64,000 nt of DNA from Malus domestica (taxonomy: Eukaryota > Streptophyta > Magnoliopsida > Rosales > Rosaceae), in contig NC_091670.1 in the NCBI RefSeq assembly GCF_042453785.1, positions 2,418,001-2,482,000 on the forward strand. Direction: 5' to 3'. Under the pieces are notes generated by a model that was not told the origin of the DNA, ran no database searches, and saw only the letters and a list, made by a program, of their open reading frames with translations. Both the position numbers and the translations under genes were made by a program. Positions 1 to 64,000 of this stretch are shown piece by piece; within the stretch, counting starts at the first letter, position 1, and every line of letters begins with the position of its first letter.

Positions 1-1331
1 TACAGACAACTTCGCTTAAAGTCTACATCAGCAAAATGTCCAAATTTGGTAACCATATCAAATTTCAATGCAAAAGCCAAAATTATGGACCGAACTACAA
101 TATTTAATCATGCAATCAATAACCCGATGTAGTTAAAATATAAGTTACTATAGGCAGAAAATCTAAACACTACCACTTCAATTCTTCTCTTTAATACAAG
201 GGTAATAGATTCATGAAAAATAATAGAATAAGAGTGAGCGGAAGCATGAAAATCCCAGAAAAACATAACAATAGGATTATTTTATAACGATAAGAAAATT
301 TGAGAGGATCCATGTATACACAAAAATGAGGGAAAACAAGAAGACAAACCTCACAAACTCATAACAAAATTCCATATTAATCCATAGAAGGATTTATATA
401 TAAGTGTTTGAAAATAATCGATATCATGTAATTTATTCAAAAGCATGATTCAATTAAATCATACCCATGTTTCCTAATGGCGAGTGATTCTCGCCGAAAG
501 ACTCCAAAAATGACCAAAATTTTAAACTTGACCATTGACAACGTGAGTAGTGATTGAAGAACGGCTTGCCCGTGACCAGTGTGTGAGAGAAAAATTTGAA
601 ACACCATGAGAAGCCATAGTAATTATTATTGTAAATAGGAATCCAAAATTTCTAACAACAGTAATGTTAAACCAGAAAACGATTAACAACATGTTTCGCT
701 GGTTGAAGAAACAAAAGCTTATATCAATAGTAACACCTTTGGGCAGAGACTGAGGATATAATCAAAAGTTGCATAACCAAAACAGAGAACACTTAAACAT
801 ATATAAAATTCAACACCTTTGTGGTAGATGAAAAATATACAATCTAAATATTCCATGCTTCATTATACACTGATTCATAGTTGGGCTAGACAAATAATTC
901 CTTTGTGGAAAAATGAATCTATCGAATAACATACAAACCACAAGTTGAATTTCTAAGCAATCTAATAAGAATACAAATAAATAATCCACTTTGGTAGACA
1001 ATCTCATTGTTTCTTAAAAGATTAAATCCAAGTCCAGGTTGTTGTCCTAAGAGACAAAATTCATCATAAGCAAAATTGATGAATTACATAATTGTTGATT
1101 CAAACAAAATAATCAACATGTTTCTTGTATTTAATAGAATAAAACCATACAAAATCTCTAATTTTATAATTTTCTTCAATTAAATGATAAGAACTTGTTA
1201 CTTCAAATTATTCCAGGAGAAAAAAAAATATTTCATCCCAGAATCATCAATAAACCAAGAAAAATTAAAGTTAATTGAATTTGGGAAACAAAAGAAGTAT
1301 ATATGCAAACAATTGAGAAGTCGTAGCGTAC
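1..1331. other. AT-rich non-coding stretch inside a retroelement
   Basis: No convincing gene is visible. The stretch lies 3' (in minus-strand terms) of a primer-binding site and LTR at 1572-2088, so it is probably internal sequence of that retroelement, whose other end is outside the window. I see no gag, integrase or reverse-transcriptase motif in it, so a non-autonomous element or an intron of captured host sequence are both possible. Confidence 0.4.
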
Positions 1332-1472
1332 CTTATATGATTTATTTTTGAGAAATTGAGAAAAGAAATCCATAGTATAAACATGATCATGATGCGGAAG
1401 CAAGAAAAACAGAAAGCCCAGGACAAGGAACGAAAAAACGATGACGGAAGAAGACAGATTTCTACCTTCCAT
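1332..1472 (-). CDS. First-exon-like ORF with signal-peptide-like N terminus
   Basis: A minus-strand ATG at 1472 opens a 47-codon stretch ending at a good splice-donor context (AAG followed by GTACGC at 1331). The peptide begins MEGRNLSSSVIVFSFLVLGF and continues with a strongly hydrophobic run through about residue 27, followed by a histidine-rich turn, which looks like a secretory signal or membrane anchor. I do not recognise the family and could not follow further exons. It starts only about 100 bases inside the element from the primer-binding site at 1572-1583, so it may be a host exon captured by a retroelement, or a chance ORF. Confidence 0.3.
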
Positions 1473-1571
1473 AGCATAAAGTTTTCGAATAGACTAAAAA
1501 GCTTAGGATAAAAACCAAAACGTCAGTCTTTAAACCAAAAGCATGCCGTTTTTATGTGGTGGTGCGTTGAA

Positions 1572-1583
1572 GCTCTGATACCA
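1572..1583 (-). promoter_or_regulatory. Retrotransposon primer-binding site (initiator tRNA-Met)
   Basis: The minus strand reads TGGTATCAGAGC, the usual plant primer-binding site complementary to initiator tRNA-Met. It lies two bases from the LTR end at 1586, the normal spacing, and fixes the element on the minus strand. Confidence 0.7.
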
Positions 1584-1585
1584 CA

Positions 1586-2088
1586 TGTAAGAATAACTTA
1601 CATACATAATTATCAACTAACACATAGAATCATTATTAACCAGAGTCAATATAACTTACATACATAATTATTCATGTAAGAATAACTTACATACATAATT
1701 ATCAACTAACACATAGAATCACAATTAACCAGAGTCAATACTATCACACAAAAATAGACACACATCTGAGGATGAAGAAGACATGATGCTTGAAATAAAG
1801 ATAGTCTTCTACTGTCATAAAACTGGATGCTTTTGCTTTCAATAGGACTCAGCACTCTATCAAGCTTGTATTTGGAGAGCAGGGACAAACCTTTTTATAG
1901 TCACATAAGACCTATTGATATTCACCTATTAGGAAAACAATAGGTCTCTCAATAATTCATCATTAACTGCAATAAGTCCACTACATTATTGTTTTGAATG
2001 ATTCATATAACCTACTGTTACAAAACTCTATTAACTTAATCAATACAGTTCTATCAAAATAATGATTATGTCTACTCAAATTCTTACA
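1586..2088 (-). mobile_element. 5' LTR of a retroelement inserted in LecRK copy A
   Basis: The block starts TGTAAGAA and ends TTCTTACA, i.e. TG...CA ends with an 8-base terminal inverted repeat. It is bounded on one side by a tRNA-Met primer-binding site and on the other abruptly by the last codons of a lectin receptor kinase. The end nearest the primer site is duplicated in tandem: the sequence beginning at 1586 restarts at 1675 (period 89). The second LTR is outside the window, so the target-site duplication cannot be checked. Confidence 0.65.
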
Positions 2089-2350
2089 CCACTTTGGCAA
2101 GGATTAGTTGCTCGTAACAGATCAAGTAACCTCATAATTAGAAGGATTTCAGTGCAATTTGTAATAGAGAAACTAGGAGCTTGTTGTTGACTGGGAAACT
2201 TGAGGAACCCCTCAGGTGCTTCAGTTAATTTGCAGATTTTGTAGTCTGAAATGTGTTTGATGTCTTATGGTAATGAAATGCTCAGTGTTTCCTTGTCTGT
2301 TTTATCATGATTGACATGGTCTCAAGCATTTTGTTATTAGCTGGCGGACT
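2089..2350 (+). pseudogene. LecRK-A stump: last codons plus 3' flank
   Basis: Bases 2090-2107 encode the terminal residues HFGKD and a stop, identical to the end of the intact LecRK at 30741-30758. The following 250 bases match that gene's 3' flank (30759-31050). All upstream coding sequence is missing in the window because an LTR element abuts it at 2088. It marks a former convergent LecRK partner of TNL-A; the rest of the gene may lie beyond the element, outside the window. Confidence 0.75.
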
Positions 2351-3400
2351 TAATTATTCAAATGATGTTCGGAAGATTAAGTTTCGTGTTTCATCCAAAT
2401 ATTCCTTTTGAATTTTGTACCTGGTACAGCAGCTAGATAGGATTGGCATGTTCTCAAATTCACTGACTAGATGTATACTGATAGGTTTGTCTGGTTTTTG
2501 CGGAAGGGCCCTTTGGAAACTGAACAGAAAAAGTATTGCTGTTTCAGGACTGCACAACCAGTTTCCATTAGTTAAAGAAACAAACTGAAACAAGTCAATT
2601 CTTCCTTTCTATAAAAATTTGAAATTCAAGTCCCTGGTATTAACATTAAAGGTGTTTTCAGAAAATGAACCTCAAGATTAGCAATGACATCAGGCAAGAT
2701 AAATCACATTGGTGATCAGAAACTTGTGGTTCATTCTTGTACAAGGAAGAAACATAGAGGCCAACTGAACGGCGCGAGGATAGTACTCGTACTTTAAGTC
2801 CGGCTCCTCCAATTCTTCCCAAGCTTATGATGGGGACTGGTTTTACAGTGAACTGAAATGAAATTCAGAAATGAAAAACTCTTTGTTAGTGTCAGATGTC
2901 TCTGTTAGATTTCTGTATTATAATATTTTAGATTTTGTAAGGAAGAAGAATTTGGAATTGGATTTGTTATTGGCACATTACAAGCTCACTATCAAATACT
3001 TAATCAATCTTCTTAGGGAATTGTTATTGGAACTCTAAAAATCTCATTTTACACTCTAAATTTTCTAAAAGAAAAATACACTTGTGAGTAGTGTAAAATG
3101 AGATTTTTTTAGTGCTAATAACAGTTCCCTCTTCTTAATGCAATCAGCAAAAGTGTTTATACATCAACATTCTTATCCACTTTCCTTTCAATAAATATGG
3201 CCATCTTAATATATATAGCTTGTGGGATTTGAGTCCATTGACTAAAATATTTTTAAAGACAATTAAGCTGATGGGATAAACCGACAGTGACTTACCTACA
3301 TTTATTATAAGATGGTGACTAACAATGCCTTTTGCAGATTTGTTTTGTGTCTTTAAAGCCAGCACTTCTAGGTCCACTTAGAGTTGCCTCGTCACGATAT
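2351..3400. other. Conserved spacer between LecRK and TNL (copy A)
   Basis: The part 2480-2950 recurs at 13490-13930 (unit B) and 31545-31990 (unit C), and a decayed version is at 52760-53060 next to the LIM-DA1 fusion gene. Bases 2980-3340 also match 14170-14540. No open frame is conserved among copies, so I read it as joint 3' flank/3' UTR of the facing genes and use it as a marker of the duplicated module. Confidence 0.6.
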
Positions 3401-6083
3401 TCACATGTTCGTTCCAGGATTTTGTGGTTGGTTGAGTTCTTCCAAATCTTGCTTGTACAGCAAACGAGCCCCACACTTCTTCACATATTGCAAGTATGCT
3501 TCTTCCATTCTATGACCATAAGAGTAAGTGCCGAAGAAAAAGTTTTCACCACGACAATCTCGACGAAGCAAATAGAATACCCAAAAGTGTTCTGACTCGA
3601 GAGACCTTATTTCTTTGGTCAAAATCTTAGTATCAGCTAAACACTTAATTTCGAAATAATTATAATGACGCTTAAGATCTTGAAAAACAACACAAAAGGT
3701 AATCCCCAGCCAGTTGGTACATGATGGTGGAGGAAGCTCCACATCTATTGAATGTCCCGCACTCTGATTACTGAACCACTCTGGAATTTCACTTCCAGGG
3801 CATACCATACCTCTCAAAAAATTTGAGATTCCCTGTGGCTGAAGAAAGATCAATTATTTAGAGAGAGAGAGAGAAGAGAGGGAGAGAGGGAGAGGGAGAG
3901 AGAGAGTACCTCTTGATCAGTGGCAAATTTTAGAATCCTTGAGAGTATCCAGCCTTCATCTTGAACCAATGCAATGCAATTCAGGCAAGTGAAATTAAAA
4001 TCATACAAATTGGCAAATCTGCTGTTCAACTTGGATGGATCTGACAAACTTCGCAAGGAAGTACAATTGTCTACATCTACATGTAATTTGCTATTAGATG
4101 GAAGAGGTGGCAATTTTTGAAGGCTTTTGCACCTTTCCAGATCAAGATACGAAAGCTTAGAAAGGCATCTAATGCTTTCAGGTAGACTGACGAAATTATT
4201 TCCACTAAGATCCAATCTTTCCAGAAAGGACAAGCAGCCAATATCATCGGGGATATCTCCTTCACGGAGTTTACAATCTTTTAGAGATAACTCTGTTAAC
4301 TCTGTCAAAGAGCATAAACTATTTAGAGAAGACAACACCAAATCCAAACAAGGAGGATCAGGACGACTCTTTCCAAGTCCTAGTAAGCGGAGAAGGCCCC
4401 ACCCCTCCCTTGCTTTAGCATCCGATCCGTTACATAAGTTATCCATGTCTCTTGGGAGTTTGTCAATTTTTGAGCATCCTTGCATTCGGAGTCTTCTAAG
4501 AGACTTCAAATTACAAATAGTCGTCGGAAGGTTCAAGAGATATGAGCAACCAACTAGACACAACTCCTGGAGGCCAACCAAATGTCCAATTGATGAAGCT
4601 ATTTTCTCTATCAGAGTCGCACTTAAGTCAATCGAGGACACATTCTTCATCTGCTCCCCAAATTCTGGAATCTTTTTCACATCTGAGTTGCTAAGACTTA
4701 AAGATTCCAGAGAATCCATTTTAAGCTCACTTGGGAGGCTCTCAAGTTTTAAGTAGCATTCAAAATTCAAAAGTTCAAGTTTTTTAAGATGTGCAATAGA
4801 CGGGTGTATCTCAACTAAATTGAAACAACCTCGAAGATTCAACTTCACAAGATTTGGAACACCACTGAAATCCGGGGTACTCTTCAATTTACCTGAGTTT
4901 CTAAGATCGATCCATCTCAAGTTGGGCAAGTCCTGTACAACATCGATAAGATTCAGATCATATAAATAAATAAATAAATGATTATTTTGTATATTAAATA
5001 GCATTTATTCAAGGATGAATAATAATTATGTACTCACTAGTGAGTACTCTATATGCTCATTTTTGTTTTGGTTCTTGTTCTTTATTTTTAAAGCCCAAGA
5101 AAAATTAAATAGCATGTCCATTATTTTTGAAAATAATAAAATATACTTGTCCAAAAAGTGAGTACTGATTAGTCACTACCCAAGTGGTATCATTTTATTC
5201 AACACTACTCTCATCACTTTTTTTTTTTTTTAATGGTAAAAATACTACTCTTACCACTTTTCCCTCCCATAACCGAACAAGACTGCTTCCATACATGTGA
5301 AGTTCAGTAAGGTGGCGCATGGGAAAGTTGGTTGGAAGAAAATTAGAAGGATATTGAAACCAGTATATATATCTCAATGAACACGGAAGAAATTTAGGGC
5401 CTGAAGAAAAGAAAACTTGATCGATTGTCAAAATCCTCAATCTATCCATCTTAGAGAAGGCTTCCCAATTCCACTCGCGTTTCACATATGTTATAGGCAT
5501 GTGTAATGATATGACTTCAATTGCACTCAAACCCTGACAATTAAGAAAAAAAGACAAATTAATTTCACATTCAAGTATATTAGTGTCAAAAGTTCATTCA
5601 AACTTGGTATTTTACTTCTTACCATATTGGTCGCCATATTGGTCGTGAATACATGAGAAATGTCATCGTTAAGCCACAACCTACTGCGTAGACCAGACTC
5701 TTTAGACCTGTGACCAATAATTGTCCATGCCATTTCTTCTATCAAATCATGCATCCGTATGCATTTTTGGTGATCTTGATAGAGGAGAAATCTCTCAATT
5801 AGTACATCTATCACAATATGGCTAGAGATTCCAAAAGAATTAGAACTATCTAGACTTTCAATTACTTGCTTCCTGTAATACCCTTTGTAGAAACATGCAA
5901 CATCGAGAAAAATGCTCTTCTCCCACTCTTCTAGTGCATCATAACTTACTTTAAGTTTATCAAAAATAGCTGGATTAGGAATTTTTGATAGATTATCCCG
6001 TACACTATGCCAAGCATCTAGCCCTCTCTTAAACAAAGCCGACCCCAAAGTTTCAAGAGCTAATGGAAGGCCTCCAGCATGAT
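3401..6083 (-). pseudogene. TNL-A: 5'-truncated TIR-NB-LRR gene (ARC2, LRR, C-JID remain)
   Basis: Four exons remain, reading leftward: end of the NB domain 5623-6083 (GLPL motif, winged-helix part, MHDLIEEM motif), pre-LRR 5255-5533, LRR 3910-4932, and C-terminal jelly-roll/Ig-like (C-JID) exon 3401-3832 (motif PGSEIPEWFSNQ). All donors and acceptors match TNL-B. Homology to TNL-B stops after the GLPL region at 6083; the TIR domain, P-loop, kinase-2 and RNBS-B are gone, replaced by a CA/TA repeat and TE sequence to 8422, after which the TNL upstream region resumes. The LRR exon is otherwise open (341 codons) and nearly identical to TNL-B, so the loss is recent or gene conversion maintains it. 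Confidence 0.85.
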
Positions 6084-6134
6084 TGTCATAACATTCATCA
6101 TAATTATCAATCACATTATTAAAAAGATAGTTAA

Positions 6135-6135
<1 letters not shown>

Positions 6136-6176
<41 letters not shown>
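6136..6176. repeat. (CA)n/(TA)n microsatellite
   Basis: An alternating CA run passes into a TA run just beyond the truncation point of TNL-A. It may have been involved in the break, but this is inference. Confidence 0.8.
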
Positions 6177-6199
6177 CACAATCTTCATCAGTGCACGAG

Positions 6200-7334
6200 C
6201 CAAATCCTATTTAATAAGCATATGATGGCTATATATATATAAATCACATTTCAATAAAAATCATATTTATAAGACTAATTCATATTCACAATTGATACCA
6301 AATAAGAAATTCAGATAATAAACATATCTCATATATTCAAGTCACTATCTAACTAACATAGGTCCACTGGTCACGCACCGTCGCATGAGCCGCTGCGGGT
6401 GGCGGTTGACTGCCCCGACTCACCGGAAAAATTCAACTATCTTTAAAAATTACCAAAAATTACATAAATGAAGATCTCAAGGAGTAGAGCAAACTTTATA
6501 CCTGTGGCCAAGTCTAATTTGGCCGGGAAGGCCCTCAAATTGGCTCGCACCCGTCGAAACCCTAAAGTGGGTGTTCTTCAATTTGGCTCCCTTGGTGTTC
6601 CAACGCCCCAACCACCAATTGGGTCTTGTTCTTGGGTCCAAGGGAAGTTGATTAAGGGTGATGGTGAATGGTGATACTCACCAGAATGACGAATCGCCGT
6701 CAAGAACCCCCGGTTTTTCGGTGGAGTTCTACTCGAATTAGACCTTAAAAACCCTTGATTTTTGGTGGAGATGGAAGGAGGAAGGTAGCTGAGTAGGTTG
6801 CAGGTGATGAATGGGTGCAAAACGCCTAAAAAATGAAGGATTTTGGCCTGACATTGGCTGGATCGAAACCATTTTTTTCATGGGTGCTTGGGTTTACAAA
6901 TTTGGGGGGGGGGGGGGGGAGGGGGCATCCTTTCGCTCATTTTCTTTTCTTCTCTTGCCACTCCCGTGGCTTTCTTTTTTTTTTTTTTTTTTTTAAAGCA
7001 ACACAACTTCATACGTCCGTAACTATACTGTTATAATCCGGACTCGCAAACGGTTTTCGCCTATGCGTTCATGACTTCAAGACCTATTCGAAAACGTTAC
7101 TTGTGACCTCGAAAAGTCAACGAGTAAATAATAATTTTCCAAACTTCGCTCTTCATAACTAGTTTAATTGAAATCTAATTTCAAATAAATTAATATAAAT
7201 TCTCGAAAAAATAATATAAATCTCAATAATACAAATACGTAGATTATAACAGTAAAATCCAAGAATGGGATTTCACGTCTTTACCGTTAGAGACACCGTT
7301 ATATCTTGGAGATCTACCAAGCAAACGCTAGTTG
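6200..7334 (-). mobile_element. Fragment of Gypsy-type LTR
   Basis: The reverse complement of 6365-6500 resembles 22740-22870, including a stretch about a nucleotide-binding-unrelated GACGGYRCGTG motif and the phrase AAATTTGGTAATTTTTG, in the long LTR-like block after 22.7 kb. It also contains a G homopolymer (about 6904-6919) and a T homopolymer (about 6976-6993). Small ORFs here are not conserved. The element type is inferred from this resemblance only. Confidence 0.45.
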
Positions 7335-8148
7335 TGACTTTGTCGAACTATGCTGAGATTTTCGCCCTGCATGAAGCATCGCGTGAGTGCTTTTGGTTGA
7401 GAGAAGTCATGGGACATATTTGAAGCATTAGTGGTCTTACATCAGTCGTTGACCCTCCTACGACGATCTTTGAAGACAATGCAACATGTATCGAGCAGTT
7501 AAAGAAGGGATACATCAAGGGAGACAACACCAAGCACATAACGTCGAAGTTCTTTTACTCACACCAACAGCAGCAGCAGCATCAAAACATTGAAGTCAAG
7601 CAAATCCGTTCCCAGGAGGATAACTTGGTCAATCTCTTCACCAAGTCATTGCCCAAGTTTACTTTTCAAAAGCTTGTCCAAGGAATCATTATGCGTAAAT
7701 TATCTGAGTTAAATCGCATGTAGTTCTCTTATTTAGAAGTTATGGCTAGCTCAGGGGGAGTATCTAGAAGCATACTTACATGATCTTAATGTACTCTTTT
7801 TCCTACGATTAGGAGCATTTTTTTCCACTGGGTCTTTGCTACCTAACGAGGTTTTAACGAGGCACCCATCCTGGGATGATCATACTCCGTTGAGTTCACT
7901 ACTTTCGTCCTGTTTGACATTTGTTTTAGATATTATGCATACTTCTCACCTTTCTCCTTAATCTATGGGTTTTCCTCGTGCCTTGGGTATTACCATAGTT
8001 AGGTTTTGTGAGTTTTACTACAAATGCATACTTCCTTAAACTTGAGACTCGCGATCACCCGTTGTGCCAATGACTTCATCAACAATTCTACCTTATCGCT
8101 GAATATCTAATGCGATGTTTGTTGAGTATTTACACACTCAAGGGGGAG
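7335..8148 (+). mobile_element. Copia retrotransposon 3' remnant (RNase H end)
   Basis: The plus strand encodes the C-terminal RNase H part of a Ty1-copia polyprotein: residues like NYAEIFALHEASRECFWLRE, then a stop, then EDNATCIEQLKKGYIKGDNT and KHITSKFFYSH, ending in a DNLVNLFTKSLP motif. Everything upstream (gag, protease, integrase, most of the reverse transcriptase) is missing. A purine-rich tract (AGGGGGAG, 8141-8148) next to the LTR start at 8149 is the polypurine tract. The fragment replaces the 5' half of TNL-A. Confidence 0.75.
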
Positions 8149-8422
8149 TGTTGCAGTCATATTTAGAATAAGAATGTGATTGTGTAAATCCTTATAGTTA
8201 TGGGAATGTATCTTATATTCCTATTAATTATGAGTTTATTATCTATTAAATGTTGTAATCATAAAAGGAAAGGTTTTTACCTATTCTACTACTATAAATA
8301 AAGGCACAATGAGGTAAATTAAACACACCTCACAATTAAATCACTCTCTCTTCTCCCTCACTACCTCCGGCCCATCTCTCTTTCTAAACCCTAAGATCGT
8401 TCAATCAAATAGGCCTACAACA
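8149..8422 (+). repeat. 3' LTR of the copia remnant
   Basis: This 274-bp block begins TGTTGCAG and ends CTACAACA (TG...CA with inverted TGTTG/CAACA ends) and directly follows the polypurine tract. Duplicated TNL upstream sequence, also found at about 21410, resumes at 8423, which fixes the right edge. Confidence 0.75.
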
Positions 8423-9500
8423 AAAACTAGTTTCTTGAGCTTTCAAAATTTGTATTTTGAGCTTTAATTTTAGTTTCTAATCAACACCATGACACAAGCC
8501 ATAAAGTAACAAAACCAATAAAATGTCAACTGAAAACGTTATATGTGAAAAAGAACAATGAATTACATGAAATGAAAACGTCAAAGTAGGCATGTAGTCA
8601 ACCTATGTTGTCACGCCACAAATTAAAGTACAATGCGAGCTGGTGACAAATTTGAGCCACACCGCGGTAATTCATGCAATGTAAATCTCTCTCAAAGAAG
8701 CAACAAGAAAATCCTCATGCAAGAGTTCTCCACTTTCTTACTCGTTCAAGAGGAAAGCTGAAAGGACAAGTATTTTCCAAAAAAAAAAAAAAAAAAAGGT
8801 GGAAGACAGACTATGGAAATTTTCCAGGAAGCAAGAGTTTAGAGTAAGTTCTCAACTTTCTTCTGAGAAAAGATATTCATGTCTCTTTTTCTTTTCTCTT
8901 CAGTGATGCTAAAGCCAACTAGTTATCTTATTTCTACAGCCACTTTCCAATACTTGTTCCAAAGATTTTCCACAAAAAAAAGTAGAAGACTGACTACAAG
9001 GAAAATATTTATGTCACCCACCATGAAATTTGTATATAGGTTTTTTTCACACATCTGTTCATTAGGTCCACTAACAATGTTGAAGTCATTGTGGAATATG
9101 CTGAGATTTCCCCTGTCATTTAGACAAACCTTCTCATGGTTACACCCTACCCCCAGCAATTGGCAATATCAAATCTGATAAAACTAGTCAAACAAATGAC
9201 AAGCCTTCAATGCAAGCTGCAATGTAAGAGTTGAGTTGAAATGATCCATACATCAAATAAAATGATCATTCATAAGAATCATGAAACCTAGGCTAAGTTC
9301 CATGGGCTCTTAAGGTCCCTCATCAAAACATAGAATAACCACTGCATTTGGATGATGGTATTTAAAGTTCCATGAAAACAAGGCTACACCTTCAGAAACG
9401 CACTACAAAAAAATAGATAGAGGGGCTTCAAAATGACTAGATGCAAACATTTGAGAGAAATTTCAAATGATACCTTGAAAGTCCTTTGTTGCGTGTCATT
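8423..9500 (-). other. Duplicated TNL upstream region (copy A)
   Basis: It matches 21410-22680 (upstream of TNL-B) almost end to end, and parts match 39340-39770 (upstream of TNL-C) and 45640-46080. No protein is conserved. It is the former upstream flank of TNL-A, now separated from the truncated gene by TE sequence. The two copies diverge near 9497 and 22680, which marks the module edge or an insertion. Confidence 0.6.
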
Positions 9501-10264
9501 CTACTGCACTACTTGTGTTTTAGTAGTAACTTTGTAGTGCTTTAGTATAGTTTATCAGTAGTGTTCTTGTAGTGCATCTTTAACAATTAAGTCTAAAGTT
9601 TGTCCCTCATTCAAAGACATAACAAAACACCACAACTCTAAGTTATATACAAAAAACACTTCAAGAGCTCAATGAAGAAAAAAAAACTTGTCTATCCACT
9701 TGTCATGCTCTAATTGATTCTTAGTTGGAAAATCCTTCTCCATCATCAAGTAAGTTGGTTTTTTTTTTCTTTTCTTTTTTAACTATTGGGTTTGAAGTGG
9801 TTTTCTCTAAAGATCAAGTATCGTCATCTTCCAGGAGAATCTACTCACTAAATTCGTTATCTCTTATAAGAAGTAATGCTAGGAAGACAAAATTTATAGA
9901 CTATAATTGCAAACTAAATGATGTGTCACTAATAAGAAATGAGCATGTTTATCAACGTTTAAGTAATAATTCAATCATCAACTTCCATGTCATTTAGTTT
10001 ACAAAACTTAGTCTACAAATTTAGTCTTTCTAACATTACTCATCTTTAAGTTAGGAAATGAACGAATTAGTTTTAAAATGAAAGCGAAATATGGTACAAC
10101 AGAGTTTACATAGTTTCTACTTCTTTATACGTACACCAGTTTCTACTTCTTTACACAGTCAAAATCAATAAAATTAACATAACGAACCGTCGATGAATGC
10201 CCCGTCACTAAAACGCAGCATAACATATGTCATATCTACTGCTTTCCTAGTAAAACCGACATCT
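9501..10264. other. Unassigned intergenic sequence
   Basis: No gene seen. A CACTACAAAAAA string at about 9402 and GTAGTG strings at about 9533 and 9571 resemble CACTA-transposon ends, but no matching target duplication was found. Confidence 0.3.
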
Positions 10265-11547
10265 TTATGGCCACAAACTTACATGAATCAACTTCATGAA
10301 ATCTAATTTCTGATGATCAATAGAATTCAATTGTTATGTATGTGATATCGGCAGGGTTGGATCAACCGGAGCTTGAATTTTTCGTTAAGATCGAACATAA
10401 CTGATTTTTCTGATTTGCAGTGCCCTTTTATTAATGGCAGAACTGATTCTATTGTCTAAACCCCTTTGTCTAAAGTATTGTAATGAGCAGCCACGGGTAC
10501 GACACTATCTTCAAGTGGTGATAATCTTTACCACCTTATTTAGCCATTTTGGAGAAAAAGTATTTGAAAATTAAAAAAAAAAAACAAATAAAGGATGAGG
10601 TGAAATTGGCCAGCTCAATAATTTTCTTCCCTTTTTTTGAAGCGCATTCCGGAAACTTACTAAAAATTTGGGTAAATTTATAGACAAGAAACAGTAATGC
10701 AACTTGGCACAAATAGCAGGATTTCAAAACCAAAAGCTGAATTACTCACTACAATCCAATGTCTTCAGGATTTTAGCAATTAATTATGTCACTAAATTAA
10801 TTGAGCTATTTCCACGGAGGCTCTACGAATTATAAATTAATCGGACATTGTACAATTACAAAAGGAGCCACCATGCGCCTCAGATAGTGTTATTTGAGAT
10901 AGAATCTATTATACTTTGATTGGTGAAGACAATGAAATAACGGAATATGTGAATTGAAAATGAATTGAACATATGACTCATTATCTCTTAGTTCAAGAAG
11001 AGACCTGAAAACCTTAGTGACCCATGTACCACCTTACAACCGTAGAAAAGAAAAACAATCGTACGGGACAAAGACAATACACAATTCTAGATATTTCAGT
11101 AATCAAAACATAAGTTTCTGTGCAAGAGGTAACCTTTTATAGTCCTTTTGAATCATGTGCCCTGCTTCAGTTCCCTTACCAAACTGGATAAAAGTCTTAT
11201 CCAAGGCAATCCCTCCTAATCCTGTGTTACAAACGGGTCCAAAATACTCCATCCAAGTTCTGCCCATCACCCAAACAAGCAGGCCCAGTTCTTGTGCGAC
11301 ATAGCTAACTTTTTACTTGGGACCTAAAATTGGGTTTCAGTCGATCAGTCAAATGGGGCAATTTTCCCTATCAAGTCGCTCCGTCTCCCAGTCCCTCTCT
11401 CTCATTTATTCGACTGGTTGAAGCTTTCAAGTATCAAGATTGGCAGAAGCATCCGCAGAAATCCAGATGGGAAGAAAATCCTGGTACTACTCTATCACTG
11501 CTTCTCTACAATTTTCCCGGAAAGTTTCTGCATTTGGGTTTACAGCA
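10265..11547 (+). other. Duplicated LecRK upstream region (copy B)
   Basis: This sequence is collinear with 27370-28655 in front of the intact LecRK-C, so it is the 5' flank of LecRK-B. Differences are scattered substitutions and small indels. It should hold the promoter, but no box can be singled out with confidence. Confidence 0.6.
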
Positions 11548-13480
11548 ATGCATTCATCTCGTCCATTTCTCTTCTGTGTCCTTTTCTTTTTCGTCTCCAA
11601 CCTCAGTTTCCCTTCGCTTTCTGTCCCGTTCTTGCCTGCGACGAACAATAACCTCACCCTCTTAGGCGACGCTTCCATCACCAACAACGCCATTAGTCTC
11701 ACTAAAGAACTCACCACATGCCCCTCCTCTTTCCCTTCTGCTTCTTCTGGCGTTGGAAGAGCATTTTACGCCTACCCAATTCGGTTTCTTGACTTGAAAA
11801 CCAACGCCACTGCCTCTTTCTTGTGCCGATTCTCTTTCTCAATCACTCCAAGTTCCCAATTGTGTTCTTCTGGAGATGGCATTGCGTTTGTGATCACCCC
11901 CGATGTTGATTCTCTGGGATCATCCAGAGGTGGAGTATATGGGACTTCTGGAGCCATCCTCAGTGTCAAAAGAATAGTTCTTCGCCATGGAATTCGATCC
12001 TAGGTTTGATCCTATGGTTGGTGACACCAATGGTAACCACATTGGTATTTATGTGAACACGGTTGTGTCTGTTGACTGTGTTGATGTTGTGTCAAGAGGA
12101 TTTGATTTGACAAGTGGGAGGGAGATTACTCCTTGGATTGAGTACAGAGATGCTGTCAAGCTGATTCGGGTTTGGGTTGGATACTCTTGAACTAGGCCTC
12201 CAACGTCTCTGCTTAATGCTCCGATTGACCTCTTCAACCAGTTCATGGGTGTCGGTTTCTCTGCCTCGAATGGGCAGGGCTCTTCAATTCATATTGTTGA
12301 TAGGTGGAGATTCAAGACTTTCAGGTCTCTTCCACCTGGGATTCTTACAGATACCTTTGAGGAAGGGGACTGCTTCATGTGCTCGTCACCAGAAGATTCA
12401 AGTACCAAAAGCAGCCCTGAAAATCGCTGCCATGAAAGGAAAACAAAGACAGTGGAGATGGCTCTTGGGTTGGGAGGTTTAGCTACATATGTTGTCTCCA
12501 TACTCACGTTTGTTTTTGTCATTTGTTTTGTGTGTGTGAAGAAGAGAAGGGTCGCATCAGCTAAGGTTTGTAAAGGGTCTTTGCCCTCTGAGGGAGAAGT
12601 GGCAGTGAAAAGGTTTGAGAGGGCTGATGGGATCGGTAGTCTGCGTAATCCTTTCACCACGGAGTTTGCAACTATGGTGGGTTGTTTGCGGCAGAAGAAT
12701 TTGATTCAGCTTCATGGGTGGTGTTGTGAGGGTAATGCGTTAGTCCTGGTGTACGAATACATTGCCCAACGGAAGTCTCAACAAAGTTCTCCACAAAAGC
12801 TTCAATTCAGCAGTTGTCCTATCCTGGAAGCAAAGACTTGATATAGTTCTCGCAGTCGCTTCTGCTCTTGCATATCTTCACGAGGAGTGTGAGAGGCAAA
12901 TAATTCAGAGATGTTAAAACTTGCAACATAATGCTCAATGCAGATTTTAACTCCAAACTAGGGGATTTTGGTCTAGCAGAAGTGTATTGATCACAGTTCC
13001 ATCATTGCAAGAGAAGCAACTATACCAGCTGGAACAATGGGATATCTTGCTCCAGAAGACGTTTATTCAGGTGTTCCAACAGTTAAAACTGATGTTTACA
13101 ACTTTGGTGTGGTGGTGTTAGAGGTGGCAACGGGAAGAAAGCCGGTGGAGGATGATGGAACAGTGGTTGCTGATTGGGTTTGGAGCATGTGGGAAAATGG
13201 AAAACTGATTGAAGTTGCTGATCTGAGGTATATGGGGAAGTTTGATATGGAAGAAATGGAGAGGATGCTAATGACTGTACTTGCTTTTGTGCACCCAAAC
13301 CATGTGAAGAGGGCAACGGTGAAGGAAGCTGCAAGGATTCTTAAAGGCAAAACCCCTCTTCCTCTGCTGCCACCAAGAAAACCAAGGGTAAGCCTTCGCC
13401 CCGTTTTTCCTGATGACTGAAGAAATCACATTTTGCTGTGGTGTTTGGCCAAGTCTCGAACTTGATGATGTACAATATAC
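11548..13480 (+). pseudogene. LecRK-B: broken L-type lectin receptor kinase
   Basis: It is a close paralogue of LecRK-C starting at the same ATG (MHSSRPFLF signal peptide). Lesions compared with LecRK-C: a one-base insertion near 11935 in the lectin domain; a TGA at 12187-12189; loss of 129 bp (43 codons, in frame, matching 29670-29798 of LecRK-C) that removes the juxtamembrane region and glycine-rich ATP loop near 12558; a frame change near 12770; loss of two bases in the HRD catalytic-loop region near 12908; and a deletion of roughly 0.8 kb after 13480 removing the native C terminus. The kinase tail 13037-13420 remains open. No functional kinase is expected. Confidence 0.9.
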
Positions 13481-14592
13481 TGATTTACGGGTTTGTCTGG
13501 TTTTTGCGGAAGGACCCTTTGGAAACTGAACAGAAAAGGTAATGCTGTTTCTGGACCGCACCACCAGTTTCCATTAGTTACAAAAACAAACTGAAACAAG
13601 TCAATTCTTCCTTTCTATAAAAATTTGAAATATAAGTCCCTGATGTTAACATTAAAGGTGTTTTCAGAAAATGAACCTCAAGATTAGCAATGACATCAAG
13701 CAAGATAAATCACAAGGAAGAAACATAGAGGCCAACTCCACGGCGCTAGGATAGTACTCCTCGTACTTCAAGTCCAGCTCCTCCAATTCCTCCCAAGCTT
13801 ATGATGGGGACTGGTTTTACAGTGAACTGAAATGAAATTAAAAAATGAAAAACTCTTTGTTAGTGTTAGATTTCTGGATTATAATATTTTAGATTTTGTA
13901 AGGAAGAAGAATTTGGAATTGGATTTTTGGGTTTTGGATTTTGGATTTTCTGGCAAGAGCAGAATTGCAGAGAGAATTTCAGATGAAATGACACTTTTTT
14001 CATTCACACAATGAGGGTGGCCTGTCACCAGTCAACAAGATATAATCCTAACTATCCAAATAAGTCATCCTATGAGATGCTTACACATGGTATGAGCCAT
14101 GGCTTCTTCAAATAAGACAACTATAAAACTAATGGTACACATGGACAATGATCCGATGGTCCACATTACAAGCTCAATATCAAATTCTATATCAATCTTC
14201 TTAAGGAATTATTGTTGACACTCTAAAAATCTCATTTTACATTCTAAACTTTCTATAATTAAAAAAAATACACTTGTGAAGAGTATAAAATGAGATATTT
14301 GAAATGCTAATAACAGTTCTCTCTTCTTAATGCAATCAGCAAAAGTGTTTATTCATCAACATTCTTATCCACTCGCCTTTCAATAAATATGGTCATCTTG
14401 ATATATATAGCTTGTGAGATTTGAGTCAATTGACTAAAATATTTTTAAAAACAATTAAGTTGATGAGATAAACCGACGGTGACTTACCTACATTTATTAT
14501 AAGATGGTGACAAACAATGCCTTTTGCGGATTTGTTTTGTGTCGTTGAAGCTCACACTTCCAAATCCACTTGGAGCTGCCTTGTCACAATAT
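13481..14592. other. Conserved spacer between LecRK-B and TNL-B
   Basis: Collinear with the spacers at 2480-3400 and 31530-32400. It joins directly to the LecRK-B coding end through a deletion whose edge lies at a shared TATAC. No conserved protein. Confidence 0.6.
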
Positions 14593-15093
14593 TCACGTGT
14601 TCGTTTCAGGATTTTGTGTTTGGTTGAGTTCTTCCAAATCTTGCTTGTATAGCAAACGAGCCCCACACTTCTTCACACGAATCCAGTATACTTTTTCTCC
14701 TTCCCTACTAACACCATCAAAGTAGGTTTCGAATAAAAACTCATCTTGACAACAATCTCGACGAAGCAAATAGAATACCCAAAGGTGTTCTGACTCTAGA
14801 GACCTTATTTTTTTGGTCCAAATCCTAGGGCCATCCATATAAGAAAAACACCGAATTTCGAAATAATCATAGAGATGAAGACCAGCTAGAATGACCCAGT
14901 TTGGCGTAAGATCTTGAAAAAGAACACAAAAGGCAATCCCCAGCCAGTTGGTACATGATGGTGGAGGAAGCTCCACATTTACTGAATGTCCCACACTCTG
15001 AATACTGAACCACTTTGGAATTTCACTTCCAGGGCATAACATACCTCTCATAAAATTTGAGATTCCCTGTAGTAGAAGAAATATCAATTATTT

Positions 15094-15126
<33 letters not shown>

Positions 15127-18100
15127 TAGAAGATCAATTATTTAGAGAGGAGGGGGGGGAGAGTACCTCTTGATCAGTGGCAAATTTTAGAATCCTTGAG
15201 AGTATTGTATTAATCCAGCCTTCATTTGGAACCAATGCAATGCAATTCAGGCAAGTGAAATTAAAATCATACAAATTGGCGAATCTGCTATTCAACTTGG
15301 ATGGATCTGACAAACTTCGCAAGGAAGTACAATTGTCTACATCTACATGTAATTTGCTATTAGATGGAAGAGGTGGCAATTTTTGAAGGCTTTTGCACCT
15401 CTCCAGATCAAGATACGAAAGCTTAGAAAGGCGTCTAATGCTTTCAGGTAGACTGACGAAATTATTTCCACTAAGATCCAATCTTTCGAGAAAGGACAAG
15501 CAGCCAATATCATCGGGGATATCTCCTTCACGGAGTTTACAATCTTTTAGAGATAACTCTGTTAACTCTGTCAAAGAGCATAAACTATTTAGAGAAGACA
15601 ACACCAAATCCAAACAAGGAGGATCAGGACGACTCTTTCCAAGTCCTAGTAAGCGGAGAAGGCCCCACCCCTCCCTTGCTTTAGCATCCGATCCGTTACA
15701 TAAGTTATCCATGTCTCTTGGGAGTTTGTCAATTTTTGAGCATCCTTGCATTCGGAGTCTTCTAAGAGACTTCAAATTACAAATAGTCGTTGGAAGCTTC
15801 AAGAGATATGAGCAACCAACTAGACACAACTCCTGAAGGCCAACCAAATGTCCAATTGATGAAGCTATTTTCTCTATCGGAGTCGCACTTAAGTCAATCG
15901 AGGACACATTCTTCATCTGCTCCCCAAATTCTGGAATCTTTTTCACATCTGAGTTGCTAAGACTTAAAGGTTCCAGAGAATCCATTTTAAGCACACTTGG
16001 GAGGCTCTCAAGTTTTGAGCAGCATTCAAAATTCAAAATTCAAAAGTTCAAGTTTTTTAAGATGTGCAATAGACGGGTGTATCTCAACTAAATTGAAACA
16101 ACCTCGAAGATTCAACTTCACAAGATTTGGAACACCACTGAAATCCGGGGTACTCTTCAATTTACCTGAGTTGCTAAGATCGATCCATCTTAAGTTGGGC
16201 AAGTCCTGTACAACATCGATAAGATTCAGATCATATAAATAAATAAATAAATGATAATTTTGTATATTAAATAGCATTTATTCAAGGATGAATAATAATT
16301 AAGTACTCACTAGTGAGTACTCTATATGCTCATTTTTGTTTTGGTTCGTGTTCTTTATTTTTAAAGCCAAAGAAAAATTAAATAGCATGTCCATTATTTT
16401 TGAAAATAATAAAATATACTTGTCCAAAAAGTGAGTACTGATTAGTCACTACCCAAGTGGTATCCTTTTATTCAAAACTACTCTCATCACTTAATTTTTT
16501 TTAATGGTAAAAATACTACTCTTACCACTTTTCCCTCCCATAACCGAACAAGACTGCTTCCATACATGTGAAGTTCAGTAAGGTGGCGCATGTGAAAGTT
16601 GGTTGGAAGAAAATTAGAAGGATATTGAAACCACCATATATATCTCAATGAACACGGAAGAAATTTAGGGCCTGAAGAAAAGATCGAATTCAAATTATCG
16701 ACTCTCAAAATCCTCAGTCTATCCATCTTAGAGAAGGCTTCCCAATTCCACTCGACCACTTCTGATCTAGGCAAGGTTAATGATATGACTTCAATTGCAC
16801 TCAAATCCTGACAATTAAGGAAAAAGGACAAATTAATTTCACATTCAAGTATAATAGTGTCAAAAGTTCTTTCAAACTTGGTATTTAACTTCTTACCGTA
16901 TTGGTCCTGAATACATGAGAAATGTCATCATAGAGCCACAACCTACTGCGTAGACCAGGCTCTTTAGACTTGTGGCCAATAATTGTCAATGCCATTTCTT
17001 CTATCAAATCATGCATCCGTATGCATTTTTGGTGATCTTGATAGAGGAAAGATCTCTCAATTAGTACATCTATCACAATATGGCTAGAGATTCCAAAAGA
17101 ATTAGAACTATCTAGAATTTCAATTACTTGCTTCCTGTAATACCCTTTGTAGAAACATGCAACATCGAGAAAAATGCTCTTCTCCCACTCTTCTAGTCCA
17201 TCATAACTTATTTTAAGTTTATCAAAAATAGCTGGATTAGGAATTTGTGATAGATTATCCCGTACACTATGCCAAGCATCTAGCCCTCTCTTAAACAAAG
17301 CCGACCCCAAAGTTTCAAGAGCTAATGGAAGGCCTCCAGCATGATTAATGAAATACTTAGATAGTTCCCAAAAAACTTCCTCGGGTTGGTCTTTTTTAAA
17401 GGCATGCAGGCTAAAGAGCTTAAGTGCTTCAGCATCATTCAACCCCTCCACCTTATATGATGTTGCAATATCATGTTGGACTAGCAGACGCTGATTCCTA
17501 GTTGTAACGATAATTCTACTCCCCATACCAAACCAACCTTGATTTCCAGCCAACACTTGGAGTTGCTTTAATTCATCCACGTCATCAAGTACAAGAAGAA
17601 CCTTTTTATTGTGTAAGAACTTCTCAGTGAGAACACTTGCGCGCTCTTCATCCCAAATTTCTTCGGTCCTTTCCTTCAAGAGCGGGGAAATAAGTCTTTT
17701 TGCAAGATCAACTATACCATTTTTTGCACAAGCCTCTCTAACATTGGCAAGAAAAAAATGAACTTCAAAATGATGGCAGATTTTATCATAAACTAGCTTA
17801 GCAAGGGTTGTCTTGCCTATGCCACCCATCCCCGTTATCCCAATAAAGCGAACATCATTGGCATCATGAGCTAATAGCAAACTTAGTTGCTCGAGTGAAT
17901 AATCAGTTCCAACTAACTTCCATGAGGAATCTGATGGCATGAATGTAGCTTGCACTTTCCGCCAGACACTATTGACGATTTTTTCGATAAGCTCTCTTTC
18001 AGATCTACAAGGAAGAAAAGTAAAATAAGCAATCAATGGAAGATAAACAAAACATTCGTACTTTTCATCTCCCTGCTGGGAGTGGAGCTTTTGCATTTGT

Positions 18101-18725
18101 GGCTCCTCTGTTTTACTCCTTGTTGTTAATGAAGTCCAACTTTACCAAAAAAAAAAAATAATAATAATAATATGGGAAATTAATTGTCCGTGCATGCTTA
18201 CTTAAAATTCTTCAAATGCCACCCAGAAAATTTGGATATATTTTTCAAATCAGCTCTCCACTGGATCACCTTCTTTTTGTCTTCAGTAGTGATGAACTTT
18301 TCTTCATGATCCGCGAAGGCTTTGGCAAAACATCCCCGTTGGTTTCCAACGTCAGATGGATCTATCTCATAAAAGACCGGCAGAACTGAGTTCCTGCCTT
18401 CCATGCATTGAAGAATAGTTGTGAGTTCGTCTAAGCACCATTTGGAAGAAGCATAGTTTGGTGAGAGAACAACAATTGCTATATGCGATTCTTTGATCGC
18501 ACATGGGAGCTCAAGAGGAATATTTGTTCCTTCTTCAAGCTCTCGATCGTCAAAGAAAGTTGTAAATCCATGGCACTTGCACAATTCATGGTATAGATGG
18601 GATACAAAACCCTTGCGGGTGTCTACACCCCTGAAACTCAAAAACACATCATACTTCCATCGAGGAGCTGATTCACTTGAATAAAAAGATGCAGGGGCTC
18701 TTTGGGTGTTCAAAGTCAATGCCAT
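14593..18725 (-). pseudogene. TNL-B: TIR-NB-LRR gene with one frameshift
   Basis: Five coding exons, leftward: TIR 18202-18725 (YDVFLSFRGVDTRKGF, SSKWCLDEL with the putative NADase glutamate), NB-ARC 16897-18004 (P-loop GMGGIGKTT, kinase-2 LLVLDDVD, RNBS-B GSRIIVTTR, GLPLALETL, MHDLIEEM), pre-LRR 16526-16807, LRR 15167-16205, C-JID 14593-15066. The start MALTLN at 18725 follows a 5' UTR acceptor at 18755. In the LRR exon a 7-bp unit (AAAATTC) near 16028-16041 is present once more than in TNL-A and shifts the frame, giving TGA at about 16026. The predicted product is 697 aa: TIR, complete NB-ARC and only the first LRRs. Everything downstream stays open in the shifted frame. It is a very recent pseudogene, or a truncated TIR-NB protein gene that could still signal. 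Confidence 0.85.
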
Positions 18726-19640
18726 CGGAAAACACAGTTGCTGTAAATCGGGTACTGCAAACAATAACTGAATGAACAAGCATAACGATAGAAGATCAAT
18801 GTTTTAAAATTTAAAAAAAAATGAAGTGATATTAAACAATTAGCAATACTCGCTCTAAAAAATCCATACTCTCGAGAACTCTAAAAATTAAGTGATATTA
18901 CTGTAAATCTCATACTCTCGAGTACTCTAAAAATTCCAAACAATTGGTAATGGTCCCCAAAAAAAAAATGGAGAAGCTATAGTTAGAAACTATTGAACAA
19001 TTAGCAATACTCACTCACTCTCTCTTTTGTATAAAGTGAAATTAAGAGAGGAACTGGTTTTGATTAATTTCACTTTCAAGTTTTGATCACACTAACCAAC
19101 GGTTAAACTATCTTTGTTTGATCGCTTTGGTCAAGGAAAAGTACTAAAAAAAGAGCAAAACCATTTAATCAATCTAAACTACAAGTTCATTGCATCATAT
19201 TGGTTTCATTTGACTGATTTGAATGTTCATCGCATAAGTAAAAAGATAAACTTCAATTAAATGGGAAAAATAATCACTAATTTAGTGAGAAAATGGGTTC
19301 GGCAAACAAATGAACAAGTGAAACAAAAATGAGCAGTTAAAAAGAAAATAGAAAGTTTAAATCTTGTTTTCGTAATTGAAATTGTATATTAAGCAAAAGA
19401 GATTAAGGACTCAGAGAATTACCAGAAAAACAAAATACAGGATCAACACAAGCTTGCACAGGCAGAGAAAAGTGACAAATGGCAAGGAAAGAAGCAGAAA
19501 AATCGCACTGAAAATTCTCACAACAAAGTTGTAGGAATAGAGGAAATTCACAGAGGTAGGAAAGGAAATAAATGGGAGGGAGATGGACAATTGAGTGCTT
19601 ATACTGGTAGTGGAGGTGGTGAGGACCACACGGTTCAGTG
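18726..19640 (-). other. TNL-B 5' leader: untranslated exon and intron
   Basis: The TIR exon is preceded by an acceptor (TTTGCAG at about 18755-18761). Upstream, 19423-19640 is conserved at 38838-39040 in front of TNL-C and partly at 39780-39960, and ends in a splice-donor context (TTTCTG then GTAATT). I read 19423-19640 as a non-coding leader exon and 18755-19422 as a leader intron. No transcript evidence is available. Confidence 0.4.
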
Positions 19641-19881
19641 TAGGTCAGATGATGACTTATTTCTTTGATTAGTATGACTGTTTACCTAAAGAGGAGTAAA
19701 AGAACCAAAATTTTAAGGTGATTTATGGTAAATTATTTAACGGTTAAAATATTTAGAGTATCTCATACTCTCGAATACTGTTAAAATTCCAAACAATTAC
19801 TAATGGTCCGAAAATAAAAAAAACAGAGAAGCTAAGAAATGGTTAAACGATCTCTGTTTGATCACTTCAACCGATGCTTAC

Positions 19882-20488
19882 TGTTGGATTTAGTGGCTCA
19901 TTCCGATTGGGCTGTTTATTTTGGCTCAAGCCAATTGATTGGCTGTTTTAATAGCCCCATGTGAAAGCCATGTGACAACTAAGTTAAAGGCAGAAAGCAG
20001 CCAATATTAGAAGGCATTGGATGCTTTTCTTTTGGTTCCCATGACCAAAAAGAAAGAGATAGGCAACCTATGCCTTTCGGTTCCTAAAAACAGAGAGAGG
20101 CAGGGTAAAAAAAACAAAAAAGGAGCAGCATTATAAGGCATTGGATGCTTTTCTTTTGGTTCCAATTAGCAAAGAGAAAAAGAAAGGTTTTGGGCAATTA
20201 TACATTCAAGATATTGATGCTACATTTTATGGTTTTTTGGAGAGAAGTATTTTCATCTTCTCCATTTATTCTTTATTTGAGAGAACCATTAGGTGTATTT
20301 GGGATATGGGGTTTGAGAGTTAAAACTCTATTTGTAATTTTCACTAATTATTAGTGAAATTTCCTGACCATTTTTGCACTGAAGGTAGGCTTATGCCAAA
20401 TCAATATAAATCTTTGTGTTACTTTGAATTGTTTGTTTTGTCATTTTTTTTCGTATTAATTTATTGATTTCATATTTGACGCACAACA
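19882..20488. mobile_element. Solo LTR with target-site duplication
   Basis: A 607-bp block starts TGTTGGATTT and ends GCACAACA, and is flanked by the direct repeat CTTAC (19877-19881 and 20489-20493). The surrounding sequence has an uninterrupted paralogue at about 19100-19230, where the insert is absent. There is no internal retroelement sequence, so it is a solo LTR left by recombination between two LTRs. Family unknown. Confidence 0.85.
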
Positions 20489-20493
20489 CTTAC

Positions 20494-22683
20494 TACTAAA
20501 AAAATGAGCTAAACCATTTAATCAAATTAAACTACGAGTCCAGTGCATGAAACTGCTCATATTGGTTTCATTTGACTGATTTGAATGTTTCATCACAGAA
20601 GGATTAAACTTGGATTAAAAGGAAGAGCAAAAACTAATTTAGTGAGAACATCAGCAAACAAACATTGACATCCAGTATCAAGCCAAAGATAAGTTGGAAG
20701 GATCTAGCAAGCAGCTCCATCAGCCAACATTTCTAATCAACACCGTCACACAAGCCATCAAGTAACAAAACAAATTAAACTCTCAAGTCTCAACAGAAAA
20801 TGTTATATGTGAGAAAGAAAGAATGAATTACATGAAATGAAAACGTTAAGACAACGGTGTAATCAACATATTACGTATTGTCACGCCACAAAGTTAAAAT
20901 ATCTCTCAAACAAGCAACATGGAAATCGCAGGAGCTGTCCACTTTCCAATACTCGTTGAAGAGAAAAAGCTGAAAGGAACACGTTAACACATGGACTCCT
21001 AAGGAAGACTGACTGTGATTTCCAATACTCATTCCAAAGTGAAAGGACAAGTTTTTTCCACACAAAAATTTTCATAAGGATTTGACGTAACCGAGGAATG
21101 CCGGCTGTCGACTACCTGATCGGTACACAAAATGGTACACCACGTGTCACTATATAAATGGTAGAATATATATGCTAAAAAGTTAATAACTTAAAAAATA
21201 AAATTTTCCACTTCTATAAAAACACATGCTGTACCGCTTATGTTATTGTCACAATGACAAATTTCTCGTTCACGAGGTTTACAATCTTCACGAAGCAGAT
21301 AAATTACTCAAAGGTGCTCTGACACAAGAGACTCTATTTCGGTTTTTAATTTTCAAAGAAAACTTGTTTGACAACTCCTAATTTTTAGTTTTTAAAGAAA
21401 TGAAAACTAAAAACTGGTTTCTTGAGCTTTCAAAATTTATATTTTCGGTTTTTAATTTTAGTTTCTAATCAACACCATGACACAAGCCATCAAGTAACAA
21501 AACCAATAAAAAGTCAACTGAAAACGTTATATGTTAAAAAGAACAATGAATTACATGAAACGAGAATGCCAAAGTAGCCGTGGTCAACCTATTGCGTGTT
21601 GTCACGCCACAAAATTAAAATATACAATGTGAGGTGGCAACAAATTTGAGCCCAACCGCTGTAATGTTTCCGTGCAATGTAAATCCCCCTCAAAGAAGCA
21701 AAGGAAATCCTCATGCAAGAGCTCTCTAGTTTCCAATACTCGTTCAAGAGGAAAAGCTGAAAGGACAAGTATTTTCCACAAAACAAGTGGAAGACCGACA
21801 ATGGGAAATTTCCAAGAAACAAAGATTTTTTAGTAAGTTCCCAACTTTCTTCTAATAAAAGATATTCATGTCTCTTTGTTTGTTCAGTGATGCCAAAGCC
21901 ACCTACTTATCTTATTTCTTCACTTATTTTCAAATACTCGTTCCAAAGTATTTTCCACAAAAAAAAAAAGTGGAAGACTGACAATGAGAAAGTTACCTTG
22001 CTGGGACACGTTATCTTTCTTTGCCTTTTCTTTAAGAGGAAACTATTTATGGCACCCACCATGAAACTTCTATATAGGTTTTTTCACACATCTTTTTGTT
22101 AGGTCCGCACTTCTCCAAAGCTTTGGGCCACACATCTGTTCTATTAATCAGACCTGGAAAAAGCAGCAACGGTAGCAATTCTGCCTCCTCACGTACTTTA
22201 GGACAGGCTAAGCTAGAAAGATGGGTTACAAGTCCACTTGCAATACTGAGTCTTTGTTGAATATGCTGCGACTTTCCCTGTCATTTAGACAACCCATCTC
22301 ACAGTTGCACCCTGCGCTAAATATATCACCCCCAGCAATTACCAATATCAAATCTGATAAAACCATTCAGCCAACTGAGAAGTCTTCAATGCAAGCTGCA
22401 ATGTAAGAGTTGAGTTGAAATGGTCCATACATCAAAGAAAATGAGCATTCGTAAGAATCATGTAACCTAGGCTAAGTTCCATGGACTCTTAAGGTCTCTC
22501 ATCCAAACATAGTATAAACACTGGATTTGGATGATGGTGTTTAGAGTTCCATGAAACCTAGGCTACACCTTTCAGAAACGCACTACAAAAAAACAAATAG
22601 ATAGAAGGACTTCAAAATGACTAGATGCAAAACATTTGAGAGAACTTTCAAATGACACCTTAAAAGTCCTTTGTTGCGTGTCT
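20494..22683 (-). other. Duplicated TNL upstream region (copy B)
   Basis: 20500-20600 repeats 19140-19230. 20740-21100 and 21410-22680 are two related copies of the same block, the second collinear with 8423-9497. No conserved protein. The block ends at about 22683, where Gypsy-like sequence begins. Confidence 0.55.
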
Positions 22684-24905
22684 TTCAACGGATCGAGGCG
22701 TTTTCAGGCCACTTCCCGATCGAATTGGACTTTGGCCTAGGTATGAAAATTACTCCCTTCATTGAGATCTACATGCTTATAAAATTTGGTAATTTTTGGA
22801 GTTAGGTAAATTTTCCAGCAAGTCAAGACGACCTGCCGTCGCTTACGACGGCACGTGGTGGCGACGTGTGGCCTGAGGAACCACTTGATCCTTCTAAGCT
22901 ATATTTGATACCCTAGTTCCATATTTGACATCCGATTAGTGAAATTTTATCATTTGAACCTAGTTTCATTAAGGATGATCACTTGACCATTGTGGCGAAC
23001 GATGATCCAACCGTTAAATCGTTACCAAACTATAATATGTTATTTTACATAATATTTGAGGACATTAGGAACTGACGGATCGGGAATCCACATACAGATC
23101 TTCTCGAATTAAATTTCTAAGTTTGTAAAACCAAACATCGGCCGCCACCTAATTTTAGCAATTGGTGGAGATTCGACCGTTGGATCATTTTGAAATTTTA
23201 GGATTTTGTTCTAGATGAATAATGAGACTCTCAGGAAGTTAAGGATCGGAAATCCGATGGACGGATCTTCCTGACTGAATTACTTGGGTTGTCTTTGATC
23301 AAAACGTTCATAACCGTTCTTAAGTTCTAAAATTGGTACTACTAAATACTAAGTAGAGTCTAGTGGGCCTATCTTGGTTAGTGAGCTATTCCAGTTAATG
23401 CTTACCTCAGTTTACGTGATTGGAACGCCTTATTGTGACATGCATATGTGTATTTAAATTATTGATGATATGAATGATGTGTATGATTATCTTTATGACG
23501 ATGTGAACCTAGAATCTTATTAGAAGTATTATGTAGAACTTTTATGCTTGTATGACAAGATAGTTATTAGTCAAGAGAAGTTGATAATGCAGGTGCCCAC
23601 CTCGTAAATCACAGAGATTGAGGTAGGGATGGATTGTGTGTTAAACTAATTGCACTAGATAGCAGTGGTACTTGGAGGTCCTGCTTGGTATATATGCGAT
23701 AGGGGACCATATGTATTTCAGGGGTGATCATGTTTGGTATATCTGTGATGGATGATCACCGCTTGCACAATTAGACTATGCTTATGGTCTTGCTTGGTTT
23801 ATCTGAAATGGGTGATCATGATTGGTATATCCGTAATAGGTGATCACTACCTAGAGTTAGGATGTGGTCTTGCTTGGTATATCCGCGATAGGGGGACCAC
23901 ACGTTAGACTATGCCTATGGTTTTGCTTGGTTTATCCGCAATGGGAGACCATACGCATTCTAGGAGTGATCATGCTTGGTATATCCACGATGGGTGATCA
24001 TTGCCTGCACATTTAAATTATGCCTATGGTTCAACTTGGTATATCTGCAATGGGGGACCATATGCATACTAGGGGTGATGATGATTAGTTGTACTTGGTA
24101 TGTTTCGATAGGCGGCCTTATTTTAGTTGGATTCTGTTGAGAGGTCTGAAATCCTTACTCTTGCTTATTTCCATAAGGTTAGTCCGGCCTTAGATTAGAG
24201 TGAATAGTAATTGCTCACCGTAGGCATCATGTTTATAAATTAGATTTACCATGTTGTTATTTATAATCTAAGTGGGGAATTGTATAGACTTCTTTTATTA
24301 AATTTTGTGAGGTGATCATGATCTTATTGATTGATTAATGTAATTAAATGCTAATATCATGCCTCTTTGATTCATGAAATTGATTAATTGGAGTGATTGT
24401 GGAATGACGTTGGATATGATTTTTATTAATATGAATAGATTAGTTGATCAATGTGACTGGAGGATAATGTGCTTTTTTTATTCTTTGATATGTTACATGC
24501 TATGAATTGCGATTTTATGTGAAAAACATAATGATTTATCTGATGAATGGAATGGAAATCTTGAATATCTTGTGGGCTGTTATGTAGTCTTGAATTTAGA
24601 AATTCATGCTTGTCGAGTTCCAATGTTTGATGGAGGAATGCTATGTTTTTTAGTTAGAAGGTACGAAGTTAAGTGTCAAGTGTAGTGAATGGTGAACTAC
24701 AAATGACTTGATCCTATATAGGGTATGTAGGCAATCTAACGAGGAGGTTAGATGGAGCCATAAAGTATACAAAAAAATTACTACGCAATTCAAATCCTGA
24801 GTTGTGCTTTGCTCATATCCCGAAGATGGGGTATGTTAGATGTACGAGTTTTTGGTGTCGTCACGTGTTGATCCTGGACGTATGTCGGGATCGAGGTGTG
24901 ACGTT
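22684..24905 (+). mobile_element. Gypsy-type LTR-like block
   Basis: The left edge is set by loss of collinearity with unit A at about 22683. The block contains sequence shared in inverted orientation with 6200-7330 and ends near GTCGGGATCGAGGTGTGAC, a terminus style common in long plant Gypsy LTRs. No gag or pol motif is found, so this is an LTR or a non-autonomous remnant; the type call is inference. Confidence 0.5.
23640..24120 (+). repeat. Degenerate tandem repeat inside LTR-like block
   Basis: About eight imperfect units built on CTTGGTATATCCGCAATGGG followed by GGTGATCA or GGGACCAT. Spacing alternates irregularly. It is a diverged minisatellite within the putative LTR. Confidence 0.7.
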
Positions 24906-25898
24906 GAGTGTGCCATTACTATCTAAAACCAGCATACTAAAAGTTATTCGGGCATGAATAAACCGGTTACTTGCACCCCTAGTTACCTGAACTTCTTCGA
25001 TTAAGGGATTGTTTATAGAGGGGTTAAGTTCACAAAAAGTTCTTTTCTTTGCCTTGGGATCATAGACTTTTGGTTAATGTAATATGCCCTTTTAACATGA
25101 ATTAAGAACAAAGGAAAAGATTGATTTGTTGAAGTTATTGAGCCGAAGCAAAGTAAAGCAAATGTAAAGAACGTTAAATGATAACTTTGGAAACTAAAAT
25201 ACTAGTAAGTAAATGATGGAAATAACTTGTAATGAAAGTGCAAGGTATTTAAAGGCAGAAATTAACACAACAATGCATAAATATTAAAGGTTCGGGCACG
25301 TTTCAACATCTTCTGGCATTGTTAGTTCCTTGCCGGGCACACCTTCTCCAATTTAAAAGGTAAAAGCTTCAAAACAATAACAATTGAAATCGATACCACA
25401 AAAAGAATGCAACAGAGCTAAAACTAAAACGAAAAGATGACTTTGTCTACAAAAGGAATGTAAAGAAAGTGATAGAGCTTTTAGGAGCCTTTTATGGGAG
25501 TTGATTTGAATGTCCTTCTTATCTGGTCCTACCGCCGCTTTTATAGAGTTTACTTCTCGATGAATTAAGCTTTTAACTCCTTGATGCATCCCTTTTCTTG
25601 CCAAGTGGTTGATGAGACTGCTAGTAGAGGGTGAATTCTCACTTGATCCCCTTGAAATGACAAGTGTTTGCCCCTAAAAGTGCTTTCCCGTCTGAAATAT
25701 CTTCTCTGTAACACCCCATAGTCTGATTATTCTTATAGGTTTGTCGCCCATAGCTACCATGTCATATTAATATTTAAATCTTGGGGCGAGCTATTGTCCA
25801 CATCTCCTGAAATTAAAGACCCAATAAGTTCTCTAAGGTTTTACGTGGGTTTGGGTCGCGACGCAAGCCCAATGTCCATTTTGGGTTCAAACAGAACA
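24906..25898. other. No gene recognised
   Basis: Low-complexity intergenic sequence. TGTAACACCCCATAG at 25708 looks like the start of another LTR, but no matching end was found. Confidence 0.3.
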
Positions 25899-26182
25899 AC
25901 TTAGAAGATATAGGGAAAACAATGAGAGGAAAAATCTAAATAACAAAGGTGAAAACAGAGTAAAATCCGGATCTCAAAGAGCTTTGTATTTTTTTTTTAA
26001 TTTAAAAGAGGAAATTAGAAGCCACTTAGTATTACGATTTAGTGGTATCAGTTATATGTAACTAAGAAGATATAGTGAAAGCAATGAGAGGGAAAATCTA
26101 AATGAAAAAGGTGAAAACAAAGTAAAATGCGGAACTCAAAGAGCTTTGTATTTTTTTAAATCAAAAGAGGAAATTAGAAGTC
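25899..26182. repeat. Local direct duplication, period about 162 bp
   Basis: The sequence from 25899 (ACTTAGAAGATATA) restarts at 26061 with many small differences, including the phrase CAAAGAGCTTTGTATTTTTT. The first copy carries the head of the SINE whose full copy follows the second, so the duplication happened after the SINE arrived. Confidence 0.65.
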
Positions 26183-26352
26183 ATTTAGTATTACGGCCTA
26201 ATGGTATCAGTTATAAGTAAGAAGTCTTAGATTCAATTCTCGTCAAAAGCAAATTTGAGTAACATTATTATAGTTAACCCAGTGTAAGGCTTAGCCCACC
26301 TCCCTCTAATGTGAATAATATCGTTCGTTTGTTATTAAAAAAAAGAAAAAAA
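26183..26352 (+). mobile_element. tRNA-derived SINE copy
   Basis: Begins TTAGTATTACGGCCTAATGG, carries a weak B-box-like GATTCAATTCTC, a body shared with 37405-37570 and 45345-45515, a conserved 3' part (CCACCTCCCTC, GTGAATAATATCG) and an A-rich tail. The better-preserved copy at 37405 has GTTCGATTC, matching the RNA polymerase III B box. Confidence 0.6.
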
Positions 26353-27369
26353 AAGAGGAAATTAGAAAATTTATTTTGTGGGAAAAAAAATTAAAAAAAA
26401 AAAAGAAAAAAGGGAAAAAAGAAATTGATCTAAAAACATCTTCAAAGGAGATTTTAAATTTTAAACATAAAATATAAATTTGAAAGCATAAATGACATTT
26501 TAATTTAAAAAAAATATTCTCAATCTCATATGTCAAATCAAACTATTATTTATTACGTTAATTAAATATTTTTAAAATAATAATAATAACTATTTTTTAA
26601 TCAATTAAAAATAAATTTGGGTTAGGGTCAATTAAATAATATTCACGCACACTGTGTGTATGGCATATGGAAGTACTAATTCTAATTTACTGTTAAGAGA
26701 GAGCCCGTTGAATTCCTAATTACCGTTAGTGAGAGGGCAGCTTGGGTCAGTTGGTGCTTCTCAAAACTGCTTCCGCAAAGAAGCAATGGGAAGATTTGAA
26801 TGAAACTTTCAAAAGGCCGAAATTACCCCCCAGAATTTACAAATTATAACACTACCCTAACTCGGCTTTCTTTGGCTTCTTGGAGCAAACGGTCCTAGAA
26901 TTTGCTCAATAATTTATCATATATGACCGAAACTTAGTCTCGAATTTCACAAATGTCAGTTTTTTTTTATATAAAAAAATATTAATTATAGCAAAAAAAA
27001 CACACTTGAATAAACTTAAATACCGTAAAAATTAACTCTCAGTTACAATATACCTGAAGTTCTTAGATATTAGAGTCAATTTTTAACCTAACTCACAAGG
27101 AAAGTCTCTACACCATGGAAATGTCAAAAACACTAACCAATATCAGTCAGCGCCAAATTTTACTTCGTTCATGGAGGATGAAAAAAAAAATAGGACAGCA
27201 ATCCCCCAACATGGTATGGGTACGTACTTTTGACCAAATTAGGGTTGTAATCCCCCCCAACTTAGGTAAATCAACATATGTCGGTCAGAGGAGTTTAATG
27301 GAACTCTTTGGCTTGCTTTCACCAATGATTTCTTTTCATTGCAGAAATTGTTAATATTTTCTTAATTTC
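26353..27369. other. AT-rich stretch, no gene seen
   Basis: Homopolymer-rich spacer. A short frame at 27115-27354 has no paralogue in the other units and no recognisable domain. Confidence 0.4.
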
Positions 27370-28655
27370 CTTTTCCACCCACTTGAATCAACTTCATGAA
27401 ATCTAATTTTTGACGATCACTAGAATTCAATTGTTATGTATGTGATATCGGCAGGGTTAGATCAAACAGAGCTTTACTTTTTCGCTAAGATCAAATAGAA
27501 TTGATTTTTTTCTGATTTGCAATGCCCTTTTATTAATGGCAGAACTGATTCTATTGTTGAAACTCCTTTGGCTAAAGTGTTGTAATGAGCAGCCACAGAT
27601 ACGACACTATCTTCAAGTGATGATGATCTTTACCACCTTATTTAGTCATTCTGGAGAAAATGTATTCGAAAAAAATAAAAAACAAATAAAGGATGAGGTG
27701 AAATGGCCAGCTTAATAATTTTCTTCCCTTTTTTTTGAAGCGCATCTGGGAAACCTATTGAAAATTTGGGTAAATTTACAAACAAGAAACACTAATGCAA
27801 CTTGGCACAAATAGCAGTATTTCAAAACAAAAGCGGAATTTCTCACTACAATTGAATGTCTTCAGAGTTTTAGCAATTAATTAGGTCACTAAATTAATTG
27901 AGCTATTTTCACTGAGTTTCTATGAATTATAAATTAATCGGATCACTATAAAATTACAAAATGAGCCACCGTGCCCCTCAGATAGTGTTATTTGAGATAG
28001 AATCTATTATACTTTGATTCGTGAAGACAACAAAATGACGAAATGACGGAATGTGTGAATTGAAAATGAATTGAACACATAACTCATTATCTCTTAGTTC
28101 AAGAAGAGACATGAAAACCTTACAACCGTAGAGAAGAAAAATAATCGTACGGGACAAAGACAATACACAATTATAGATATTTCAGTAATCAATTCAAAAC
28201 ATAAATCTCATTCTACTTACAGTCCTTTTGAATCATGTGCCCTGCTTCAGTTGCCTTACCAAACAGGATAAAAGTCTTATCCAAGGCAATCCCTCCTAAT
28301 CCTGTGTAACAAACGGGTCCAAAATACTCCATCCAAGTTCTACCCACCACACAAACAAGCAGGCCCAGTTCTTGTGCGACATAGCAAACTCTTAACTTGG
28401 GACCTAAAATTGGGTTTTCGTCGATCAATCAAATGGAGCGATTTTCCCTCTCATATCGCTCCGTCTCCCAGTCCCTCTCTCTCATTCATTCGACTGGTTG
28501 AAGCTTTCAAGTATCAAGATTGGCAGAAGCATCCGCAGAAATCCAGAGGGGAAGACAATCCTGGTACTACTTTATCACTGTTTCTCTGTAATTTTCCCGA
28601 GAAAGTTTACGCCTTTCATTTTCCCGAGAAAGTTTCTGCATTTGGGTTTACAGCA
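27370..28655 (+). promoter_or_regulatory. LecRK-C upstream region
   Basis: Collinear with 10265-11547. The reading frame of LecRK-C stays open upstream for 94 codons to an ATG at 28374, but that extension is not signal-peptide-like and contains a repeated AAAGTTT/CCCGAGAA stretch, so I treat it as 5' UTR and promoter. Confidence 0.45.
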
Positions 28656-30758
28656 ATGCATTCATCTCGTCCATTTCTCTTCTGGGTCCTTTTCTTTTTC
28701 GTCTCCAACCTCAGTTTCCCTTCGCTTTCTGTCCCGTTCTTGCCTGCGACGAACAATAACCTCACCCTCTTCGGCGACGCTTCCATCACCAACAACGCGA
28801 TTAGTCTCACTCAAGAACTCACCACCTGCCCCTCCTCTTCCCCTTCTGCTTCTTCTGGGGTTGGAAGAGCATTTTACGCCTACCCAATTCGGTTTCTTGA
28901 CTCGAAAACCAACGCCACTGCCTCTTTCTTGTGCCGATTCTCTTTCTCAATCACCCCAAGTTCCCCATTGTGTTCTTCTGGAGATGGCATTGCGTTTGTG
29001 ATCATCCCCGATGTCGATTCTCTGGGATCATCCAGAGGGGGGTATATGGGACTTCCGGAGCCATCCTCAGTGTCGAAAGAATCGTTCTTCGCTGTGGAAT
29101 TCGATACTAGGTTTGATCCTATGGTTGGTGACATCAATGGGAACCACATTGGTGTTGATTTGAACACAGTTGTGTCTGTTGCCTGTGTTGATGTTGTTTC
29201 AAGAGGGATTGATTTGACAAGTGGGAGGGAGATTACTGCTTGGATTGAGTACAGGGATGCTGTCAAGATGATTCGGGTTTGGGTCGGATACTCGTCAACT
29301 AGGCCTCCAACGCCTGTTCTTGTTGCTCAGATTGACCTCTCCAACCAGTTCAAGGAGTTCATGCATGTCGGTTTCTCGGCCTCGAATGGGCAGGGCTCTT
29401 CAGTTCACGTTGTTGACAGGTGGAGATTCAAGACTTTCGGGTCTCTTCCACCTGGGAATCCTACAGATACCTTTGAAGAAGGGGACTGCTTCATGTGCTC
29501 TTCACCAGAAGATTCAAGTACCAAAAGCAGCCCGGAAAATCGTTCCCATGAAAGAAAAACAAAGATTGTGGAGATGGCTCTTGGGTTGGGAGGGTTAGCT
29601 GCATTTGTTGTCTCCATAATCGCATTTGTTTTTGTCATTTGTTTTGTGTGTGTGAAGAAGAGAATGGTCACTGCCAGAGGGAGCAGAGAGGGCAAAACTT
29701 GTAGAGTTGAGGCGAATAAAGTTCCGACGAGTTTGTCTCTTGCAGAGATAAGATCGGCGACAATGGGGTTTAACCGACACAGGGTTGTCGGGGAAGGGGC
29801 ATCAGCTAAGGTTTATAAAGGGTCTCTGTCCTCTGGTGGAGAAGTGGCAGTGAAAAGGTTTGAGAGGGTTGATGGGATCGGTAGTCTGCGTAATCCTTTT
29901 ACTACGGAGTTTGCAACTATGGTGGGTTGTTTGCGGCACAAGAATCTGATCCAGCTTCATGGGTGGTGCTGTGAGGGTAATGAGTTGGTCCTGGTGTACG
30001 AGTACATGCCCAACGGAAGCCTCAACAAAGTTCTTCACAAAAGCTTCAATTCAGCAGTTGTTCTGTCCTGGAAGCAAAGACTTAATATAGTTCTTGGAGT
30101 CGCTTCTGCTCTTGCATATCTTCACGAGGAGTGTGAGAGGCAAATAATTCACAGAGATGTCAAAACTTGCAACATAATGCTCGATGCAGATTTTAACGCC
30201 AAACTAGGGGATTTTGGTCTAGCAGAAGTGTATGAGCATAGTTCAATCATTGCAAGAGAAGCAACTATACCAGCTGGTACAATGGGATATCTTGCTCCGG
30301 AATACGTTTATTCAGGTGTTCCAACTGTTAAAACTGATGTTTACAGCTTTGGTGTGGTGGTGTTAGAGGTGGCAACGGGAAGAAAGCCGGTGGAGGATGA
30401 TGGAACAGTGGTTGTTGATTGGGTTTGGAGCATGTGGGAAAAGGGGAAACTGATTGAAGCTGCTGATCTGAGGTTGATGGGGAACTTTGATATGGTAGAG
30501 ATGGAGAGGATGCTGATGACTGGACTTGCTTGTGTGCACCCAAACCATGTGAAGAGGCCAACGGTGAAGGAAGCTGCAAGGATTCTTAAAGGCGAAACGC
30601 CTCTTCCTCTGCTGCCACCAAGAAAACCAAGGGTAAGCCTTCGCCCTGTTTATCCTGATGAATGTGAAGAAATCCCGCTTTGTGGTGGTGTTCGGCCAAG
30701 TCTTGAACTTGATGATGTACAATATTTGACTCCGAAGAGCCACTTTGGCAAGGATTAG
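28656..30758 (+). CDS. LecRK-C: intact L-type lectin receptor-like kinase
   Basis: A single-exon 700-aa protein. A signal peptide (MHSSRPFLFWVLFFF, about residues 1-24) is followed by a legume-lectin ectodomain (about 28-275, with FCxSSGDGIAF-type and AVEFDTRFDP core motifs), a transmembrane segment (about 308-330, then VKKR stop-transfer), and a Ser/Thr kinase: glycine loop GEGASAKV about 377, HRDVKTCN about 497, DFGLAE about 518, LAPEY about 548. It is an RD-type kinase with all key motifs. The family acts at the plasma membrane and several members bind extracellular nucleotides or act in immunity; the ligand here is unknown. The ATG at 28656 was chosen over in-frame 28374 because it begins the signal peptide and is conserved in LecRK-B. 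The end [17 protein letters not shown] resembles the LecRK-S type, not certain. It faces TNL-C. Confidence 0.9.
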   Translation: MHSSRPFLFWVLFFFVSNLSFPSLSVPFLPATNNNLTLFGDASITNNAISLTQELTTCPSSSPSASSGVGRAFYAYPIRFLDSKTNATASFLCRFSFSITPSSPLCSSGDGIAFVIIPDVDSLGSSRGGYMGLPEPSSVSKESFFAVEFDTRFDPMVGDINGNHIGVDLNTVVSVACVDVVSRGIDLTSGREITAWIEYRDAVKMIRVWVGYSSTRPPTPVLVAQIDLSNQFKEFMHVGFSASNGQGSSVHVVDRWRFKTFGSLPPGNPTDTFEEGDCFMCSSPEDSSTKSSPENRSHERKTKIVEMALGLGGLAAFVVSIIAFVFVICFVCVKKRMVTARGSREGKTCRVEANKVPTSLSLAEIRSATMGFNRHRVVGEGASAKVYKGSLSSGGEVAVKRFERVDGIGSLRNPFTTEFATMVGCLRHKNLIQLHGWCCEGNELVLVYEYMPNGSLNKVLHKSFNSAVVLSWKQRLNIVLGVASALAYLHEECERQIIHRDVKTCNIMLDADFNAKLGDFGLAEVYEHSSIIAREATIPAGTMGYLAPEYVYSGVPTVKTDVYSFGVVVLEVATGRKPVEDDGTVVVDWVWSMWEKGKLIEAADLRLMGNFDMVEMERMLMTGLACVHPNHVKRPTVKEAARILKGETPLPLLPPRKPRVSLRPVYPDECEEIPLCGGVRPSLELDDVQYLTPKSHFGKD

Positions 30759-32401
30759 TAGCTCATAATAGATCAAGTAACTTCAATTTAAGAGTAGGAT
30801 TTCAGTGCAGTTTGTAACAGAGAAATTAGGAGTTTTTTGTTGACTGGGGATCTTGGGGAATCCTATTCAGTTGCTTCAGTTAATTTGTAGATTTTGTAGT
30901 CCGAAATTGTGTTTGATGTCGTATAGAAATTAAAAGCTCAGAGTGTTTAGCAGAACTTTTCCTTGTCTGTTTAATCATGATTGGCATTGTCTCAAGCATT
31001 TTGTTATTATAGCAGATGGACTTATTAATTCAAATGATGTTCGAAAGATTGAGTTAAACTTCATGCTGTAGGCTGCAGCAGATTGATATGGGTTTTTGAT
31101 TTTCGTATCAAATGTGAAGCCTAAACAGTATTTGAATCCTATATGACGATGATGATACATTGAATGATCAAGAGCAGGATTAATGTCCCCTTACCTGGTA
31201 GAGCCGCTAAGATAGGATTGACATGTTCTAACTCACAAACAAAATGCATAATGATTTAAGTTTCCATTCGTTACAAAAGCATTTTTACATTAGCTCATGG
31301 ACTTGATATTTTAAATGATGTTCGAAAGATTGAATTAAGTTCCTTTTGAATTTGTTATTTGTTAACTTGATGTTGTAGCTAAAAAAAAATGAAATGAAAT
31401 ATCATCACGTACAACAGCAGATGACTGCAGATCGAGGCAACATTGTTTTTCCAGAAATTGAGCTTTATTCAAACTACTCATTCTCCAACAAGCACTTCCC
31501 ATGTCCTCAAATTCACTTACAAGATGTATACTGATTTACAAGTTTGTCTTGTTTTTGCGGAAGGGGCATTTGGAAACTGAACAAAATAAATTATTACTGT
31601 TTCTGGACTGCACACCAGTTTCCATTAGTTACAAAGACAGACTGAAACACGTCAATTCTTCCCTTCTACAAAAATTTGAATTGAACTCCCTGGTTTTAAC
31701 GTTAATGGTGTTTTCAGGAAATGAACCTTGTGGTTCATCCTTGTACCAGGAAGAAACATGGAGGCCAACTCTACGGCCCTTGGAAAGTCTTCATACTACT
31801 TCAAGTCCGGCCTTGTCAATTCTTCCCAAGCTTATGATGCAACTGGCCTTACTGTGAACCGAAATGAAATTAAGAAATGAAAAACTATTGCAATGAGAAA
31901 TTAAGCTTATTTTTCTTTGTTAGTGCTAGACTTTTGTATAATATTTTATATTCTGTAAGGAAGAAGAATTTGGAATTGGAATTTTAGCTTTTGGCTTTTG
32001 GATTTTTTGGGAACAGCAGAGAATTACGGAGAGAATTTAAGATGAAATGATATTTCTTCTTTCACATAACGATGGTTCGTAAGAGACTGGTTAGCAAGAT
32101 ATACTCTTAACCATCCAAATAAGTCATCTTATGAGATGCTTACCGATGATATGAGCTATGACACTGAGGGTACACATGGATTATGATCGAATAGTCCATA
32201 TTACAAGCTCAATATCAAATACTACATCAATCTAGCTAATGCCCAGATAAATTGCAAAAGTGTCTATGCATAAACATTCATTCCCCTCGCTCTTCAATAA
32301 ATATAGCCATCTTATAGCTCAAAGCAAAATATATTTTTAAATACAATTAAGATGATGCGATAAATCGATGTGACTTACTTGCATTTATTATAAGATGGTG
32401 A
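30759..32401. other. Spacer between LecRK-C and TNL-C
   Basis: 30759-31050 is the LecRK 3' flank, also seen at 2108-2350. 31545-31990 is the spacer block shared by all units. A 118-codon frame at 31501-31857 is not conserved in the other copies. Confidence 0.6.
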
Positions 32402-35400
32402 CTAGTAGTAACAATGCCTTTTGCGGATTTGTTCTGTGATGTTGCATCTAGCACTTTCAGGTCCACTTGAAGCTACCTCGTCACGACATTCATGTGTTCG
32501 CTTCAGGATTTTCAATGTTTGATTGAGCTCTTTCAAATCTTGCTTGTACACCAAACGAGCCCCACACTTCTTCACACTATTGAAGTCTGCTTTTTGTTTC
32601 CCCCCTTCAATATCATAAAGGCAAGTTTCGAATAAAAATTGTTCATGATGACAACATTCACGAGAAAAATAAAATACCCAAATGTGTTCTGACACAAGAG
32701 ACCCTATTTTACAATCCCATCGCAAAAGGCAATCCCCTAAAAACTGAATATTGAAATAATCATAATGACAAGGGGCAGTTGGATTAGCCAAGTTTTGCGT
32801 AGGATCTTGAAAAACAACACAAAAGGCAATCCCCAGCCAGTTGGTACATGATGGTGGTGGAAGCTCCACATTTATTGAATGTCCCACACTCTGATTACTG
32901 AACCACTCTGGAATTTCACTTCCAGGCCATACAACATCTGGGTCCAGTTTTTGGGAATATAGATTCAGTCCCTGTAACAAAAGAACTATTTTAGAGAGAG
33001 AGAGAGAGGGAAAGAGAGAGGGGGGAGATAAAGAGAGAGTACCTTGGTCTGAGTGGCAATTCTTCGAACCCTTGAGAGTATTGTATTGTTCCAGCCTTCA
33101 TCTTGAACCAATGCAGTGCAATTCTTGCAAGTGAAGTCAAAGTCATACAAATTGGTGAATCTGCTACTTAACTTGGATGGATCTGACAACCTTTTTAAGG
33201 AAGTACAATCTTTCACATTTACACATAATTCGCTGCTAGATGGAAGAGGTGGCAATTCTTGAAGGCTTTTGCACCCCTCCAAATCAAGATACTTGAGCTT
33301 AGAAAGGCATCTAATGCTTTCAGGTAGACTGACAAAATTATTTCCACTGAGAATCAATTCCACCAAAAAGGACAAGCAACCAATATCATCGGGGATGTCT
33401 CCTTCAGAGAGTTTACAATTACTTAGATATAACTCTTTCAATGAGCATAAACGATTTAGAGAAGACAATACCAAACCCCAACAAGGAGGATCAGGACGAC
33501 TTTTTCTGAGTCCTAACAAGCGGAGAAAGCCCCATATGTCCCTTGCTTTAGCATCCAATCCGTCAAACACAAGACGTTTGAGATTTTTCATACCTACAAG
33601 TGGCTCGGTCATAGTGGCTCCCAATTCAAGCACCTCTAAGTGATCCATGTCTCCTGGGAGTTTGTCAAGTTTTGAGCATCCCATCATATCGAGATATGTA
33701 AGAGACTTCAAATTACAAATAGCCCTTGGAAGGTTCAAGAGATTTTTGCAATTACGTAGATACAAACCCTTAAGGCCAACTAGATGTCCTATTGATGAAG
33801 GTATTTTCTCGATCGCAGTCCCTTTTAAGGAAATCAGGGACAAATTCTTCATCTGCTCTCCAAATTCTGGAATCTTTTTCACATTTGAGCAGCCATCAAG
33901 ATCGAAAGTCTCAAGAGAATCCATTTCAACCTCACTTGGGAGGCTATTAATGCTTTCACAGCCATGAAGGTACAAAACTTCAAGTCTTTTGAGGACTGCA
34001 ATAGATGGGTGAATCTCAACTAAATTCTTACAATCCCAAAGAATCAACTTCCCAAGATTTGGAATACCACTGAAATCTGGGGTACTCATTAATTTATTGG
34101 AGTAGCTAAGATCGATATATTTCAAGTTGGGTAAGTCCTGTACAACATCGATAAGATTAAAATCATATATTTAGCTTCTACAACCTTTAAGTTTATTCAA
34201 AACAATAAATAAATAATATATAGTTATTTTGTAAATGAAATAACATTTATTCAATACTACTAACCTTTTTCCCCTCCCATAGTCGAACAAGTTTGCTCTT
34301 ACGCATTTTAAGTTGAGTAAGCAAACGCAGTTGAAAGCTAGTTGGAAGAGACTTAGAATGATAGAAACTCCAATTTATAATTCTCAAGGAACATGGAAGA
34401 AATTTGGGGCCTGAAGAAAAAATCAAATTATCGAATTCCAAAAACCTCAGTCCATCCATCTTAGAGAAGGCTTCGCAATTCCATTGGCGTACCTCTTCTA
34501 CTTTGAGCAAGCGTAGGGATATGGCTTCAATAGCCCCCGTTCCCTAACAATAAAGAAAAAAAGGCAAATTAATGGCAAATTAATTTCGCATTCAAGTCTA
34601 ATATAGTGTCAAATAAAATTATATCTTCATCCAAACTTGGTATTTAACTTCTTACCGTATTCCCACCTCCTCCCTGTTAGTGTAAATGATATCGTATGTT
34701 CAAAAAAAAAAATCTTACCGAATTCGTCGTGAATATATGGTAAATGTCATTGTAGAGCCACAACCTACTGCGTAGACTAGGCTCTTTAGACTCATGACCA
34801 ATAATTGTCCATGCCATTTCTTGTATCAAATCATGCATCCACATACGTTTTAGGTGATCTTGATAGAGGAGAGATTTCTCAATTAGCGAATCTATTAGAG
34901 TACTACTAGAAATTCCAAAAGAATTATCTAGTATTTCAATTACTTGCTTGGCGTACTTCCCTTTGTGGAAACATGCAACATCGAGAAAAATTCTCTTCTC
35001 CATCTCTTCTAGTCCATCAAAACTAATTTTAAGCTTATAAAAAATTGCTGGATTAGGAATTTTTGATAGATTATCCCGTACACTATTCCAAGCATCTAGC
35101 CCTCTCTTAAACAAAGTTGACCCCAAAGTTTCAAGAGCTAATGGAAGGCCTCCAGCATAATTAACGAAATACTTAGACAGTTCCAAAAACCCATCCTCAG
35201 GCAGATTTTTCTTAAAGGCATTTTGACTAAACAGTGCAAGAGCTTCATCATCATTTAACACCTTGACGTTATGACATAATGTTATGTCATGCTGGACCAG
35301 CAAACGTTCATTTCTAGTTGTAATGATAATTCTACTTCCCATGCCAAACCAATCTTTCTTTCTAGCTAGTACTTGTAGCTGGCTTATGTCATCCACATCA

Positions 35401-36431
35401 TCAAGTACAAGAAGAACCTTTTTGTTGTGTAAGCACTTCTCGGTGTACTTGATTCCCGATTGTTGGTCCCGAATCTTTTCTTTCAACATCGGTAAAAGAA
35501 GTGTTTTTTGAAGACCACTTAGGGTAGGGTCTGCTTTAGAAACCTCTCTAACGTTGCGAAGAAAGCAATGAACATCAAAATGGTGGAAGGTTTTATCATA
35601 AACTAGCTCGGCAAGAGTAGTCTTGCCTATGCCACCCATCCCAGCTATCCCAATAAATCGAACATCATCTGCATCATAAGCTAACAACATACTTAGTTGC
35701 TCGAGTGCATAATCAGTTCCGACTAACTTCCTTGAGGAATCTAATAGCGTGAATGTAGCTTGCACTTTCCTCCACACGCTGTTGACGATTTTTTCTATGA
35801 GCTCACTTTCATCCCTACATGGTATAAAATAACCAATCAAAAAAGCATAAACGAAGAATTCAAGTTTGACTCTACTAAGACATAGGAAATTAAAGTTGTC
35901 CATGCATGCTTACTTAGATTCCTTCGAATGCCAGCCACAAATTTTGGACACTCTTTTTAGATCAGCTTTCCATTGGACCACCTTCTTTTTATCTTCGATA
36001 CTGATCAACTTTTCTTCATGCTCCAAGAAGGCTTTGGCAAAACATCCCCGTTGATTTCCAACGTCAGATGGATCCGTCTCATAAAAGACCGGCAAAACTG
36101 AGTTCCTGGCTTCCATGAATTGAAGAATGGTTGTAAGTTCGTTCAAGCACCATTTAGAAGAAGCATAGTTTGGTGAGAGAACAACGATTGCAATATGCGA
36201 TTCTTTGATCGCAGTCAGGAGCTCAAGGGAAATACTTGTTCCTCCTTCAAGCTCTCGATCGTCAAAGAAAGTAGAAATCCCTTGGCACTTGCACAGTTCA
36301 TGGTATAAATGGGATACAAAACCCTTGCGGGTGTCTACACCCCTAAAACTCAAAAACACATCATACTTCCATCGAGGAGCTGATTCATTCGAAAGAAAAG
36401 ATGCAGTAGCTCTTTGGGCGCTCAATGCCAT
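32402..36431 (-). CDS. TNL-C: intact TIR-NB-LRR immune receptor
   Basis: Five coding exons join in frame: TIR 35914-36431, NB-ARC 34719-35814, pre-LRR 34265-34543, LRR 33043-34137, C-JID 32402-32971, giving 1,185 aa. TIR: YDVFLSFRGVDTRKGFVSHL and SSKWCLNEL with the putative catalytic glutamate. NB-ARC: GMGGIGKTT, LLVLDDVD, GSRIIITTRNERLL, GLPLALETL, MHDLIQEM. The LRR exon has about a dozen plant-type repeats; the last exon carries PGSEIPEWFSNQS, typical of the post-LRR jelly-roll domain used for effector contact in ROQ1/RPP1-type receptors. It should be an intracellular effector-sensing receptor whose TIR makes NAD-derived signals. The start MALSAQ at 36431 follows a UTR acceptor. A SINE fragment duplicates the exon-2 donor (see 34663-34712). 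The best candidate for a working receptor in this window. Confidence 0.88.
34663..34712 (+). mobile_element. 5'-truncated SINE in TNL-C intron 2 at splice donor
   Basis: Fifty bases matching the 3' end of the SINE at 26296-26352 (CCACCTCC...GTAAATGATATCG plus an A tail), in antisense to TNL-C. Flanking direct repeats are TCTTACCGTATTC (34650-34662) and TCTTACCGAATTC (34713-34725), 12 of 13 identical. TNL-A and TNL-B lack the insert. The duplicated target contains the 5' splice site, so two donors now exist (exon ends 34719 and 34656). Confidence 0.85.
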
Positions 36432-36790
36432 CAGAAAAAAAAACAGTTGCTGTAAATTGGGTATTGCAAACAGTAACTGAATGAACAAGTAAAAAGATAG
36501 AAGATCAATGTTTTAAAATTTAAAAAAAAAAAATCTAAAACCTTAAATCTTCTTTTAGATGCAACTTTTATTCGTAACTGTTACATGGACTCATTGCAGT
36601 CTGATATTTGACTCAATACCAACACGTATTTGACAATTCGATTTGATCTTACAATCCTTGATAACTCAGTTTAAGCTATTGAATCATATTCAGTTACCGG
36701 AAAATGGATTCTGCAAAAAAAAAAAAAAAACTAGTAGTCAATGAACAAGTAAAACAAAAATGAGCAGGGAAAAGAAAATAGAAATTTAAA
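36432..36790. other. TNL-C leader intron, left part
   Basis: Sequence collinear with 18726-19370 upstream of TNL-B, including an acceptor just before the TIR exon. It is interrupted at 36790 by nested transposons. Confidence 0.45.
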
Positions 36791-38766
36791 GGGTTTTTTT
36801 TAGCACCTCATATATTATTGAATACACCCCGTATTAAAATTTTTATTAAATAACTTATACACCCTAATATACAATGACTATTTAGGCCTTGTAAGTTTTT
36901 TTTTTTTTTTTTTTTCAATAGAACTTCTAAATATACCTCAATCACTTTTTTTTTTAATAAAATTAATTATGCAAAGATTATTTTTCTCTTCAAGCTCTCC
37001 AAGTCACTCCCACCCTCCATCGTAGAACAAAACTCTAAATTATATATATATATATATATATAAACACATTGATTGAAAAAAAAATTTTTTTTGAGGAATG
37101 GAATATGAAATCAGTGTTTTGAAAGCTTCGCATGAAGTATGACTTTATAATTTTTTATTGTTTTAATGGTTTCATGCAAATTAAGGCCTTTTATATGCAA
37201 CCAAAGGCTGGTGAGTGGATATTTTTCCTTATCAACGAAAATAGTTTTTTAACTGGTTATGGAACCTAAATGGTTTAAGTCAGTGCTTGACTAGTTATGG
37301 ATAACTAAGGGTTGTTTTATTCACACTCCATATAATGTTGAATACACCTTATGCTGAATGCACCACATCCATTTTTTTATTTAAAATTTGTCTTAATACA
37401 CCTCATATATTGCCGCTTAGTACTACAATCTAGTGGTATTCATTTGTAAGAAGTCTTAAGTTCGATTCTCGTCAAATACGAATTTGAACCATAATATTGT
37501 TAGCAAATTATGAAGCTAACCTATCCCTCTCCCCTTTATTGTAGATAATATCATTTCTTCAAAATAAAAAATTACACCTCATCTACTTTTTCATACTACC
37601 CTTACACCACATACTTTAAAATACACCCACATATCAGAACTTTTCTGCATTTTGCTGCTCAATTCTGCTATATATTGATCAACTAAAGCAGCATCATCTA
37701 CTTCACTTTCACAACATATATTTCGACTTAAGTTGTCCATTTTTTCAATAATTGGAAAGCAATCATATTGGAAGGAATAATACGTTTTTCACAAGCATGA
37801 AAAGGAATATATCTGCTGCGTTTAGTGATTCAAATACAGGGTAAGGGTATAGAGTCTAAAAAAATATATCGCAGACAATAAACGTTCAATCTGAATACAC
37901 ATCGAAAATGATTTGGCGTGTATTAAAAAGTAATTTTCCTTTTTAACATATTTGGAGGCTTAAATAGTCGTTTCATATCACGGTATATAATTTGTTTAAT
38001 AATAAATTTTCTTTAAATTGTATCCAACAATATGTGGGTGCAAATAAAAAGAGCGTATTCAACATAGGAAAATTTTCGTAAATGTCGTACCCAGTGCACA
38101 AGGCTCCCGCTTTACGCAGGGTCTGGGAGAGGTGAATGTCGGCTAGTGTATTCAACAGAGGAAAATTTTCGTATCAATAAATATTTTTGTGTGGGTAATT
38201 TCTTTTAAAAATTTATAGTGCCTAAATAGTCATTTCATATTAAGATACATGAGTCATTTAATAATAAAATTTTATGTGGGATGTATTCAATAATATATGA
38301 GGTGCTAATAAAAAAAACCCAAAACTAATTCCTTCTTACTATTGTCATTGCTAAGACAGTAAAACCCTCGGCCACAAAATGAATTGTTTCATGCAATTAC
38401 AAATTACAAAATCGATTGCAGCAAGTTTTTGTTATTCGACGGTAATAAAATTCTTTTTTTCGTTTAACACCTAAATCTATGAGGATTCCAGTTGACGGTT
38501 ACCAAGTTTTGGTTAGTTATCCAAATTTATCAATTTTTGTGTACTTAAATAGGATCGTTCACAAGGCGACTCCTCTACATTTGACAACATTGAGGCTGCA
38601 CCTTGGATGTGGATAGTGTGGGTGTAGGATTTGGATTGTGTGGTTTGACGATATAATAGGAAAGTACTTGGAGGTGCGTCAATATCAATTTTAATTGGAA
38701 AAGTAGATATGAGATGTTTTAAGTATGTAAAATATATTCAATAATGGGGTGTGAATAAAACGACCC
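36791..38766. mobile_element. Nested TIR DNA transposons in TNL-C leader intron
   Basis: The left end (36791 onward, GGGTTTTTTTTAGCACCTCA...) reappears inverted at 38255-38320 over about 60 bp. A second related end at 37309 (GGGTTGTTTTATTCACACTC) reappears inverted up to 38766. The whole insert is flanked by TTTAAA (36785-36790 and 38770-38775), and the uninterrupted site is seen at about 19365. No transposase is seen, so these are non-autonomous elements. The two end pairs interleave, which suggests insertion of one relative next to or into another. Confidence 0.65.
37405..37570 (+). mobile_element. tRNA-derived SINE copy
   Basis: Starts CTTAGTACTACAATCTAGTGG (split after 20 bases: the head is TTAGTACTACAATCTAGTGG), carries the B-box-like GTTCGATTC, the shared body and 3' region (TATCCCTCTCCCC, GTAGATAATATC), and an A-rich tail. 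It lies inside the nested transposons. Confidence 0.65.
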
Positions 38767-39040
38767 AACTTTAAATCTTCTTTTGGTAATTGAAAATGTA
38801 TATTAAGCAAAACTTATTAAGGACTCAGAGAAAATACTAGAAAAATAAAATACAGGATCAATACAAATTTACACATGCAGAGAGAAGTGACAATAGGCAA
38901 GGCAAGAAGCAGAAAAATCACACTAAAAATTCTCACAACAAAGTTGTAGGAAGAGAGGAAATTGAGAGATAGGTAGGAATGAAAATAAATGGAAGAGAGA
39001 TGGACATCAGAGTAATTCTACTGGTAGTGGTGGTTTCGTG
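38767..39040 (-). other. TNL-C leader exon and upstream flank
   Basis: Matches 19365-19640 of unit B. The probable leader-exon donor reads CTAGTATT at 38837 instead of CTGGTAATT. The distance to the TIR exon is now about 2.4 kb because of the nested transposons. Confidence 0.4.
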
Positions 39041-40150
39041 TCGGAAATAGTGTCAAATGATGAATTATTTTATTGACAAAAAAAAAGTTAGTATGACTAT
39101 TTAGGGTGCTTCGTAGTATATGATATTTAGATGTTATAACTGTTATATTTTGATATTTGTATATTTAAATAAAGATTTAACAGTTAAAGCATTTAGAGTA
39201 TCTCATACTCCTGAGTACCGTAAAATTTCCATATAAAAAACAATTGGTAACGGTCCAAAAAAAAACCAGAGAAGCTATAGATGAGAAATGGTTAAACAAT
39301 TAGTAATACTTACTCACGCTTTTTTCATATGAAACAGGGTGTAATCGACATACTAGGTATTGTCACACCATAAAGTTAAAATACGATGTTGAGGCGGGGA
39401 TCAATTTGAGCCACACCAGTGTAATGTTTCCGTGCAAGTGAATCTCCTTCAAAGAAGCAACAAGGAAACCCCGGTATATATGTACCAGTACTACCATTAC
39501 AAAGCGAAAGGACAAGGATTTTCCACAATAAAAGTGGAAGACTGGCCATGACAAGTTTCGAGGAAGCTTCCTTGTTGGGGCGCGTTATCTTTCCTTACCT
39601 CCTCTTATCCCCAAAGTCATTGGATGCAGGACCGTCTTTCCAACTTTCTTATCAGAAAAGATGTTCATGTCTCTCTGTTTTTTCTAAAAAGGAAAGGGTA
39701 ATGCTTATGTCTCCCACTAATCTAGGCTTTTTCACACGAACATCCCAATGAAAAAGAAGCAAAAAAATCACAAAAGGTAACCGTCAAAATTTGACAAAAG
39801 GCAAGTAAAGAAGCAAAAAAATCACAAGGTAAATCTCACAGAAAGTTGTAGGAAGAGAGGAAATTAAAAGAGAGGTAGGAATGGAAGTAAATGGGAGAAA
39901 AATGGACAACAAAGTAATTCTACTAGTAATGGTAGTGGTGGTTGTGGGGACCACATGATATAGTGGTGAATTATTTTATTGGTGAATTATTTCATTAACA
40001 AATAAAAGTTAGTATGACTATTGACCTAAGTAGGATCAAAATAACCAAAATCCTTGGGTGGTCTTTAGGATGGGATACTCCATTGTTTTAACTGTTATAT
40101 TTTGATATTTGTATTTTTAACAAAAATTTAACAATTAAAACATTTACTAC
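39041..40150. other. Decayed copies of TNL upstream sequence
   Basis: 39340-39770 matches 8600-9050 and 21590-22080; 39780-39960 is a further copy of the leader-exon block. No conserved protein. Confidence 0.5.
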
Positions 40151-40559
40151 TTAATACCAAGATTTTAAAAAATACTAGGCGCTAATTGGACGGTGAGCTA
40201 AGGCCTAGCGCCTAGAAGGGCTAGGCGGCCTAGGTGGATTTAAGTAAATTTACTATCTATCATATAAATTAATTGAATTTACAATATTGTGTGTGTATAT
40301 ATATATAAATGAATTGAATTAAGGGAGCTTTATATATATAGACAAAAACTTTTACTATATTTCAAAGAACTCTACTAGTTTTTAAACATGTTAAAGAGAG
40401 ACAAAAATATAAAAACAACTAAAACCCAGCCCAAAAACATGGAAACAATGTTTTCAAATATCAGCCATACCCCTAAGGCTTTAGGACTGTTATAGAACTC
40501 AGCTATCACAACTCCAACAAAATTAATGTGCCATAAGCTCAACTCATCATTGACTATTT
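40150..40559. other. Intergenic sequence with GCGCCTAGG-type repeat
   Basis: 40155-40245 carries repeated AGGCGCTA/GCGCCTAG/GGCCTAGG strings and resembles 56915-57015; a C-rich inverted relative may be at 45250-45345. Probably the end of a DNA transposon family; no target duplication identified. Confidence 0.35.
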
Positions 40560-41165
40560 TTGCAGAATCAGTTTTGAAACTATATGCAGAATTAGTTTGT
40601 ATCCTTTATTACTAGAATCAATTCAACCCATCATCGGCTATTTTTGCAGAATCAGTTCAATCATTCATCGACCATTTTTGCATAATCAGTTCAACCTGTC
40701 GTCGACCATTTTTACAAAATCAGTTCAACCTCTCTTCGATCGTTTTTTTTCTTCAGAATCAGTTAAACCCGTCATTGACCATTTTTGCATAATCGATTCA
40801 ACCTGTCGTCCTGCAGTTCAACCTATCCTTGACTATTTTTGTAGAATCAGTTCAACGTATCCTCAACCGTTTTTGCAGAATCAGTTTAACTCGTCCGCAA
40901 TTCAACCCATCCTCTACCATTTTTGTTGAATTAGTTCAACCCGTCCTCAATCGTTTTTGCAGAATCAATTCAACCCATCCTCAACCATTTTTGCTGAATT
41001 AGTTCAACATGTCATCGACCATTTTTTGCAGAATCAATTCAACATTTTTAGAGAATCAGTTCATCCCATCATCGACAGTTTTTGTAGAATTAGTTCAACC
41101 CGTCCTCAATCGTTTTTTGCAGAATCAGTATCCATCTTCGACCATTTTTGCATAATTAGTTCAAC
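40560..41165 (+). repeat. Degenerate minisatellite, unit about 34 bp
   Basis: Around 17 imperfect units on the theme TTTTTGCAGAATCAGTTCAA then CCCGTCCTCGACCA. Unit length varies by small indels. Short open frames across it are by-products of the repeat. Confidence 0.85.
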
Positions 41166-42040
41166 TCGTATTTGATAAATGACAATGTTTACAAAATTTT
41201 ACTAATTCATCTTAGGGTTTATTATGTCGTGGGTGTGTTCGATAAATTTTACATTTGCAAAATCCAGTTCTTGTATTATTTTTTCCTTTTACAAATTCAA
41301 AATTTTGATAGAATTTTTTTTTCGTTAACAGAGGTTGAAATAAAATAGTAGAATTTTGGGGAAGAAAAGCAAGGCAAAGGCCAAGTCTTCTAATTCAGAA
41401 TTTATTTGATTTGAAACTCATCTTAAATTGGTCAATGGAAGGTTATTTGTGATAAATTGTGTTTGATTTGAATATCATATACTATAAAGCAGCAAGAACA
41501 TCCTTCAATCGAATTTCAAGGCACATTGAACTTGAAAAGGGAAAAAAGAATGGAATTATACCCGTCCAACAAATAATTAAAACTAGATGGGAACTTTAAT
41601 TGTCCAACTAGGAATGGGAATGAGATGGTAAACTGGGTATAGGTCGTAGATCCACAAGTTCATTCATTAATTTGAATAATTAAATGGAACCAATATTTCT
41701 TGAAGAGAGAAAGAGAGATAAATGAGCAACAGTTGAAGAGATATAAGTGTGAAAAAGACTTTTCCACTATAAAGGGTAATTTTCTAACTTACACTCTAGA
41801 GAAAAAAAGACAACGATGTCATTTTCACATGTATTAACTTTTGCCTCTCCTTGAAATGTTTAAAAAATGTTGTTTCAATATATAATTAAGTATTATAAGT
41901 ATACTCTAAGTGTAATTTTTCCTTGAATTAACTATATTGTATATATGACATGTAAATCTAATAATATGTTATATAGATATATTATATATTATAAAATATA
42001 TGTATGTGTTGTTATTTATTATGTAACATATTTATAAATA
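41166..42040. other. AT-rich spacer, no gene seen
   Basis: No conserved frame or repeat boundary recognised. The last ten bases (TTTATAAATA) are the target duplication of the next element. Confidence 0.5.
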
Positions 42041-44975
42041 GGGTAAATTACACAAAACTACATCAACTATAGGTTGAATCACAATCTCATACTTTATATT
42101 TTAAAAGTTACAATATCATACTTCAACTTACCAATTTGTCGCAATGTTAGACCTTCGTCAATTTTTCTATTAAATGCTGACATGGCTTAAGGCGGAGCCC
42201 ACTTCCTAGCCTAACTGAATTAAATTTTTTTATTAAATATATTAAAAAATAAAAATAAAATCATTTTAATATTTTTATAAAAAAATTGTGGACCCACCCT
42301 ACCAACCCTTTACCCTCACCCTTCCCGGCTCCCCAACCTTCCCTTCTTCCCCTTCTGTCTGCCCCAACCCGTTTCCTGGGCGAGTTTCCCAGGTGACTTT
42401 ATGACGAACTCTAGCGATAAGCACCGTCGCCACCACCATCGTTCCACTCCTCTCAGTGACACAAACATAACCCACTCAGATTTCACGTTGTTTGGCTACC
42501 ATTCATGGCGGATCGAACCGTGGAATTCCTGAGATTTTGATGCCGGGATTCCGCGAAGGAGTTCGAACATCCATCCTCACCCTCCTTCCCCCTTCATGTA
42601 ATCAGGAATACTTAAAACTAGGGATACTTTGGATGTGGTACCTAATCCTTAACATTCTATGACTAAAACCTTAATGGTATTCAAAATTTGATCTAAGTCC
42701 CTTGACTTTGTACACCTCATTATATTACAATTAATATTTATATTTTTATAGTTTTGACATTAATTGTTTGATATTTTATGGGATTTATAATCAACAACAA
42801 CAACAAAGCCTTTTCCCACTAAGTGGGGTCGGCTAAAAACAGAAATGGGATTTATAATCCTATAAATTTAAAATCCCTCATTATAATACTATTAGAAACG
42901 GTTACGATAAAAAAATTCAAACATTTTGATTGAATAAATAGATAAAAACTATGTAAAAATAAGAAATAATAAATGTTTGAAAAGTAATGTATCCATAGTG
43001 TTAAAAAATTGGTACATTTTACAAAAAAATTGGTACATTTCACATATAACAAAGTGGTACATTAATGCACAAAAATGGGTACATTATAAATAAATTAGGG
43101 TACATATAAAATATTAAAAAATTATGTGTACAAATGAATTTTAAAAAAATATAGGCGCTAAAAGAAATTAATACATGGGTACAAAATGAAACTAAAAAGA
43201 AAATACTACAAATTAAAAAAAATGTTGCAAATTAAAAGTGGGTACAAACTAAAAATATAAATATATGATACAAAGTTTAGGCATAAAACATAAATATACC
43301 ATATGTAATTTTTCTATCATTGATTAAATATACAATGTCACGTGACGGTATACACATGGGTACCAACACAAATAAAACTTTTAAAAATATGAGCACAAAA
43401 AGAAACTAATATATGGGTACAAATTAAAAATGAAAAGAAAATTAGTACAAATTAAAAATAGGTACAAACTAAAAATAAAAATATATGATAAAAAATTTAG
43501 CCATAAATATAAATATATTAATTTTAACATTTTTAACACTAAAGGAATATATTTAAAAATAAAAATATTTATTATTCAAATAATTAATGATGTTATTAAT
43601 ACCCAAGAACCTTAATCAAAAATTAAAAATGAATAGAATTTTAATCAATGGAATAACAAAAAGAATGATGTAAGCCTAATTTTTCCTTAAAACTATTCAT
43701 GTAATTAGGAATTCCATTTAAAGTTGGATGGTCCATAACAATCACAGATAGGCACAATATTTGGGTACAATTCTAAACTCCAAAACTTAAAACACACAAA
43801 ATGATGAAATTTAAAGATTTAATCTCACAAAAAAATTCAGAAGGAACCCATCAAGGAATAAAGCATACTAACAAGAACAAGTCAGAAGAAAAATTGAAAA
43901 CCCTCAAAAACCCAATTGAAAAACATAAAAAACCCATTAGGGAAATTGAAAAAAAATCAAAACCCATCAGACTTTTGCAGGTTTATTGCATTGGAAGCAA
44001 AATGTTTTAAGTGGAAGGCTCTAAGAACAAGCAAAGATCGAATGGCAGAACAAAGGTTCTCGGATGGCTGGACAGCGGTACTTGCACCTTGCTGTCGTTG
44101 TTGACTATCGTGCTCTCCAATGGCATAACAAAAGTTCTACCTCATTTCATCGATGTTGCTTTGTATAAACAAAACGACTTCGTTTCACCTTTTTTTTTTA
44201 ATTCCCAGGAGCAAAACGACGTAGTCTGGCCTGGGTATTTTGAAAAAATAAAATTAAATGCTGCGGTTTAGCGCAGCAGTGCAGTGCGCTGCAAACCCAT
44301 AACCAAACGGTGTTTGTACAAATTTCAAGGCCGAAATTCAAAACGGAAAAGAGAAAAGAATTGAGTTTCAGTCGATGAGAAAACCACCATCGCTAGCTGA
44401 CCCTACCAGATCTCAAAATCCTGCTCTTCTTTGAGCTCTCGATATACTCTGATAGCATCACGAAGAGAAGTAATTTTAAATCCAAGATGAACTCTAATCT
44501 GATTGAGTTGTAAATTTAAATTTATATTCTTTGATTTGTTATTTGAAGATTTTTTGAATTTTAATGGTTTTCACGTGGTGGGTCAAGTGAAGTTGGGTTG
44601 TAAAAGGTTAGTTTGTATTGGTTTTCTGAATTTTTGGGTGGTGGGTTGGGGAAGATTATAATTGTTGATCTGGGTTTAAGTTTCCAGGTCATATTCATAT
44701 TGGTTTGGGTGGTGAAGGGAGAGGGACGGCTGAAACGGGAAGAGGATGTGGGTCCCACATTGTTTTACAAAAGTATATAAATGATTTTGTTTTTAATTTT
44801 TAATATTTAATAATTTTTTAATCCAACTAAGATAAAAAGTGGGGTCCATCTCAAATCACGTAAGTATTTAACAGAAAAATTAACAGAAAGCATGAGGTAT
44901 GATATTGTAATTTTAAAACATGAGGTATGAGATTGTGGTTCGATCCATAATCAAAGTAATTTTGTGTAATTTATT
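42041..44975. mobile_element. Mutator-like element with long TIRs, possible Pack-MULE
   Basis: About 180 bp at the left end (GGGTAAATTACACAAAACTA onward) is repeated inverted at the right end (44975 leftward) with roughly 75-80% match by eye. The element is flanked by a perfect 10-bp direct repeat TTTATAAATA (42031-42040 and 44976-44985); long TIRs with a 9-10 bp duplication are typical of Mutator-like elements. No transposase is seen. GC-rich stretches just inside both TIRs (42290-42600 and 44020-44130) differ sharply from the AT-rich core (with a GGTACA-rich part at about 43010-43450), which suggests captured host gene pieces. Confidence 0.75.
42792..42844 (-). mobile_element. 53-bp 5'-truncated LINE insertion
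   Basis: Consists of a (GTT)n 3' tail and the CCCACTAAGTGGGGTCGGC stretch (given on the plus strand) found at the 3' end of the LINE at 59486. Perfect 14-bp duplications ATGGGATTTATAAT flank it (42778-42791 and 42845-42858). It lies inside the Mutator-like element, so it is younger than it. Confidence 0.85.
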
Positions 44976-44985
44976 TTTATAAATA

Positions 44986-47102
44986 TTGTATGCGGTGGGA
45001 GTTTTAGGTTAATAGTTTGGTGGGAAATATGTGGGGCCTTCAAAGAGAAAAGAATGGGATAATATTTTCAAAAGTTAAGTGAGAAAAAAAATTGAATAAT
45101 GAAAACTCAGTCATCTAAAGAAGCAAGAGTAAAACGACGACGTCAAGCTGTTATATTAAACAGCCAAATTATTATCTTCTTCACGAGTTCGTGCCGTCGG
45201 CTCTGCATCTAAAAAGTTTTCAGATTCCGGCGAAGTCCTTCACATGGCCTCGTCCAGTCCCGCCCAGCCCGCCTTGCCCCCCTAGTCCCGCCTGGTTCCC
45301 CTAGTCCCGCCTAGTCGCGCCTAACCCCACCCAAGCGCCCTTTTACACTACTTAATACTACGATTTAAGTGGTATTTTTCTTCACAAGCATGTAAGTAAA
45401 GAGATCTTAAATTTTTGTTAAAAATGAATTTGAACTACAATATTATAACTAATCCATTATGATTTTTCATCTACTTATCATCTTAGTGTAGATAATATCA
45501 TTTAAAAATAAAATAAAAAATAAAAAACAATTAAAATATCTAAAATATCGCTTACTTCCGAGTACCATAAAATTTCCAAACAATTGGTAATGGTTAAAAA
45601 ACAAGCTATAAATTAGGCATTGTTAAACAATTAGCAAGCGATATTGAGAGGGGGGCTGAAAGTGAAAGGATAAAATATTTTCCAAAAAAAAGTGGGAGAC
45701 TGACTCTGATTTCCAATACTAGTTCCAAAGTGTAAGGACAACTATTTTCTAAAAAAAAAAAATGGAAGACTGACTCTGATTTCCAATGCTAGTTCAAAAG
45801 TGTAGGGACAACTATTTTCTACAAAAAAAACAGAAAAAATGGAAGACTAACTGAGAAATTTCCAAAAAGCTTCTCTATTGGGACGTTGTTATCTTTCTTT
45901 ACCTCTTCTCTTCTCATCAAAGTGATTGGATGCAAGACTTCTGAATTCTCTGTGAGTTCCCGGCTTTCTAATCAGAAAATATATTCATGTCTCTGTTTTA
46001 TTTTAATTAATTTTTTTTTTTAACATGAAAATAATTATGTCACCCACTATGAAACTTCAATCTAGGTTTTTTCACACGAGCAGTAAAGGGGAAATCCAAC
46101 ACATAAGGTCATCTGGGCATTTGCACAATATTAGCCCAAAAATTCAACAAATCAGCTTCCAACTAAAAATCGTTTTGCAAATGGGCATATTTTGGAGGCT
46201 CAAAGCAGCGCCAGAAGGGCTAAAAAGTGTCAGAGACTCAGAGCCCAGGTACTGTATCACGACCTTAGGTTTGCGGCTCAATACCTGTAAGATCTATAAA
46301 GCGGTGAGGGACAGCATAGCACAAAAGGAACATAACCTCATCATGAATAATTGATCGAACTAAACTAAGTGACACATAATCATAGATTTCAAGCATAAGA
46401 GATTAGAAACAATGGTTCCGTGATGAATGCATGAATATTCCCTCATTCCCACCTCTATTCTCGTTAATTCATACTCAAAAAACACAAAGGTCTCACACGT
46501 CTTATATCGGGCTTTGGACTCAAGTATCTTGTTACATGAATTATCACCCATGATACATATTCGTTCACTTTCATTGTTCTTTCAAATCACAATGTTCTTC
46601 TCTCAGTCACTAAAGTCTCTCGCATAACGATCGTCTTTACCGTCTATCATTTGTGCTTACCGAAAACCCTGGTCCCTATGAGAGTTGAATGAAGTTTTCC
46701 AATACATCGTACCACTCCAAATTCATCACGACACAAGCCCATGTAACTCCCACGACTCATGCCTCTCATCATTGCAATGCATGATATAAATTCCGTTTCA
46801 TATATGAATGCCATAATTATTTGATCTATAAGAATAATATCAACATATAACTCCATATAATCTCAAGCATATTATCCAAGAGGAGTAACTGGCCGCACCA
46901 ATCATTCTAATTACCAATTCTTACATGCTAACAAGAACAAGTTACAGTTCACATAGCTTAATAAGACCAAACATTCAGTCAATAATAGAAGCTCCAAAGA
47001 ACTCCCTACCTTGATTTCAGTTTACTTTCGTACATCCCTATTATTAAGCATAAACCGTTGCTAGCATTCAAGAGTCACTGCCCCAAAACGAAGACCCTAT
47101 AG
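44986..47102. other. Intergenic region with SINE and decayed TNL flank
   Basis: 45345-45515 is an old SINE copy. 45560-46080 is a decayed copy of the TNL upstream block (compare 21000-22080). 46240-47102 has no gene and may belong to another LTR element that continues at 52423 on the other side of the copia insertion. Confidence 0.45.
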
Positions 47103-47642
47103 TGTTGTGCGGAAGCGGCGTACGACTGTAAGTGAATAGTAAAACAGAACAGAATAAAACCAACACCAACAAGAACACCAAGATTTATACTGGTTCGGCA
47201 ATGCCTACATCCAGTTTGGAGACGACGGAGTATTCCACTATAATCAATGAGAACATACAATAGTGTTTATCACTCAATTTCCCAAAGACCCAAATAACCC
47301 CAAGCTCTCACACTTACAATAGGAAGAGAAAACCAAAAATACAAAACAAGACAATTTGAGAAAATTCTTCTCTATGCCAAATGGCTTCTTGCTATTTTTC
47401 TCTCTTCCTTGTTCTTCTCTACTTCTCCATGCTTATGAGCTACACCTTGCTCTCCTTTTATAGCCAAAGAAAAGCTTCTCAAAGACATCAATGGCCAAAG
47501 GCCTAACATCAAGTCAAAAAGAATTAGGCATAAGTGCATCCAATTTTGGTTTCCCACATGTAGCATGCCATCCAACAATTTTGACCACAAAAGTAGCCCA
47601 AAGATTTGGACTTTGACTACATGTTTGAGTCAATAATCAACA
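47103..47642 (-). repeat. 3' LTR of the copia element
   Basis: Starts TGTTGTGCGG on the plus strand and ends AATCAACA. TATA box on the minus strand (TATAAAA, 47456-47462). Confidence 0.95.
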
Positions 47643-47656
47643 ATCTCCACCTTGAC
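47643..47656 (-). promoter_or_regulatory. Polypurine tract of the copia element
   Basis: The minus strand reads CAAGGTGGAGAT directly before the 3' LTR. This purine-rich primer for plus-strand DNA synthesis is in the expected place and of copia type. Confidence 0.7.
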
Positions 47657-47711
47657 TCAAACCCTCTAAGTAGAACTCCAAATAGTCATCTCCCAATCCC
47701 CCATGGGGCAA

Positions 47712-50700
47712 TCAACAAATTTTACAAACGCCAATCAAGTCTAAGCAGTGCTTAAACTTGTGCAACGAAACTGGCTTCGTTAACATATCCGCAGGATTGT
47801 CAGCGGTCCCAATCTTCTGAAGAAGAATATCTCCCTCGTCAATAACCTCACGAACAAAATGGAACCTCACGTCAATGTGTTTCGTACGTGCATGATGAAC
47901 TTGATTCTTTGCTAAATGTATAGCACTCTGACTGTCGCAATAAACATCCACATGGTCTTGTTGAACCCCTAAGTCATCAAGCAACCCTTGAAGCCAGATG
48001 GCTTCCTTTATAGCTTCTGTCACAGCCATGTATTCTGCCTCAGTAGTCGACAAAGCAACTGTAGATTGCAGAATCGACCTCCAACTTACTGGACCTCCAG
48101 CAATAGAGAATACAAAACCAGTAGTGGACCTACGCTTGTCCAAATCACCTGCGTAATCAGAATCCACATATCCAACAACACATTTACCAGTAACTTTATC
48201 CTGCTGGAACAATAAACCAACATCCACAGTACCCAGAATATACCGTAGAATCCATTTCACAGCTTGCCAATGCCCTTTTCCTGGATTATGCATATATCTA
48301 CTGACAATGCTAACAGCTTGTGAAATATCAGGCCTAGTACACACCATAGCATACATCAAACTACCAACAACATTTGCATAAGGAATTTGAGCCATGTACT
48401 GACTCTCTTTAACAGTTTTAGGAGACATAGAAGCGCTAAGTTTGAAATGAGAGGCAAGAGGTGTACTAACCGGTTTTGAATTTTCATTCATCCTGAAACG
48501 TTGTAGTACCTTCTTCAAATACTGCTTCTGACACAGACTAATCTTGCCCTTCGCTCTATCTCTTTCAATTTCCATACCTAGTATCTTCCGAGCTTCTCCC
48601 AAGTCCTTCATCTCAAATTCATTACTTAGTTGAGTCTTCAACCTTGTAATCTCCACTTTGCTCTTACATGCTATAAGCATATCATCAACATATAAAAGCA
48701 GATAAATGAAGGTTCCATCTTGTAGTTTGCGAAAGTATACACAATGGTCATAGTGACTTCTTGTGTACTTCTGCCCGATCATAAATCTATCAAATCGCTT
48801 GTACCATTGTCTTGGAGACTGCTTCAAGCCATACAATGATTTTTCCAATTTGCAAACCCAATTTTCCTTTCCAGCAACCTTAAAACCTTCTGGCTGAGAC
48901 ATATAAATCTCTTCCTCCAAATCACCATGTAAGAACGCAGTCTTGACATCAAGTTGGGCCAACTCAAGGTCAAACTGCACAACTAAAGCCAACAGAATAC
49001 GAATAGAAGAATGTTTTACTACAGGAGAAAATACCTCATTGTAGTCAATGCCTTCCTTCTGAGCATAGCCTTTAGCTACCAATCTGGCTTTGAATCTTAC
49101 ATTGTCTTTTCCCAAAGATTCCATCTTTTTGGCATACACCCATTTACAACCAATTGCTTTCTTCCCCTTTGGTAACTGAACCAGCTTCCAAGTCTCATTT
49201 TTATGAAGAGATTTCATCTCCTCATCCATAGATTTCTTCCACAACTCGCACTCTGAACTCATGACAGCTTCTTTGTAGGCGGATGGAATATCATCTTCAA
49301 TAACGGGAAGTGCATATGCCACAATATCAGTAAATCGAGCAGGCTTTCGGATTTCCCTTCTCGATCTTCTGGTTGCAATATAGTCTTGTTGCTGTGGAGG
49401 CTCTTGGGTAGGTGCCTCCTCTTCATCATCCTCGTCCTCATCATCAGAATTAACTGTAGGACTAGTGATTGAAACATCAGACCTTACTGGAACAACTGGA
49501 GTCTTCAGTAACTCCACCTGCTTTGAGCTCCTCATGGTTTTGGTCGCTTCAGTTTCACCTTCATGCTTGTTCTGATTAACCATAGCAGCCTCATCAAAAG
49601 TCACATCTCTGCTTACAACAAATTTCTTCTCATCTGGACACCAGAGTCGGTATCCCTTCACGCCAATGCTAAAGCCCATAAATAGAGCTTTCTTTGCTCT
49701 TGGATCCAACTTGCTTTCTCTGACATGATAGTAAGCAGAACAACCAAATATGTGTAAAAACTTGTAATCAGTACAAGGTTTACTAGACCATACCTCCATG
49801 GGCGTTTTGCCCTCATTCGCAGCAGCTGGCAATCGATTAATGAGATGGCTTGCATAAGTGAGTGCCTCAGCCCAAAACGCCTTGCCTAATCCAGCATTAG
49901 ACAACATACACCGAACTTTCTCAAGCAAAGTACGGTTCATGCGCTCCGCCACCCCATTCTGTTGCGGTGTCTCCCTAACCGTGAAGTGCCTCACAATACC
50001 CTCATCTTGACAAACTTTCAAGAAAGGATCAGACTTATATTCACCCCCATTGTCTGATCTGAGAGTCTTGATCTTTCGACCGCTTTGCGTTTCAATCATC
50101 TTTTTCCACTTCAGGAATATCTTCAAGACTTCATCTTTACGCTTCATGGTGTACACCCATATTCTTCTAGAGAAGTCATCAACAAAGGAGACAAAATAAT
50201 GGCTACCTCCCCAAGATGCATTCTTGGAAGGTCCCCAAACATCAGTGTGAACATAATCAAGAATGCCCTTAGTGTGGTGAATAGCAGTGCCAAATTTTAC
50301 TCTAGTTTGCTTACCCAACACACAATGCTCACAGAATTCCAATTTGCATGCCTTTGCACCTTTCAATAAGCCTTGCTTCACCAATCCTTGCAACGCTTTT
50401 TCACCAGCATGCCCAAGACGCATATGCCATAACCTCGTGGTGTCTGTGCTATCTGCGTCAGCAGCTTCGGTGACAGCTGCTCCACCAATAACTGTATTCC
50501 CCTGCAAGAAATACAAGTTATTTCGTCTTGTACCTTTCATCACCACCAGTGCCCCGTACACAGCTTTAAGAACTCCACCCTCCATGGTGATCTTGAGACC
50601 CTTGGATTCCAATGCACCCAGTGAGATAAGATTTTTCTTCATATCCGGTACATACCGAACATCACTTAATTCTCTGACTGTTCCATCATGCATCTTCAAA

Positions 50701-51749
50701 CAGATTTTGCCTATCCCTTGTGTTTTGCAGGCATTATTATTACCCATCAAAACAACTCCACCATCCAGCTCCTCGAAATTAGAAAACCATTCCCGAATGG
50801 GACACATATGATAGGTGCAACCTGAATCCAAAATCCACTCATTGGAGTGACCATCAGCATATGAACTAGCCAAAGCAAACTCGAAATCATCATCTCCAGA
50901 TTTTGCAATATTTGCTTCAGAACCCGCTTTCTCCTTCTCTTTGTTCTTCAATTTGGGGCAGTCTTTCTTCCAATGACCCTTTTGGCGACAAAAAGCACAT
51001 TCATCTTTAGCAGGAAACTTCCCTCGTGACTTTGAACGAGATTTTCCCCGCTTCCCAGATTTTCTTTCCTCTGTTCGACCCCTTGCAACAAATGCCTCGG
51101 TTTGTGAATTGTGAGTCTTCAATTCCTTCTTACGACACTCATGATTCACCAATGCCGCAGACACCTCATCAAGTTTCACCTCGGATTTTCCATACAACAG
51201 AGTAGTTGTCAAATGATCATAATCATCAGGCAATGAATTTAACAAACATAGTGCCTTGTCCTCGTCAGGAATTTTCACATCAAGGTTTGCTAAATCAGCA
51301 AGTATTTTATTATAATCATTGAGGTGTTCGTGCATAGAGATACCTGGACGATACTGAAATCGGAAGAGTCGCTTCTTCAAGAAGAGACGATTTTCTGCGC
51401 TCTTGGTCATATACTTCTCCTCCAATTTCGTCCATAACTCCTTAGCAGAAGTTTCCTTCATATACGGGTATTTCAACTCCTTATCAAGGAACGATCGAAT
51501 AGCAGCACAAGCATGAAGATTAATTCGCGTCCACTGCTTGTCATCAATATCTTCTGGTTTATCTTCCAGAACCATATCCAACTCTTGTTGATACAACACA
51601 TCCATAACTTCACATTGCCACATACCAAAATTATTAGAGCCATTGAATTTATCAACCTCTAACCTTGTAGTAGTGGTTGGATGTCTATTGGATGAAGACG
51701 AAGACGATGCTGACTCCTTCCTTACAGATTCATCTTTATCTCCAGCCAT
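47712..51749 (-). CDS. Copia gag-pol polyprotein, 1,345 aa
   Basis: One open frame without stops. Gag/UBN2-type region about residues 30-210; CCHC zinc knuckle [14 protein letters not shown] at 251-264; aspartic protease motif LDSG at 307-310; GAG-pre-integrase LWHMRLGH; integrase core with D, D and E contexts [16 protein letters not shown] and [13 protein letters not shown]; reverse transcriptase with LLLYVDDM; RNase H near the C terminus with [23 protein letters not shown] and ADMLTK. Full length for the family, with all catalytic signatures visible. It acts in cytoplasmic virus-like particles and integration in the nucleus. Expression would start in the 5' LTR at 51878-52417. Confidence 0.95.
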
Positions 51750-51863
51750 CTACTCGGTACTGTTCACAAATACGGCACTGTTCACAGGTACAATACTGTT
51801 CACAGATATTGTAGCAGTTCACTGTTCATTGAACTGTAGCGCCAACACTATTCACGGAACTGG

Positions 51864-51875
51864 GCTCTGATACCA
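51864..51875 (-). promoter_or_regulatory. Copia primer-binding site (initiator tRNA-Met)
   Basis: The minus strand reads TGGTATCAGAGC, two bases downstream of the 5' LTR. Same primer type as at 1572-1583. Confidence 0.9.
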
Positions 51876-51877
51876 CT

Positions 51878-52417
51878 TGTTGTGCGGAAGCGGCGTACGA
51901 CTGTAAGTGAATAGTAAAACAGAACAGAATAAAACCAACACCAACAAGAACACCAAGATTTATACTGGTTCGGCAATGCCTACATCCAGTTTGGAGACGA
52001 CGGAGTATTCCACTATAATCAATGAGAACATACAATAGTGTTTATCACTCAATTTCCCAAAGACCCAAATAACCCCAAGCTCTCACACTTACAATAGGAA
52101 GAGAAAACCAAAAATACAAAACAAGACAATTTGAGAAAATTCTTCTCTATGCCAAATGGCTTCTTGCTATTTTTCTCTCTTCCTTGTTCTTCTCTACTTC
52201 TCCATGCTTATGAGCTACACCTTGCTCTCCTTTTATAGCCAAAGAAAAGCTTCTCAAAGACATCAATGGCCAAAGGCCTAACATCAAGTCAAAAAGAATT
52301 AGGCATAAGTGCATCCAATTTTGGTTTCCCACATGTAGCATGCCATCCAACAATTTTGACCACAAAAGTAGCCCAAAGATTTGGACTTTGACTACATGTT
52401 TGAGTCAATAATCAACA
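51878..52417 (-). repeat. 5' LTR of the copia element
   Basis: Matches 47103-47642 base for base as far as I can read. Minus-strand TATA box at 52231-52237 is the likely promoter of the element. Confidence 0.95.
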
Positions 52418-53116
52418 TATAGAAGGTATAGTTCACTTCCTAGACTTAAATTCAAAAGATTGCGGTGCTTTAAGGTGGTGGAACTAGAATCAGGATTCAG
52501 GTATGTAGGACAATCAGTTTTATGCTCGTGGTGCACGGCCTGACTAGCTAAGCTATATGAGTTGATGTACATGCTAAAACGAAATTAGAAAAACAGAAGA
52601 GAGGTGACGAAAAGTCTCTATTCCTACCTGATTTTCTGAAGATGTGGTGATCGGATTGACGTTAAATTTGGATATGTTATCGTACTCGAACAGACGAACT
52701 AGATTCGTGAAGAACACTTTTCGATTTGAGTTACATAAGATGGATATATTGAATCATCAAGAGCAGAATAAATAGGATAGACATGTTCTCAGTTTCATCA
52801 AGATCAGGATTCATGTCCCATTCCTCGTGCAGAACCTAAATAGGATTGACATGTTCTCAGCACGATTCCCTAACATGATGCTAACGATATCTTCAGAAAA
52901 TGAACCTTAAGATTAGGACTGACAAGAGCAGCCCCCATGGTGTTGCGAGTTTCCAAGGTGTCCACTTGCAGCATTAGGCAAGATGACCAGATTGTTGATC
53001 AGGAACTGTAGCTCATTCTCATAAACATCAAGGCGCGTGCAGAAATGCTAGTTTATTTAAAACACTGAATATTCAATCAAGTACATCTGACAAGAATTCA
53101 GATATGGTCGCTGTCT
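52418..53116. other. Decayed module spacer (unit D)
   Basis: 52418-52422 is the target duplication. 52760-53060 resembles the conserved LecRK-TNL spacer (for example AGGATTGACATGTTCT as at 31215, and TTCAGAAAATGAACC as at 2658), placing the fusion gene in a fourth copy of the module. No LecRK remnant is visible. Confidence 0.5.
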
Positions 53117-55335
53117 CTACAAGTCAATGGGGAAAGCTCCTGTGGTTCGAATATGATCAAGAGTCCTCCTTAGACCATGCTTGAGCACTGCTTGATTACC
53201 TGCCCTGAATCCTTGCCCGTAAATTGTTGTATTTGTCTCAATTGAATATTTAAAAAATTCACCAAGCTTCTTCCCTTCATTAGACATTGTCGAACTAGAC
53301 CCCGAAGACGTCTCAGAGTCCAGCCACGTATGGGCCAACACTTGGTAGATACCATATCCAACCTCTGGGCTCAGATTCCGATAACCATTCAGCCTTAGCC
53401 ATGCGTGCATCATCAATGCAGCCAGAATTGACCCTGAGAGCAACCTAGGAAGGCCATACAGCATCCGAATTGATGTTATTCTACTGTGTCCCTTCAGCAT
53501 CCTTAGAATACTAGTAACGATAGGTTCTGCCGAGAAAACTGCTCTAGTCTCTGGCAGGTAGTGATGACCGAGCCTTTCTACCTTGGTGTCCTTATTTAGT
53601 GTTCGTCTCCCAACCAAGATTACTGGGATTTGCTGCTCAAATTTCATATCTAAATCTTCAAAGAAAGCTTGTACTTGAAGAAAAAGGGAATTGCACTTGT
53701 GATCATCCATAATTTCCGAGTCATTACACTCCGAGCATTGCTTCCGACCATCAGGAAGTAAAAAATATTTGGTCGCCCATGGCTCCATTCTTTCACAGCT
53801 ATAACACCTAGGAGTTCCATCGCGCTCGTGAGAGGGGCAGTATTTTTGTAGCCAGAAAGGATGTTGCCTATACTCAATAAGACCGTCTGATTTTCTAATA
53901 GGGATAAGAGTCTTGCAAACATCGCAGTTTGGAAAGTGCTGCGCCTTATAGCACGATACGTGGTAAGGGCTATCTTCGGAAACAGAAAACTCATGATCAG
54001 TAATTGGAAGTTTACAAGTGATGCAAACAAAACATTCAGGATGCCAAAAAGCTCCGATGCATTCTAAATACCGCCCACGCTCAATATTCCTGTTGCAGCC
54101 AGCACATACCCTGAATCCATCATTATTGACACATGGTGGACGAGAATCCAAGTTCAAACTTTCTGGAAGACCCTCCGCAAACTCATCATATAGTTCATGG
54201 TCATGCTCCTCTAACAGACGTTCATCCCTTGTTGTAACGATGATTCTGCTACCCAGACCAAACCAGTTTTTATTTCCAGCCACTCTTGCTAGTTGGCCTA
54301 ACTGATCCACACCATCAAGAACGAGAAGAACCTTTTTATTATTAAAACATTTCTTTGTCATTACGGTACCAGCATAATCGTCCACAACTTGTGTATTGGT
54401 TTTCAGAACAGAGGAAAGAAGCTGACTTTGCAGATGAATGAGACCATATGTTGCAGAAACCTTTCCCACATCAGCAAGAAAACAACTTACTTCAAAATAA
54501 TGGGAAAATTCGTCATAAAATTGTCTAGCAGTGAACGTCTTACCTATCCCAGCTTCCCCAAATATGCCTATAAAACGAACATCATTTGCTTCTAGATCCA
54601 AAAGAAAATGTAATTTTTTCGGTCTAAAATCAATTCCCGCCATCTTCTTTGCAGAACCTAACAATTTGAAAGTGGGATGCACTCTGTTACTTACTATTTT
54701 GACAATCTGGTTGATGAGCTCAGTCTCATAACTGCAACACAAAAAATGAAGTAATCGTCAAACACTCGCTTTTTTTGATAATATGAATATCATAAATAAT
54801 TTATGTACAACAAATTTCCATTCGTTTATTCGTACCTATAGTCATCTGACTTCATCCCTGCTATTACGCTCACTTTCTCTAAAGCACGTCTCCATTCTTG
54901 CAACTTTCTCATGTCCTCGCTAAAGTTTCTTTCATGCTCGTCAAAGGCCGCTTCGAAAGTTCCTTTTTGCTCTCGAACAAGGGAGGGCTCTACACCATAT
55001 AATATTGGAATGATTGCATTCCTTACTTCCACGCATTTAAGTATATGTACAAGTTCATCCAAGCACCAAGTAGAAGAAGCATAGTTTGGTGACAGAACAA
55101 TGATGGCAAACTGTGATTCTTCGACAGCAGTCGAGAGAGTTGAAGAAATATTGGTGCCTCTTTCAATTCCCGAATTGTCCCTGAAAGTCCTAATTGCTTG
55201 GCGCACCAGATTGTTGTACAAATGATCTGTGAAAGTCTTGCGGGTGTCTTTACCCCTAAAACTCAAGAACACATCATACTTCCATCGAGGAGGTGCAGGA
55301 TCAGATACGGAGGCTCGTTCCTTGCTCAAATCCAT
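53117..55335 (-). CDS. TIR-NB-LIM-DA1 fusion protein, no LRR
   Basis: Two exons (TIR 54836-55335; rest 53117-54731) join in frame to 704 aa. TIR about 17-160: YDVFLSFRGKDTRKTF, SSTWCLDEL. Partial NB: P-loop GEAGIGKT 225-232, kinase-2 LLVLDGVD 302-309 (second Asp of the usual LDD is Gly), RNBS-B SRIIVTTR 328-335. About 10 residues later it becomes the LIM-DA1 module with no GLPL, ARC2, MHD or LRR. LIM ligands are present (CAGC at 376-379, WHPEC, CITC), then the LIM-like CDVC/CPSH/CYSC region and the DA1 peptidase domain. The expected HEMMH reads ALMMH (605-609) and the following EEG reads GYG, so the Zn-peptidase should be inactive; a short internal segment upstream is also missing. Arabidopsis CHS3/DAR4 joins TIR-NB-LRR to LIM-DA1; this is a shorter variant. 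Probable decoy or regulator; could also be a decaying gene, though the frame is clean. Confidence 0.85.
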
Positions 55336-57395
55336 TGAAAAATGGTTGTTGAAATCTGCTCCAAGTTAACAACCAATTAAGAAAGCTCAGTGGAATAGTA
55401 ATATAAGCTAGAGTTTTAATATGCTCTTACTTAAAAACAGAGGGGGCGTTGAGGGAGAGCGAAATGTGTAATCACACAAGATCTTAAATTTTAAGGGCTC
55501 AGAAAATTTGTCATCTAAATTTACATATGATAATGCTACATATTAAAAAAAATTGATTTTAATAGTACTTTAAGATCTCATTGTGCACTTCTTATAAGCG
55601 TATTTTCTTTTTAAATATAAAAAATTAGAGTGCATAATTAAATATTTGAAGTGTCAATAACAACACCCTAGAAACGATTTATTTTTTCAATTTATTATAT
55701 AATAATGTTATATATTCAAGGGAAACTTTGAAATTAGAGTTTTTGAAGCTTTTTTTCTTGTTTGGTTGTTTAGGATTGAAGTGTTTTTGATTATTTAGTG
55801 AAAGTTATGATTGTAACTATTTTTACTTATTACTTAAAGAAATAAATCCTAAAATTTGTTTTAGAAAACTATCTTATGGAGGGACCTTTTTATAAATTTT
55901 GCATAAGACTTCCAAAATCTCAGAGACCCCGCCCTGCTTATAAATAATGATCTGCGCGTTTTCTTGGTTGCATTTCTTTTTCAGCTCTCTGTAATTTAAA
56001 AATACTGATCTGCGCGTTTTCTTGGTTGCATTTCTTCTTCAGCTCTCTGTAATTTAATTTTTTTTCTCTTTGGTTTTGGTCAACTTTTAGCTATTTCTTA
56101 TTTGAATATGTTGGAAGAATTGGTCCTGGGAGTTACACGGTTTCTTTCAGCCCTAATCTTTTATTCATTATGTATACCTAATACCGAGCATTCCAGGAAT
56201 TGCCATGGATTCAGACTTGTCGATTTCATCTGCTTGTTTTTTTTCCCCTGACGGTTCAAAAGCTATACAACATTTGACGAGTCATATTATATTATATATT
56301 TAAAAAATTTTAATAAAAAGAATTTGGACTAATTTTAAATTTATCAAAAACAACATTATAATTTTATTTAATAAAAAAGGCATGAATTTCAATGAACAGA
56401 ACAAAAACTAGAAGAAAACAAGTCCAAATAAAAGGCTCACGAGGTGGAAGCAAGCCCAGGTGCAAAATAATTTTTTTTTTTTTAAAGTCCATGCCCTGAT
56501 GGAACACCACTTCCGTCCGTCAGATGGGCATAGACTTGTCTATTTCTCTTTTTTTTTACTATTTGAAAGTTGGTTTGGTGTGCCCACGTCGGTGCCCTTC
56601 ATTATGTCTTTGGTTTTTTAGAAAAACTAATTAAAATGATTTAAAATTTTTGAGTTTTAACAATAAGGACAAAATAAAATGTAAAGTGAATAGTATCCGA
56701 ATTGACTTTTTAATATAAAAATGTGATTTTTTCGTTAAAATGAACAGTACCAGAAATTTTTCGTTAAAATTCTCATGTTATTTTTGTTTTTGGGTCAACA
56801 TGCCGTTCATTATGTCATTTGTCTTCTTTTGGGCAGCCCTAGGAAGGCTCCCTCTTGGGTTGGACAAAAAATAAGGACTAAGCGCCACTAGTCCAAGTTA
56901 CAAGGAAGCTTTTAAAAAATGCTAGGCTCTAGTCAGAAGATGGCAGGTTGGGACCTAACGCCTAAGCGGTTAGATGAGGCCTAAGCAGACGGTTAGACGG
57001 ATTAGAAGGATTTAAGTAAATCTATTATGTTTCATGTAAATAATTGTTTGTTTATACTTAAAATATATATAATTTCATCATAAACTACAAAATATAAAGA
57101 TAATGTTGGTTATTTTGTTGTAGTTTCAGAAATAGTGTTTATTTTTTTCCGATAAATATTGAGATGCAAGGTTTGAACCGGAGGAAAAACTTGCACACCT
57201 CATCTGGTGACTTGAATTTTGAGATGCAAAAACTGAAGCAATATCATTAGCATTCCAAGTATTACAACTTAAAGGGGCATTCAATCTTTGCGGAGTGATT
57301 CTTTGTGGGACTACCAGTTCCAGTACGATCTGCCTTGTCATTTATGAGTTCCTTCTTAAGGATTGCAACTTGTACATCTCCTAATAGCGTAACAA
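55336..57395. other. Intergenic region upstream of the fusion gene
   Basis: Promoter of the fusion gene should lie in the first part. 55948-56055 is a tandem duplication (period 58, CTGCGCGTTTTCTTGGTTGC in both). 56915-57015 is a GCGCCTAGG-type repeat like 40155-40245. 57126-57395 has no conserved frame. Confidence 0.5.
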
Positions 57396-57949
57396 TCACA
57401 ACTGGAGGCCCATAGCCTTGCAATGAGAGATGATGTTGTCAGCTATAGTTGCTGTTCCATTGAGTTCTTCCACATCTTGCTTGTACACCAAACAAGCCCC
57501 ACATTTCTTTGGCTTCAAGTCTGCTATTAACCTGCGATCTAAATCCTTTGAATAATAAAAGGTATCAAATGAAATCGTAATCTGACCAGGTTTGATAATC
57601 CTTTCCCGAGAAACATAAAGTACCCAAAGGTGATCCGACACAGGATGACGTATTTTAGGACGAGAGTCCCAATGCTGGCAAGAAAAATGTTGCGACGAGC
57701 ATTGAATTCCAAAATGATCACAATACGCATATATATACTCAGGGAGAGGATTGATTTGTCTGCTCCGAGAAAATAGCACACAAAACAATTCCCATCACCC
57801 TGCTACATGAATGTGGGGGTATCTCCACAGTTAGTGAATTTCCCACACTTTGATGACTGAACCACTCAGGAATATAGCTTCCAGGAATTACCGTATGGAA
57901 TTGCTTGACAGATCGAGAAATTCTCTGGACCATAGAAACAATTATATCA

Positions 57950-57992
<43 letters not shown>

Positions 57993-58089
57993 CTGAGGCA
58001 ATCTCCTTAGCACTGAAAATATGATACCGTTACAACCATGATTGTCAACTACTAGACCAGAGCAATTAACAGCACTGAAAGAAAATTCT

Positions 58090-58129
<40 letters not shown>

Positions 58130-59485
58130 AGTACCTGAGGCAATCTCCTTAGCACCGAAAATATGATACTGTTACAACCATGATTGTCAACTACTAGACC
58201 AGAGCAATTAACAGCACTGAAAGAAAATTCTAACAGATTGGCGTAGAGGCCCAACTTTGGTGGTGGAACAGACAGCATGCTTAAGGAAGTAGAATCATCT
58301 GTGAATTCATATAATGTGCTATTTAATGGAAGAACTGACAATTGGCGAAGGCTCTTGCAATTCTCCAAATATAATACTGAAAGCTCAGAAAGCCGTCTAA
58401 TGCTTTCAGGGAGGGTAACAAAATTGTTTCCACTAAGATTTAATTCTTCTAAAGAGGACAAGTAGCCAATATCTTCTGGAACTGCTCCTTCACAAAGATT
58501 CAAGTCTCTCAGATCGAATACCTTCAAAGAACATAAGCCCTTTGAAGAAGTGAACACCGAACAACCCAAAGAGTGGGGAATCCTTCTTTTAAAAATCCCA
58601 AAAGTATACCATGATGCAGGAGATCCAGAAACAGATAACTTTAAAAAAAATTTCAAATGAACAAGTTAAGATGGCAACTCTTTTAATGCAGTTCGACTCA
58701 GATCAAGTTCCTCCAAATAGTCCATCACTCCCAAGCTTTCGGGGAGTTTGCTAAGTTTTGAGCACCCTAACATATTGAGAAGTTTAAGAGACTTGCAATT
58801 AGAAATGACACTTGGAACACACAAGAGACTTTGACAACCATCTAGATGTAGTTCAACAAGGCCAATCAGACATCCAATTGATGGAGGTATTTCCTTAATA
58901 GCAGTCTCACTTAAAATAAGACGTGACAGATTTTTCATGTCTCCAACAAACTCCGGAATCTTTTTCAGATTGACACATCGAGAGAGACTCAGAAATTCAA
59001 GAGACTCCATTGCTATCTCACTTGGGAGACTCTTCATACTCATACAATTCTTAAAGTTCAAAATCTTAAGCCTTTTGAGAGCTGCAATGGATGGGTGGAT
59101 CTCAATTAAATCATAACAACCTTCAAGTACTAACCTCTCAAGATTCTGAATTTCTGTGAAATATGGGGTCCTGATTAATTTTGAGAAACTAAGATCCATA
59201 TGTTTCAAGTTGGACAAGCGCTGCAGAATAATAGCAAGTGGTGATTAGATTAAAAACCCTTGATTTATAAAAAAAGGTTGTAAAAATGCAAACATAAATA
59301 CGTCTAAATACATACTCCATTATTGTACCTTTCTTCCATTCCAAAGTTGAACAATTTCACAAGTAGGCAAACTAAGTACGGTAAGAGAGTCCAGTTCAAA
59401 ACTTAGTGGTAGAGATTTGGATGGATAATATCTCCACTCCAGAAATCTTAAAGAATTAGGAAGAACTTCAGAGCCAGGAGAAAGG
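57396..59485 (-). pseudogene. TNL-D: 3' half of a TIR-NB-LRR gene
   Basis: Remaining exons, leftward: end of pre-LRR 59329-59485, LRR about 58135-59220, C-JID 57396-57924 (PGSYIPEWFSHQS). The TIR and NB exons are absent: a LINE starts at 59486. The LRR exon carries an in-frame TAA at 58666-58668, and the C-JID exon changes frame near 57780. The 3' end of the LRR exon and the adjoining GA repeat are duplicated in tandem (57993-58094 and 58135-58236), giving two copies of the splice donor. It is more diverged from TNL-A/B/C than those are from each other. Not functional as a receptor. Confidence 0.85.
57955..58134. repeat. Duplicated exon end with two (GA)n tracts
   Basis: GA tracts at 57955-57990 and 58093-58131 separate two copies of about 102 bp that differ at two or three bases. 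The tract sits immediately after the LRR-exon donor, as it does in TNL-A, -B and -C. Confidence 0.85.
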
Positions 59486-60141
59486 AACAACAAACAAACA
59501 AACAAACAACAACAAAGCCTTTTCCCACTAAGTGGGGTCGGCTATATGAATCCTAGAACGCCATTGCGCTCGGTTTTGTGTCATGTCATCCGTTAGATCC
59601 AAGTACTCTAAGTCTTTTCTTAGAGTCTCTTCCAAAGTTTTCCTAGGTCTTCCTCTACCCCTTCGGCCCTGAACCTCTGTCCCGTAGTCACATCTTCGAA
59701 CCGGAGTGTCAGTCGGCCTTCTTTGCACATGTCCAAATCACCGGAGCCGATTTTCTCTCATCTTTCCTACAATTTCGGCTACTCCTACTTTACCTCGGAT
59801 ATCCTCATTCCCAATCTTATCCTTTCTCGTGTGCCCACACATCCCACGAAGCATCCTCATCTCCGCTACACCCATTTTGTGTACGTGTTGATGCTTCACC
59901 GCCCAACATTCTGTGCCATACAACATCGCTGGCCTTATTGCCATCCTATAAAATTTTCCCTTGAGCTTCAGTGGCCTACGACGGTCACACAACACGCCGG
60001 ATGCGCTCTTACACTTCATCCATCCAGCTCGTATTCTATGGTTGAGATTTCCATCTAATTCTCCGTTCTCTTGCAAGATAGATCCTAGGTAGCGAAAACG
60101 GTCGCTTTTTGTGATCTTCGCTAGATTGCTCCGGTCATTAG
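59486..60141 (-). mobile_element. LINE 3' fragment (end of ORF2)
   Basis: A minus-strand frame (broken near 59735) encodes the C-terminal part of a plant LINE-type reverse transcriptase: SDRFRYLGSILQENGELD, AIRPAMLYGTECWAVKH, RMLRGMCGHTRKDKIGNEDI, then GRGRPRKTLEETLRKDL. The 3' end is the CCCACTAAGTGGGGTCGGC stretch (plus strand) and a (GTTT)n/(GTT)n tail. The 5' part is cut at 60141 by an LTR element. It interrupts TNL-D. Confidence 0.85.
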
Positions 60142-61744
60142 TGTGGATAAGTATATAAATGGATAGAGATAGGAAAGCAAACACAAGATGTACGTGGTTC
60201 ACCCAGATTGGCTACGTCCACGGAATAGAAGAGTTCTCATTAATTGTGAAGGGTTTACACAAGTACATAGGTTCAAGCTCTCCTTTAGTGAGTACAAGTG
60301 AATGATTTAGTACAAATGACATTAGGAAATATTGTGGGAGAATGATCTCGTAATCACGAAACTTCTAAGTATCGGAGTGTGGTGTCGTCTTGACTTGCCT
60401 TATCTGTCTCATAGGTAGATGTGGCATCTTCTCTGGAAGTACTTTTCCTCCATCCAGGGGTGGTATCTTTAACTGGTGGAGATGCACAAGGTAATGTATC
60501 AATTTCACTTGAAGCTTACTTGTAGTTTCAGGCTTGGTCAAGCGCGATACAAACCATGTAGTAGGAGTCCCCCAAGTCGCCGAGCTAGGGGGTCTGCTGA
60601 AAGAGGTGACAGACAAGGTAAGCAATCAGAGCTCCGACTGATTGTTCACCTTCTCCCCATCTTGCAACAGCATGAAGGATAAAGAGAAGAAAAATGAGAA
60701 GAGATGATATGAGATACTTTTGCTTTTGAAGAAGTAACTTTCCACAGGCTTATTCTTGAACTGAGCTGGAGGGTTTTCTGGTTTCCTCCAGAGTATAAGG
60801 CCGACTGAAGAATTTGAGGGTCAAAACAAGTCCATCAAATCTAGAGTACGTTCCACCCTGCTGATATGGGATACTTTTGCTTTTGACAGAGTAATGGATG
60901 TATCGACACGTGTGTTGTTACGCTTGTCTCCACATGCTTCCTTGTATCCTTCGCACTTGCCCTATCTGTTCCTCAAGCAGATGCGGAATCTTCCTTGGAA
61001 ACATAAGATGTTGAAGATGAGTACTCGAGAGCAATGCCAGGTAAGTAATCAGGTAAGGGGTTCCAGGCAGTCAGTTCCTGGCTGGAAGCTTGATTCCAAG
61101 TGCTGACTGATTGCTCTCTTTCTCCTTGTCTTGCAGGTAAAAACAAGGCCAAAGGAAAAGATAGGGAAAAAGCATGATATGGGATACTCTTGCTTTTAAC
61201 CCTGATGATATGAGATATTCTTGCTCTAGTATAGCTTGTTTGCAGAGGTATTATCGGGGGGAAAGAAAGCTGAATATTTCGAAAGGCTTCGTTGGGAGTG
61301 CCCTCTCAGATATGATGAAGGGTTGAGCATTTTTGCAGGTCTGCCTGTCCGTTGGGGATGGAGGTTGACATATATAGGCGTCTCCCTAACAACAAGTAGT
61401 AATGCTATTCCTTTACCCTGCTTGGTCATAGCACGGTAGTGGGAGCTGTCAGTTTCACATGTTTTAACTCTGTCAGAGCACTTTGAAAAAGTGGTCTGTG
61501 GTATCTGGCTCTCGAGATTCGGAGAACGATGCCTCTTCGATTTTTGAGAAAGCAATCATGCTGGGGGTCTGGCTCTCGAGATTCGGAGGGCGGTGCCTCT
61601 TCGATTTTGGAGCAAGCAATCTTGTTGGGAGTGTTGTCTCGAATTTGAGTAAAGGTTGGGCATGTTTGCTAGTCTACCTTGCCACGAAGCACAAAGGTTG
61701 ACACACAGGGACTTTCCAATTATCCAGCAATGGTACTGTTCCTT

Positions 61745-63137
61745 TACCCTCTCTTCGATTTTGAGAAAGTAGTCATGTTGGGAGTCTGGCTCTCGAGATT
61801 CGGAGGACGGTGCCTCTTCGATTTTGGAGCAAGCAATCTTGTTGGGAGTGTTTTCTCGAATGTGAGTAAAGGTTGGGCATGTTTGCTAGTCTACCTTGCC
61901 ACGAAGCACAGAGGTTGACACACAGGGACTTTCCAATTATCCAGCAGTGGTACTGTTCCTTTACCCTTGTGGGTAATATTATGGTAGCTAGACCTTCAAA
62001 ATTTATGTGTCTAAACTTTGTTAGTGCTGTTTCTTTGCTATTCTTTTACCTTTCTTGGTCAGAGCGATGTAGTGGGAGCTGCAAGCTTCACGTGCTCAAC
62101 TTTGGCAGAGAACTTTGACAAAGTTATCTGTGGTACCCATGAGCTATTGTTGCGTGTGGGAAGTGGGTAATTGAACAGTAAGATTCATGTGCTTTCTACT
62201 TCACTAGAAATCTTCGACAGAATGCCCATAATTTCTGCAAAGCTGAGTGTGCGTGTGACAGGTGCTGACAAGGCTAGAAAAGTAGGTGCCTCTTCGATTT
62301 CTGAGATCGGCCCTCGTGGTCTCTGAGCAGCCCAGCTTTTGAGAAAGCGAGCGCCTCTTCGATTGATTCGGAGAACGATGCCTCATCGATTTTTGAGAAA
62401 ACAATCATGCTGGGGGTTTGGCTCTCGAAGATTCGGGGAGCAGTGTCTCTTCGATTTTTGAGAAAGTAATCATGTTGGGAGTCTGGCTCTCGAGATTCGG
62501 AAGGCGGTGCCTCTTCGATTTTGGAGCAAGCAATCTTGTTGGGAGTGTTTTCTCGAATGTGAGTAAAGGTTGGGCATGTTTGCTAGTCTACCTTGCCACG
62601 AAGCACAGAGGTTGACACACAGGGACTTTCCAATTATCCAGCAGTGGTACTGTTCCTTTACCCTTGTGGGTAATAATATGGTAGCTAGACCTTCAAAATT
62701 TATGGGTCTAAACTTTGTTAGTGCTGTTTCTTTGCTATTCTTTTACCCTTCTTGGTCAGAGCGATGTAGTGGGAGCTGCAAGCTTCACGTGCTCAACTTT
62801 GGCAGAGAACTTTGGCAAAGTTATCTGTGGTACCCATGAGCTATTGTTGCGTGTGGGAAGTGGGTGATTGAACAGTAAGATTCATGTGTTTTCTACTTCC
62901 CCAGAAGTCTTCGACAGAATGCCCATAATTTCCGCAAAGCTGAGTGTGCGTGTGACAGGTGCTGACAAGGCTGGAAAAATAGGTGCCTCTTCGATTTCTG
63001 AGATTGGCCCTCGTGGTCTCTGGGGAGCCCAGCTTTTGAGAAAGCGAGCGCCTCTTCGATTTCTGAGATCGGCCTTCGTGGTCTTTGAGCAGCCCAACTT
63101 TTGAGAAAGCAAAAGCCTCTTCGATTTCTGAGATCAA
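61745..63137 (+). repeat. Two tandem copies of a 697-bp unit
   Basis: Sequence from about 61745 to 62440 restarts about 62442 with a constant shift of 697 (for example TCTGGCTCTCGAG at 61785 and 62482; TTGAACAGTAAG at 62171 and 62868). A further partial copy precedes it at 61508-61744, shifted by 217. Confidence 0.85.
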
Positions 63138-63230
63138 CCCTCGTGATCTCTAAGCAGCTCAGCTTTTGAGAAAGCAAACGCCTCTTCGATTTCTGAGCAG
63201 GCGCCTCTTCGATTTCTGAAGCTCCGTCGA
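62984..63230 (+). repeat. Minisatellite, unit about 66 bp
   Basis: About three full units and two short ones, each opening GCCTCTTCGATTTCTGAG and closing with CTTTTGAGAAAGC. It ends about 130 bases before the coiled-coil ORF. Confidence 0.85.
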
Positions 63231-63358
63231 GTGCAGATTTTTATAGGGGCTGGCATTAAGTTCTAAAGCACACTTGAATCTCCACCAGTAGAAGCTTCAT
63301 TCTTGCACTTCTAAGATCTTGATTTGTCCGACCTCTTCTCTCTTCAACACCTTTGAAA

Positions 63359-64000
63359 ATGTCTGGCCCCTCCGACCGTCGTTTTGACTTGAACCTTGTT
63401 GAAGAGGCAGCCCCGCCTTCTCCAGACAACATATGGCGCCCATCCTTCGTCTCCCCTACTGGTCCTCTTACCGTTGGGGATTCCGTGATGAAGAATGATA
63501 TGGCCGCTGCGGTGGTGGCCAGGAACCTTCTCACTCCCAAAGATAACAGACTACTTTCCAAACGGTCTGATGAGTTAGCTGTTAAGGATTCGCTGGCTCT
63601 CAGTGTTCAGTGTGCAGGTTCTGTGTCTAATATGGCCCAACGCCTATTTGCTCGAACCCGCCAAGTTGAATCATTGGCGGCTGAAGTGATGAGTCTCAAA
63701 CAGGAGATTAGAGGGCTCAAGCATGAGAATAAACAGTTGCACCGGCTCGCACATGACTATGCTACAAACATGAAGAGGAAGCTTGACCAGATGAAGGAAA
63801 CTGATGGTCAGGTTTTACTTGATCATCAGAGATTTGTGGGTTTGTTCCAAAGGCATTTATTGCCTTCGTCTTCTGGGGCTGTACCGCGTAATGAAGCTCC
63901 AAATGATCAACCTCTGATGCCTCCTCCTTCTAGGGTTCTGTCCAGTACTGAGGCTCCAAATGATCCCCCTCCGGTGCCTTCTCTTTCTGGGGCTCTACCG
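63359..64000 (+). CDS. Coiled-coil element protein, continues past window
   Basis: An ATG at 63359 opens a frame with no stop for 214 codons to the window end. It begins MSGPSDRRFDLNLVEEAAPP, has an Ala/Asn-rich region, then a heptad-like helical stretch about residues 100-155 (VESLAAEVMSLKQEIRGL, KHENKQLHRLA) that should form a coiled coil, and from about 175 a proline-rich part with the repeated phrase EAPNDPPPVPS. I do not recognise a gag, pol or transposase domain. GC content and codon use differ from the AT-rich receptor genes. It is likely encoded by the surrounding repeat element; a host gene is less likely. Confidence 0.6.
   Translation, partial: MSGPSDRRFDLNLVEEAAPPSPDNIWRPSFVSPTGPLTVGDSVMKNDMAAAVVARNLLTPKDNRLLSKRSDELAVKDSLALSVQCAGSVSNMAQRLFARTRQVESLAAEVMSLKQEIRGLKHENKQLHRLAHDYATNMKRKLDQMKETDGQVLLDHQRFVGLFQRHLLPSSSGAVPRNEAPNDQPLMPPPSRVLSSTEAPNDPPPVPSLSGALP

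Follow-up and report, generated by a model that had tools for sequence, protein, structure and literature searches.

A TIR-NB gene of apple fused to a DAR1-like LIM-DA1 module that lacks the peptidase motif: a candidate integrated decoy

The gene at 55335-53117 on the minus strand of the apple (Malus domestica) stretch analysed here (the window, 64,000 nucleotides) encodes, in two exons, a 704-aa protein in which a TIR domain and a partial NB-ARC domain are followed by a LIM domain and a DA1-like domain that has lost its peptidase motif. Because the active site is lost and the reading frame is open, the product probably acts as a sensor or decoy and not as an enzyme. The best reading, drawn from sequence, is a TN-type sensor displaying a peptidase-dead mimic of DAR1, a variant of the CHS3/DAR4 idea; we put the probability of this reading, and that of a sensor or decoy role, at about 0.5. 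Such a gene would work like an integrated-domain NLR and would stand outside the active DA1 peptidases. A gene in which the enzyme motif is gone, with the frame and the LIM module kept, offers a direct test of whether the domains integrated in plant receptors have to retain, or to give up, the activity of the protein from which they were copied. An origin from an intronless DAR1-like copy would add retroposition to the possible routes by which receptors gain domains, and DA1/DAR1, which act in organ-size control, would become a possible pathogen target in apple.

Exon 1 (55335-54836) contains the start codon together with the bulk of the TIR domain, with the glutamate of CLDEL kept, and is joined across a GT-AG intron (54835-54732) to exon 2 (54731-53117), which holds the end of the TIR domain, the NB part, the NB/DA1 junction, the LIM and DA1-like domains and the stop codon. 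Splicing yields the clean, two-exon 704-aa frame plus stop that the preliminary description had proposed, and a Malus domestica protein from public databases (P0001), which sits in a 90% cluster of 10 sequences on 6 contigs, is 100% identical to the translation. Pfam places TIR at residues 19-189, NB-ARC at 214-348, LIM at 376-430 and DA1-like at 527-696, the last two both over the cut-off and in the order that is a feature of the DA1/DAR family. The NB-ARC match (54592-54188) contains the P-loop GEAGIGKT, VLDGVD and TTRD and covers profile positions 14-148 of 248 only; since the NB part ends after TTRD, it is followed by neither ARC subdomains nor an LRR, and Pfam detected no ARC1/ARC2 or LRR between NB and LIM in the 704-aa frame. 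WCLDEL, whose glutamate we take to be the TIR catalytic Glu, and the P-loop lie in one frame without an LRR, as in TN proteins, and its domain content makes the product an immune protein of the TN type, with a TIR and a truncated NB. The truncation of the NB-ARC domain, a 54-nt in-frame deletion and the intronless state of the LIM-DA1 part go beyond what the preliminary description had mentioned.

Between the NB part and the LIM domain (54106-53942) lies a junction (54202-54113) in which a weak alignment places, within the linker, a sequence, DEFAEGLPESLN, that may be left over from the last UIM-like stretch; measured against what we take to be the UIM consensus, this stretch is damaged. The N-terminal ubiquitin-interacting motifs were not found in the window gene by tblastn with residues 1-175 of P0026, which matched weakly and at residues 134-175 only (31% identity, E 0.67). 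The DA1-like domain itself spans 53653-53144. An AlphaFold2 model of the LIM-DA1 module is weak overall (pLDDT 63, pTM 0.48), with segment 159-221 unsure and the C-terminal helices confident, and the two motif sites sit on helices 211-241 and 249-269 (module numbering); the 20 matches of a PDB sequence search were LIM proteins, with no DA1 structure among them. The surroundings of the motif had been described as conserved, and this stands for the motif helices and the LIM module; it does not extend to the segment before the motif, which is heavily changed, carries the 54-nt in-frame deletion and is modelled with low confidence.

The DA1 motif is given as HEMMHX15EE in the accessible part of Dong et al. 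2017 (PMC5322733). In the window gene, codons 53419-53405 read GCA TTG ATG ATG CAC, so that ALMMH replaces HEMMH, and residues 625-627 (53359-53351) read GGA TAT GGT, so that GYG replaces EEG; comparison of HEMMHX15EE with the resulting ALMMH-X15-GY shows four of the five motif residues to be lost. Codons, Pfam and alignment thus agree with the preliminary description, both in the two replacements and in the fusion of a TIR-NB protein to a LIM-DA1 module with a destroyed motif, and the module is very probably peptidase-dead, judging from these residues. HExxH is present in 135 of 138 relatives; it is missing in the window protein and in the Vitis protein P0095, and P0138 is without the segment. 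The 119 of these 138 proteins that passed a filter on LIM start and module length were aligned with further Malus sequences, six of them rebuilt copies and three intronless, giving 128 rows. All five motif residues are kept in 124/124 canonical rows, the exceptions being the window gene, its paralogue L010, Vitis P0095 and a pseudogene on C12 (L021). Within this one alignment the motif is therefore changed in 3/3 NLR-fused rows versus 0/124 canonical rows, a contrast that involves three fused rows and canonical rows that lean to conserved members because they were collected by similarity to the window module.

The losses are concentrated on the motif in two of the three fused rows. Within module residues 218-264, the window gene has changed 4/5 motif residues versus 2/25 other conserved residues (Fisher p=0.0026) and Vitis P0095 has changed 3/5 versus 1/25 (p=0.009); in L010 the counts are 4/5 and 10/25, which is not motif-focused (p=0.16). 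Three Malus DA1-like loci outside the alignment all keep HEMMH: L019 also keeps EE, and SE replaces EE in L011 (C10:2865420) and L020 (C14:28018763). Since P0126 likewise combines HEMMH with ED, the EE pair varies while HEMMH stays, and it is HExxH loss, not EE variation, that distinguishes the fused copies. L011 and L020 are DA1-like genes for which no NLR fusion was seen in the stretch examined. At the DNA level the change from GCTCATGAGATG to GCTGCATTGATG requires five substitutions, or an insertion, a deletion and one substitution, and HE to AL is accordingly readable as a compensated +1/-1 frameshift plus one substitution. The four lost codons have 8 of their 12 nucleotides substituted, a level that 43 of 200000 randomly drawn conserved-codon sets also reach; we discount this excess because HE to AL may be a single compensated frameshift.

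L010 (L010:2461-502, minus strand), a TIR-NB-LIM-DA1 tandem paralogue 10.5 kb beyond the window, reads KVMMQ, with K, V, Q, Q and E at the five motif positions; the first half of its LIM domain is missing, one stop interrupts the LIM-DA1 part with ~230 open codons after it, and its NB/DA1 junction differs from that of the window gene, beginning at the DAR1-like ESQSED. A third, decayed TIR-LIM copy (L009:6085-5485, minus strand) joins a TIR directly to a LIM remnant with stops, and the same locus carries a second TIR-NB that is part of a normal TNL. P0095, a putative Vitis vinifera gene model of the form NB-LIM-DA1, has two DA1 copies, both with HLMMR (H, L, R, E and G at the motif positions), and its C-terminal copy has lost the stretch ahead of the active site. 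We tentatively suggest, as a generalization clearly less likely to hold than to fail, that LIM-DA1 modules captured by plant NLRs repeatedly become pseudopeptidases, in apple once a DAR1 cDNA had been retroposed into a TNL and, as a separate event, in the NB fusion of Vitis. The receptor would keep the LIM domain as the sensed surface and disarm the peptidase against growth side effects. Searches for additional NLR-LIM-DA1 proteins recovered no CHS3 and, apart from P0001, no new NLR fusion; as 120 of the 1091 matches of a separate similarity search were listed, more such fusions may exist.

A genome profile search returned 37 DA1-like matches, counted exon by exon. Exon rebuilding was attempted for seven canonical Malus copies, to which the labels DAR1, DA1 and DAR2 were assigned by similarity; L015 was left incomplete, and the LIM-DA1 part comprises eight exons in L013, L014, L016, L017 and L018 and seven in L012. 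L012 (C1, DAR2-like) is without the intron that follows the motif exon in five other copies. The LIM-DA1 part of the window gene has none of the seven introns of L013, L014, L016, L017 and L018 and lies inside one exon, with 75% DNA identity to L018. A DNA tree places it in the DAR1 group (100/99), together with the intronless L010 and L021 (95/95), and these three stay together when the motif codons are removed (93/94, not starred). The missing introns and the grouping with DAR1 in the DNA tree suggest that the module is a retroposed DAR1 cDNA which a TNL has captured. A blastn search with the 3' flank of the window gene gave a DAR1 match at the coding end only.

In protein trees the window row sits on a long branch without a settled position. 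Neither Rosaceae DAR1 (p-AU 0.30) nor a DAR2-like position (0.51) is rejected; there is weak rejection of a position next to Malus/Pyrus DAR1 (p-AU 0.036) but none of a position next to the Vitis fusion (p-AU 0.358), so that the two motif losses need not be independent. An origin from Malus L016/L017 was rejected by both DNA (p-AU 0.000944) and protein (p-AU 0.0117), and the DNA data weakly reject a grouping of the window gene with DAR1 to the exclusion of the other intronless copies (p-AU 0.0428). The TIRs of the window gene, L010 and both L009 copies cluster apart from those of four other TNLs (100/100), as do the NBs of the window gene, L010 and L009 (100/100). The simplest history would then be the capture of one DAR1 cDNA by one TNL followed by tandem duplication, and the window copy would later have undergone a deletion spanning the ARC subdomains and the DAR1 linker.

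This history bears on the order of events, since a free DAR1 retrogene could already have been dead when captured. Such an order, which would be compatible with the sensor reading, is suggested by L021 (L021:4542-5408, plus strand, C12), an intronless DAR1-like copy with frameshifts that has no TIR or NB match within about 50 kb around it, is also without the motif and has TAC (Y) at the second glutamate in the DNA alignment, where the window gene has TAT. With only one in-register stop in 285 codons, L021 was probably coding for long. Against this order, the HE codons differ among the three intronless copies (AL in the window gene, KV in L010, QQ in L021), L010 keeps the second E, a pairing of the window gene with L021 is not favoured by the tree (p-AU 0.0435), and L021 could itself be a fragment copied from a fused gene. 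We regard motif loss before fusion as somewhat unlikely.

Selection was assessed with a custom branch codon model on a fixed tree. A dN/dS below 1 over the LIM-DA1 part, put forward earlier as a check, was recovered on the window branch (0.516; p=0.0037 against 1) and again when the other intronless copies were added (0.578, p=0.024; L010 0.607, p=0.024; L021 0.729, p=0.18). The LIM part alone gives 0.443 (p=0.0067 against 1), and the DA1-like peptidase part alone gives 0.624, indistinguishable from 1 (p=0.20), which allows that the peptidase half may simply be decaying. Among columns conserved at 98%, 6/63 are changed before the Pfam boundary (module residue 154) and 25/85 after it (p=0.0039); this contrast between LIM and peptidase depends on the threshold, with p=0.07 at 95% and 0.13 at 90%. 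A boundary at residue 128, picked post hoc after inspection of the data, gives p=6e-7, 2.8e-4 and 0.005 at 98, 95 and 90%. All indels are multiples of three in the window gene (6/6) and in L010 (7/7), compared with 6/11 in L021 (13/13 vs 6/11, p=0.011); given its single in-register stop, L021 is not a clean neutral control. Of 2000 neutral simulations at 0.15 substitutions per site, a fraction of 0.0035 remained free of stops, and of 2000 run at 0.243 none did.

These measurements also bear on the proposal that the window gene is a decaying relic, a broken tandem fusion still open by chance under lowered constraint and with no present function. On the window branch dN/dS exceeds the background of 0.100 fivefold (p=1.6e-14), the peptidase half is indistinguishable from neutral, the tandem copies L010 and L009 are broken, one by a stop in the LIM-DA1 part and the other reduced to a remnant, and the NB-ARC domain is truncated, all of which a relic would explain. 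It would not readily explain a frame free of stops, indels that are all in frame and a dN/dS that lies below 1 both overall and for the LIM part, and a neutral period of only 0.08 substitutions per site introduces a stop in 96% of simulations (0.037 of 3000 runs stop-free). In all likelihood the window gene, as far as its codons tell, was coding-constrained for most of its history; simple decay over most of that time is unlikely, decay is less likely than function, and a relic at present is a rather unlikely account.

The sensor reading would run as follows. A reverse-transcribed DAR1 messenger would have inserted into the NB exon of a TNL, and the captured LIM-DA1 module would have lost its peptidase motif, so that the bait could be displayed without added DA1 activity on growth regulators. 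The LIM domain and the outer module surface would imitate DA1/DAR1; once the mimic is engaged by an effector of a pathogen, or by a change among the inhibitors or partners of DA1, the TIR domains would assemble and signal. TN proteins can work with a full TNL, and signalling might likewise involve a full TNL from this cluster as the partner.

The dead LIM-DA1 module might instead serve a regulator that is no receptor, binding and blocking DA1/DAR1 or their ubiquitin ligases in a dominant-negative manner and tying growth control to TIR signalling. DAR3 is said, after work by Gu and colleagues in 2023, to inhibit DA1 peptidases, and loss of the motif with retention of the LIM module would suit such a role. 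The LIM-like cysteine C274 is required for DA1 ubiquitylation and activity, according to the accessible part of PMC5322733, which points the same way. The TIR-NB part would be superfluous in a regulator of this kind, yet it is kept in frame, and the UIM-like stretch is damaged in the window gene; we consider this role quite improbable.

Arabidopsis CHS3/DAR4, described in the accessible parts of PMC5322733 and PMC11298796 as a TIR-NB-LRR-LIM-DA1 protein and partner of CSA1, had been named as the known relative. The likeness holds for the architecture, with TIR and NB in front and a C-terminal LIM-DA1 module; it fails in that the window gene has no LRR, a truncated NB-ARC, same-strand TNL neighbours with no adjacent head-to-head partner, and an intronless, DAR1-like LIM-DA1 part of apparently retroposed origin. 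An orthologue of CHS3/DAR4 was rejected on this architecture and neighbourhood, and the comparison, in which motif loss is a property of the window gene, covers these two aspects without the DAR4 motif sequence. The window gene also resembles the TN proteins CHS1 and TN2 (TIR-NB without LRR), which work with SOC3 according to the accessible part of PMC7562919, and differs from them in its LIM-DA1 module. Canonical DAR1/DA1 proteins (UIM-LIM-peptidase) share 57% BLASTP identity with it for near members among the matches listed, and 65% with the module over aligned columns; the window gene differs from them in the lost UIM region and motif, the altered segment before the active site and the fused TIR-NB. 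Apple NLR fusions with LIM and with DUF3633 are already known: the accessible part of Sarris et al. 2016 (PMC4759884) lists both for Malus domestica and Prunus persica, as domains without active-site state, origin or selection. A literature search conducted largely below full-text level, with the main CHS3/DAR4 paper outside it, found no dead integrated DA1, no DAR1-like retrocopy origin and no Vitis parallel.

In the window and the first 20 kb beyond its end, TNL-type TIR/NB matches lie on the strand of the window gene, one 19-residue plus-strand match (E 0.006) having been set aside. No head-to-head CSA1-like partner adjoins the window gene in the window or the 40 kb beyond its end, where plus-strand TNLs occur only at C10:2508448 and 2519340 (L025:6448, L026:7340), some 14 and 25 kb past the L010 fusion. 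Upstream of the window gene a TNL is apparently split into a TIR-NB part (L009:2851-1100, minus strand) and an LRR and C-terminal part (window 57396-59244, minus strand), and between the two lies non-LTR reverse-transcriptase-like sequence (59738-60211 and L009; labelled by eye). Downstream, an open 1345-aa frame at 47712-51749 (minus strand), Ty1/copia polyprotein-like by eye, lies 1.4 kb from the 3' end of the window gene. Two long plus-strand frames at 11422-13417 and 28272-30755 within the TNL cluster appear, again by eye, lectin receptor kinase-like.
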